From the NCBI GenBank assembly GCA_028282665.1, contig JANQHN010000127.1, positions 1-41,585 of the forward strand: DNA of 41,585 bases. Direction: 5' to 3'. The notes below the pieces were generated by a model. The model was not told the origin of the DNA. It ran no database searches and saw only the letters and a list, made by a program, of their open reading frames with translations. Shown piece by piece: positions 1 through 41,585 of this stretch. This DNA is from Phycisphaerae bacterium. GTDB taxonomy: Bacteria; Planctomycetota; Phycisphaerae; UBA1845. Every line of letters begins with the position of its first letter. Position 1 is the stretch's first letter. The position numbers and the translations under genes were made by a program.

Positions 1-279
1 ACCAGGCGGCCGCGGCCGACGAGGCAGGTTCTCGGCACGCAATTCTTGCGGGATGTAAGGTCTGTCTTCACCTTTTGAAATTTCCGAATCGCCGGTCAAC
101 GTAACGACCAGGATGTCACCCTGCTGCTTAGCGAACTCGAGGTACCGCACGTGGCCTGGATGCACGATGTCAAAACAACCGTGACACTGGACCAGCGTTC
201 GTCCTTCGGCGCGTGCGTCGTCAGCCAACTGAACCAGTTGGCTGACGGTCACAATTTTATTGGAAAAGCTGGGCTGCAT
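1..279 (-). CDS. Heptose-1-phosphate adenylyltransferase (HldE/RfaE domain II type), partial, probably frameshifted
   Basis: The gene runs leftward from ATG at 279 and leaves the window at base 1. The first 80 or so residues match the nucleotidyltransferase fold of RfaE domain II. The CTP/ATP-binding motif is GCFDIVHPGHVRYL, followed by a LVVTLTGDSEISKG stretch and the typical RPYIPQELRAENL. Members of this family adenylylate D-glycero-beta-D-manno-heptose 1-phosphate for LPS core synthesis; in planctomycetes the domain often precedes a PfkB-type kinase. After ENL the frame reads PRRPRPPG, unlike the family. Inserting one base near position 30 gives ENLASSAAAAW, which fits the expected continuation. 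I therefore suspect a real or assembly frameshift at about 25-33. Its place beside LptF/LptG-like genes fits an LPS role. A related cytidylyltransferase cannot be excluded. Confidence 0.8.
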   Translation of the reverse strand, partial: MQPSFSNKIVTVSQLVQLADDARAEGRTLVQCHGCFDIVHPGHVRYLEFAKQQGDILVVTLTGDSEISKGEDRPYIPQELRAENLPRRPRPPG

Positions 280-621
280 GTTGGCGCAGATTCTTCCCCG
301 TCGTTGTTGTCGATGAAAAACGACACCTATCTTTCTATCGGCATCCCTGCCAGATTGACCACACGGAATTGTGATGCTCGCCCCGCGAGTGTTAATACAG
401 GAAAGTGTTGCATTCGAAGATCGGGTGCCTACCATGAGTGCGAAACACACTAACGCCAGTTGATCTTCGTACGTGGTGCGGCCGCGAAATCGACAGGCGG
501 GGTCTTGAAACGCACTGCGACGAACAACCAAACGGCCCCAGTCGCGGGCGCAAGCACGTGGACAGAATACGATGCCAAAGACCACGGCTAAAAGCCGTAG
601 CACCGTTTGTGATAAATCCTC
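280..621. other. Divergent intergenic region between hldE-like gene and lptF-like gene
   Basis: This 342-base gap separates the leftward adenylyltransferase gene from the rightward permease gene and should carry both promoters. I see no convincing -35/-10 pair. The one clear structure is a short inverted repeat at 584-598 (ACGGCT, 3-nt loop, AGCCGT), just upstream of the permease start. It has no T-tract after it, so it is not a standard terminator. The open frames crossing the region look non-coding. Confidence 0.5.
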
Positions 622-2238
622 ATGATCATTCCGTGGACACTGCAACGCTACCTCTTCTTCGAGATGGGGAAGACTTTCCTGCTTGCTGCAGTCGGGTTGA
701 CGGCAGTGTTGGGACTGGGAGGCGGGGTACTCAACATGGTCGAGCTCGGCCAGGTCACACCCGGCCAATTTGCCCGCATGATGATCATCCTTTTGCCCCT
801 TTCAGCTGCGCTGACGTTACCACTCGCTGCGCTTTTTGCCGCAGCCTCCACTTACGGACGAGTTAGTGCCAACAATGAACTCACTGCCTGTCGCAGTAGC
901 GGAATCAACATTCACATCCTCTTCCTTCCCGCGTTGCTATTGAGCTTACTCGCCGCCCTGGTTACTTTCGTCCTCTTCAATTTTCTCATTCCCAGCATGG
1001 TCATGAATCTTGAAAAGCTGCTCATGCCCGACCTCAAAACAATTATCGAGAATCGCCTTAACCGGAGCAGAGGGCTGGGCTTGGGGAACCTGCGTATTTT
1101 TGCAGACGATACGACCGTCGATGTATCCAACCCCAATTTGGTTGAGTTGACCGGTGTGGTTTTCGTCGAAACCGACGACGAAGACTGGGAGCGATTTGGC
1201 ACCGTCGGGCGTGTCGTATTCCAGATGGACGAAAGTGAAAAATCATTCTCAGCATCCGCAACGCTGATCGATTTGAACTATTACGACCCGAAAACGGGAC
1301 AGTCATTCTCTGCGGGCGTGCAACCGATTAACGATATTGACGCTCTGTCGAACCGCTTTCGATACAAACTCAAGTTTCTTCAGTTAGGCGAGTTGCTTCA
1401 TTTCCGATCCTATCCGCTCGAATGGCATACCGTTGAGGATGAATTGGAACGATTGCGTATCGAGACCGCCATGCTCGCGGTGTACGATCAGATCTTTGCC
1501 GACTGGTCCGCCGATCAGGAATTGATCCTCAACGATAACCGAACCACGTATCGCATTTTCGCGGAGCGAGGCGGTCAACGACCGCGCGAGGGAACGGTCG
1601 AATTGGGTGCAGGAGATCGAAAGGTTCGGATCGAAGTCAACGAAAATGGTGGGCGAAGGCGAATCGTCGAGGCACAGCGTCTCATCATTAACATCCCCCA
1701 TGCAAAGAAGGTGAGCGAACTGGCTTTTCATCTTGAAGCCTACAACGTAAGCATCAGCGCGATTGAAGGCGGAGATGTGATCGAGAAACCCAAGGAACGA
1801 CTGACACCTATCGCCGTGCCTGGCGAATACAGTAGATCCATCGCGTTAGCACCCGACCACCAACTGCTGAAGGGTGCGGAGGGAGGTGAAAACGCTACAC
1901 GCCTAGAACGTCGGATCGATTCCATTAAATCCAGGCGTGATAGCGTTTTGCGGGAAATCGACTCCACGCTCAGTGAGCGATTGGCCTTTAGCACGAGTGT
2001 TTGCGTATTGGTCATACTGGGAGCAGCTTTGGGGATCGTGCTCCGCGGAAGCCACGTACTAACGGCGTTTGGCATTAGTTTCGTTCCGATGCTGGGCGTC
2101 ATTATCACACTGGTCATGGGCAAACAGCTCGCGCAAAACGAAGGAACAACGATCGCGGGCCTAGCGCTGACGTGGAGCGGAATCGCGGTGGTGCTGGTGA
2201 TTGATCTGTGGATGCTGGCGAAAGTCGTGCGGCGCTGA
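622..2238 (+). CDS. LptF/LptG (YjgP/YjgQ) family permease, first of pair
   Basis: Predicted inner-membrane permease subunit of the LPS exporter, which with LptB ATPase extracts LPS and passes it to the periplasmic bridge. The 538-residue product has the family layout: an N-terminal helix near 15-37, helices at about 52-75 and 97-125, a long periplasmic beta-rich region (about 130-445), and three C-terminal helices (about 455-475, 483-505, 515-535). It is longer than E. coli LptF (about 366 residues); the extra length lies in the periplasmic region. The ATG at 622 begins MIIPWTLQRYLF, a typical family N-terminus. No strong Shine-Dalgarno is visible. The second permease follows after 21 nt, so the two probably form one transcription unit. 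Whether this is LptF or LptG proper cannot be settled by eye. Confidence 0.85.
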   Translation: MIIPWTLQRYLFFEMGKTFLLAAVGLTAVLGLGGGVLNMVELGQVTPGQFARMMIILLPLSAALTLPLAALFAAASTYGRVSANNELTACRSSGINIHILFLPALLLSLLAALVTFVLFNFLIPSMVMNLEKLLMPDLKTIIENRLNRSRGLGLGNLRIFADDTTVDVSNPNLVELTGVVFVETDDEDWERFGTVGRVVFQMDESEKSFSASATLIDLNYYDPKTGQSFSAGVQPINDIDALSNRFRYKLKFLQLGELLHFRSYPLEWHTVEDELERLRIETAMLAVYDQIFADWSADQELILNDNRTTYRIFAERGGQRPREGTVELGAGDRKVRIEVNENGGRRRIVEAQRLIINIPHAKKVSELAFHLEAYNVSISAIEGGDVIEKPKERLTPIAVPGEYSRSIALAPDHQLLKGAEGGENATRLERRIDSIKSRRDSVLREIDSTLSERLAFSTSVCVLVILGAALGIVLRGSHVLTAFGISFVPMLGVIITLVMGKQLAQNEGTTIAGLALTWSGIAVVLVIDLWMLAKVVRR

Positions 2239-2259
2239 TCCAAGTTCGGGAATAAGATT

Positions 2260-3363
2260 TTGAGTACGCTGGATCGTTACATCCTGAAAGGCTTGCTCGT
2301 GAACTTCACCATTGGGATGGGAGTCATGATCAGTCTGTACGTCGTGCTCGACATGTTCGTCAACATGGATGAATTCACGGAGCACGGCAGACCCATAAAG
2401 CAGGTCGCGTTGGATATCGTCAGTTTTTACTGGCCTAATGTATTCTTATATTTTCAGCAGCTTTCCGGGGTGATCGTCCTGTTCGCGTGCATGGCGACGA
2501 TTGCACGCATGCGGCGTTTGCATGAACTGACTGCGATTCTCTCATCGGGCGTTAGCTTATACCGTATCGCCGCTCCGATCATCGCCTTCGGGCTTTTCAC
2601 ATCTGCCTTACTTGTAATGAACACGGAGTTGATCATTCCCTCGATCGCGCACTTGCTATCGCGTAAGCACGATGACGTGGGCGACCCTCGCGCTCGCGAA
2701 GTGCTGTTCATGCCGGATCGCGACAACGCCCTGCTATCGGCGGCCGCTTTCGACGCAAACAAGGGCGAACTGCACCGCATGAAAGTCATTTTTCGAGATG
2801 AGCACCGTCGCTGGACACGAATATTGGAGGCGGATCTTGCGACCTGGGAAGAACTCGACCCCGTCGCAAAAACAGGAAGATGGAACCTTCGCCGCGCCAA
2901 GGCACGCAGAATCCTGCTTACCAACGACGGGACACTCGGCCCGCAAAGCATCATCGCAGAGCAGACCGCCAAAACTTATCTCTCTGATCTGAGCCCAGAA
3001 ACAATCCAACTTCGTCAAGCAGAGGGGTGGGTGCGTTACCTCAGCTTCGCTCAACTGGACAGGCTAAAGGAACAAGGCGAAATCGAAAGCAGCGAGATTA
3101 TTCGCACCAAGCATGGACGCATCGCCACTCCGATCATCAGTCTGGTCTTGCTGTTGCTCGGGCTGCCCTTTTTTCTGGACCGTGAGCCGGGCAACCTGCT
3201 CAGTGATGCGGGGAAATGCATGATCGCGTGTGGTTTATGCTTCGCCACTACGTTCATCAGCCAAAGCATCCAGCTTCCGACGCTCTCCGCTCTGCCGTTT
3301 TGGATTCCGATATTCATCTTTGCAACCCTTGCGGCGGTGCTGATCGATCGCATCCGCACGTAA
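2260..3363 (+). CDS. LptF/LptG (YjgP/YjgQ) family permease, second of pair
   Basis: Second permease of the LPS export complex, 367 residues, the normal family length. It starts at TTG (2260), giving STLDRYILKGLLVNF, the classic N-terminal signature of LptG/LptF (LDRYIL). A GGGAA stretch lies upstream with suitable spacing. N-terminal membrane segments are followed by a periplasmic region (about 130-265) and C-terminal helices beginning near HGRIATPIISLVLLLLG. The conserved pattern in which a cytoplasmic helix precedes TP(I/L)xS is present. It lies 21 nt behind the first permease, consistent with a heterodimer. No LptB ATPase gene is in the window. Confidence 0.87.
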   Translation: MSTLDRYILKGLLVNFTIGMGVMISLYVVLDMFVNMDEFTEHGRPIKQVALDIVSFYWPNVFLYFQQLSGVIVLFACMATIARMRRLHELTAILSSGVSLYRIAAPIIAFGLFTSALLVMNTELIIPSIAHLLSRKHDDVGDPRAREVLFMPDRDNALLSAAAFDANKGELHRMKVIFRDEHRRWTRILEADLATWEELDPVAKTGRWNLRRAKARRILLTNDGTLGPQSIIAEQTAKTYLSDLSPETIQLRQAEGWVRYLSFAQLDRLKEQGEIESSEIIRTKHGRIATPIISLVLLLLGLPFFLDREPGNLLSDAGKCMIACGLCFATTFISQSIQLPTLSALPFWIPIFIFATLAAVLIDRIRT

Positions 3364-3368
3364 AAAAG

Positions 3369-3382
3369 ACGGCTTCCGCCGT
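3369..3382 (-). terminator. Small terminator-like hairpin pointing to the minus strand
   Basis: A 5-bp stem (ACGGC/GCCGT) with a 4-base loop directly follows the lptG-like stop codon. Read on the minus strand it has a GGAA tetraloop and is followed by CTTTTTT, the form of an intrinsic terminator. On the plus strand, where the flanking genes lie, the A-run comes first and there is no U-tract. It could stop antisense transcripts. The stem is short, so this is tentative. Confidence 0.3.
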
Positions 3383-3427
3383 AAGTGGCTTGAATGTGTC
3401 AATGAAGTCACGGGCGGCCAAGCGGAC

Positions 3428-3456
3428 TTCCGAGTCAGTTGGGCTCTGACTAAAAT
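3428..3456 (+). promoter_or_regulatory. Candidate sigma70-type promoter upstream of the DUF1573 gene
   Basis: TAAAAT at 3451-3456 resembles a -10 box; TTCCGA at 3428-3433 lies 17 bases upstream as a weak -35. It falls in the 174-base gap before the exported DUF1573 gene. A 6-bp hairpin (AGTCAG 3433-3438 / CTGACT 3446-3451) overlaps the spacer. The -35 match is poor, so confidence is low. Confidence 0.25.
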
Positions 3457-3473
3457 AGCCGTTGCCCCTACCG

Positions 3474-3500
3474 CCTCTTGCCCGTTTATGCTAAGAGGCC
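3474..3500 (+). promoter_or_regulatory. Leader hairpin before the DUF1573 gene
   Basis: A perfect 7-bp inverted repeat, GCCTCTT at 3474-3480 and AAGAGGC at 3494-3500, encloses a 13-nt loop in the presumed 5' leader, 37 nt before the ATG at 3538. An in-frame TTG inside the stem would extend the gene upstream but would spoil the signal peptide. No T-tract follows. Function unknown. Confidence 0.35.
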
Positions 3501-3537
3501 ACGATTACAACGTCGGTTCAATCCGTGGAGATTCGCG

Positions 3538-4905
3538 ATGACGTTTGGTGTTCGATTGAGTGTGTTATTCCTCGTGGTTCTGGCGTTACCAGCCTCGGCT
3601 CAACTCCCGCCCACTCCGCAAAGTGCTACCGGCGACACCGCCGGACCGAAGCTGTTTGTACCCAATCGTTTCATCGACTTGGGTGAAGTTGTCGAGGGCG
3701 ACATCGTCACCTTTCACTGGGTTCTCGAAAACCAGGGTAATGCTGATCTTGTCATTGAAGACACTAAATCTAGTTGTGGCTGTACGATTGTCGACTTAAA
3801 AGAAGAAGCTAAAACTCTCAAGCCTGGCGAAAAACTCAATTTGACAGCCAAGTTCGACAGTAGCGGTCGGCGAGGTGAACAACGGAAAGGTGTCGCGGTA
3901 TACACAAACGACCCCGCTGAGCCGAAAATGGACCTTACCTTCAAAGCCAGCGTCAAATGGCTTTATCAGATTAAACCAGCCACGCGAATCATCCAACTGG
4001 GAAATTTGCAGCGTAACATGGAATCACGGCAAACGGTCGAGATTACCGATGTGCTCGGCGAAGCGCACGTGGAAATCGCCGAGGTTGACGTGCTCAACGA
4101 GGCCCCGGTTGTCACTCGTGTGGAGGCTTTCCGCGACGCTAGAAGAGGTCTGAAGGGGAATCGGATTTTCTTCCGTATGGACGAAGACACTCCCCTTGGA
4201 AAAATCAGCGCGGAAGTGCGCCTGAAGCTGCAAATTGGTGATGTGGTGCGTGAACGCAACTTCCTCGTCCGGGCAAATATGGTCGGCGATCTGACCGTCC
4301 AGCCGGTAATCGTGGACATGACCCGCCACAAACTACGCCACAGTCAACGGCTCAAACCCGTTACGGTACGCTCTCCTATGAACATCCCGTTCGAGATATA
4401 CCGAGTGGAGGCCGGTGACCACTTAGATGTTGAGTTTGAGGTGCAATCCAGCGGCAAATCCAAAACCGCTTACCTGATCAAACTTTCAATATGCGAAGAT
4501 GCACCTCCCGGCCCTTTCGGCTCAACGGTAAGTATCTTTACAAACTCCATTGATCAGCCCGTACTCAAGGTTCCGGTCTACGGTGAAATCGCAGAACCGA
4601 TCGAGGTGGAACCGCCTGTCATCCTTTTGCGTCAGGACGGCACGCGCGTCGGCAAACATCGCCGCATCCGCCTCAAAGGCCCGGTCCAGAAGGGCATGAG
4701 AGCAATATCCGCCGAGTGCGACAATCCAGCCATCAACATTTTTAACGACGTGGCATCCGCCGAGCGGTTCCCGCACCTGGTCTATCTAGAGATTGACCTA
4801 GCGGGTAAACTGCCGAAAGGCAAACACGAAACTACACTCTCCGTAAAGACTACTCTTGAGGAAATGCCGGTGGTCGAGATTCCGGTGACTATCGTGGTTC
4901 CGTAA
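3538..4905 (+). CDS. Exported DUF1573 domain protein
   Basis: A 455-residue exported protein. I chose ATG 3538 over the upstream TTG 3478 because it has a GGAG Shine-Dalgarno and directly opens a signal peptide, MTFGVRLSVLFLVVLALP, with cleavage expected after ASA. Mature residues from about 40 form a DUF1573 Ig-like domain with the usual IDLGEVVEGD start, a SSCGCT cysteine motif and later YTNDP. The rest (about 150-455) looks like further beta-sandwich domains, again with a FTNSIDQP stretch. DUF1573 proteins are abundant in planctomycetes and Bacteroidetes; their function is not established, and the paired cysteines may bind metal or form disulfides. It sits between LPS export and glycosyltransferase-like genes, suggesting an envelope role. 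Confidence 0.85.
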   Translation: MTFGVRLSVLFLVVLALPASAQLPPTPQSATGDTAGPKLFVPNRFIDLGEVVEGDIVTFHWVLENQGNADLVIEDTKSSCGCTIVDLKEEAKTLKPGEKLNLTAKFDSSGRRGEQRKGVAVYTNDPAEPKMDLTFKASVKWLYQIKPATRIIQLGNLQRNMESRQTVEITDVLGEAHVEIAEVDVLNEAPVVTRVEAFRDARRGLKGNRIFFRMDEDTPLGKISAEVRLKLQIGDVVRERNFLVRANMVGDLTVQPVIVDMTRHKLRHSQRLKPVTVRSPMNIPFEIYRVEAGDHLDVEFEVQSSGKSKTAYLIKLSICEDAPPGPFGSTVSIFTNSIDQPVLKVPVYGEIAEPIEVEPPVILLRQDGTRVGKHRRIRLKGPVQKGMRAISAECDNPAINIFNDVASAERFPHLVYLEIDLAGKLPKGKHETTLSVKTTLEEMPVVEIPVTIVVP

Positions 4906-4917
4906 CAAGGTACGATT

Positions 4918-5157
4918 TTGAGCAGGCAGCAGGATCGACAAATGCAGGATCAGCCCAAAACAACTACGAACCACATAAGCGAATCCACGGATGGCGATTC
5001 TTCTACCAATCAAAGGCAAACTTGGCTTCGATGGGATGATCCGGATCGCGCTGCAGGCGAAGGGCCTGCCAACTTCCCGAAGTGGGTGGTAGGTATCTTA
5101 GGGCTGGTGTGGGTTGCCGTAATCGGGTTTTTATTCGTAATGCTGCGCTCGCATTGA
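4918..5157 (+). CDS. Small membrane protein, single C-terminal helix
   Basis: A 79-residue open frame starting at TTG 4918, 12 nt after the DUF1573 stop, with AAGG 7 nt upstream. ATG 4942 is also possible, with AGGA 7 nt upstream, and would give 71 residues. The first half is polar (Gln, Thr, Asp rich). Residues about 53-75 (FPKWVVGILGLVWVAVIGFL) form one transmembrane helix, ending at LRSH. I recognise no family. Its tight spacing suggests co-transcription with the DUF1573 gene; it may be a small envelope partner, which is inference only. Confidence 0.6.
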   Translation: MSRQQDRQMQDQPKTTTNHISESTDGDSSTNQRQTWLRWDDPDRAAGEGPANFPKWVVGILGLVWVAVIGFLFVMLRSH

Positions 5158-5208
5158 TAACGCCGACAATCCATTGTCAAACGCCATGATACCATCGCCG
5201 ATCATGAC

Positions 5209-7107
5209 GTGTTGACGCTGGTAAAAGTTCCAGTTAGGTGTAACGTCCGACGCATTGAACAGCAAAGCAGAATACACGCACTTGGACGCTGCACATTGAT
5301 AGAAGCCACTATATCCGAAACGCCTGTCTACGAACGAAACCTGGACGCGTTCTCGGTTCGCCAGCCCGAGTTGGTTGAGCGTTTGCACACTGCCTCGATC
5401 CCTCAGGGTGTCCGCGAAGCCACCGGCCGAGATGGCTCTAAAACCTTTCGCATTCAAACTATCAATGGTTCAGAAGTCTGGCTGGGCGGTTCCTCCATGC
5501 CCACCATCAGCGCCCCCGCGATCATCCGAGACAGCGCGTTACTGGGCGGGAACGTCATTTTGCCAAGTATGTTGACCGGCGACGAACCGCTTCAGCTGTT
5601 AGAAACGGCACCGACGCACGTTGCAGTGTTCGTCGTGGAGCGATGCTTGCTGAATCTCAAACTCGCGTTGCATCGCCGCGACTTCGCAAGCCACATCCGA
5701 AACGGCAGGCTCGTTCTCTTTACCAGTGATGATCTAATTCCAGAAACGGTGAATTTCTTCGAACGATTTCCGGGTTATGAATTTCCACGGCATATGGTGT
5801 CCATACCCCATCTCTTACCCGCCAAGCTTGCTGATTTCCAGCGAGAGGTACAAGCGGCGGGTAGCATGGTTTCCGAAAGACAAAGTCAGAACGTGCAGCA
5901 GCTTGCGAAATACCTAAAGTCCACCCCCATCTCCAAAGGCGGTTCCCCATCGCTTGCGATTCTTTCGATCTGCTCAACTCCTTTCTTCATCGATCAAGCA
6001 AGGCGAATCGAGCAATCCGCACAATCGCTAGGCTGGCGTGTGACTTCGTGCTTACCCACTGACCCAACGAATTGCCACACTATCGCCCGACTACGCATCT
6101 TGAAAAATGCACAACCTCGCGCCGTATTGCTAATCGGTTACGAACCACAGCGAATGCGTCAGTTCCTGCAAGATGAGCTTCCCTGCATCACATGGTATCT
6201 GCCGGGAATGTCCCTGAAGGGACTTTCGGCAACCGGATTGGATCCACAGGATTACGCACTTGTGTGTGCAGCCAGCCCACTTTTCGATTGTCACACAACT
6301 TCACCGCGGATCCTGCAAGCCGGCCCGGCGGTACTCGCTTCGTCCATCCGCGATGAGGCACACGCCTCCGAACATTCATTCAAACGCGACATCACGTTGG
6401 TCGCAGACCTTCCTCCCGAAGATCCTTCGGCCGCTGGAATTACACTACCGACGCAGCTTGCTCTTTGGCGAACCATCGTAAGCCTCATTCCAAGCGAACC
6501 GGATCAGCAGCAGCCGCTACTCCCTGATCGTCTCCTGGCTGAAGCCGAAACCCGTAGCGGCATTGTCTTGCGTGAAGAAACAATCCGTGCGGAATTCCTC
6601 GATTTAATTGCAACGGCGATCCTCCCGCGACGATGGGCTCTCGCGGTATCGAATACGCTGATGGGAATGGGCTATTCGCTGGCTAGCCTGGGCCTTCATT
6701 GGCCTAACGCGAAGACAGGTTCGTTATCCATGCTGGGGGACATTCCTGTAGGCGAAACCATATGCGAAACACTTTTAGGAAGTCGTATTGTACTTTTCCC
6801 CGTTTTTAGTGAGGTCTACTTGCAACAGGCTTTGGACACGCTCGCGTCGGGCGTAGCGGTTGTTGTCCGCGCACCGCAACATGCCTTCGTAGACCTGTAC
6901 CCTGATTTGGCGGATATTGCGCCGCACTTGAATTTGTTCGAAGGCGTATCGGAATTGCTCGCCGGCGTAGACCGGGCTCATCGCTCATCGTCCGGACCAC
7001 AGCCGGTGGGCGAAGCGCAACAACTACTGAAAAAGAAACATACCGTCGCGCATCGTCTCGAAATGATGGCGAAGCACATAGGCTTACTCGAAGCTCGGAC
7101 CAGCTAA
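5209..7107 (+). CDS. Glycosyltransferase-like protein with MptE/DUF115-like N-terminal half
   Basis: A 632-residue soluble protein without signal peptide or membrane helices. Residues about 130-200 carry a VAVFVVERCLLNLKLALHRRDF / GRLVLF pattern, reminiscent of DUF115 (MptE-like) proteins, where an acidic residue and a following Asp bind a nucleotide. The middle and C-terminal parts look like a GT-B glycosyltransferase of the CgeB type: a RAVLLIGYEP strand-loop, later a GETICETLLGSRIVLFPV segment and TLASGVAVVVRAP near 560-580. Start GTG 5209 has no clear ribosome site, and a later start is possible. Its stop overlaps the next ATG by one base. The context of LPS genes supports a sugar-transfer job. 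Sequence similarity is judged by eye, so the family call is tentative. Confidence 0.5.
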   Translation: MLTLVKVPVRCNVRRIEQQSRIHALGRCTLIEATISETPVYERNLDAFSVRQPELVERLHTASIPQGVREATGRDGSKTFRIQTINGSEVWLGGSSMPTISAPAIIRDSALLGGNVILPSMLTGDEPLQLLETAPTHVAVFVVERCLLNLKLALHRRDFASHIRNGRLVLFTSDDLIPETVNFFERFPGYEFPRHMVSIPHLLPAKLADFQREVQAAGSMVSERQSQNVQQLAKYLKSTPISKGGSPSLAILSICSTPFFIDQARRIEQSAQSLGWRVTSCLPTDPTNCHTIARLRILKNAQPRAVLLIGYEPQRMRQFLQDELPCITWYLPGMSLKGLSATGLDPQDYALVCAASPLFDCHTTSPRILQAGPAVLASSIRDEAHASEHSFKRDITLVADLPPEDPSAAGITLPTQLALWRTIVSLIPSEPDQQQPLLPDRLLAEAETRSGIVLREETIRAEFLDLIATAILPRRWALAVSNTLMGMGYSLASLGLHWPNAKTGSLSMLGDIPVGETICETLLGSRIVLFPVFSEVYLQQALDTLASGVAVVVRAPQHAFVDLYPDLADIAPHLNLFEGVSELLAGVDRAHRSSSGPQPVGEAQQLLKKKHTVAHRLEMMAKHIGLLEARTS

Positions 7108-7901
7108 TGCAACTTTGGAGTATTTTTAGCGGTACATTGGTCAACGTCGCGACCGTGGCAATCGGATCGGCGTTGGGTATTGTGCTATCCACGAAGTTGG
7201 CTCAACGGTATCGCACGATTGTCCTTCAGGCATTAGGCCTGATGACCATCACCTTAGCCATTGACGCCGCCGTGCTCAAATACAGAGAAGCTGTCGAAAA
7301 ATATGAACCTCTAGTATCATCATCTGGTACTCTTGGAGCTCATCTGGGAATGATCATGATCGTCTCGCTTGTCGCAGGGAGCTTGATTGGTTCTTTCCTT
7401 CGTCTTCATGAGCGCATTGAAGGCACCGGAGCAGCAATTCACAAGCGATTCGCAGGCAACGGAGAAACCGGGCGATTCGCTGAAGGCTTCCTCACCGCAA
7501 GCATCATCTTTTGCATTGGACCGCTCACACTCATCGGCTGCCTTGAAAACGGAGCGCATGGCAACCCAAGCTACTTGTACATCAAAGCCATTTTGGATGG
7601 TTTTTGTTCTATAGCGCTTGCGGCAAGCTTCGGGTGGGGCGTTTTTGCCAGCATTGCAACTGTTCTTTCAATCCAGGGAGGATTGGCAATTCTAGCGTAT
7701 TATGTGGCGAAACCGTTGGATGAGCTGTCCTTGCTTATGATGACTGCCGTGGGTGGCGTCATTTTGCTGGCTACGTCGCTTATGATTTTGGATATTAAGA
7801 AGATTCCCGTCGCCGATATGACCCCCGCCATTCTGCTCCCTCCTGTGATCATCCATCTTGTGGAACTAATTAAACCCGGACTGTTGTTGCCTTCGAGCTG
7901 A
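7107..7901 (+). CDS. DUF554 family membrane protein (YqgA/YdfK type)
   Basis: A 264-residue integral membrane protein. It opens with the family signature GTLVNVATVAIGSALGI and continues with alternating hydrophobic helices (about 5-27, 33-52, 72-95, 128-150, 165-190, 195-215, 220-245). The internal ASIIFCIGPLTLIGCLENG matches the conserved core of DUF554, in which F(C/V)VGxMxIxGxL is usual. DUF554 proteins are putative transporters of unknown substrate. ATG 7107 overlaps the previous stop (TAATG), so translation is probably coupled. Length is normal. Confidence 0.85.
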   Translation: MQLWSIFSGTLVNVATVAIGSALGIVLSTKLAQRYRTIVLQALGLMTITLAIDAAVLKYREAVEKYEPLVSSSGTLGAHLGMIMIVSLVAGSLIGSFLRLHERIEGTGAAIHKRFAGNGETGRFAEGFLTASIIFCIGPLTLIGCLENGAHGNPSYLYIKAILDGFCSIALAASFGWGVFASIATVLSIQGGLAILAYYVAKPLDELSLLMMTAVGGVILLATSLMILDIKKIPVADMTPAILLPPVIIHLVELIKPGLLLPSS

Positions 7902-7924
7902 TCGGGTGCGTAGAATCATAATTG

Positions 7925-8683
7925 ATGCAAGATTCCGGTACTCAAGAACAAATGGTCACCTCCGCGCAGGCGGAGTACGACGCCCGATACAACGATTCCG
8001 ACGAAACGCCCTGTCCGTATCTGCCACAGAAAACAGCGCAGGCAGAAGCTTACGCAGTGGACGTACTAGAGCCGCAACTCCACGAACATCTAATGAATGC
8101 GGGTTTTCGGCGCAGTGGACACGTGGTGTACAGACCGCGCTGTAGAGGGTGTGACGCCTGCACACCGGTGCGCGTCCGCGTGAATAATTTCCACCATACG
8201 CGCTCCATGAAGCGTACCCTGAAGCGCAATCTGGACGTCACCGTTCACATCGCACCGCCAGTTCCCACTCGACAAAAACACGAACTGTTCGCGCGGTATC
8301 TTGCCTACCAGCACGATGGTACAATGTCGGGCGATTGGAGACCGTTCACTGAGTTCCTCTACTGTTCTCCCACCAAGACGCTGGAATTTACGTATCGACT
8401 TAACGGCCGCATCATCGCAGTAAGCATTGCCGACCGATGCGTAAGCGGTTTGTCCAGCGTCTACGCCTTCTTTGACCCTCAATACGCACGACGCAGCCTG
8501 GGCACTTACTCGATCCTGCGAGAGATTGCCTACAGCAAAACCATGGGGTTTCCTTATTACTACCTGGGTTTTTGGGTGGCGGGTAGTCGCACTATGGATT
8601 ACAAATGCCGCTTCGGCCCGAATGAGTTCCTTGTCGAACCGGGGGTTTGGCAAACGGGGCCCCATAAGCGAATCTCCACCTAA
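7925..8683 (+). CDS. bpt: Aspartate/glutamate leucyltransferase (Bpt, bacterial ATE)
   Basis: Transfers leucine from Leu-tRNA to proteins with N-terminal Asp or Glu, marking them for the ClpS/ClpAP N-degron route in the cytoplasm. The 252-residue product shows the ATE N-terminal motif CPYLP near residue 30, then YRPRCRGCDACTPVRV near 68-84, and the C-terminal acyltransferase core with FFDPQYARRSLGTYSILREI and YYYLGFWVAGSRTMDYK. These are diagnostic of the Ate/Bpt family. ATG 7925 is preferred to the adjacent TTG 7922. The gene lies 23 nt after the DUF554 stop and 27 nt before the heptosyltransferase start. The arginyl- versus leucyltransferase distinction follows family knowledge of bacterial Bpt and was not tested. 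Confidence 0.88.
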   Translation: MQDSGTQEQMVTSAQAEYDARYNDSDETPCPYLPQKTAQAEAYAVDVLEPQLHEHLMNAGFRRSGHVVYRPRCRGCDACTPVRVRVNNFHHTRSMKRTLKRNLDVTVHIAPPVPTRQKHELFARYLAYQHDGTMSGDWRPFTEFLYCSPTKTLEFTYRLNGRIIAVSIADRCVSGLSSVYAFFDPQYARRSLGTYSILREIAYSKTMGFPYYYLGFWVAGSRTMDYKCRFGPNEFLVEPGVWQTGPHKRIST

Positions 8684-8710
8684 TCACGGGTGGAATTGTA
8701 CGGTCCGCAC

Positions 8711-9790
8711 ATGATACCCGACCTTTCAGATCGTCACTTTGATCGCATCCTCATCATCAAACCCAGCTCGTTGGGCGATGTCATACATGCTTTGCCGGTA
8801 TTGCATGGTTTACGGATGCGATATGCCGACGCAAAAATTGACTGGCTCATCAACAAGGGATTCGCTCCACTAATGGAAGCTCATCCCGCATTGAGCGAAG
8901 TTGTTGAATTCGATCGCAATCGGTTTGGCGGTATGTTGCGAAATATCTTTGCCGCTTGGTCCTTTCGCGGTTTCCTTCGGTCTCTGCGCATGCGCCGATA
9001 TGACGCCGTGATCGACCTACAAGGCCTTTTCCGTAGTGGATTCCTGGCACATGCGACAAAAGCGCCCGTCCGAGTTGGATTTGCCAACGCCCGCGAAGGG
9101 GCTTTTTATTTCTATACGCATCGCATTCCCACGGAGCGGCCAGACGATCATGCCGTCAATCGCAACTACCTCGTCTCGAAAGTATTCGGTTTCGAGAACG
9201 TCCCGATCACTTTCAATTTGTCGCTGGCGAAAGAGGTCTACGGAAAGGCGAAAACGCTGCTCTCCGACGGGCAAAGCGATCAAAGGCCGCTGGTTGTCAT
9301 TGCCCCCGGCGCTCGATGGGAGACAAAAATCTGGCCTGCGAAGCGATATGCGGCGCTGATCGACCAACTCGTCGAAAAGATTAACGCTCGTTGTGTGTTG
9401 GTCGGCAGTCCCGATGAACAGGCGACTTGCGAAAAAGTGCAATCTCACTGTTTCAAGGAGGTGTTAAACCTGCAAGGTCGCACGGACTTACCGGTCTTTG
9501 GTGCTGTCCTCAGTCGTGCTGATCTGATAGTCTGCCACGATTCTGCAGCGGCGCATTTTGCTGCGGCGCTGGACAGGCCGCTGGTTTGCATCACAGGGCC
9601 CACAAACCCGAAGCGGACCGGGCCCTATAATCGGATCATGGACGTTATCCGGCGCGATTTGCCATGCAGCCCGTGCTATCTACGTAAGCTGTCGCGTTGC
9701 AGGCATGAGCACCGTTGTATGAGAGAATTGTCCGTCGACGAGGTACTTCGTGCCGCCATGGTAGCCCTTGGCGCATCCTCGGCAGTCTGA
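8711..9790 (+). CDS. Glycosyltransferase family 9 (ADP-heptose:LPS heptosyltransferase type)
   Basis: Cytoplasmic GT-B enzyme predicted to add heptose from ADP-heptose to the LPS inner core or a similar acceptor. The N-terminal RILIIKPSSLGDVIHALPVL is the GT9 signature with the catalytic Asp in GD. The C-terminal half has VIAPGARWETKIWP, a strong WaaC/WaaF-type nucleotide-sugar loop, then DLIVCHDSAAAHFAAALDRP and ITGPTNPKRTGPYN. Length is 359 residues, the family norm. ATG 8711 is chosen; GTG 8690 in the same frame would add seven residues. Cysteines cluster near the C-terminus (PCSPCYLRKLSRC), as seen in many GT9 enzymes. It pairs functionally with the heptose adenylyltransferase at the window's left edge. 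Confidence 0.88.
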   Translation: MIPDLSDRHFDRILIIKPSSLGDVIHALPVLHGLRMRYADAKIDWLINKGFAPLMEAHPALSEVVEFDRNRFGGMLRNIFAAWSFRGFLRSLRMRRYDAVIDLQGLFRSGFLAHATKAPVRVGFANAREGAFYFYTHRIPTERPDDHAVNRNYLVSKVFGFENVPITFNLSLAKEVYGKAKTLLSDGQSDQRPLVVIAPGARWETKIWPAKRYAALIDQLVEKINARCVLVGSPDEQATCEKVQSHCFKEVLNLQGRTDLPVFGAVLSRADLIVCHDSAAAHFAAALDRPLVCITGPTNPKRTGPYNRIMDVIRRDLPCSPCYLRKLSRCRHEHRCMRELSVDEVLRAAMVALGASSAV

Positions 9791-9939
9791 AAGCATTAGT
9801 GGTGTCGAGCGTGACCCGCCCCGCTTACGTCCTGAAGCGGTATTCAGGCGTCGTCACAGCCCGTTAACCACGATGCCGTTCTGAACTAAGTGTCTCCGGT
9901 CGCCTATGCGATGAACCGCGGTATTGCGATTCAGCCTGT

Positions 9940-9969
9940 TTGCGGCGTCAAGCTTTAATAACCTATACT
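9940..9969 (+). promoter_or_regulatory. Candidate promoter upstream of the DUF2062 gene
   Basis: TTGCGG (9940-9945) and TATACT (9964-9969) are separated by 18 bases in the 290-base gap before the DUF2062 gene. The -10 box is good, the -35 fair. It would give a leader of roughly 105 nt. The same gap holds a 6-bp hairpin (CCTGAA 9831-9836 / TTCAGG 9843-9848) after the heptosyltransferase stop, without a T-tract. No gene is evident in the gap. Confidence 0.3.
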
Positions 9970-10080
9970 GACAACATTTGCACGTAGTCATTAGTCCTGC
10001 GGGCCGATGTAGGATAAGGATGCCCTTGCCCCAACAAAGAAACCGGGCTGTGCGACCTGATTCGTTCGCGGTTCAAATCC

Positions 10081-10650
10081 ATGGTAACGAAGTACACTTT
10101 CAAATTGCGACGGTTTATGCTCGGCGTGGTTCTTCACGCCAACGACACACCCCACCAGTTCGGCCTGGGTGGTGCAATCGCTATCTTCTTCGGCTTTTTG
10201 CCCATTATCGGAATCCAAACCATCGTCTCGCTGGCGGTCGCTATGCTGCTTCGGGCGAATAAAGCGATCACAATCCCGTTCGTTTGGATCACTAACCCTT
10301 TTACAGCCGTCCCGATCTACGGCGCATGCTTTGCCGTCGGTTCGATTGTTTTGCCGAGCGAGTCGGCAGATTTTGGCGAAAAAATTGGACTGCTGGCCCC
10401 GGAAACGGTCGCTTCCATCTTCAGTGTCGAATATTGGAAGTCACTTTGGCGAACGAGCATGGAGCTTGGTACCCAACTGTGGATTGGCTGCTTTATCGTC
10501 GCGACCGTCAACTGCATGATCACGTACTTCGTCGTCCGCTGGGCAGTTGCATCCTATCGCAGGCGTCACAGCGAGCGCATCGACCGCCGAAAGGAACGCC
10601 TTCGCATACGAGCCAAACGCCGCAAAGAACTCGCCGAGACCAGCGCCTAA
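10081..10650 (+). CDS. DUF2062 domain membrane protein
   Basis: A 189-residue membrane protein of the DUF2062 family. Diagnostic features are the segment GLGGAIAIFFGFLPIIGIQT (about 29-48) and ITNPFTAVPIYGACFAVG (about 70-88), which resemble the conserved A(I/L)GxFxGxxPxxGxQ and NPxTxxPxY patterns. A third hydrophobic span lies near 131-158, and the tail (about 160-189) is strongly basic and probably cytoplasmic. DUF2062 domains often accompany glycosyltransferases; the function is unknown. ATG 10081 lacks an obvious ribosome site. A 14-base palindrome, AACCTGGGCAGGTT, follows the stop immediately at 10651-10664, without a T-tract. Confidence 0.82.
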   Translation: MVTKYTFKLRRFMLGVVLHANDTPHQFGLGGAIAIFFGFLPIIGIQTIVSLAVAMLLRANKAITIPFVWITNPFTAVPIYGACFAVGSIVLPSESADFGEKIGLLAPETVASIFSVEYWKSLWRTSMELGTQLWIGCFIVATVNCMITYFVVRWAVASYRRRHSERIDRRKERLRIRAKRRKELAETSA

Positions 10651-10773
10651 AACCTGGGCAGGTTAATCCGAACACTAACAGCAGCCTGGAGCCAGTAGCG
10701 ATCAACCTATTACCGTTTGCTGATCCATGACCACCGAATTCACCTTATGCTCATGACTACCAAGCTACCTCTC

Positions 10774-13467
10774 CTACGGCACGATAACTTCGAGATTGTG
10801 CAATCGATGGCCGTCGTTGAGCTCGCGCAATATCAATCTCAACCGTTGCCCGGACAATGCCGCTCCACCCGTGATACGGTATTCTGCCACTGCAGTGTCA
10901 CCCGGCAAGAGATTAGTGATCGGCTGGTATTGCCTTGCTCTTCCTGGAACATTGGCGGAGCCACGGAAATTCAAAGGTTCGCTCGCACGATTCGTCACCA
11001 TGTGCCGCAGCAACAAATCGTCTCCCTCCACAATCGCAAGTCCCCAAACGTCAACGTCGCTTAATCCCAACTCGAAAAATAAGGGTACTTCAAGGTAGTA
11101 AGGACCTTGATTCAGTTCGATTTGTGCAACGAGCACTTTTGGCCCCGCAGGCTCTGTATGGGGAAACCGAAGCTGCATATCGAGGCGATTTTCGCGGCCA
11201 GAGGGTAACGTCAAATTGAAAAAACTCGGTTCCGCTTCCCAGTCAGGTGGAAGTGAAAGTCGCAAAGTACCTGACAGTGGCTTACGACCTTGGTTTGAGA
11301 GCTGAAGCTGGTAAGCAACATCTTCCGTACCGAAGTCTACCTTTTCAGGTGTCATCCCAACCGACATGCGAAAGTCAACTAACCATCTCTCAATGCCGGC
11401 GACGAAAATAGGCTCGGGCGTGAGTTTCACCACTTGGCGTCTCTTATCGTCACGCCTCAGTGGCACCTTGGTCCCCCACACATCCACCTGGTGAGTCGCC
11501 TGCCCCAATTGGATCGCGTAGTTCCTGCCTGACGGAGGCGCTTCCGTATCCCACATCGCCAATACGCAGGTATCGTCGCCCTTGAAAATCAGTGCCTCGA
11601 CACCGGGAGCAATAGGCAGTCTTCCTTCAGGCACCGAATCACCAAGCATGGTCGTGATCGTACGTAAAATGAGGTATTCTTCCGTCGGCTCCCCGACAAC
11701 CCCCTCAACCGTTTGCCTAACACGCCACGTCTGCGGTACATACACCGTGTCCACACCGGTGTGACGAGCGAGGATTACTCGTCTCGACCACTCAATCAGC
11801 CGGGGAATTGTCTCGTACTCATCTGCAGGCAACGGCTCGACGAAAGCAGTTAGGTTTTCGTAGGACAGCTTCCGCGTCTCCTTGATTAGAGAAGCAAACC
11901 AACGATGATGGACATTCTTCCCAAGCGTAAGGGTCATTTGTCGAGCTTCGGGAATGCGGGCTGCAGGAATAAAGTCCGAATGCCCAGGAACGCTGAGAAG
12001 CGGCAGATTCATAAATGGAATCATCTCTTTTTGAATCGCTTTGATCGCGTCTTCCAGCCTTGAATCGTTTACGACCGAAGTGTCGTTATCCGCGCCGATC
12101 TGCCACCACCGAAATACACTAGCGCGCGGTGCGACCGCCTCCGCCAAATGATCCCGCCAAACACCCGCCTCTTCGACGAGTAGTTCCACCAAGGGTCTGG
12201 GGTAAGGTCCAGCACTCTCAACAAGCTGTTTAGGCGCGCCGAAAAAGACACCCGTTAGCGCGAATCCGTCTTGCACCAATTTCTGTAAATAGCGATCAAC
12301 TTTTCGATTGTCTTCAAGTACGGAAGGCGTATAGCCAATGCCCGACCAAACCGGCAATTTGGCGGCACGCACACCCTGATGACGCAGGAGGTAGAGTTCC
12401 GTGCGCGGGTCGCACCTTTTTTCCGGATGAATCACAATCCCAAAGGGGTAGGCGGAGGTTTCCTTATCCCGCAAGAAACCACTCAACCGTGCAAACGTCA
12501 GTGAGCGGCTGAGAATCTTGACTCCGTTCGAAAATACATCCAAGCGGGCAGTGTAGAGACCTGGTGGAAGACTCGATACATCAAAACTCTTGGTGTCTGC
12601 GTACTTGCCAATGGACACTGGAACGTCGAACGACGTCGTTTCTTCTCCCAGCCTATCAAACACGAACAACTTTCCGGCAAGCGTCGTGTCCGAGTAATCG
12701 GCGAATACGACCCGGAGTGATTGTTCCTCACCCGGCACGAGAACGTTCCCCGGCGAAGAGGACTCCAGAATAAGCCTGGGTAATGCGTAAATCGTAATGT
12801 CATCGAACCAAGCACCGCCATCGATGTCAGTCCGAGGTATGTGCCGACGTATGCGCATTGATCGATTCCATACCGGGTCTTGTACGACCCAGACCATCAA
12901 ACCGATAGTGCGCGCTTCAGGCGGAGCGTTGGGCAGGTACATGCGGACCTTACCCCATTGTGATTCGTCTTCGAAACCACCCACGTACCGTGTTCGCACA
13001 AGCGATTCCATGATGGGTTGTCGATCTTCATCCAGAAAATGCGCACTCATCCACGCGCGAGCATGTTCAAGCTTATCCGGTCGAATATGTGCTTCAACGA
13101 GGTAGCTGGTGTTGGGCTGCACTCGCGTATCCGGGCCGACATAGCTATAAGCAACGTTACGACCTTCGCTTTTAAGATGAAACGATACAGAGTCTGTTAA
13201 GCCGAATTGTTCGTCGAAAGAACCCTCCGCAAAACGCGGAAACCCCTCAGGCCTGATCGCTTCCCAAAACATCGGCAGGTTTTCTAGGTTGCCCGCTTCC
13301 CGCTCGTTAAAGTCGAAATGATGAACGAGACGGTGCGGCGGAGCATTTACTTCATCCAGCGAATCGGCCGAATCAACCGCGACCGCAATCTGGGTATTCG
13401 GAAGCACAGCCAGCGTACAAACACAAACCAGACACAAGAGCTCAAGGCGCATCGCCACCACCCGCAT
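10774..13467 (-). CDS. Large secreted protein, glycosidase-like layout, function unknown
   Basis: An 897-residue exported protein if it starts at ATG 13467; ATG 13452 and TTG 13536 are alternatives. The N-terminus MRVVAMRLELLCLVCVCTLA is a signal peptide. Residues about 50-230 look like a carbohydrate-binding-like beta-sandwich: NTSYLVEAHIRP and AWFDDITIYALPR resemble the CBM family 4/9 pattern in which WFDD(I/V) ends the domain. The middle (about 330-620) has alternating beta/alpha segments such as FRWWQIGADNDTS and HTGVDTVYVPQTW, suggesting a TIM-barrel hydrolase. The C-terminal 250 residues resemble NEW3-like beta domains (LRLSLPPDWEAEPSFFNLTL). I cannot name a glycoside hydrolase family or catalytic residues. 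It is divergent from nadB and stands alone. Confidence 0.6.
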   Translation of the reverse strand: MRVVAMRLELLCLVCVCTLAVLPNTQIAVAVDSADSLDEVNAPPHRLVHHFDFNEREAGNLENLPMFWEAIRPEGFPRFAEGSFDEQFGLTDSVSFHLKSEGRNVAYSYVGPDTRVQPNTSYLVEAHIRPDKLEHARAWMSAHFLDEDRQPIMESLVRTRYVGGFEDESQWGKVRMYLPNAPPEARTIGLMVWVVQDPVWNRSMRIRRHIPRTDIDGGAWFDDITIYALPRLILESSSPGNVLVPGEEQSLRVVFADYSDTTLAGKLFVFDRLGEETTSFDVPVSIGKYADTKSFDVSSLPPGLYTARLDVFSNGVKILSRSLTFARLSGFLRDKETSAYPFGIVIHPEKRCDPRTELYLLRHQGVRAAKLPVWSGIGYTPSVLEDNRKVDRYLQKLVQDGFALTGVFFGAPKQLVESAGPYPRPLVELLVEEAGVWRDHLAEAVAPRASVFRWWQIGADNDTSVVNDSRLEDAIKAIQKEMIPFMNLPLLSVPGHSDFIPAARIPEARQMTLTLGKNVHHRWFASLIKETRKLSYENLTAFVEPLPADEYETIPRLIEWSRRVILARHTGVDTVYVPQTWRVRQTVEGVVGEPTEEYLILRTITTMLGDSVPEGRLPIAPGVEALIFKGDDTCVLAMWDTEAPPSGRNYAIQLGQATHQVDVWGTKVPLRRDDKRRQVVKLTPEPIFVAGIERWLVDFRMSVGMTPEKVDFGTEDVAYQLQLSNQGRKPLSGTLRLSLPPDWEAEPSFFNLTLPSGRENRLDMQLRFPHTEPAGPKVLVAQIELNQGPYYLEVPLFFELGLSDVDVWGLAIVEGDDLLLRHMVTNRASEPLNFRGSANVPGRARQYQPITNLLPGDTAVAEYRITGGAALSGQRLRLILRELNDGHRLHNLEVIVP

Positions 13468-13628
13468 TAAATGAATTCCAACAACTTCTCTTTGTCGAAT
13501 TATCGGTAGATAAGACTTAAGGTAGAAGCTATGCAAAAGTAAGCGAGTGTACGTCCGAATAAGTTGACCAGCAGATACAATTTCAGCATTGCTAAGTAGT
13601 GTCGCCTCGCCTAGGATATCTCGCTGCT

Positions 13629-15293
13629 ATGGCATCCCTTTTTGATACACGACGCTACCTGACGGACTTCGACAGCACTCGGACCGGGAACCTGTTTACC
13701 GACGTTTTGATCATCGGCAGTGGCCTTGCGGGCTCGCGGGCGGCGATCGAAGCGGCACGGCACGCATCTGTCACACTGATTACCAAGGATCGGTTTGACC
13801 GATCCGCTTCCTTCTACGCTCAGGGGGGTATCGCAGCTGCGATCGGTCCGAAGGACTCCCCCACCAAACATTTTGATGATACGCTCAGAGTAGGAGCAAA
13901 CCTCAATCGTAAAGATGCAATCCATCTGCTGGTGGATAACGGTCCCGCCCGTATCGAAGAACTCATCGAATGGAACACGGAACTCGATCGAAACGATCAT
14001 AATGATCTGGCGTTGACGCGTGAAGGAGGCCATTCGGTTCACCGCGTCATCCACGCACGCGGCGATCGTACGGGCCAGGAACTCGTTGCAAAATTGGAGA
14101 GCAGAGTGCGCGCCACGGAAAACATCCGCGTTTTCGAGAACTGCTTCCTGATTGACTTCATAACGGTGGATGGCGTGTGCATGGGTGCGGTAACCTATAA
14201 CCAAAAACATGGTCATCAATTGATTTGGGCGAGGCAGACCATTCTTTGTTCAGGAGGTTGTGGGCAGGTTTGGCGTGAAACGACAAACCCGCCGGTTGCA
14301 ACAGGCGACGGAATCGCCGCAGCATTTCGCGCAGGAGCGAAAATCTGCAACGTCGAATTGATGCAGTTTCACCCGACTACGCTGTACATTGCAGGCGCCG
14401 GGCGATCGCTGATTTCCGAGGCGGTGCGTGGGGAAGGCGCGTATTTGGTAGATAAGTCCGGCTATCGTTTCATGCAAGAGTACCACAAGGACGGTGAGCT
14501 CGCCCCGCGCGATATCGTAAGCCGTGCGATCCGCAACCATATTCACAAGACGCAGGCAAATTGTATGTACCTCGATGTGCGTCATTTGGATCATTTCAAC
14601 GAGCGATTTCCGCAGATCACGCAGCTGTGTGCGGATTTCGAAATCAACGTGAAGACAGAGTTGATCCCGGTCAGACCCAGCGCGCACTACATGATCGGCG
14701 GAGTGGATGTTGATCTGCAGGGTCAAAGTTCGGTTCAGGGCTTGCTTTGCTGCGGCGAGGCGGCGTGTACGGGAGTTCACGGCGCGAACAGACTCGCGAG
14801 TAACTCGTTACTGGAAGGCTTGGTTTTCGGAAAAATAGCGGGCGAAAAGGCAGGTCAAGTTATCGACGAAGCCAACGGCGGCATCCCACTTAAAAAAGTG
14901 TCCAACCAGGCAAAACCATCCTCGCGCACAGAACTGAACTTATCTGACATTCGCAATTCACTCCAAAGCCTGATGTGGCACAATGTGGGAATCGAGCGTA
15001 CCGGAGAACGGCTGATCGAAACCTGTGAGATCGTCGATTTTTGGGGCCACTACACGCTGGACAAGGTATTCGATGAGCCTTTCGGATGGGAAATCCAAAA
15101 TCAACTCACGCTTGCACGGCTCATTGCAACCGGCGCGAGAGAACGCGCGGAATCCATCGGCGTGCACTTCAGACTGGATGCAACATCAGGCGCAAATGAA
15201 GCAGACTATGAAGTCGTCGTTGCCCGCAATGAAGAAGGCACGCGACATGAACGCAGGAATTTGCCCGGTAAAGCGAATAGACCAAACACGTAA
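13629..15293 (+). CDS. nadB: L-aspartate oxidase
   Basis: FAD enzyme that oxidises L-aspartate to iminoaspartate for quinolinate and NAD synthesis in the cytoplasm. The 554-residue protein has the dinucleotide-binding motif VLIIGSGLAGSRAAIEAA near residues 27-44, the FAD-contact stretch SASFYAQGGIAAAI, the substrate region ELMQFHPTTLY, and the C-terminal VHGANRLASNSLLEGLVFG, all characteristic of NadB. The related fumarate reductase/SdhA flavoproteins lack this exact combination. ATG 13629 is preferred over GTG 13599 because it starts just before the conserved region; an AGGA lies 12 nt upstream, rather far. nadA and nadC are not in the window. It converges on the sulfurtransferase gene with only 21 nt between stops. 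Confidence 0.92.
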   Translation: MASLFDTRRYLTDFDSTRTGNLFTDVLIIGSGLAGSRAAIEAARHASVTLITKDRFDRSASFYAQGGIAAAIGPKDSPTKHFDDTLRVGANLNRKDAIHLLVDNGPARIEELIEWNTELDRNDHNDLALTREGGHSVHRVIHARGDRTGQELVAKLESRVRATENIRVFENCFLIDFITVDGVCMGAVTYNQKHGHQLIWARQTILCSGGCGQVWRETTNPPVATGDGIAAAFRAGAKICNVELMQFHPTTLYIAGAGRSLISEAVRGEGAYLVDKSGYRFMQEYHKDGELAPRDIVSRAIRNHIHKTQANCMYLDVRHLDHFNERFPQITQLCADFEINVKTELIPVRPSAHYMIGGVDVDLQGQSSVQGLLCCGEAACTGVHGANRLASNSLLEGLVFGKIAGEKAGQVIDEANGGIPLKKVSNQAKPSSRTELNLSDIRNSLQSLMWHNVGIERTGERLIETCEIVDFWGHYTLDKVFDEPFGWEIQNQLTLARLIATGARERAESIGVHFRLDATSGANEADYEVVVARNEEGTRHERRNLPGKANRPNT

Positions 15294-15314
15294 AGATCGA
15301 ACATGGGTGATTCG

Positions 15315-16166
15315 TTAATCTCCCGTCGCCACAGGCCTGTTCTTGTCGGTAATCCACTCGCTCCACGAACCGGGATATAGCTTCGCGCCACCAAAGCCCG
15401 CATGCTGCATAGCCAGAATGTTATGACAGGCAGTGACACCTGAGCCGCAGTAGAACACCGCCTTCTCGGCTGGACGGCCTTCCAAAACTGTCTCGAAACG
15501 CACGCGAAGTGCCTCTTGCGAGAGGAACTCCCCGCTATCGTTTAGCACGCCCTTATGCGGCAGGTTTTTCGCACCGGGAATGTGACCCGCCACGGAATCC
15601 AATGGCTCTTCATCGCCGCGAAAACGTTCCGCCGCTCGCGAGTCGATCAGCACGCATTCACTGCCGGAAAGGTGGGCTTCGACAAACGCCGCATCAACCG
15701 TTAAAGGCGACGCAACGTCCGCATGGAATGAATGCGCGGAAGATGGTTGTTCCCCGGTCTCCCCAGGGCGATCCTCAGCCACCCACTTGGCAAATCCGCC
15801 GTCCAGCACGGCCACCTTCTCATGCCCGACCCAACGCAACAGCCACCAAAGTCGCGACGCATAGGCCCCACCCGCATCGTCGTAGGCCACAACTTGCACA
15901 CGTTCATCAATCCCCCACTGCGAGCAAGAGGCTGCAAATTCCTCTACCGAAGGCAGCGGGTGTCGCCCTGTTTTTCCAGGTTCTACCTGAGCAGCTAGAT
16001 CCACATCCAAATGTGCGTACACCGCGCCGGGTATGTGGCTTTGAATGTATGCACGCTTCCCGCCGTCCGGATCACCCATTACATACCGACAGTCGATAAC
16101 CGCGAGGTCCGGTTGATCGAGGACGGCAGCCAGCTGTTCGACTGTGATCAGTGTCGTGTAATTCAT
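15315..16166 (-). CDS. 3-mercaptopyruvate-type sulfurtransferase (tandem rhodanese)
   Basis: Transfers sulfane sulfur from 3-mercaptopyruvate or thiosulfate to a thiol acceptor or cyanide. The 283-residue product has two rhodanese domains. The first (about 1-135) contains AVIDCRYVM, HIPGAVYAHLD, GRHPLP and VVAYDDAGG, with no catalytic Cys (it is inactive in this family). The second (about 150-283) contains VLIDSRAAERFRGD and the active loop CGSGVTAC with Cys240. The CG(S/T)GVTAC loop points to mercaptopyruvate rather than thiosulfate specificity (CRKGVT). It lies 18 nt downstream of the methyltransferase gene, so both are probably one operon. Confidence 0.9.
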   Translation of the reverse strand: MNYTTLITVEQLAAVLDQPDLAVIDCRYVMGDPDGGKRAYIQSHIPGAVYAHLDVDLAAQVEPGKTGRHPLPSVEEFAASCSQWGIDERVQVVAYDDAGGAYASRLWWLLRWVGHEKVAVLDGGFAKWVAEDRPGETGEQPSSAHSFHADVASPLTVDAAFVEAHLSGSECVLIDSRAAERFRGDEEPLDSVAGHIPGAKNLPHKGVLNDSGEFLSQEALRVRFETVLEGRPAEKAVFYCGSGVTACHNILAMQHAGFGGAKLYPGSWSEWITDKNRPVATGD

Positions 16167-16184
16167 GCTTGTTGCTTTCCCCGA

Positions 16185-16967
16185 CTAAAGTTTGGTGGCT
16201 AGCAGGATCAAATCTTCCGAATCGTCGACCGCAAACCCACTTTGGCTGTAATCGCCCCACCACTCGTCCACGTGTAACCCTCCCACTTCACACCACGAAG
16301 CAAGCTCGGACTGGACCATCGGATACAACACGCTCGCCCGAACGCGCTTCTTCCATCCGTCATCCTGAAAAAGCGTGAAGTGCGTCACGTAACACAAATC
16401 GCCGTGGAACTGAAATTCACGAAGGAACAAATACTCCACACCGTCTACGTCGAGCAGTTTCGGCCCACGTACGAATGGCGCTTGCGCTTTCATGCGTGCA
16501 AAGTTGACAATCTGAATGAATAACCGTCCGCCGGGACGAAGGCATTCGCCGAATGACGCGATGGCATCGCGGGCAACCGCTTTGTTCCCACTCGCCGCGA
16601 GTGAATTACCTATGCAGTAGATGCCATCAACAAGACCATCGAGCACACCGGGCAGTTGCTCGTAAGTAGCCTGGCGAAAATCAAGTGAAACGGACAAACC
16701 CTCTGCCAATGCCCGACCGATAGAAAGCATTTCCTCACTAGGATCAGCCGCTATGACGCGATAACCTCGCTGAGCAAGCTGGCAGGCTTGCCGGGCTGGA
16801 CCGCACCCCGCGTCGATGATTCCGCCATCGCCGGGCTGGCCCAAAGCTTCGGCAAGTACGGGAATTTCGCGCGCAAGCCTAGCGTCCCAATCAATGGAGC
16901 GGTGATACCAATCACCCCACCGGAACAGCTCCTCAGCTTTTTTCGATGTGGATTCAGATGCGCTCAT
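16185..16967 (-). CDS. Class I SAM-dependent methyltransferase
   Basis: A 260-residue cytoplasmic methyltransferase of unknown substrate. Motif I is IIDAGCGPARQACQLAQRG (about 50-68); the motif II acidic residue lies in VIAADPSEEML; LRPGGRLFIQIVNF near 155-170 is the motif III region. The C-terminal half (LREFQFHGDLCYVTHFTLF; YPMVQSELASWCEVGGL) matches small-molecule methyltransferases of the Methyltransf_25/11 type. ATG 16967 is chosen; in-frame ATG 16994 and TTG 17003 lie upstream. No strong ribosome site is visible. It precedes the sulfurtransferase with an 18-nt gap. Confidence 0.85.
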   Translation of the reverse strand: MSASESTSKKAEELFRWGDWYHRSIDWDARLAREIPVLAEALGQPGDGGIIDAGCGPARQACQLAQRGYRVIAADPSEEMLSIGRALAEGLSVSLDFRQATYEQLPGVLDGLVDGIYCIGNSLAASGNKAVARDAIASFGECLRPGGRLFIQIVNFARMKAQAPFVRGPKLLDVDGVEYLFLREFQFHGDLCYVTHFTLFQDDGWKKRVRASVLYPMVQSELASWCEVGGLHVDEWWGDYSQSGFAVDDSEDLILLATKL

Positions 16968-17263
16968 GCCCGTCAGTATCGCCGGTAAAAGCATGGGCTG
17001 CAACGCTTCTGGAACAAAGCCTAACCTATAGCAGTTTCAATCCAAACGTAGCGTCGAATGTCGACTTTCCGGCAGTACAAAAACGATACTGAACGCTACA
17101 CCTGACTAGAGCTTGCCTAGTGCGCTCCCAAATCGCGGGTGACGCGCCTCCCCTCCCGCGCGCGTCACCCGCCTTCGCATACGATCGACTTCAACATTGC
17201 TTGATCCACACGCTTTCAGCTACAACGACGAACAGCGTTCAAGCAAGCGATCGTTATGAAAGA
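16968..17263. other. Intergenic region with strong GC-rich hairpin
   Basis: About 296 bases between the methyltransferase start and a small leftward open frame. The only prominent element is the 12-bp inverted repeat at 17135-17172, listed separately. I find no convincing gene or promoter, though the methyltransferase promoter must lie here. Confidence 0.4.
17135..17172. repeat. Perfect 12-bp inverted repeat with 14-nt loop
   Basis: GCGGGTGACGCG at 17135-17146 is exactly complementary to CGCGTCACCCGC at 17161-17172, with a pyrimidine-rich 14-nt loop. The stem is very stable in RNA on either strand. Neither side carries a T-tract, so it is not a canonical intrinsic terminator. It could end transcription of the small leftward gene at 17264-17389, protect an mRNA end, or serve as a protein-binding dyad. 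Confidence 0.8.
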
Positions 17264-17389
17264 TCAACCGGGCAAAGCGATCGGGAGGCTAACCGGTCTG
17301 AAGTTTACACCCTCAGCTTCCGCGACAATAGCCAAACACCAGATGCACGCGATGACAAGACAAACGGTCAGGGCAATTCTGCGGAACAT
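17264..17389 (-). CDS. Small membrane or secreted peptide (41 residues)
   Basis: A 41-codon open frame starting at ATG 17389 with AAAGGA placed 5 nt upstream, the best ribosome site in this region. The product starts with MFRRIALTVCLVIACIWCLA, a basic N-terminus followed by one hydrophobic helix, then VAEAEG and a short tail ending LPIALPG. It could be a single-pass peptide, or a signal peptide with cleavage after AEA leaving about 15 residues. I recognise no family. It lies downstream of the CYTH gene on the same strand, with 194 nt between. A strong hairpin follows 92 nt after its stop. Confidence 0.45.
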   Translation of the reverse strand: MFRRIALTVCLVIACIWCLAIVAEAEGVNFRPVSLPIALPG

Positions 17390-17583
17390 CGAAATCCTTT
17401 CCGATGAGAGTCTTCCTTGACACTTTGTGACGACTTGTACCTGTTTAGGTGAAAGGCGATTATGCCATGCCATGAGGGATCGTCAAGCGAATTGAAATAC
17501 AATTACAGCCATCAATAGCGATCATACAATCACCCGATCAAGCACCAACTGAACCGCAACGCGACCGTGCAAAACCACGACAA

Positions 17584-18147
17584 TCAGAGGCGCAAATCAC
17601 GGTCTTCGATACCGTGTGCATAACAGTATTCGAGCAATAGTTGGATGTATGATTCGGGAATGTGGGACTCACCTTCCAGACCCAGCTCTTTTTGAACCTG
17701 AAACACGGCGTGCTCATCCGTACCTTCGATTTCAACAAACCGGCCAATCATCGGCGCAACGTCCAACTCCACCTGACAGCGTTGAAAATGCCAACTTTCC
17801 CGCCTTTTCTCATAGGCCATCACAGACACGAAATCGAGCATGCGCAATATGTGTTGTGCATTCTCAGCATCGTCCACCGCGATTTCGCGCTCCTCACGCG
17901 ACTTAAAAGTGCTTGCTGCAATCTGCCCTTTAACGGTCATGGTAGCCTGCACTGGCTCGCCTTCCTCAACATCCACCGTGCGAATGCGCAACCCGATCCC
18001 CAAACGATGCAGGGCACCGTCTCGACGATCATAGATGATGTTGCGTTCGATCCCCCGCCGAACGAACATGCCGCCTGCATCCCGCAATCTTCGCCGGATC
18101 ACTTCATGATCACTGACGTGGAGTTTTGCCTCGATCTCGTAGCACAT
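17584..18147 (-). CDS. CYTH domain protein (CyaB-like, class IV adenylyl cyclase / triphosphatase fold)
   Basis: A 187-residue triphosphate-tunnel enzyme. The ATG at 18147 directly precedes the signature ExExK motif (CYEIEAK, residues 2-8), so upstream starts in the same frame are rejected. Other tunnel residues follow: LGIGLRIRTVD, ATMTVKGQ, SREEREIAVD and WHFQRCQVELDVAPMIGRFVEIEG. This pattern fits CyaB/ThiTPase-type CYTH proteins that act on ATP, thiamine triphosphate or inorganic triphosphate; the substrate cannot be told from sequence. It lies 133 nt downstream of leuS on the same strand. Confidence 0.85.
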   Translation of the reverse strand: MCYEIEAKLHVSDHEVIRRRLRDAGGMFVRRGIERNIIYDRRDGALHRLGIGLRIRTVDVEEGEPVQATMTVKGQIAASTFKSREEREIAVDDAENAQHILRMLDFVSVMAYEKRRESWHFQRCQVELDVAPMIGRFVEIEGTDEHAVFQVQKELGLEGESHIPESYIQLLLEYCYAHGIEDRDLRL

Positions 18148-18280
18148 GAAATGCCCGCCTTCGAACGTCACGATGGAAAATCGCAGCATTGAAAACCGCA
18201 ATTTCGCGAATATGTCGAATCCAACGCAAAAACACGTGTGCTGTGCATGGACTGACGCCACGCTACGGGCCATCGCCCCA

Positions 18281-21200
18281 TCAGTTAGCAACGATATTAA
18301 CGAGCCTGCCCTTCACGACGATAACCTTCCGCACCGTCTTACCCTGCAACAGGCTTTGTATTTTTGCGTCCGCCATCGCTACTTTTTCGAGCGTCTTTTC
18401 GTCAGCATCTACATGCACGGTGATTCGCGCTTTCACCTTGCCCATAATCTGCACTGCGACTTCCACCTCGTCATCTTTCGCGAGCGTTTCATCGTGCACA
18501 GGCCAGGGTTCGTAAGCTAACGTTTTGCCATGCCCCAAACGTGCCCAAAGCTCCTCCGCAAGATGCGGCGCGAAAGGTGAAACCAGCAGCACAAACGGTT
18601 CGATCACCTTGCGAGGCCTCTTGCCCAATTTGGTCATACCGTTCACAAAGTCGAACAAAGCTGCGATAGCGGTGTTTAGCTTGAGCTGTTCCAGTTCTTC
18701 CGTTACACGTTTGATCGTACCATGCAGCAGACGAAGCGCCTCATCGCTCGGCTCAACATCGACAAGATCTACGGAATTTTCACCCGTAAATTCGTCGACG
18801 ACCAACCGCCAGATTCGTTGGTTCAACCGGAAAAGTCCGGGGACATCCTGCGTGTTCCACGGCTTGGCGGCGTCCAGCGGTCCCATGTACATCTCGTACA
18901 TGCGAAAGGTATCTGCCCCATACTCCGCGATGATCGAATCGGGGTTTACCACATTCTTTAACGACTTGCTCATCTTTGCGACAACGCGGGCGACTGGCTC
19001 GCCGCCTTCCTGCTCGACGAGGCGCTTCACATCCTCCTCGGGTAAATCGTCATTGACAAAGTGCATACACTGATCATCAGTAAGCGGCGTGATCGAACCG
19101 TCCGCCTCCTGCAAGCCCAATTGCTTGGGAGCGACCACCGTACCGCGCGACGTTCGCGCAGCGAAGCTCTGGATCATACCCTGATTGAATAACCGCTGAA
19201 ACGGTTCACGCGTCGAGACATGCCCCAGATCGAACAGCACTTTATGCCAGAACCGCGCATACAGCAGGTGCAATACCGCGTGCTCGGCTCCGCCGACATA
19301 CAGGTCGATCGGCATCCAGTACCGCTCTGCCTCGCTCGCGCAAAAGATATCGCTATTGTGTGGATCGATGAATCGCAGGTAATACCAACACGAACCCGCC
19401 CACTGCGGCATGGTGTTTAAATCGCGCCGCCAGTCTTTTCCATCTCGCTCGACAGTAGCCCACGCTTTTGCGCGCCCCAACGGCGGTTCGGGCACTGAGT
19501 CCGAATCACCCTCCACGGGAGTCGGTTTGAAATTGTCCATCGGCGGCAATTCAACGGGCAGTTCCGACTCATCCAGCCCGATCGTCTCGCCATCCTCGCC
19601 GTGCAGGACCGGGAAAGGTTCGCCCCAGTACTTTTGCCTGCTGAAGATCCACTCGCGAAGTTTGTAATTAACCGCCGTCCGTCCCACGCAGCGAGATTCG
19701 AGCCATTTGGTAATCTTCGTTTTACACTCTGCGGTGGACATGCCATCGAACTGCTGCGAATTTATGGCTACCCCCTGATCCACAAACACCTCGACGAAAG
19801 ACTCAGGCGACTTACGGTAAGCATCACGAAGATCCCGCATGCTGGCTTCGCTAAGTACGTCAACGTCTTGCAAATCCGCAGGTCGAATCTCCTCTTGGGC
19901 GAGCCATTCATCCGTAGGCATCACCACAGGTATGATCCGCAGATCAAACGCCTTCGCAAATTCGCAATCGCGCGTGTCATGCCCCGGCACCGCCATGATC
20001 GCCCCCGTTCCGTATCCCATCAATACGTAATCGGCGATCCAAATGGGAATCTCCTTGCCATTGACCGGATTGATCGCGTACGCACCGGTGAAGACGCCGG
20101 TCTTCTCCTTGGTGTCGGCTGTGCGGTCCAATTCAGACTTGTTCCGCGCCTGTGCGACGTAAGTCTCCACCTCGCCCTTGCGCTCATCGGTGATGATTTC
20201 CCCAACAAGCGGATGCTCGGGCGCAAGCACCATGTACGTCGCGCCGAACAGCGTATCTGGCCGAGTCGTGTAGACCTTAATTGAACGCGGGAAGTCAGAG
20301 AACACCGGCTGGTCCGCGCATGAACCGCACAGGCACTTCCACTCGCCTCCTTCGACCGCCCAATCTTTCGCCAGCGGGAAGATCACTTCCGCACCGGTGC
20401 TGCGTCCGACCCAGTTGCGCTGCATGAGTTTAATCGGCTCGGGCCAATCCAAATCATCCAAATCATTGAGCAACCGATCGCCATAGCGCGTAATGCGCAG
20501 CATCCATTGCCGCAACGGCCGCCGATAAACCGGGTGATTACCACGCTCGCTTCGACCGTCATTTGTAACCTCTTCATTCGCGAGGACCGTCCCCAATGCC
20601 GGGCACCAATTCACTGCCACTTCATCAATGAAGGCAAGACGCTGATTGTTGACTGCTTGGCGTCGTTCGGCTTTCGAAAGATCCACCCACTCGCGTCGTG
20701 GCGTTTCTTTGTCACGCACGAGCTCAAGGTCAGCATCCACGCCCCATGCACCGGATTTAAACTGGGCAACCAGCTCTTCGATTGGCGTGGCTCTGCCAAT
20801 GGTTTGGTTGCCCTGTGGATCGGTCCATTCGAGTTGATCGTCATACCAGCTTTTGAACATCTGGAGGAAGATCCACTGCGTATGTTTGTAGTAATCAGGT
20901 TCGCATGTGGCGACTTCGCGGCTCCAGTCGTAGCTGAAGCCGAACATCTTGAGCTGACGACGGTAAGTTTCGATATTCGCGCGCGTCGTATCGGCGGGGT
21001 GAACATTGTGCTCGATGGCATATTGCTCCGCGGGCAGACCGAAGGCGTCGAATCCCATCGGATGCAGCACGTTAAATCCGCGCATCCGTTTGTAACGGCA
21101 GATGATGTCCGTCGCGCAATAACCAAGCGGGTGCCCCACATGAAGCCCGGCCCCGCTGGGGTAAGGGAACATGTCGAGCACGTAGTACTTGGGCTTGCTC

Positions 21201-21331
21201 GTGTCCGCTCCACAATCGCTGGGGTTTAGAACTTTGAACGTCTCGTGTTCCTGCCAATAACGCTGCCATTTGGCTTCAATTTCGGTGAAGTTGTAGCGTC
21301 CGCGCTTCTCAATTCGCTCGGTACCAGACAT
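18281..21331 (-). CDS. leuS: Leucyl-tRNA synthetase
   Basis: Class I synthetase charging tRNA-Leu with leucine. The HIGH-type motif is HVGH (residues 64-67) inside MFPYPSGAGLHVGHPLGY; KMSKS occurs near residue 785 followed by LKNVVNPD. The editing CP1 domain is present (TTRPDTLFGATYMVLAPEHP; VPGHDTRDCEFAKAF), and the tRNA-binding C-terminal domain ends in KGRLVNIVAN. At 1016 residues it is about 150 longer than E. coli LeuS. Extra segments occur near 170-230, 325-345 and 770-785. ATG 21331 gives MSGTERIEKRGRYNF and is preferred to the in-frame TTG 21358. The CYTH gene follows downstream. Confidence 0.95.
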   Translation of the reverse strand: MSGTERIEKRGRYNFTEIEAKWQRYWQEHETFKVLNPSDCGADTSKPKYYVLDMFPYPSGAGLHVGHPLGYCATDIICRYKRMRGFNVLHPMGFDAFGLPAEQYAIEHNVHPADTTRANIETYRRQLKMFGFSYDWSREVATCEPDYYKHTQWIFLQMFKSWYDDQLEWTDPQGNQTIGRATPIEELVAQFKSGAWGVDADLELVRDKETPRREWVDLSKAERRQAVNNQRLAFIDEVAVNWCPALGTVLANEEVTNDGRSERGNHPVYRRPLRQWMLRITRYGDRLLNDLDDLDWPEPIKLMQRNWVGRSTGAEVIFPLAKDWAVEGGEWKCLCGSCADQPVFSDFPRSIKVYTTRPDTLFGATYMVLAPEHPLVGEIITDERKGEVETYVAQARNKSELDRTADTKEKTGVFTGAYAINPVNGKEIPIWIADYVLMGYGTGAIMAVPGHDTRDCEFAKAFDLRIIPVVMPTDEWLAQEEIRPADLQDVDVLSEASMRDLRDAYRKSPESFVEVFVDQGVAINSQQFDGMSTAECKTKITKWLESRCVGRTAVNYKLREWIFSRQKYWGEPFPVLHGEDGETIGLDESELPVELPPMDNFKPTPVEGDSDSVPEPPLGRAKAWATVERDGKDWRRDLNTMPQWAGSCWYYLRFIDPHNSDIFCASEAERYWMPIDLYVGGAEHAVLHLLYARFWHKVLFDLGHVSTREPFQRLFNQGMIQSFAARTSRGTVVAPKQLGLQEADGSITPLTDDQCMHFVNDDLPEEDVKRLVEQEGGEPVARVVAKMSKSLKNVVNPDSIIAEYGADTFRMYEMYMGPLDAAKPWNTQDVPGLFRLNQRIWRLVVDEFTGENSVDLVDVEPSDEALRLLHGTIKRVTEELEQLKLNTAIAALFDFVNGMTKLGKRPRKVIEPFVLLVSPFAPHLAEELWARLGHGKTLAYEPWPVHDETLAKDDEVEVAVQIMGKVKARITVHVDADEKTLEKVAMADAKIQSLLQGKTVRKVIVVKGRLVNIVAN

Positions 21332-21368
21332 CGCTTGAGTTGCCTCTCGAATACGCAAAAACCGTCAA

Positions 21369-21620
21369 TTACTGCTTGTGGACAATCCGGATGAGTCTAG
21401 CAGGGCGTTGACGATACGCAAACCAAAGCACAGCTATACCTATGAGCCTCATAACAAATCCACTGCGGGAAACATCATTACAGTGCGTACCCACGTCACC
21501 GTCGAGACAGTTGCCAATCTCGCCCTCTCGCATCGCCATGCACGCACCATTTGTGTTCACATGCCCGCCGGTGTTGTCGGATTCGGTCGCAACATCGCTT
21601 CTGCTGTTGTTTCCCGCCAT
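21369..21620 (-). CDS. Possible small membrane protein upstream of leuS (83 residues)
   Basis: An open frame on the leuS strand, starting at ATG 21620 and stopping 37 nt before the leuS ATG. The first 50 residues are polar with several Cys, Asn and Asp; near the end a hydrophobic stretch FVMRLIGIAVLWFAY is followed by a basic tail (RQRPARLIRIVHKQ). That layout suits a tail-anchored small protein. There is no clear Shine-Dalgarno, and a plus-strand frame is open over the same bases, so it may be spurious. It would overlap the promoter region of the zinc-ribbon gene on the other strand. Confidence 0.3.
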   Translation of the reverse strand: MAGNNSRSDVATESDNTGGHVNTNGACMAMREGEIGNCLDGDVGTHCNDVSRSGFVMRLIGIAVLWFAYRQRPARLIRIVHKQ

Positions 21621-21656
21621 TTGTGTGGCTAAAATCTTCACGCGAGGAGTTTTGAC

Positions 21657-22571
21657 GTGAACGATGTGCCCATACCGGCCTCGCCGGATGCCAACCGAAA
21701 CCTCGATCCTAATTACGAACCGCCACCCGGTGACCACGCCCTGGAAATCGCCGCTCGAGCCGGACTCGGACCTTTAAGCCCCCTGAGGGCTGAGGTATGG
21801 CATGGACAGGCACGACCGTGTGTCTCCTGCGGTCAGTTAGTCAAACGCAACGCCACGATTTGTCATTACTGCGACCAGAACCTGGGCGACGACATGCTGA
21901 GGAAAATGCGGGCTCACGCGGGACCGTGGTATGTCCTCGAACACGTCAGGCCTTTTCCAGGCGTAACGTTGGAGCGAATCGTTCGTCAAATTCGTCGAGG
22001 CGTGATTGAGGAGACATCCATCGTCCGAGGACCGGAAACGAACCACCAATGGCGTTTTGCAGTGGAGACGCCGGGTCTGTGTCGATTTTTCGGCAAGTGT
22101 TGGCGTTGCCACCAAAGCGTCGAACTTGAAGAATCTCACTGCTCCGAGTGTGGCGTCCCGTTGGGTTTCGGCATTCGTCCGGGCGCAACCGAAGGAATCG
22201 CCGCCTCAGCACAAAACACCGACACGGCATCGGAGGATTCGGCGCACGAAGGTCGGCGTATTGAATCTCCGGCAACGTTCATCTCAGAGGATGAGGAAGA
22301 ACAAGCGGTTCGTGACGCAGAACGTGAACTGCAAGAATCAGCACAAACCGCAATTGAAACTGAACAACCGGCTGTGCCCGCGGAGAACCAACAGACTCGC
22401 GAATGGGAAAAATTAACCTATGCCGTCAAAAAAGCCAGCTCCGCACCCCGGGAAGAGCACGTCCCCCGAGTAATGGGAATCCGAGCAACGTGGATTGCAA
22501 TTATCCTGCTCATTCTGGCAATGATAGTGCTTGGCGTAATGCAAACGCTCCGCGAACAGAGCATTTCCTGA
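21657..22571 (+). CDS. Double zinc-ribbon protein with GYF-like domain and C-terminal membrane anchor
   Basis: A 304-residue protein starting at GTG 21657 with AGGAG 7 nt upstream. A first zinc ribbon uses C55, C58, C69 and C72 (CVSCG...CHYC); the segment at about 89-140 (GPWYVLEHVRPFPG...QWRFAVETPG) resembles a GYF_2-type domain; a second ribbon uses C148, C151, C162 and C165. An acidic, Glu/Gln-rich linker (about 185-265) leads to one transmembrane helix (about 277-297, WIAIILLILAMIVLGV) and a short tail. So it is a tail-anchored cytoplasmic protein. No enzyme motif is seen; a role in protein-protein contacts at the membrane is inference. It converges with gcvH, 60 nt apart. Confidence 0.75.
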   Translation: MNDVPIPASPDANRNLDPNYEPPPGDHALEIAARAGLGPLSPLRAEVWHGQARPCVSCGQLVKRNATICHYCDQNLGDDMLRKMRAHAGPWYVLEHVRPFPGVTLERIVRQIRRGVIEETSIVRGPETNHQWRFAVETPGLCRFFGKCWRCHQSVELEESHCSECGVPLGFGIRPGATEGIAASAQNTDTASEDSAHEGRRIESPATFISEDEEEQAVRDAERELQESAQTAIETEQPAVPAENQQTREWEKLTYAVKKASSAPREEHVPRVMGIRATWIAIILLILAMIVLGVMQTLREQSIS

Positions 22572-22631
22572 CAGCTTCGCCGCCAGTCGCTGCAACTCCC
22601 CGCGCGATTGACTGCTCGAAGACCAACGAAC

Positions 22632-23018
22632 TTAGCTCTGCTTAAGAAATACCTCGTATTCCTTCGCGTCCATCAGCGCCTTGATGGGTGCGATCGAATC
22701 TGATTTGATCTTGAGAATCCAACCCTCTTCGTGCGCATCGTCGTTGATCAATTCAGGGTGATCGACGAGCGCGGCGTTTACCTCCGCCACCTCGCCGCCC
22801 ACGGCAGTGAAAATCTCGGAAGTAGCTTTGACCGACTCGACTTCACCCACCACGTCGCCCGCGTTAACTGCGGAACCCACTTCGGGAACATCCACGAACG
22901 TAATGTCGGTCAGTTCGTCAGCGGCGTGTTGAGTAATGCCCATGGTGACGAACTCGCCTTCCACCAAAAACCATTCATGCGACTCGGAGTACTTTCGGTC
23001 GGTCGGGAAACCCATCAT
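22632..23018 (-). CDS. gcvH: Glycine cleavage system H protein
   Basis: Lipoyl carrier that shuttles the methylamine group between the P, T and L proteins of glycine cleavage. The 128-residue product has the full H-protein fold: KYSESHEWF near the start, GITQHAADELTDITFVDVP, and the lipoylation site ESVKATSEIF with Lys64. The C-terminal NDDAHEEGWILKIK is also typical. Two adjacent ATGs (23018 and 23015) follow a GGAAGGG site; the second has the better spacing (7 nt). It lies 215 nt downstream of gcvT on the same strand. gcvP is not in the window. Confidence 0.95.
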   Translation of the reverse strand: MMGFPTDRKYSESHEWFLVEGEFVTMGITQHAADELTDITFVDVPEVGSAVNAGDVVGEVESVKATSEIFTAVGGEVAEVNAALVDHPELINDDAHEEGWILKIKSDSIAPIKALMDAKEYEVFLKQS

Positions 23019-23182
23019 CTAGCCCTTCCGTGCTATGGATCGTCTTGCTTGCTCTCGTTCGTTCTTTTACCGGCGTCAGATCGTTGAATGTACTTCCAAT
23101 TGGTAGAACCATTCCTGATCCAAGCCGATTTTCCATTCCATTCGCGGTTGATCGAACTCGACATCGCGCCGCGCGAGGGTTT

Positions 23183-23211
23183 TGACTACAACACGTCCCC
23201 GTACATGTCAA
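23183..23211 (-). promoter_or_regulatory. Candidate separate promoter for gcvH
   Basis: On the minus strand a perfect TTGACA (23206-23211) is followed after 17 bases by TAGTCA (23183-23188), in the 215-base gap between gcvT and gcvH. The -10 is weak. The unusually long gap for a two-gene operon makes an internal promoter plausible. No glycine riboswitch pattern was recognised. Confidence 0.25.
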
Positions 23212-23233
23212 GAACCCATTTTTCAACAATGTG

Positions 23234-24340
23234 TTACTTTTTTGGTCTTTTGTAGAATGGCAGTGCAACAACGCTTGCGGCGACGCGTTTGCGCCCCAAT
23301 TCGATCTCGACTTCAGTACCGACTTCGCTGCAAGCGGCATCGATCAAGGCCATCGCGATGCTCTTCCCCAGCGTAGGACTGAACGTTCCGCTGGTAATCT
23401 CGCCAATCCGGCCTCCTGCCCCAAAAACCTCATGATGCTGTCTAGCAATCCGCTTGCCTTCCAATTCCAAACCCACGATCTTGCGTTTAAGGCCGTTTTG
23501 ATTGCGTTCCCGCATTGGCTCGACACCAATAAAATCCTTACTCAAGTCGACCGCCCACGCCTGACCGGCAGTAAGAGAATCAATGCCTTCGTTCATCTCA
23601 TGACCGTATAGCGGCATGCCCGCCTCAAGCCGCAAAGTATCCCGAGCGCCCAACCCTGCCGGTTTGACTAGGGGATGTGGATCGGTCGGCGTGCCTAGCA
23701 AACGAGGCATTAACATTTTCGCTATGCCTGCAGGCAGTACCACTTCGAACCCATCCTCGCCCGTGTATCCCGTACGGTAAACGTAAAGCGATAGGCCCAT
23801 CATCTCGAATTTTTTGAAACGGTACCGCTTGATCGAAGTGAGATCTGCACCCACCATCGACTCGGCGAGTTCCACCGTCTTGGGCCCTTGCACCGCAATC
23901 ATCGCCGTATCACTGGTCTCGTCATGCAAAATAACTTCAAATTCGCCCTGGTGATTCGCGAGCCACGCGGCAATCTTGTCGCGGTTGGAGGCGTTGCAAA
24001 CAACGCCCCAGTCCTCTTCTTCGAAGCAGGTCACGATAACGTCGTCCAGGATTCCTCCGTCGTCCTGACAGATGTGTCCGTAGAAACACCGCCCGGGCTC
24101 GGGAAGGAGTTTGCGGGTGCAAAGGCGGTTCAAGAATGCTTCGCTTTTTGCTCCGCGAATGCGCAGTCTGCCCATGTGCGAAACGTCGAACACACTGGCC
24201 TGAGTACGTGTGTGGACGTGTTCCTCAACGATGCCAGCGTACTGCACGGGCATGGACCAGCCCGCGAACTCGACCATTTTGGCGCCCCATTCCACATGGA
24301 CGTCGTAGATCGGCGTCTTTTTCAACGACTCGTCTGCCAT
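23234..24340 (-). CDS. gcvT: Glycine cleavage system T protein (aminomethyltransferase)
   Basis: Transfers the methylene group from the aminomethyl-lipoyl H protein to tetrahydrofolate, releasing ammonia. The 368-residue protein is standard length. Signatures are KMVEFAGWSMPVQY near 21-34, ASVFDVSHMGRLRIRG, the folate-binding region (YTGEDGFEVVLP), and GLGARDTLRLEAGMPLYGHE; Asp in GARDTLR belongs to the conserved core. The C-terminal barrel has GRIGEITSGTFSPTLGKSIA. ATG 24340 starts MADESLKKTPIYDVH. gcvH follows after 215 nt. The upstream gap carries a palindrome (24496-24508) but no riboswitch that I can recognise. Confidence 0.94.
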   Translation of the reverse strand: MADESLKKTPIYDVHVEWGAKMVEFAGWSMPVQYAGIVEEHVHTRTQASVFDVSHMGRLRIRGAKSEAFLNRLCTRKLLPEPGRCFYGHICQDDGGILDDVIVTCFEEEDWGVVCNASNRDKIAAWLANHQGEFEVILHDETSDTAMIAVQGPKTVELAESMVGADLTSIKRYRFKKFEMMGLSLYVYRTGYTGEDGFEVVLPAGIAKMLMPRLLGTPTDPHPLVKPAGLGARDTLRLEAGMPLYGHEMNEGIDSLTAGQAWAVDLSKDFIGVEPMRERNQNGLKRKIVGLELEGKRIARQHHEVFGAGGRIGEITSGTFSPTLGKSIAMALIDAACSEVGTEVEIELGRKRVAASVVALPFYKRPKK

Positions 24341-24642
24341 GACTCACATCCCGGAAAGAGTAAGGCGGTGCGGCTTTGCAAGTTAGTGCCCGAGCCTCAC
24401 ACCGCGTGAAGAAAGCCTTAAATTAGGTACGCATTCGGGCCATGTCAACCAACTGCAGACCACTCGCGTGCGTTCACTCCCAAACAACAACAACCGTGGA
24501 AGTTCCACAAACAAAACGTCGATAGGCCTTGCTGTGAAAAAAGAACGGAGAACCCCGATCGCACCAGATCGAGGCTCTCCGCTTGTTGTAAGTCCGCATC
24601 GCACGCATTACTGCGGCATGTTCAGAATTTAAGCGAACAAAG
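24341..24642. other. Intergenic region between gcvT and the giant secreted protein gene
   Basis: A 302-base gap upstream of gcvT and downstream of the giant gene; both are leftward. It holds the intrinsic terminator of the giant gene (24537-24582) and a 13-base palindrome GTGGAAGTTCCAC at 24496-24508 that could be an operator for gcvT. No coding frame is supported. Confidence 0.5.
24537..24582 (-). terminator. Intrinsic terminator of the giant secreted protein gene
   Basis: On the minus strand, about 60 nt after the stop codon, a stem of some 16 pairs with one or two mismatches (GCGGAGAGCCTCGATC opposite GATCGGGGTTCTCCGT) closes a 6-nt loop and is followed by TCTTTTTT. This is a textbook Rho-independent terminator. 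Confidence 0.88.
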
Positions 24643-27600
24643 TTACTGCGGATACGCCTGTTGGAACAAGTAGAAATCGTGCATGTCTATATCGCCGTCG
24701 CCGTCCATATCCAGACAAACACAACCGTAGTACAATGACTGATCCGGACTCGGACCCGTCGCACATTCCGCCCAGTTGGCGAGGTCGGTTGGCTGAACCA
24801 CGCCGCTGTTGTCGCAGTCGCCATCCAACTCGCATCCGTCCAGGATGCCATCGAAGTCGTAGTCCGTATCCAGCGCGTTGGCTAAGTCGCAGGCGTCGTC
24901 CTCATTGTTATTGTTGCAATCCGTCCACTGTTGGCACTCATCCGGAATCAAATCCGGTCGAGCGCCGCTGCCCGTGTCGGACAGAAATGACTCGATGTCC
25001 GCAAAATCTTGCTCGGTAAAGCCTGGAAAACCACCGCCGGGGTGATCCGTAGGTGGGGTCAGCTTGTTCCACAACTGAACACGACTCTTACCGCGCAGGT
25101 TCGGACCGGGCAGATCCGGACCACCGGCACCATCCGGACCGTGACAACCGAAGCAATAGGTACCGATCAGCAACTCGCCGCCGTCGGGCGAACCCAACAC
25201 GCCACCGGTACAGTCATCGCTCGTACCGTCGGTAACGTCGCATTCGTCGGGGGTGTCGTTGCTGTTGCAATCGTTACTGTCACCGTTCGAAATGTCGATC
25301 GAGTCATCAACGCCGTTATCGTTGCAGTCCCGCAATGGCACGCCGTCGCAACTGATGTTCAGCGTACCGTTGCCTTGAGCACCGTTGTAACCACCGATAC
25401 GAATCAGATACCGCTGACCTGCAATAGTGCCGAAGTTAACTTCCGATTGTGTGGTCCCGTCGCACGAGTCGTCATTACACACGATCGCCGAAGGACCGAT
25501 CGGACACTCACAGCCTTCGTAGACTGCGACCTTTGTGTCGTATCCGCTACCACACAAGCTTACCGTCGTATCGCCCGTGCAGGACGCGGTGTAGCAATAC
25601 CAGATATCAGACTCGACATGCGTGTAACCGAACGCCGAACAGACGCCGGGCTCATCCGGGCCGTCGGTCGTCGCGCCGCTATTGCTAAACGGCGTTTCGC
25701 CATCAAAAACCGGCGCGGCGTTTACGCACTCATCGTTGTCGATAAACATGCAATTCTCATCGCAGGTTACGCCATCCGGAGGATCGCATTCCTCGCCCGG
25801 CTCAACGATACCGTTGCCGCAAACTGCCTCACCGCCGGCATCTTCGACGATCTTGTAAATCGATCCGCCGGCGCTGACGATATACAACTCTCCCGCAGCG
25901 TCCTCGCCGAACGACACGATGCTCGTGATCGTGCCGGTGTATTGACCAAGTTGGGCGGTACGATCCTGCTGATCCGTAACCTGACCGTCGACATAACGGA
26001 AACTACGAATCCAATCCGCACACCAGTCGGCATAGAAGTAGGTGCCGGAAAGTCCGGGCAACTCGCAGCCACGATACACGAAACCGCCCGTAATCGAGCA
26101 AACACCGCTGCTATGCGGCACATCGACGATCGGGAACACGTAATCACCAGCCGGTCCGCAACCCGAAGTGTTGTAGGGGAAGTCACCCTCGTAGCAGCGC
26201 CAACCATAGTTTAATCCGCCGCCAGAGTTAGCCGGCTCGAAGTCAATTTCTTCGTGAGCATTCTGTCCAACGTCACCGATGTACATATCACCAGTCAGGC
26301 GGTCGAAGCTGAATCGCCACGGATTACGCACACCCAGCGCCCAGATTTCATCACGCGTTGTATTGTCGTCAACAAACGGATTGTCCACCGCTACATAACT
26401 AGGCGGATTCTCGACATCCAGCCTGAGCATTTTGCCCAGCAACGATTGCGGATTCTGAGAACGATCCAGTGGATCGCCGCCACTACCGCCGTCACCCATC
26501 CCCACGTAGAGCATCCCATCAGGACCGAACGCAAGCTGACCACCATTGTGGTTGCCGAAATCCTGATTGATCGTTTTGAGAATCAGATTGCTGCTGGAAT
26601 CCGCAATGTTGGGATCGCCCGATACGCTGTATCGCTCGATGACCGTATTGCCGGATGTGTTGGTGTAGTTGACGTAAAAATAGCCGTTGTTGCCGTAGTC
26701 AGGATGAAACGCAAGGCCCAGCAGACCACGCTCACCACCCGTACTGATCTTGCTCGCAATGTTCAAAAAAGGCGTGGGTAGAGTCGAACCGTTCTCGATA
26801 ATTTTGATGCGACCGTTTTGCTCAACAATAAACAGGCGGTTCAGATCGCCCGGCACTGCGTAAAGGCCGACGGGTTGGCTAAAGCCGGATGCCACAAGTT
26901 GCGCAGCAATGTCTTCTTCCACGAAGAATTCGCATTCATCGGGAACACCATTGCCGTTGCAATCAAAGCTGGTTCCGTTGGCGATGTCCTCGTCGTCGGC
27001 AACGCCGTTTTCGTTGCAATCTATCAGGCCGAACGCCGGGCCTTGCACCTGTACTACAACCGAGTCAGGCGATCCGGGTTTGAACAATCCAATCGTCACG
27101 TTCGACGTATCGGGCGCCGCATCTGCATCGAAACGGAAATTGTACAACGTGCCCCACCGAAGTGCATTGGCATCAGGATTCGTATCGTAGGACTCGGTGC
27201 TCCAAACGAGTTGGCCACCGACAATCTGCGCGCTCCAATCCGTTCCGTCAAACGGCTCACCGCTGTGGTAGTCGACATCGTGAAAGCCAATGTTTGTAAT
27301 GTTCGCCCCATTAGGAACGGGAACGGAAAAGAAACCGGCACCGCGGTCGGAGTTAAGGTTCTGAACCGCATACTCGTAATTCCAGGTGCCGTTGCCGTTG
27401 TCAGTAACTTTGACACCGACGATGAAGATCCCCTCATCCGGTACCGGGGCGACCCTCGTCGATACGCCCGGATCCGCTTCGGACCACGCGTAGATACCCG
27501 CCGAGCGCTGCTGTGTCGATCCCTGCAAGGCTATGCTCCAACTGTTACCGCCGCCGGAAACATTAATCGGTCTGTATGAGGCATTATTCACGCCATTCCC

Positions 27601-28791
27601 TGCTGCAGCATCATCCGCCGCAATGTACTGGGCTTCTACGAAATACTCCCCCCCACCGTTTTGGTTTGGATCCAGGTCAGAGTGGTGAACCTGCAAACGA
27701 CGCGCAATCTCGCCTGAATAGGAAGGATCAAAAAACGGATACGGGTAATAGCCGGTGTAAGCGTTCACCTGAAACTTCGGTCCGAGCCTGTGCTGAGAGC
27801 CGTTTAGCCACGCGCTGTAAGGGTCGCTGCAACCAGGTCCGAGCCTCGATCCCGTATTGGGATCATCGCAACCAAGCCCGCATTCATCGCCGTTGACAGA
27901 GGTGAAGCCGTGCTTAAGCCAGCTTTGGCCAATATGCTCAAACTTACTATCCTTGAGGCGATACATGTTTTGCCCGATGACCGGGTGTTCATTCGTATCG
28001 CGAATCCACAAGAGATCTTCGTCACCCAAATTGCATGATGTGGTTCCGATAGAGAACGCGGCTATACCGTTCTCACTACCCCAATTGCGCTCATCGTAGA
28101 TAAAGCCGACAATAACGTCTGGACCAATACCGCCGGTCGCCGAAGAATCGCTGGGGTGATCAATGTCATTGCTTTGCGGCTGATCACCACCTACCCACTC
28201 GAGCTCAGTACGAAAATACATGGAGCCAATCGAACGATCGGAGAGTTCATGCTTGCCCAATGCGTCGGCCAGTTCGGGTGTGGCGACAAGCGACCCCGCC
28301 TCTACCAAAAACACGCCCGCAGTCGGATCAAAGCCGATTTTTAGGTTGCTAAGAATAAGCCCTGTCATCACACCGTTTGGCGTCTCGAACTGAATTGCCA
28401 ATGCCGGCTCGAACGGCGAGCCAAAGTGAGCGATGGTTAGCCTATCACTGCGAATCGCTCCATTGCGGGAAACAAACGAAAGCCCCTTGTTGTGCTCAAG
28501 CGTACCGCCAAGAAATTCTGCCGGGCCCCCTTCCCTGGTAATCATCGTCAAAGTGGAATCGTTTGTGATCACCGCTTCAACGCGACCCTGCCAGATTGGT
28601 TTGGTGGCATCTTCTTCTCGCTGAAGGATTTCCGTCGACGCGATCCTGAATTCCTCCAGCACGGCAGACTCAAACGAAAAGCTGGTCGAACCAGATTTGA
28701 CTTCCCAAACGGTGTCGGCGTCAGCTATCAGCGGAGATGCCATACACACGCACCAACACGCCAATGCACCGAAAACTCTTTTTTTTCCCAT
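24643..28791 (-). CDS. Giant secreted PQQ-type sugar dehydrogenase with cytochrome c and dockerin-like repeats
   Basis: A 1382-residue exported protein starting at ATG 28791 with GAGGGG 8 nt upstream; the signal peptide is MGKKRVFGALACWCVCMA. Residues about 30-580 form beta-rich regions, including IAAFSIGTTSCNLG and HPVIGQNMYRL, a type I associate with planctomycete secreted proteins. A dockerin-like DCNENGVADDEDIANGTS repeat follows near 585-623. Residues about 625-983 are a glucose/sorbosone dehydrogenase beta-propeller (GERGLLGLAFHPDYGNNGYF; NHNGGQLAFGPDGMLYVGMG). Next come a Cys-rich CGNGIVEPGEECD motif, a beta domain (1010-1150), a second DCNDNGVDD repeat, a c-type heme motif CFGCH (1213-1217), and a C-terminal dockerin-like tail (DCDNSGVV...DMDGDGDIDMHDF). 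Likely a periplasmic or surface sugar oxidase with its own electron carrier; substrate unknown. Confidence 0.82.
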   Translation of the reverse strand: MGKKRVFGALACWCVCMASPLIADADTVWEVKSGSTSFSFESAVLEEFRIASTEILQREEDATKPIWQGRVEAVITNDSTLTMITREGGPAEFLGGTLEHNKGLSFVSRNGAIRSDRLTIAHFGSPFEPALAIQFETPNGVMTGLILSNLKIGFDPTAGVFLVEAGSLVATPELADALGKHELSDRSIGSMYFRTELEWVGGDQPQSNDIDHPSDSSATGGIGPDVIVGFIYDERNWGSENGIAAFSIGTTSCNLGDEDLLWIRDTNEHPVIGQNMYRLKDSKFEHIGQSWLKHGFTSVNGDECGLGCDDPNTGSRLGPGCSDPYSAWLNGSQHRLGPKFQVNAYTGYYPYPFFDPSYSGEIARRLQVHHSDLDPNQNGGGEYFVEAQYIAADDAAAGNGVNNASYRPINVSGGGNSWSIALQGSTQQRSAGIYAWSEADPGVSTRVAPVPDEGIFIVGVKVTDNGNGTWNYEYAVQNLNSDRGAGFFSVPVPNGANITNIGFHDVDYHSGEPFDGTDWSAQIVGGQLVWSTESYDTNPDANALRWGTLYNFRFDADAAPDTSNVTIGLFKPGSPDSVVVQVQGPAFGLIDCNENGVADDEDIANGTSFDCNGNGVPDECEFFVEEDIAAQLVASGFSQPVGLYAVPGDLNRLFIVEQNGRIKIIENGSTLPTPFLNIASKISTGGERGLLGLAFHPDYGNNGYFYVNYTNTSGNTVIERYSVSGDPNIADSSSNLILKTINQDFGNHNGGQLAFGPDGMLYVGMGDGGSGGDPLDRSQNPQSLLGKMLRLDVENPPSYVAVDNPFVDDNTTRDEIWALGVRNPWRFSFDRLTGDMYIGDVGQNAHEEIDFEPANSGGGLNYGWRCYEGDFPYNTSGCGPAGDYVFPIVDVPHSSGVCSITGGFVYRGCELPGLSGTYFYADWCADWIRSFRYVDGQVTDQQDRTAQLGQYTGTITSIVSFGEDAAGELYIVSAGGSIYKIVEDAGGEAVCGNGIVEPGEECDPPDGVTCDENCMFIDNDECVNAAPVFDGETPFSNSGATTDGPDEPGVCSAFGYTHVESDIWYCYTASCTGDTTVSLCGSGYDTKVAVYEGCECPIGPSAIVCNDDSCDGTTQSEVNFGTIAGQRYLIRIGGYNGAQGNGTLNISCDGVPLRDCNDNGVDDSIDISNGDSNDCNSNDTPDECDVTDGTSDDCTGGVLGSPDGGELLIGTYCFGCHGPDGAGGPDLPGPNLRGKSRVQLWNKLTPPTDHPGGGFPGFTEQDFADIESFLSDTGSGARPDLIPDECQQWTDCNNNNEDDACDLANALDTDYDFDGILDGCELDGDCDNSGVVQPTDLANWAECATGPSPDQSLYYGCVCLDMDGDGDIDMHDFYLFQQAYPQ

Positions 28792-29169
28792 GCGATAACC
28801 CCTCTGCTCCTGTATGAAACCGAATAAACCCGAACCGGCCACCTTCCTCAAAATGACCGCAAGCGAATTGAAAGCGCGTCAGGCCAATGCTTATGAACTG
28901 TCGACTGCAACAGCTAAACGCAAAAATCACACACCCAACGGAAGCGAGTGCGCAACACCCTTGACTCTAGTGTAAGATGAAAAAGTGAAACAACTTCCCT
29001 TTGTGCCCGATACAGTGCACTGGGAAATCGAAGCGGAGCCGTGACAGTTCCCTCAAGCGAATGATATGGCCAAGATGAATAAATTTGCCACTAGAAAGAC
29101 ATTATTGTCCTAAATTAGACATTTCATGAGCTGAATGCCTATTCAGCGGAAAGTGGGCGAACGGCGCAC
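28792..29169. other. Intergenic region upstream of the giant gene
   Basis: 378 bases between two leftward genes. It should hold the giant gene's promoter, but I see no clear pair of boxes. A perfect 7-bp hairpin at 29130-29147 (GCTGAAT, loop GCCT, ATTCAGC) lies 22 nt after the polyferredoxin stop; it lacks a T-tract on the minus strand, so it is at best a weak terminator. No supported open frame. Confidence 0.45.
29130..29147 (-). terminator. Hairpin after the polyferredoxin gene, weak terminator candidate
   Basis: A 7-bp perfect stem, GCTGAAT (29130-29136) and ATTCAGC (29141-29147), with a 4-nt loop, lies 22 nt beyond the stop of the leftward polyferredoxin gene. The following minus-strand bases are not U-rich, so termination would be inefficient or need another factor. 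Confidence 0.3.
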
Positions 29170-31101
29170 CTAGTCCCCAATGTCCAGATATGCCTCGTAG
29201 CGCGAATCGATAACAACCGCCCTAGAGAATGCATCAGAAGCTTCGCGCCCCTTTCCCGCGGCGCTTAGCGTCACACCAAGTTGAAAATGCAATTCCGCGT
29301 TTTGCGGATCGCAGGCCAGCGCAATTCGATAATGTTCAATCGCCTCATCAAATCGGCTTACCGCTCGGAATGCGCCCGCAAGATTTTGGCGAGCGAACAC
29401 ATGTTCGGGGTGCGATTCCAGCAAGATCCGCCATTCTATGATGGCCTCTTCCAGTCTCCCCGTCGCCGCAAGTGCGTTTCCCAGTTTAAAACGAGCGAGA
29501 ACCAAATCGGAGGATTGCGACAGCGCAGCGTGGTAATGCGGGATCGCTTTGGCAAATGCCCCCCGCATGGAATGGATGCTGCCAATGTAATACTCAACCG
29601 TGCTCGTGTCGTCGAATAGTGACCTCGCAACGGTCAATTGTTCCAGTGCGCCATCTACGCGGTCTTGTAACAACTCGAGCCAAGCAAGCTTCATCCGCAC
29701 GCTGCCTGAATCCGCCAAGCCGTATGTCACCGAAAGGTTCAAATGAACGTATCCCGCCTCGGCCGCCCCCAGTCGAATGTTATCCTGTGCAACAACGCCC
29801 GGACCATAAGTGAACAGGACTTCCTCGTCGAGCAGGTTCGCCCCCTGTTTGGCTGCCTGTTGGTAATGACGATCCCCCACAAACAAGTGATACTGGATGA
29901 AACCACTATGCAAAATGAGAGTTGCAAAACCGGCAGTCGCTAGCAGAAAGATCCCTCCCTGCAGTCGGATGCGCCCGCCGACCTTCAACCTGAGATTCTG
30001 CAAGGCCACCGCACTCTTCGTGAACATCCTAAGCGATACGATCGAGAGGAACGCCGTAATGGAAGCAATCCCCAACGCCATCAAGAATGGGATAACTTGA
30101 TAGATTCCACGCACAGATAGCAAAGTTACCGCGAACACGACGAGCGCAAGAACTTCTTCTGCAAGCGTGAGGTCACAACGCGGCTTCTCAGCTTTTTTTA
30201 CGCGAACTCGAGTCGCAATGGTCGACTTCCCGAACCCGAAATACAGCGCTTCCTTCGGGCAGGCACTGACGCAATCCAAACACTTCATACAACCCGGATC
30301 AACAACCATCCCGTAATCACGCACTTCGGCATGCACCTTGACGTTGGAAGTACACAGCGCAGTGCAATGCCCGCAGCTTTCGCAATTGCCATTGACGCGG
30401 ATCGAACCTGAAGCCACCTTGTCCGCCAGTGCGAAGAATCCGCCGTAAGGACAGCCGTAGGTGCAATACCCCTTCATGCCCAGGAAATAGACCGTCGCAA
30501 ATCCGCAGACAAACAAAAACGGCACAGCAACCGCAACTCCCGGAAACGTGTCCCAAAATTCCGTCTTGGTTAGGTGCCAGGACAGTTGGGGGAACGGATC
30601 GCTGGGTATCATCACCACGCGGTAGACTGCCGGCCAAACAAACATGTACAACGCCGCCCCAAGTGGAACGAACATCAAGAGTCGAGCCCTGAAAGGTCGA
30701 GGCCTGATTCCCATCTTCTTTAGCACCCACGCACACAAGTCCTGCAAGGCAACCACATGACAGCCCCACCCGCAGAAGAACCGGCCGAAAATCAACGTCG
30801 AGAGAATCACCAAACCGAAGAAAATGAAACCCGCGTTGATGGCGCCATCCCGGATTGTGTGCATCGCTTCCGAGGGTTCGATGGGCGAGATGGTTTCACC
30901 CGCATAAAGCCAGTGCAAAACGTGCAGCAGGATGAATACGTGGACCCCGATAAGCACTCCCGCACGCCACCATCCCATACGCGAACCACTCACTCGGCCG
31001 CGCGGCTTGTGGTCGAGCGGCAAAACGGGTAAGCGAGTGCTAGCTCGCCGCTTCGCACCAGTTACTGATGTCGTCTTTTCACAATTTGGCTTCTCGGCCA
31101 T
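29170..31101 (-). CDS. Membrane polyferredoxin (NapH/NosR-like) fused to TPR repeats
   Basis: A 643-residue membrane iron-sulfur protein. Residues about 45-210 contain several helices and two cysteine motifs of the NapH/NosR/CcoG kind, FFCGWGCH and CTYGCPYGGFF. Then come two 4Fe-4S ferredoxin clusters, CESCGHCTALC and CMKCLDCVSACPKEA (about 238-285). Three more helices follow (about 310-330, 335-360, 385-400). The C-terminal half (about 420-640) is made of TPR repeats (for example RFKLGNALAATGRLEEAIIEW and FDEAIEHYRIALACDPQN). The electron-transfer part would pass electrons across the membrane; the TPR part probably recruits partner proteins. No partner reductase is adjacent. ATG 31101 has no clear ribosome site. 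Similar TPR-tailed polyferredoxins are, to my knowledge, found in planctomycetes. Confidence 0.82.
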   Translation of the reverse strand: MAEKPNCEKTTSVTGAKRRASTRLPVLPLDHKPRGRVSGSRMGWWRAGVLIGVHVFILLHVLHWLYAGETISPIEPSEAMHTIRDGAINAGFIFFGLVILSTLIFGRFFCGWGCHVVALQDLCAWVLKKMGIRPRPFRARLLMFVPLGAALYMFVWPAVYRVVMIPSDPFPQLSWHLTKTEFWDTFPGVAVAVPFLFVCGFATVYFLGMKGYCTYGCPYGGFFALADKVASGSIRVNGNCESCGHCTALCTSNVKVHAEVRDYGMVVDPGCMKCLDCVSACPKEALYFGFGKSTIATRVRVKKAEKPRCDLTLAEEVLALVVFAVTLLSVRGIYQVIPFLMALGIASITAFLSIVSLRMFTKSAVALQNLRLKVGGRIRLQGGIFLLATAGFATLILHSGFIQYHLFVGDRHYQQAAKQGANLLDEEVLFTYGPGVVAQDNIRLGAAEAGYVHLNLSVTYGLADSGSVRMKLAWLELLQDRVDGALEQLTVARSLFDDTSTVEYYIGSIHSMRGAFAKAIPHYHAALSQSSDLVLARFKLGNALAATGRLEEAIIEWRILLESHPEHVFARQNLAGAFRAVSRFDEAIEHYRIALACDPQNAELHFQLGVTLSAAGKGREASDAFSRAVVIDSRYEAYLDIGD

Positions 31102-31277
31102 AAGAAACTACACACAATTAACTGAGCTACTCCCGTACCACTTTCTGGAAATCCTTACTAGATCTTAGCAAATCCTTGCCTTGCTCACGCCCCCATCCGT
31201 GCAAGTTGCCTGAATCGCCAATCTTGACGAGAACAACGAAAGGCTACATCCCCGATTTCAGCCGCCTCATTATCATG

Positions 31278-31305
31278 TTGTCATGGACCATAAACGCGGT
31301 AGACT
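31278..31305 (+). promoter_or_regulatory. Promoter placing the start site at the ATG (leaderless candidate)
   Basis: TTGTCA (31278-31283) and TAGACT (31300-31305) are separated by 16 bases. The -10 box ends only 6 bases before the ATG at 31312, so transcription would start at or next to the start codon. No Shine-Dalgarno is present for this gene, which agrees with a leaderless mRNA. Confidence 0.4.
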
Positions 31306-31311
31306 CCCGGT

Positions 31312-31716
31312 ATGTCATCCTATTCCGCAAAGTTTGTAGGGCTGCTCATGGGGCTTTGCATGATCGTAAATTCCGTAGCCACGCCAAGTTGTGCCACTCG
31401 CGTGCCGCGGCTACCGGATGCGTTTACCGACGAAGCCCCAGCCACGCGCGCCCGTGCGATCATCCGCGTATACGAATCGACCGATGCGACTTATCTGTCA
31501 AACTTGGTTGACTGTTTGGATGACGAAGATGCTGCGGTCCGACTCCTGGCCATCCTGACCCTAGAGAAGTTGACCGGCAAACGATTGGATTATGATTACG
31601 CAGCACCACGAGCCAATCGTCGGGAGGCGGTTAAAGCCTGGAGGAACTACATGGCAGACCATCGAGTGGAGCCGGAAAAACTGAATTTCAATCCCCTACC
31701 TTCCGACTCGGAGTAG
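31312..31716 (+). CDS. Exported HEAT-repeat-like small protein
   Basis: A 134-residue protein with N-terminal hydrophobic segment (KFVGLLMGLCMIVNSVA) and a Cys at about residue 27, so either a cleaved signal peptide or a lipoprotein-like anchor. The mature part contains a HEAT/PBS-lyase-type helix pair: ATYLSNLVDCLDDEDAAVRLLAILTLEKLTGK, followed by a REAVKAWRNYM helix. This pattern (one HEAT repeat then a WRxY/WW-type end) occurs in many planctomycete exported proteins of unknown function. It is preceded by a promoter that would make its mRNA leaderless, and lies 99 nt before the STAS gene. Confidence 0.65.
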   Translation: MSSYSAKFVGLLMGLCMIVNSVATPSCATRVPRLPDAFTDEAPATRARAIIRVYESTDATYLSNLVDCLDDEDAAVRLLAILTLEKLTGKRLDYDYAAPRANRREAVKAWRNYMADHRVEPEKLNFNPLPSDSE

Positions 31717-31815
31717 TGCTGGCGAGGATTCGACTGACAGGACCGCCGTTTGAGCGGCAGCATCCGTACCTGCAAAATACCATCCCAAGCGTCATCAGCG
31801 CTGCGTGACAGTATC

Positions 31816-32154
31816 ATGAGCGAACTCATTCAAAGCATCGAACAAAACGAAACCAACCTCATTGTCTGCATCGCCGGCGAGATGAACTTTGAATCCTCTC
31901 CCGATCTGCATACCCGCCTCGTCCAATTGACGGAAGAGGATGTGGATCATCTGGTTGTTGATTTGAGCCAAGTTGCCTTCATCGATTCCTCAGGAGTAAG
32001 CACACTTTTGGAGATCATGGGCAGACTTAAGCGTGCAGGCCACCGCCTCTCCCTGATCAATCCCCGCGATCAGGTGCGCGGCGTTTTTGAGGTCACCAAA
32101 ATGAACCAGATATTCTCCATTTACGACTCACGCGAGGAGGCGCTCGGTTCGTGA
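31816..32154 (+). CDS. STAS domain protein (MlaB-like or anti-anti-sigma type)
   Basis: A 112-residue single STAS domain. The core is HLVVDLSQVAFIDSSGVSTLLEI with D57-S58-S59-G60, the phosphorylatable motif of SpoIIAA/RsbV proteins. No kinase of the RsbW type is nearby. It overlaps the MlaE-type permease gene by 4 nt (GTGA), and in Mla transporters the small subunit MlaB is also a STAS protein, so a structural role in this ABC transporter is the more likely reading. ATG 31816 is chosen over TTG 31750 because the domain starts there; no clear ribosome site exists for either. Confidence 0.82.
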   Translation: MSELIQSIEQNETNLIVCIAGEMNFESSPDLHTRLVQLTEEDVDHLVVDLSQVAFIDSSGVSTLLEIMGRLKRAGHRLSLINPRDQVRGVFEVTKMNQIFSIYDSREEALGS

Positions 32155-33023
32155 CGGATGCCCCGAAACATCCCGCAGGAAAAAGTGCAAACCCCAGCGT
32201 GGCCAATCGCGCAATCCGCGAGATGGGCTCGGCCACACTCGACGGTCTGCGCAAGGGCAGGAATTTCGTGGAAGATGTCGGAGGGATGACTGGGCTTCTT
32301 TTCGATACGGTCACATGGACGCTACGAAGCCTCTTTATGCCGAAAGTCCGCTTCCGCCTCGCCACGCTCGTCACCCAAATGGTTCGCGTCGGCGTGAACA
32401 GCATTGGCATTATCGTACTGGTGCAGGCGTTCATCGGTTGCATCCTCTCGCTGCAACTCGCTCCAACGCTGGAACGCTACGGACAGCTTGAACGAATCGC
32501 AGATGTGATTGCCATCGGCGTAATCCGTGAACTAGGTCCCATGATCACAGCGATCGTGCTCAGCGGTTTCGCGGGTGCATCCATCGCCGCGGAACTTGGT
32601 GCTATGGTCGAGTCCGAAGAAATCAAAGCACTCCGCGCCCACGCACTTGATCCTATTCAGTTTCTCGTCGTACCGCGTTTTCTTGCAACTGTACTGATGA
32701 TTGTAGGCCTGACGGTAATCGCGAATGTCGTGGGCATCGCCGGTGGGTACTTCACCTCGTGGCTTGTGCTGAATGTTGACCCGGAGGTGTACATCGAATC
32801 AACCAAGGCTGCTCTCGTCCTCTCCGACCTTACCACGGGACTTGTCAAAGCGGGCATCTTCGGCATGCTGATATCGATGATCGCCTGCTACGAGGGACTG
32901 ACCGTATCTGGCGGCGCAGTGGGTGTAGGTAACGCGACAACATCGACGGTCGTCAAGTCGATCGTTGCCATCATCGGCACCGATGCGATTATCACGGCGA
33001 TCTTCTTCGCTTTTGGATTGTAG
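32151..33023 (+). CDS. MlaE family ABC transporter permease
   Basis: Integral inner-membrane subunit of a phospholipid (Mla-type) transporter. The 290-residue protein has an amphipathic N-terminal part and the conserved MlaE core from about residue 75: NSIGIIVLVQAFIGCILSLQ, then VIRELGPMITAIVLSGFAGASIAAELGAM (the family signature), then PRFLATVLMIVGLTV and a final helix pair. GTG 32151 overlaps the STAS stop (GTGA), giving translational coupling. The ATPase gene starts 6 nt after its stop. Substrate is likely a phospholipid, by family; direction of transport is not decided by sequence. Confidence 0.9.
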   Translation: MTDAPKHPAGKSANPSVANRAIREMGSATLDGLRKGRNFVEDVGGMTGLLFDTVTWTLRSLFMPKVRFRLATLVTQMVRVGVNSIGIIVLVQAFIGCILSLQLAPTLERYGQLERIADVIAIGVIRELGPMITAIVLSGFAGASIAAELGAMVESEEIKALRAHALDPIQFLVVPRFLATVLMIVGLTVIANVVGIAGGYFTSWLVLNVDPEVYIESTKAALVLSDLTTGLVKAGIFGMLISMIACYEGLTVSGGAVGVGNATTSTVVKSIVAIIGTDAIITAIFFAFGL

Positions 33024-33029
33024 CAAGTC

Positions 33030-33947
33030 ATGAGTGACGCACCTGACATCACAAACAGCATCGTCGCCAACGCCCCCCCGGAAAAAGATGACATAGTGAT
33101 TTCGGTTCGCGGTTTAAAAAAGAGCTTCGTAAACGCGGAGGGCGAACGAAGCGTCGTGCTGGATTCAATCACTTTTGACGTTCACAAGGGCGAAACGATC
33201 GTGATCATGGGCGGTAGCGGGTGTGGCAAGAGCACGCTGCTCAACTGCATGATAGGCGAACTTCCAATTGATCGCGGCAGCGTGCAGTACCGAATCAGTA
33301 CAATCAACGACCCCGTCGATATTTGCCAAGTGCCCAATGATACACTTGATGCCGTTCGCAAGCGATTCGGCATCCTTTTTCAAAGCGGCGCGCTGTTCAA
33401 TTCAATGACGCTGGCGGAGAACGTCGCACTCCCCTTGAGGGAGCACTCCCGGCTGGATGAACGCATCATTGACATTATGGTGGCTCTAAAACTACAGCAA
33501 GTAAAAATGCTGCCCCACCGTGACAAGTTTCCTTCGCAGCTTTCGGGAGGACAGAAGAAACGGGGTGGGTTGGCCCGGGCAATCGCCCTGGATCCCGAAA
33601 TGCTCTTCTACGACGAACCCAGCGCTGGACTCGACCCCGTCACCTCCACCGCAATCGATCAGCTCATCATGGATTTGTCCGACAAACTGAACGTCACGTC
33701 GGTCGTCGTGACGCACGAAATGGACTCCGCCTTCCGCATTGCCGACCGAATGATTCTGCTCGACAAAGGAATGGTTCTTAAGATGGGCAATCGAGCGTCG
33801 TTCGAGGCTCTTCGAGACGCGGACCCGAATTCTCTGACCAACCCCAGTGATCGCCTGATGAACCAATTTCTCAACGGGTTCGGCGAAGGACCATTGACGG
33901 ACGCGGAGGGTATCAGCGAATTCGAACGACTTATCGTCGCCCCTTGA
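33030..33947 (+). CDS. MlaF-type ABC transporter ATPase
   Basis: ATPase that powers the lipid transporter. The 305-residue protein has Walker A GGSGCGKST (61-69), signature LSGGQKKR (about 171-178), Walker B EMLFYDEPSAGLDP (about 190-203) and the switch His in VVVTHEMDSAF. The signature has KKR, as in MlaF. An extra C-terminal region (about 255-305) with LMNQFLNGFGEGPLTDAE resembles the MlaF tail that contacts MlaB. It follows the permease by 6 nt and precedes the MCE gene by 22 nt. An N-terminal extension of about 20 residues comes before the ABC domain. Confidence 0.92.
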   Translation: MSDAPDITNSIVANAPPEKDDIVISVRGLKKSFVNAEGERSVVLDSITFDVHKGETIVIMGGSGCGKSTLLNCMIGELPIDRGSVQYRISTINDPVDICQVPNDTLDAVRKRFGILFQSGALFNSMTLAENVALPLREHSRLDERIIDIMVALKLQQVKMLPHRDKFPSQLSGGQKKRGGLARAIALDPEMLFYDEPSAGLDPVTSTAIDQLIMDLSDKLNVTSVVVTHEMDSAFRIADRMILLDKGMVLKMGNRASFEALRDADPNSLTNPSDRLMNQFLNGFGEGPLTDAEGISEFERLIVAP

Positions 33948-33969
33948 CAAAAAGGAACAAACCAAGCTG

Positions 33970-35337
33970 ATGGCGAAAAAAACGCGCGATACATTCAAGC
34001 TCGGACTGGCTGTATTGATCATGGCGGCCTTATTGCTTGTGCTGGTTATTTCCATAAGCAGCGGTACGTTTTCCACCGCAAAGCGCGAAATACTTGTACT
34101 GAGATTCAGCGCAGGCAATCCTCTACCCCCTATCGCCAAAGGCTCGCCGGTATTGTACCTCGGACAAAAAATCGGCAGCGTCATTGACGCGGAAATCATC
34201 GACACACGAGAAAACTCCAGCAACTTTTCACCCCCCTATCTGAAAGTGCATGCCTCCGTACGCGAAGGATTAAGCCTGCGCACTGACGGGCGGTACATCG
34301 CCTCCAACCCTCCGCTTGGCGGCAAGGGCGCAATCGAGGTCATTCACCCCGGTAAAACGGGCGATGTCATCAGTGAATCGAGCGTTGTGTATGGCTCAGT
34401 CAGCGGACTTGATTCGGTGATAAGCCGCATCTCAAGTGAGGTTGATCCGGAAAACGCGGATGGCTTGCTCTACGCCGTCAAATATGAACTGAACGCGAAA
34501 GAACGCGATTCGTTACTTGCAAAAATCCATACGTCGGTTAGCGACCTCAACGACATCACCGAAGTGCTCGCGACTGAACTCGACCGGACAGCCCACCAGA
34601 CAGTACTTGCGAAACTCCACAACGCGATGGACCAATTAAACACTCTTGCTGAGGGACTTGCATCCGAACTCGATCGTACCGACAACGCCGCAGCCATCGC
34701 CCGCCTCGACCAGGCCCTCGATAGACTAAACGAAGTACTCGAGGAAACAGCGGAACTCATGAAGGAAAACCATCCCATCATCAACCACGCCGTCGCCTCG
34801 CTCGATAATGCACTCACGACGTTTGACGAACGCGTCGCCGATGTCCTCGCGCGCGAACTCGAACTGGGCGACGAACAACCTGACCGCAGCATCCTCGCCA
34901 AGGTGCACACGTCAATTGACAAATTGGAAGCATCGCTCACCAACATCGAAACGCTGTCCGACGACGCCAGCGGCATGGTCTCAAAGAACCGAGATCGGGT
35001 TGACGAATTCGTCGAAAACCTGACCGAAGCCAGTGAACACACCAAGCAGGCAATCAAGGACCTCAAGCGCCATCCGTGGAAGCTGTTGTTCAAGCCGAAT
35101 GAGAATGAACGGCGGGAATTGAACATTCTCGAAGCAGCCCGTGAATTCTCCGACGCCGCAGCGAGTTTGGATGACGCTTCGATGAGAATGAGAGCCCTGA
35201 TGGAACGCGAAGGCGAAAACCTGCCCCCCGACGATCCGGATCTTTTGCGATTGCGCGATGAATTGGCCGAGTCTATCGAACGACTTCGTAAAGCGGAACA
35301 AGGATTGATCCGCGCACTGACCTCGGAGTCACGATAA
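33970..35337 (+). CDS. MlaD/MCE family protein with long coiled-coil repeats
   Basis: Periplasmic lipid-binding subunit of the transporter. The 455-residue protein has one N-terminal transmembrane helix (about 10-29, GLAVLIMAALLLVLVISI) and an MCE domain (about 40-130; GSPVLYLGQKIGSV, and PPLGGKGAIEVI near 115-126). The remaining 300 residues are helical. From residue 184 there are three consecutive 30-residue repeats (AKIHTSVSDLN, AKLHNAMDQLN, ARLDQALDRLN at 184, 214 and 244) and a fourth, less regular copy at about 310 (AKVHTSIDKLE). This suggests an extended coiled coil that might bridge the periplasm. It is the last gene of the STAS-MlaE-MlaF-MCE operon. AAGGA lies 14 nt upstream of the ATG. 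Confidence 0.9.
   Translation: MAKKTRDTFKLGLAVLIMAALLLVLVISISSGTFSTAKREILVLRFSAGNPLPPIAKGSPVLYLGQKIGSVIDAEIIDTRENSSNFSPPYLKVHASVREGLSLRTDGRYIASNPPLGGKGAIEVIHPGKTGDVISESSVVYGSVSGLDSVISRISSEVDPENADGLLYAVKYELNAKERDSLLAKIHTSVSDLNDITEVLATELDRTAHQTVLAKLHNAMDQLNTLAEGLASELDRTDNAAAIARLDQALDRLNEVLEETAELMKENHPIINHAVASLDNALTTFDERVADVLARELELGDEQPDRSILAKVHTSIDKLEASLTNIETLSDDASGMVSKNRDRVDEFVENLTEASEHTKQAIKDLKRHPWKLLFKPNENERRELNILEAAREFSDAAASLDDASMRMRALMEREGENLPPDDPDLLRLRDELAESIERLRKAEQGLIRALTSESR
34519..34788 (+). repeat. Three tandem 90-bp coding repeats in the MCE gene
   Basis: The units start at 34519, 34609 and 34699, each encoding 30 residues with the pattern A(K/R)(I/L)xxxxxxLN...LxxELDRT (the third unit diverges at its end). 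They are diverged at the DNA level, so they arose by old duplication rather than recent expansion. Confidence 0.8.
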
Positions 35338-35411
35338 CCCCGACCATAGCGTGGGCGTTCCCGCGCGCAACCGGCTTCATGAAAAGTGCTCGACGTCGTT
35401 GAACGCGTTGA

Positions 35412-35615
35412 TTCCCTGGGAAAAGGAAAGACCGTTATTGCGCTGCAGAAATTCCCAAGTACATCGAATTACCTGATCACGTGTGCAGCAAAATGAACCG
35501 GAATCCGGATAACCTCAGAGGCTATCGCACGCGGGTCGAATACCCCATCTTTGGATCGCAGGTGCAGTACGCTTTCGATCTCCCGGTTAAAAAAGAACAG
35601 TCATCCAGCCCGTAA
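35412..35615 (+). pseudogene. Possible gene remnant, open frame without good start
   Basis: Between a TGA and the TAA at 35613-35615 a plus-strand frame of 67 codons is open. It reads like protein in its middle (AAEIPKYIELPDH, then RVEYPIFGSQVQYAFDLPV). The only starts are GTG 35481 and ATG 35493, neither with a ribosome site, and they cut the frame to about 40-44 codons. I recognise no family. It may be the tail of a decayed gene, a short gene, or chance. Confidence 0.2.
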
Positions 35616-35773
35616 TCACGGTAAGCAATATGCGAAACCCTGCGCTTACTACTTGACCAGAAGTTAAAACAGCAAGCACGCAAGAACCCAAATCAAACGA
35701 TAATCAAACGCCGTGTCGTTCCACGAACGTAGCGATGACGGCTGGTCAAACTCCGAGCAACGGTACGCAGACA

Positions 35774-35827
35774 CGGTAAAGCATAAACGTCATAGTATCA
35801 TCAGTTTGGGTTAATCGGTAAAGCATA
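35774..35827. repeat. Pair of 12-bp direct repeats, 42-bp period
   Basis: CGGTAAAGCATA is present twice, at 35774-35785 and 35816-35827, 42 bases start to start, which is about four helical turns. The second copy ends 11 nt from the response regulator stop codon. Phased repeats of this kind can be protein-binding sites; function unknown. Confidence 0.7.
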
Positions 35828-35838
35828 CACAAGCCAAG

Positions 35839-36495
35839 CTATGCCTCAGCAAGCCCTTCTCGAATCGCAAATCGCGCAAGGTCAACGCGGTCATGAATGT
35901 CGAGCTTTTTCATGAGGTTGCCTGAATGACAATGTACCGTCTTGGCACTTAGGTGCATGATCGCCGCGATTTCTTTTTGGGATAAGCCTCGAGCGATGTA
36001 ACGCAACACTTCCAGCTCTCGGGGGGTAAGAAGCGACGTACGCGAACGTCCGGCGTTGGCGAGTCTGGTTCCACTATCCTCAACTACGATGCGTGCTTGA
36101 ATCTCCGGCGAGTAATAACTCCCGCCATCGGCGACAGCCTGAATAGCGGCGATGAGTGATTCGCTCGGGGCGGATTTTGTTAGATAACCTGCCGCTTCCA
36201 CCGCGAGGGCCTGCTCGATGTATCGATCGTGTGAGAAAGCGCTAAGGAAGATTATTCGGGTGTTGTCGCACTGTGCTTGAATGGTCTTCGCCGCATCAAA
36301 GCAGTGTAGCCCTGGCATGTCGATGTCCATGAGCACAATGTGCGGACATCCTTTAATCGCTAATCCCACCGCCTCTTCCGCGTCGTTGGCGGCGCCCATT
36401 ACCTCGATATCCGGATGGCGCTTGAGCCGGTCCTCAAGCATTTCACGAATCATCGCATGGTCGTCCACGAGCAACACTTTGATACTTGTGCTCAT
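35839..36495 (-). CDS. NarL/LuxR-type response regulator
   Basis: A 218-residue DNA-binding response regulator. The receiver domain (about 5-120) has the acidic pair D11-D12 (VDDH), phospho-acceptor D57 (LMDIDMPG), the conserved Ser in FLSAFS, and a conserved Lys in YLTKSAP. The C-terminal LuxR-type helix-turn-helix (about 150-212) reads LTPRELEVLRYIARGLSQKEIA and LSAKTVHCHSGNLMKKLDI. It starts at ATG 36495, overlapping the kinase stop by 4 nt (ATGA), so the two are translationally coupled and surely partners. Target genes are unknown; two direct repeats lie just beyond its stop. Confidence 0.92.
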   Translation of the reverse strand: MSTSIKVLLVDDHAMIREMLEDRLKRHPDIEVMGAANDAEEAVGLAIKGCPHIVLMDIDMPGLHCFDAAKTIQAQCDNTRIIFLSAFSHDRYIEQALAVEAAGYLTKSAPSESLIAAIQAVADGGSYYSPEIQARIVVEDSGTRLANAGRSRTSLLTPRELEVLRYIARGLSQKEIAAIMHLSAKTVHCHSGNLMKKLDIHDRVDLARFAIREGLAEA

Positions 36496-38447
36496 AACGC
36501 CTCCTGTTGCCCCGTCGTATCAATGACTGCGCTCTTCACAAGAGCGCTAAACTCGGCAATTTGGAAGGGCTTTTGCAGGACCAGTGCATCTTCATCAGAT
36601 AAATCAGCAAGGGAATCATTCAATTCGCTTGCGATAATGATCACGGGCATCCGCAAATCCGCTTCACGAAGAGCGGCAAGCCATTTAGTTTCCTTTGTCG
36701 ATTCATCGCCCAGATCCACCACACACAACTTCGCAAGCGGCCTCGCCGTGCACGCGGCGTCGATAAGTGAATCCAAGTCAGAAACGTGATCAACCTCATA
36801 TCCAGACGATCGTAAGGATGAAGTTATAATGCTACTGACGTGACGATTCGACTCCGCTAAAAGGACTAATCCTGCCCCTCGGTGACGCGGTAGCTTGGGG
36901 ATTTCCTCGTCGGTCAATCCGGGGAATGTCACACACACCGTTGTCCCTTCATCAGGTACGGAACTAATACTGATTTCACCCGCATGATCAGTGACGATGC
37001 CGTGGATGATTGCAAGGCCTAAACCGGTACCCTGACCTTGTGGCTTAGTTGTGAAAAACGGTTCGAAAGCGCGTTCGCACAACTCCTTCGACATCCCAAC
37101 TCCCGTGTCCTTCACGGATAGCGAAACCACGCGACCTGATGCCACAGCACTGGATTCTTCAAGCGCAACGCTAATCGTAAGCGCCCCCCCTTGCGGCATG
37201 GCATCTCTGGCGTTTAATGCAAGGTTCAATATTACTTGCTGAATTTGCGTATCGTCACCACGAATCCAAGCGTTGTGATGGCAGCGGGGCTGCATAACAA
37301 CTTCAATCGAACTTGGCAACATCCGCCCGATCAAACTCATCACTTTTTGAGTGTGCGAGCAGAGCTCCACAGCTTTCTTCGTCGCAGGCATTCTGCGACT
37401 GAATGTCAATAGCGCGTTTGTCACTCCGCCTGCCTGACGGGCAGCCTCTTCGACTAAACTCAGCGAGGCAGCCGCTGGGTGATTCTCGTGCAGATGGGAA
37501 CGCGCCACTGCCGTGTGACCAAAGATCGCTTTGAGCAAATTCGCAAAATCGTGCGCAATCCCGCCCGCCAATTGCCCCAAAGCGTCCATTTTTTGCGATT
37601 GGTGCAATTGATCCTGAAGACGCGCGTGCGCCTCGGCCAGACGGACACGATCGGTGATATCGCGAATCGCGCTAACCCACCCACTACGCAGCCCGGCCTC
37701 GTTACGCAATGGAACCACCGTGTGCTCGGAAGGAAACACCGACCCATCCTTACGGCGCATTGAAAATTCTGGAACATGCAAATATCCCTGCGCCTCGACC
37801 TGCTCGCTGAGCAGCCGTCGAAAGGTATCGCGGGAATCCAAGTCAGTGTGCAACATCGCAGCGGATTGGCCGATCATGTCTTCCTGCTGATAGCCGAACA
37901 TGGCATTCGCTGCGGGATTGCAATCGATGATGTTACGCGTCGCGTCATCGATAATGAAAACTGCGTCGCGTAACGCCGCGAGGGTACTTTGGAGTAATCG
38001 TTGCGAATCGCGTAATTTCGCTTCGGCTCGATGGCGTTCTGTTGTATCAATGATAAAGCCATCCAAGCCAACAATTTCTCCACCTTGGAAAACCGGTTGT
38101 GCGGAAAATGTATGATAACCGATAGAACCATCAGCACACCGCCGCGAAATCTCACCAGTCGGAATCGATTCGCCCGCAAGCACGCGCGCAACCCCCTCGT
38201 TCGCAATCTCCACCTCCGATTCTGGAAGCGTAATGACGAAGTGCTTGCCAATCACATCGTCACGCGAGGAAAACTTGTGCAGCCGGAGAAATGCGTCGTT
38301 CACATCGAGGTAATGCCCCCCACAGTCGATGCAGAAGTAGCCAGCCTCCGTCGTTCGCAAAATTCGCCGAAAACGCTCTTCACTTTCGCGCAGAGCATCG
38401 ACGGACTGGTCCTGTTCAAACGGCCTTACCGGCGGATCGTACGCCAC
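36492..38447 (-). CDS. PAS-PAS hybrid histidine kinase with C-terminal receiver
   Basis: A 651-residue soluble sensor kinase; no transmembrane helix or signal peptide, so the signal is probably cytoplasmic. Two PAS domains lie at about 22-140 and 150-275 (ESEERFRRILRTTEAGYF; DCNPAANAMFGYQQEDMIG; FSMRRKDGSVFPSEHTVV). The phospho-acceptor His is near residue 298 (GGIAHDFANLL), the N box is LNLALNARDAM, and G boxes are VKDTGVGM and GTGLGLAI. A C-terminal receiver (about 530-645) keeps the acceptor Asp (VVDLGDES) and Lys (LQKPF), but the usual acidic pair is reduced to AES. Start GTG 38447 has GGAG 8 nt upstream. It overlaps the response regulator start by 4 nt. Confidence 0.92.
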   Translation of the reverse strand: MAYDPPVRPFEQDQSVDALRESEERFRRILRTTEAGYFCIDCGGHYLDVNDAFLRLHKFSSRDDVIGKHFVITLPESEVEIANEGVARVLAGESIPTGEISRRCADGSIGYHTFSAQPVFQGGEIVGLDGFIIDTTERHRAEAKLRDSQRLLQSTLAALRDAVFIIDDATRNIIDCNPAANAMFGYQQEDMIGQSAAMLHTDLDSRDTFRRLLSEQVEAQGYLHVPEFSMRRKDGSVFPSEHTVVPLRNEAGLRSGWVSAIRDITDRVRLAEAHARLQDQLHQSQKMDALGQLAGGIAHDFANLLKAIFGHTAVARSHLHENHPAAASLSLVEEAARQAGGVTNALLTFSRRMPATKKAVELCSHTQKVMSLIGRMLPSSIEVVMQPRCHHNAWIRGDDTQIQQVILNLALNARDAMPQGGALTISVALEESSAVASGRVVSLSVKDTGVGMSKELCERAFEPFFTTKPQGQGTGLGLAIIHGIVTDHAGEISISSVPDEGTTVCVTFPGLTDEEIPKLPRHRGAGLVLLAESNRHVSSIITSSLRSSGYEVDHVSDLDSLIDAACTARPLAKLCVVDLGDESTKETKWLAALREADLRMPVIIIASELNDSLADLSDEDALVLQKPFQIAEFSALVKSAVIDTTGQQEAL

Positions 38448-38629
38448 TTAAACCACTCCCACATGTTCCCATACTTATTTGCATCAACCGAAGCGAGCGC
38501 GGCAAGAACTGAAGCGTCCGCGTAACAAGCCCGAACGAAATGTTATTCTAACAAGGAGGCATATTCGAGGCGAGTGATCCGAACGTCCTGTAATCACGCG
38601 CTTTTTCCAGTCATGCGTCGTGCATCAAA

Positions 38630-39139
38630 CTAGTTTGCTGCGGTAACAGGGGCGGGAGAGGTGTTTGTTCGCCCCTTAGGACCACTATTTACGATCATAA
38701 TGACTTCGATCGTAAAACGACCTAGCTCCGAATCACAGGGTAAAATGAGTACCGGCCTGTTGGTTTTCAATACCTGGTGGTTTTTGCCCGAAATCACTTT
38801 CGGCAGCGAAACCGAGATGTTCAACCCGTCCATCTTTGATTTCGCCTGACCTGCAACCATGTTCGCCAGTTCCCCAAGTGCGTCTGCAAAATCGGCGCTC
38901 TCTTCGTCGAGTTGCATACCGGCAAATTTCGAAGATATGGATCTTGCGGAACTTCGTGTAAAACAAAGCGACACGTTACCGGTAACATCGCCCGAATAAC
39001 CGATAATCGCCGACACGTCCGATACCCGATCTTTAGCTCGTTCGACTGCGGGCTTGCTAACGAGTACGTCGGTCGACAACATACGTTTGAAAACGAGTTT
39101 CACTGCCGCAATAAACGGGTTGATGTATCGAACGTCCAT
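38630..39139 (-). CDS. CheX/CheC-type phosphatase
   Basis: A 169-residue single-domain protein of the CheC/CheX/FliY family that dephosphorylates CheY-type receivers. It begins MDVRYINPFIAAV, the common CheX opening, and holds the catalytic E90-x-x-N93 in DALGELANMVAGQAK. The C-terminal part (PVLILPCDSELGRFTIEVIM) completes the fold. The usual CheX length is about 150-160 residues. ATG 39139 has GAGGG 9 nt upstream. It lies 182 nt upstream of the kinase on the same strand. No other chemotaxis or flagellar gene is in the window, so it may act on the neighbouring receivers. A chemotaxis role elsewhere in the genome is the alternative. Confidence 0.85.
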   Translation of the reverse strand: MDVRYINPFIAAVKLVFKRMLSTDVLVSKPAVERAKDRVSDVSAIIGYSGDVTGNVSLCFTRSSARSISSKFAGMQLDEESADFADALGELANMVAGQAKSKMDGLNISVSLPKVISGKNHQVLKTNRPVLILPCDSELGRFTIEVIMIVNSGPKGRTNTSPAPVTAAN

Positions 39140-39988
39140 TAATTTGTGCCCTCAAGCGCTAAAAACTAAACGCACGGCACCAGGGAATGACCCACTGCCC
39201 TGCTTCTCCACCTGATTTTATCGGCGTACAATTGCCTTGATAGCCGCCACAGCAACAGCACCGCGTCGTTTAAACCCGTCGCTGAATCACGATGGAACAA
39301 AACGGTATCTTTGAGACTGTTACTCAGACATCCGCCATTTTAACTAGACGATACACTGGAGATATTGCGAACTACCCTGAATATCGGCTTTCGTGTCGTT
39401 GCGTTTGAGTCATCAAACACAACGCAGCACTTCGCACATCGGCCCTTATTATCAAGCCGAGCAAACACTATTCCAGAAATAACAGGTCATTGATTTGACC
39501 GCTGCCCGTGTACTCGGACCAAGCAGTGGAATAATATTCGGAACCAGTTGGAAAACTGCAAAGCCAATAGAGAACATCAGGGCTCTTTCATGGCAACGCT
39601 GGATCCGGCCTTGAGTCTCAGGTTTGACTCGAACACGATGAGCTGTTCAGTTGACAGACCTGCTTCAAAAGGTGGCCTCACATTGACAGCTGCGGCTAAC
39701 TCGACACTGGCGTATCATGCCGGCAATGCGGTCAAACATCTCGGTAGTGTATTGTCACCTTCGAAGAAGACGGCCACCCCATTCACACATGGAGAAACGT
39801 GAAACTGCTCTTCGCCTGCGTTTAGATGAGTGTACTATTTTGACCGATCAATTAGAACCAGACGTTTTCTACATGAAAGACCAAATTCGGGGCAATTCAG
39901 TTCCCTGCCCGAAGAGAATATTCTTCGCTTGCACGCCTGTTGAACACGTAACCGGACGGACTTTTGATTTCACCACGACACATGTGAA
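39140..39988. other. Long intergenic region without a supported gene
   Basis: 849 bases between the cheX-like gene start and the stop of the repetitive secreted protein. Two weak plus-strand frames exist: ATG 39590 to 39802 (70 codons) and ATG 39789 to 40013 (74 codons). They overlap each other, lack ribosome sites and resemble no family, and the second runs into the converging gene. A GATAAAAT-like box on the minus strand near 39215-39225 could be the cheX -10 region. I see no RNA gene or mobile element. Confidence 0.4.
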
Positions 39989-41585
39989 TTACGGGCAACC
40001 GGTCATGCAATAAAACGCAACCTGCTCCGGACAACCCGACTGATTGATGGCCGCACTGCCGGTCAGTGTACCGCAAATGCACAGATCCAGATCGTGGCCC
40101 GTATCATGGCAACCGGTTACGACGATATCGCCAGACATGCCTCCGCCGCCGTTACCGTCGGTAATCTTGATCGATCCATCGTAGACAACCGCCGCAGGGG
40201 GATTGGCATCGCCAATGAGAATATCGCCGCTGGCAACACCATTATCGATTAGAGAAATGAGGATATCGCATGAACGCCCAATTCCGCCGTGGACGGCTAT
40301 CAGTGAACTACTTGACATCTTGTCATGGACCGTAATGTCACCGTATGAGATGCCGCCAATGAGAATCCGCCCATAGCTCCGTAAGCCATCGTTGACCGTA
40401 ACGTTCCCTGTTCCACCGAGATCACCCCCAATATCGACGTCACCGGTCATAAAACCACTGACCGCCACATAACCGTCAAGATCATCATTAAACACTAACG
40501 ATCCACTGGAGTTCGAGTTCAAGGTAACACTGACATTACTGCTTTCGTCAAAGTACATGTTTCCTTTCATATTTCCGTCTACTCGGATTGCACCGGAAGA
40601 ACTGCCTTCGACGCGAATATTCGCCGAACTCGTCATGTCTCCTAAGATCTCAATTGCGCCATCCAATTCGCCGTCCGTCTCAATCGTACCACTCAAATCA
40701 CCCGAAATGGCAATTGTCCCATCGAATCCACCACCCGGAGCGGGAGCCGAGTTGAGAAAATGGATCGTACCCGAAACGCCTTGAGCCACATTGATTTTAC
40801 CCTTGAACGGATGGAGGGCATTGCTGACGTCGTACAACTGGCCTGAAATTGAATTGACATACAAATCGCCTTCGAAATCCAAATACGAAACCGTCGAATC
40901 CAGCCAGAATGTGCCGCTAATATCACCAACTTTCCGAATCTCGCCCGTTCCACCATCGTTCAAATCGAACGTACCGGCAACGTCAGCATATAACATATCG
41001 ACGATACCGGTAGAACGAACAGCCCCCGTTGTTACCGTGCAACCAAGAGGCACACCGTCGTCTAACATCAGCGTCCCCTCAATCGCCCCCATGGTCGCCC
41101 TCCCCGAATTGGCAAAACCCTTCACCCTGATCGTCGCACCAGGCTGTAAGGTTCCAGACATGTAAACGGTTCCTCCGTCAATCACATCAAAGGTTGCCGT
41201 GTCGGAATAGTTGCCAGTGATGATAAATATGGCCGCAGCCCTTGGAATCGCAATGTCACCGTTAACCATTCCCGAAATAGTGGTCGTCCCGGTAACCGAT
41301 CCTCCATTTCCTCCTGAGGACTTTTGGAGGGAAATTCCACCATTGACATTACCCGTAATGTTCGCTCCGCCGAGGGACGAATAATTGACGTCGTTAGTCG
41401 GATCGAGAATGATCGACTCGACGCTCGTCGCACCCACTCCACCACTGCTGTTCATTACAGCAATAGTAAAATTGTCTGCATACGGGCATGTCAAATCACC
41501 CAGCGCCGACGGGTCCCCCGAATTCTCAGACCACACGCGCCAAGTGTCACTGCCAACACGGAAAATGACGTCAGGTCTGGCTGGA
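39989..41585 (-). CDS. Repetitive beta-solenoid-like secreted protein, C-terminal part
   Basis: The frame is open to the window's right edge (at least 532 residues), so the N-terminus is missing; the GTG at 41536 is probably internal because the frame continues upstream (RPDVIFRVGSDTWRV). The sequence consists of many short Gly/Asp/Ser-rich units, for example GDLSGTIETDGELDGAIEI, then VEGSSSGAIRVDGNMKGNM and ISYGDITVHDKMSSSSL. Each unit is about 18-25 residues of alternating hydrophobic residues and turns, as in right-handed beta-helices. The C-terminus (LDLCICGTLTGSAAINQSGC) is Cys-rich. Probably surface or secreted; no enzyme motif is visible. Similar repeats occur in polymer-forming and adhesin-like proteins. 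Confidence 0.6.
   Translation of the reverse strand, partial: PARPDVIFRVGSDTWRVWSENSGDPSALGDLTCPYADNFTIAVMNSSGGVGATSVESIILDPTNDVNYSSLGGANITGNVNGGISLQKSSGGNGGSVTGTTTISGMVNGDIAIPRAAAIFIITGNYSDTATFDVIDGGTVYMSGTLQPGATIRVKGFANSGRATMGAIEGTLMLDDGVPLGCTVTTGAVRSTGIVDMLYADVAGTFDLNDGGTGEIRKVGDISGTFWLDSTVSYLDFEGDLYVNSISGQLYDVSNALHPFKGKINVAQGVSGTIHFLNSAPAPGGGFDGTIAISGDLSGTIETDGELDGAIEILGDMTSSANIRVEGSSSGAIRVDGNMKGNMYFDESSNVSVTLNSNSSGSLVFNDDLDGYVAVSGFMTGDVDIGGDLGGTGNVTVNDGLRSYGRILIGGISYGDITVHDKMSSSSLIAVHGGIGRSCDILISLIDNGVASGDILIGDANPPAAVVYDGSIKITDGNGGGGMSGDIVVTGCHDTGHDLDLCICGTLTGSAAINQSGCPEQVAFYCMTGCP

Follow-up and report, generated by a model that had tools for sequence, protein, structure and literature searches.

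Gene and domain architecture

The window, i.e. the whole stretch of DNA analysed (41,585 nucleotides, contig JANQHN010000127.1), comes from an uncultured planctomycete of the Phycisphaerae and carries on its minus strand the gene for an exported protein of 1,382 residues. The gene starts with an ATG at 28791, has a GAGGGG stretch approximately 10 nt upstream of this codon and stops with a TAA at 24643-24645. Scanning the window for Rfam families and tRNAs gave no matches. The protein begins with a predicted signal peptide and two N-terminal domains. A PF07995 (GSDH) propeller comes next, followed by a galactose-binding-like domain, a cytochrome c module with the heme motif CFGCH and an EF-hand/dockerin-like tail; the chain also has five DCNxN repeats. 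The main features are as follows:

24544..24583, minus: strong intrinsic-terminator-like stem, 17 pairs and then a T-run; end of the transcription unit
24643..28791, minus: whole gene, 1382 aa, ATG start, TAA stop (open reading frame)
28714..28791, minus: residues 1-26, predicted Sec signal peptide (judged by eye from KKR, a hydrophobic core and an A-x-A-like end)
28162..28713, minus: N-terminal domain 1, residues 27-210, beta-rich, variable in sequence among relatives; structural resemblance to HtaA only
27022..28146, minus: N-terminal domain 2 (N-dom), residues 216-590, strongly conserved; absent from Pfam and NCBIfam
26938..27021, minus: first DCNxNGxxD repeat pair, residues 591-618 (sequence)
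25837..26916, minus: six-blade GSDH propeller, residues 626-985, in the subfamily on the side of human hedgehog-interacting protein (HHIP) (PF07995, tree)
25729..25821, minus: CGNGIVEPGEECD cysteine-rich linker, DUF4215/Myxo-repeat-like, residues 991-1021 (PF13948 in relatives)
25381..25737, minus: galactose-binding-like beta domain, residues 1019-1137 (PF23759 sub-threshold, 22.8 against 27)
25246..25329, minus: second DCNxN repeat pair, residues 1155-1182 (sequence)
24967..25209, minus: class-I-like cytochrome c module, residues 1195-1275 (Pfam, alignment, Foldseek)
25141..25155, minus: CFGCH heme attachment motif, residues 1213-1217 (sequence)
25042..25044, minus: H1250 (HPGG), at the usual place of the Met ligand, putative distal heme ligand (alignment)
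24838..24921, minus: third DCNxN repeat with a TSP3-like partner, residues 1291-1318 (sequence)
24646..24819, minus: dockerin-like/EF-hand tail, residues 1325-1382 (below the Pfam cut-off)

A preliminary description of this DNA interpreted the gene product as a sugar dehydrogenase that passes electrons to its own heme and is attached to a surface scaffold by its tail. The open reading frame is real and all of the features listed there lie on one polypeptide, including the CGNGIVEPGEECD motif, which begins at residue 991. Two DCNxNGxxD repeats had been counted, whereas the chain has five DCNxN repeats, grouped in three clusters (591/610, 1155/1174 and 1291), and the "large unknown N-terminal region" resolves into two domains, the second of which has no name in Pfam or NCBIfam. 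Overall, a secreted polypeptide that joins a GSDH propeller to a c-type heme of its own is supported, but a PQQ sugar dehydrogenase of the kind described below is not, and scaffold attachment is weak.

Propeller family and cofactor site

The propeller matches PF07995 with E=1.6e-41 (143 bits, cut-off 25), but the protein scores only 58 against TIGR03606, for which the cut-off is 434. Its best sequence match among solved structures is HHIP (E=5e-35), compared with 8.9e-23 for the best aldose sugar dehydrogenase (Asd) in the PDB. In the tree, the propeller falls on the HHIP side of a split with 100/100 support from the Asd enzymes yliI, 7cdy, 2ism and 3a9g, although HHIP itself is a long branch. 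Residue conservation was counted over an alignment of 43 related propellers and referred to soluble glucose dehydrogenase of A. calcoaceticus (sGDH), in which His144 is the general base, Arg228-Asn229 have a functional role (PMC6881810) and Lys377 is a ligand of the PQQ carboxylate (PMC6881789). The equivalent positions are:

26548..26550, minus: H748, equivalent of the general base His144; His in 41 of 43
26323..26328, minus: R822-N823, equivalent of Arg228-Asn229; Arg in 43 and Asn in 41 of 43
26020..26022, minus: C924 at the Lys377 position; no Lys or Arg there in the group
25915..25923, minus: S957-V959 at the R-x-R position (sGDH Arg406/Arg408), which holds PQQ in Asd

The Lys and each of the two Arg of the carboxylate clamp (Lys377/Arg406/Arg408) are missing from all 43 propellers, and a single paralog has a Lys at the Arg408 column. 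Misalignment is an unlikely explanation for the lost R-x-R, since 41 of the 43 lack any Arg or Lys up to three columns away on either side. The Lys377 position instead holds a conserved Cys in 35 of 43, and the calcium-loop Pro is replaced by Gln in 41 of 43. The preliminary description named loss of the PQQ-binding residues as one observation that would speak against it; the Lys/Arg/Arg carboxylate holders are indeed lost, but the catalytic His and Arg/Asn are kept. The label "PQQ-type" was an interpretation rather than an observation, and the lost clamp and the HHIP-side position do not support a propeller of the Asd/sGDH kind. The protein is probably a redox protein and not a textbook PQQ sugar dehydrogenase.

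The propeller shares the PF07995 fold, the general-base His, the Arg-Asn pair and the calcium-loop Gly with E. coli YliI/Asd and with sGDH, but it lies outside their clade, has lost their clamp and calcium-loop Pro and, in contrast to these enzymes, is fused to an electron carrier. With the HHIP propeller it shares the GGFVYRGC and SFGED/GFGED motifs and the loss of the clamp; the Arg-Asn pair, nearly invariant here (R822-N823), is lost in HHIP. HHIP is not known to have a dehydrogenase function. The propeller could accordingly be a non-catalytic, HHIP-like binding module of a large adhesive matrix protein, with the heme serving separately, e.g. as an electron conduit or redox sensor. This reading is possible but doubtful: the closest solved structure, the tree, the lost clamp, the many binding-type domains and repeats, the PQQ synthesis not seen among relatives and the lack of heme in some of them (both below) are consistent with it, but the quinone-adjacent Arg/Asn are near-invariant here where His/Asp are aligned in HHIP (GLHDPG), and the propeller has been fused repeatedly to three kinds of electron carrier.

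The supply of PQQ was assessed with the PqqE model, whose cross-hits show that the search works, and PqqE was above the model cut-off in none of 113 related genomes. PqqC gave no match in any genome, controls included, and is hence not counted as absent. Uptake is a possible source of PQQ.

Heme module and other electron carriers

The CFGCH heme site of the preliminary description is confirmed at residues 1213-1217. Such a motif is unlikely by chance, as it arises in 1.9% of cases when the C-terminal 397 aa are shuffled. The single-heme module matches PF00034 (Cytochrom_C) with 24.0 bits (cut-off 21.3), and all 16 aligned members of the module match this family. The distal Met ligand of class I cytochromes c is absent from these 16 modules, and the invariant His1250 in its place is the putative distal ligand. 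Among the top Foldseek matches of the C-terminal model, almost all are cytochromes c, with probabilities of approximately 0.9-0.99, but with E=0.07 and a model pLDDT of 58.

Of the 27 complete N-dom+GSDH proteins, 24 have a CxxCH motif after the propeller, and the modules that carry it are of two dissimilar types (16 single-heme and 8 of an ECHGWDYKG type), whereas three (L038, L040 and L047) have no heme. In a paralog encoded by the same genome, the domain fused to the propeller is plastocyanin-like and has copper ligands of the pattern Cys-x2-His-x4-Met. Cytochrome c assembly genes are present. Judged from these sequences, a role in electron transfer is likely. Since this arrangement of GSDH propeller and c-type heme on one secreted chain recurs in relatives, redox coupling between the two is plausible, although a PQQ enzyme like Asd or sGDH is not supported.

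Tail and the question of a scaffold

The tail is real and dockerin-like, but it scores 15.8 bits against the type I dockerin family PF00404, below the cut-off of 22.9. The protein ends in ...DMHDFYLFQQAYPQ, with no C-terminal hydrophobic helix followed by a basic end, so a sorting signal of the PEP-CTERM, LPXTG or MYXO-CTERM type is not seen. The search for cohesin-like partners suggested in the preliminary description found none in the source genome (88% complete).

It is unlikely that the protein is a classical PQQ sugar dehydrogenase with a cytochrome, docked on a cohesin scaffold. The PF07995 family, the kept His/Arg/Asn and possible PQQ scavenging are compatible with the enzyme, and there are 22 dockerin matches in the source genome and cohesins in 51 of the 113 related genomes. 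A cohesin/dockerin "planctosome" of peptidases and cohesin-bearing anchors has also been proposed for freshwater Planctomycetes (PMC6461901), and its proteins are likewise large, exported and equipped with TSP3-type repeats and dockerin-type tails. However, the clamp is lost, the propeller lies outside the Asd clade, the TIGR03606 score is far below its cut-off, the tail falls under the dockerin cut-off and, unlike in the planctosome, no cohesin was found in the source genome at its 88% completeness.

N-terminal domains and membrane neighbour

No Pfam or NCBIfam family matched the N-terminal region. Domain 1 resembles the HtaA heme-binding domain in structure (TM 0.59-0.64 depending on the target, 11-12% identity), but a heme-binding role is not claimed because the resemblance has no sequence support and the domain is poorly conserved. 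N-dom occurs at more than 580 loci across species-representative genomes. Upstream lies the following neighbour:

29170..31101, minus: polyFd, a NapH/MauN-like 4Fe-4S membrane protein with C-terminal TPRs; order-wide association with N-dom proteins

N-dom and polyFd co-occur near-perfectly (32/1/0/17 in 50 genomes) and their genes often adjoin. Lifestyle as the sole reason for this co-occurrence is weakened because COX1 is found in 10 of the 17 genomes without both and the association persists among COX1-positive genomes (p=7e-9). It is tentatively suggested, at rather low odds, that the two make up a previously undescribed redox system outside the cytoplasm of Phycisphaerae. In this system, the membrane protein would exchange electrons with, or mature, secreted N-dom proteins. 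Some of these would bear an HHIP-type dehydrogenase propeller whose electron carriers are interchangeable (one-heme, two-heme) and whose cofactor is either not PQQ or bound in an unusual manner.

The same neighbour could point to a propeller that uses another cofactor or metal, or that reduces a substrate with cell-derived electrons arriving via the 4Fe-4S protein, instead of oxidizing sugar. A polyFd-type gene also adjoins N-dom+GSDH proteins in three other genomes (G004, G034 and G050), and the conserved Cys at the Lys377 position and Gln in the calcium loop also speak for it. This reading is very improbable, as polyFd-type genes also adjoin N-dom proteins without a propeller and polyFd may therefore be tied to the N-terminal domain rather than to the redox part.

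Proposed function and comparison with fungal enzymes

The preferred reading, to which we assign a probability of about 0.5, is an exported, calcium-stabilized, multi-domain redox protein. Its HHIP-type six-blade propeller would oxidize a small substrate outside the cytoplasm, a sugar or another alcohol. His748 would act as the base, and Arg822/Asn823 would lie at the reactive end of a quinone-type cofactor bound in the propeller. The electrons would pass to the C-terminally fused c-type heme and from there to an acceptor, either external or periplasmic. As the Asd/sGDH clamp is absent and PqqE-type synthesis is not found in the group, the cofactor may be something other than PQQ, or it may be scavenged PQQ that is bound differently, as it is in fungal AA12 enzymes. 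Binding to a matrix or surface may be the task of the N-terminal domains, together with the galactose-binding-like domain, the DCNxN repeats and the EF-hand-like tail. The GSDH fold, the kept His/Arg/Asn, the carrier fusions, the PF00034 match, the cytochromes c among the top Foldseek matches, the cytochrome c assembly genes and a fungal single-chain precedent argue for this reading; the absent clamp, HHIP as nearest relative in PDB and tree, the lack of PqqE, the three heme-less proteins and the poor C-terminal model argue against it.

The precedent is CcPDH/CcSDH, a fungal PQQ-dependent pyranose dehydrogenase composed of an AA8 cytochrome b, an AA12 propeller and a CBM1 (PMC4133262; PMC6881789). 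Canonical PQQ residues are missing from this cytochrome-bearing enzyme, yet its activity is PQQ-dependent (PMC4133262). Both proteins are secreted single chains with a six-blade propeller, their own cytochrome and a binding module, and both keep the catalytic His and Arg-Asn while other bacterial PQQ ligands are missing. They differ in that the heme is c-type here and in a cytochrome b domain in CcPDH/CcSDH, and in that AA12 retains Arg621, which is absent here. No AA12 structure is among the PDB sequence matches of the propeller, so the resemblance is a likeness of plan rather than shown membership. Literature searches returned nothing direct on bacterial HHIP homologs or planctomycete GSDH-cytochrome fusions.

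Significance

This branch matches a family annotated as "glucose/sorbosone (PQQ) dehydrogenase", yet it is without the residues that hold PQQ, stands beside animal HHIP and occurs in genomes without a recognised PqqE. The heme and copper carrier fusions make the original role and cofactor of HHIP-type propellers directly testable, and the near-perfect pairing of N-dom with a membrane iron-sulfur protein offers a specific starting point for finding a new partner in electron transfer or maturation.

Domain organisation and distribution

The gene under study and its neighbour lie in the window, a single contig from a draft genome of 4.46 Mb that is 88% complete:

24643-28791, minus strand: open reading frame encoding the 1382-residue query protein
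27022-28146, minus strand: its second N-terminal domain, here N-dom (residues 216-590, roughly 375 aa)
29170-31101, minus strand: NapH/MauN-like 4Fe-4S membrane protein with C-terminal TPRs, here polyFd, directly upstream of the query gene

All elements listed in the preliminary description are found in the query frame, and a strong terminator-like hairpin lies 3' of it (24583-24544). The propeller matches Pfam GSDH (PF07995; E=1.6e-41, profile search) and the heme motif CFGCH occupies residues 1213-1217; shuffling of the 397-residue C-terminal part yielded a CxxCH by chance in 1.9% of trials. The DCNxN repeats are present, but the two first counted are too few, as they are found at 591/610, 1155/1174 and 1291. 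N-terminal domains joined to a propeller are found in more than 20 relatives (47-64% identity to the query). Relatives of the query's genome are mostly Phycisphaerae MAGs, and the homolog in MAG UBA1845 is located on contig DDIR01000076.1. The order UBA1845 is known mainly through metagenomes from low-oxygen settings (PMC11266412).

N-terminal region and its association with polyFd

The N-terminal region consists of two domains, modelled from 29 sequences with a mean pLDDT of 81.7 and a pTM of 0.70. The first is beta-rich in the model, and HtaA heme-binding domains come out as the top whole-domain matches (TM by target 0.59-0.64 at 11-12% identity); the match would fall in this domain by size and order, as the search prints no matched range, and the modelled likeness is one of fold only. 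N-dom is the best conserved part; many of its residues (Cys, His, Trp, Lys) are invariant, and it has no Pfam or NCBIfam family. It is found in hundreds of planctomycete proteins, with at least 582 loci in species-representative genomes, of which the best 80 are mostly from Planctomycetota with a few others.

N-dom genes often lie close to polyFd: one occurs in 9/60 polyFd neighbourhoods vs 0/20 control regions. Three of the 60 (L211, L213, L214) were picked for already known adjacency and all three are positive; without them the count is 6/57, and it becomes 9/60 on adding the window's own genome (G000) and the related genomes G034 and G050. About 0.75 positive neighbourhoods are expected by chance, at the measured density of one N-dom per Mb. 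In G004, G034 and G050 the polyFd homolog is directly downstream of a propeller protein, which is without heme in G004 and G034; the G050 reading is broken by unknown bases. Across 50 genomes, 32 carry both N-dom and polyFd, one N-dom alone, none polyFd alone and 17 neither, so that polyFd is present in 32/33 N-dom genomes and 0/17 others (Fisher 1.8e-12, a p that ignores shared ancestry). The association holds among COX1-positive genomes (7e-9, likewise ignoring shared ancestry), and COX1 itself is far less tightly associated; presence and absence are both seen within families f1, f2 and f4.

Possible scaffold attachment

The C-terminal tail resembles dockerin, but scores 15.8 bits against a cut-off of 22.9. 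A cohesin/dockerin "planctosome" has been proposed for freshwater Planctomycetes (PMC6461901). The window's genome has 22 dockerin matches, and the cohesin-like partner looked for was not found in this 88%-complete draft. The suggested attachment to a surface scaffold is possible but unsupported in this case. Cohesin domains (PF00963) occur on large open frames in 51/113 related genomes (relatives G001-G111).

Other genes in the window

The frame at 39989-41585 (minus strand; at least 515 aa, running past the window end) is secreted and repetitive in character and has no Pfam or NCBIfam match. Leucyl-tRNA synthetase (18281-21358, minus strand) has 1025 aa vs a model length of 843, its matches falling on either side of an apparent insertion near residues 170-239. 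A 920-aa protein (10774-13536, minus strand) is probably secreted, and its sole match, NPCBM_assoc, is sub-threshold.

Affiliation of the propeller and the putative PQQ site

In the PQQ sugar dehydrogenase sGDH, His144 acts as the base with the help of Arg228/Asn229 (PMC6881810), and Lys377 together with C-terminal arginines such as Arg408 holds the PQQ carboxylates (PMC6881789). Among 43 distinct aligned propellers of the query's group, the catalytic positions are nearly invariant (His 41/43, Arg 43/43, Asn 41/43); the Ca-loop Gly is kept in 42/43, and the Ca-loop Pro is replaced by Gln in 41/43. The Lys377 position holds Cys in 35/43 and Lys in 0/43. The sGDH pair Arg406/Arg408, which in our alignments would correspond to the R-x-R of Asd, is kept in 0/43, with one paralog carrying Lys at the Arg408 column. 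The PQQ-binding residues anticipated earlier are retained at the catalytic positions but lost at the carboxylate clamp.

The closest solved structure to the query propeller is human hedgehog-interacting protein, HHIP (5e-35), with Pyrobaculum Asd behind it (8.9e-23), and the tree separates the query's group plus HHIP, a long branch, from the Asd enzymes (split 100/100). PqqE above cut-off is found in 0/113 related genomes, where weaker radical-SAM cross-hits indicate a working search. Because the carboxylate ligands are lost and the tree position is on the HHIP side, membership in Asd/sGDH fails on the tested features. Fungal CcSDH, however, has been noted to be without several of these ligands, like HHIP, and yet is PQQ-dependent (PMC4133262), so the query's group may still use PQQ. 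The query's proposed identity as a PQQ sugar dehydrogenase is unproven. A stand-alone GSDH of the same genome (contig C343, L002:1306-2694, plus strand) has a lipoprotein-like signal (LVGGC) and is likewise without the PQQ clamp.

Fused electron carriers and probable function

A CxxCH lies C-terminal to the propeller in 24/27 complete N-dom plus propeller proteins, query included: 16 of the 24 have the query-type single-heme module and eight another (ECHGWDYKG..., in most cases with a second heme after it). This second module, seen in the C-terminal parts of L037, L039, L041, L042, L050, L053 and L059, reads CKECHGWDYKGVDGQYGxGxHRTGFPGVLG plus C-x-x-CHGSDG, unlike the query's module though on the same propeller family. 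All 16 single-heme modules match Pfam Cytochrom_C. Met is usual at the position held in the query by H1250 (HPGG); this His is invariant in the single-heme modules, which have no conserved Met, and their heme may be His/His ligated. The C-terminal model of the query is of low confidence (pLDDT 58); its top Foldseek hits are almost without exception cytochromes c (E from 0.07, prob about 0.9-0.99), and a dockerin stands lower in the ranking. Cytochrome c assembly genes were found. A second GSDH protein of the genome (contig C440, L003:1171-3168, plus strand) also has this kind of propeller, here fused to a domain that resembles plastocyanin (PF00127, E=1.6e-8) and carries the ligand set CVVHEAFGM; the C-terminal end of the protein is dockerin-like.

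We favour an enzyme that would pass electrons to its own carrier, mainly because one type of propeller is fused to electron carriers of three kinds and because His/Arg/Asn are near-invariant. The earlier picture of a redox propeller with its own heme is upheld to the extent that the query is probably a redox enzyme. The query is a secreted protein of the HHIP-type branch that has propeller and cytochrome on a single chain.
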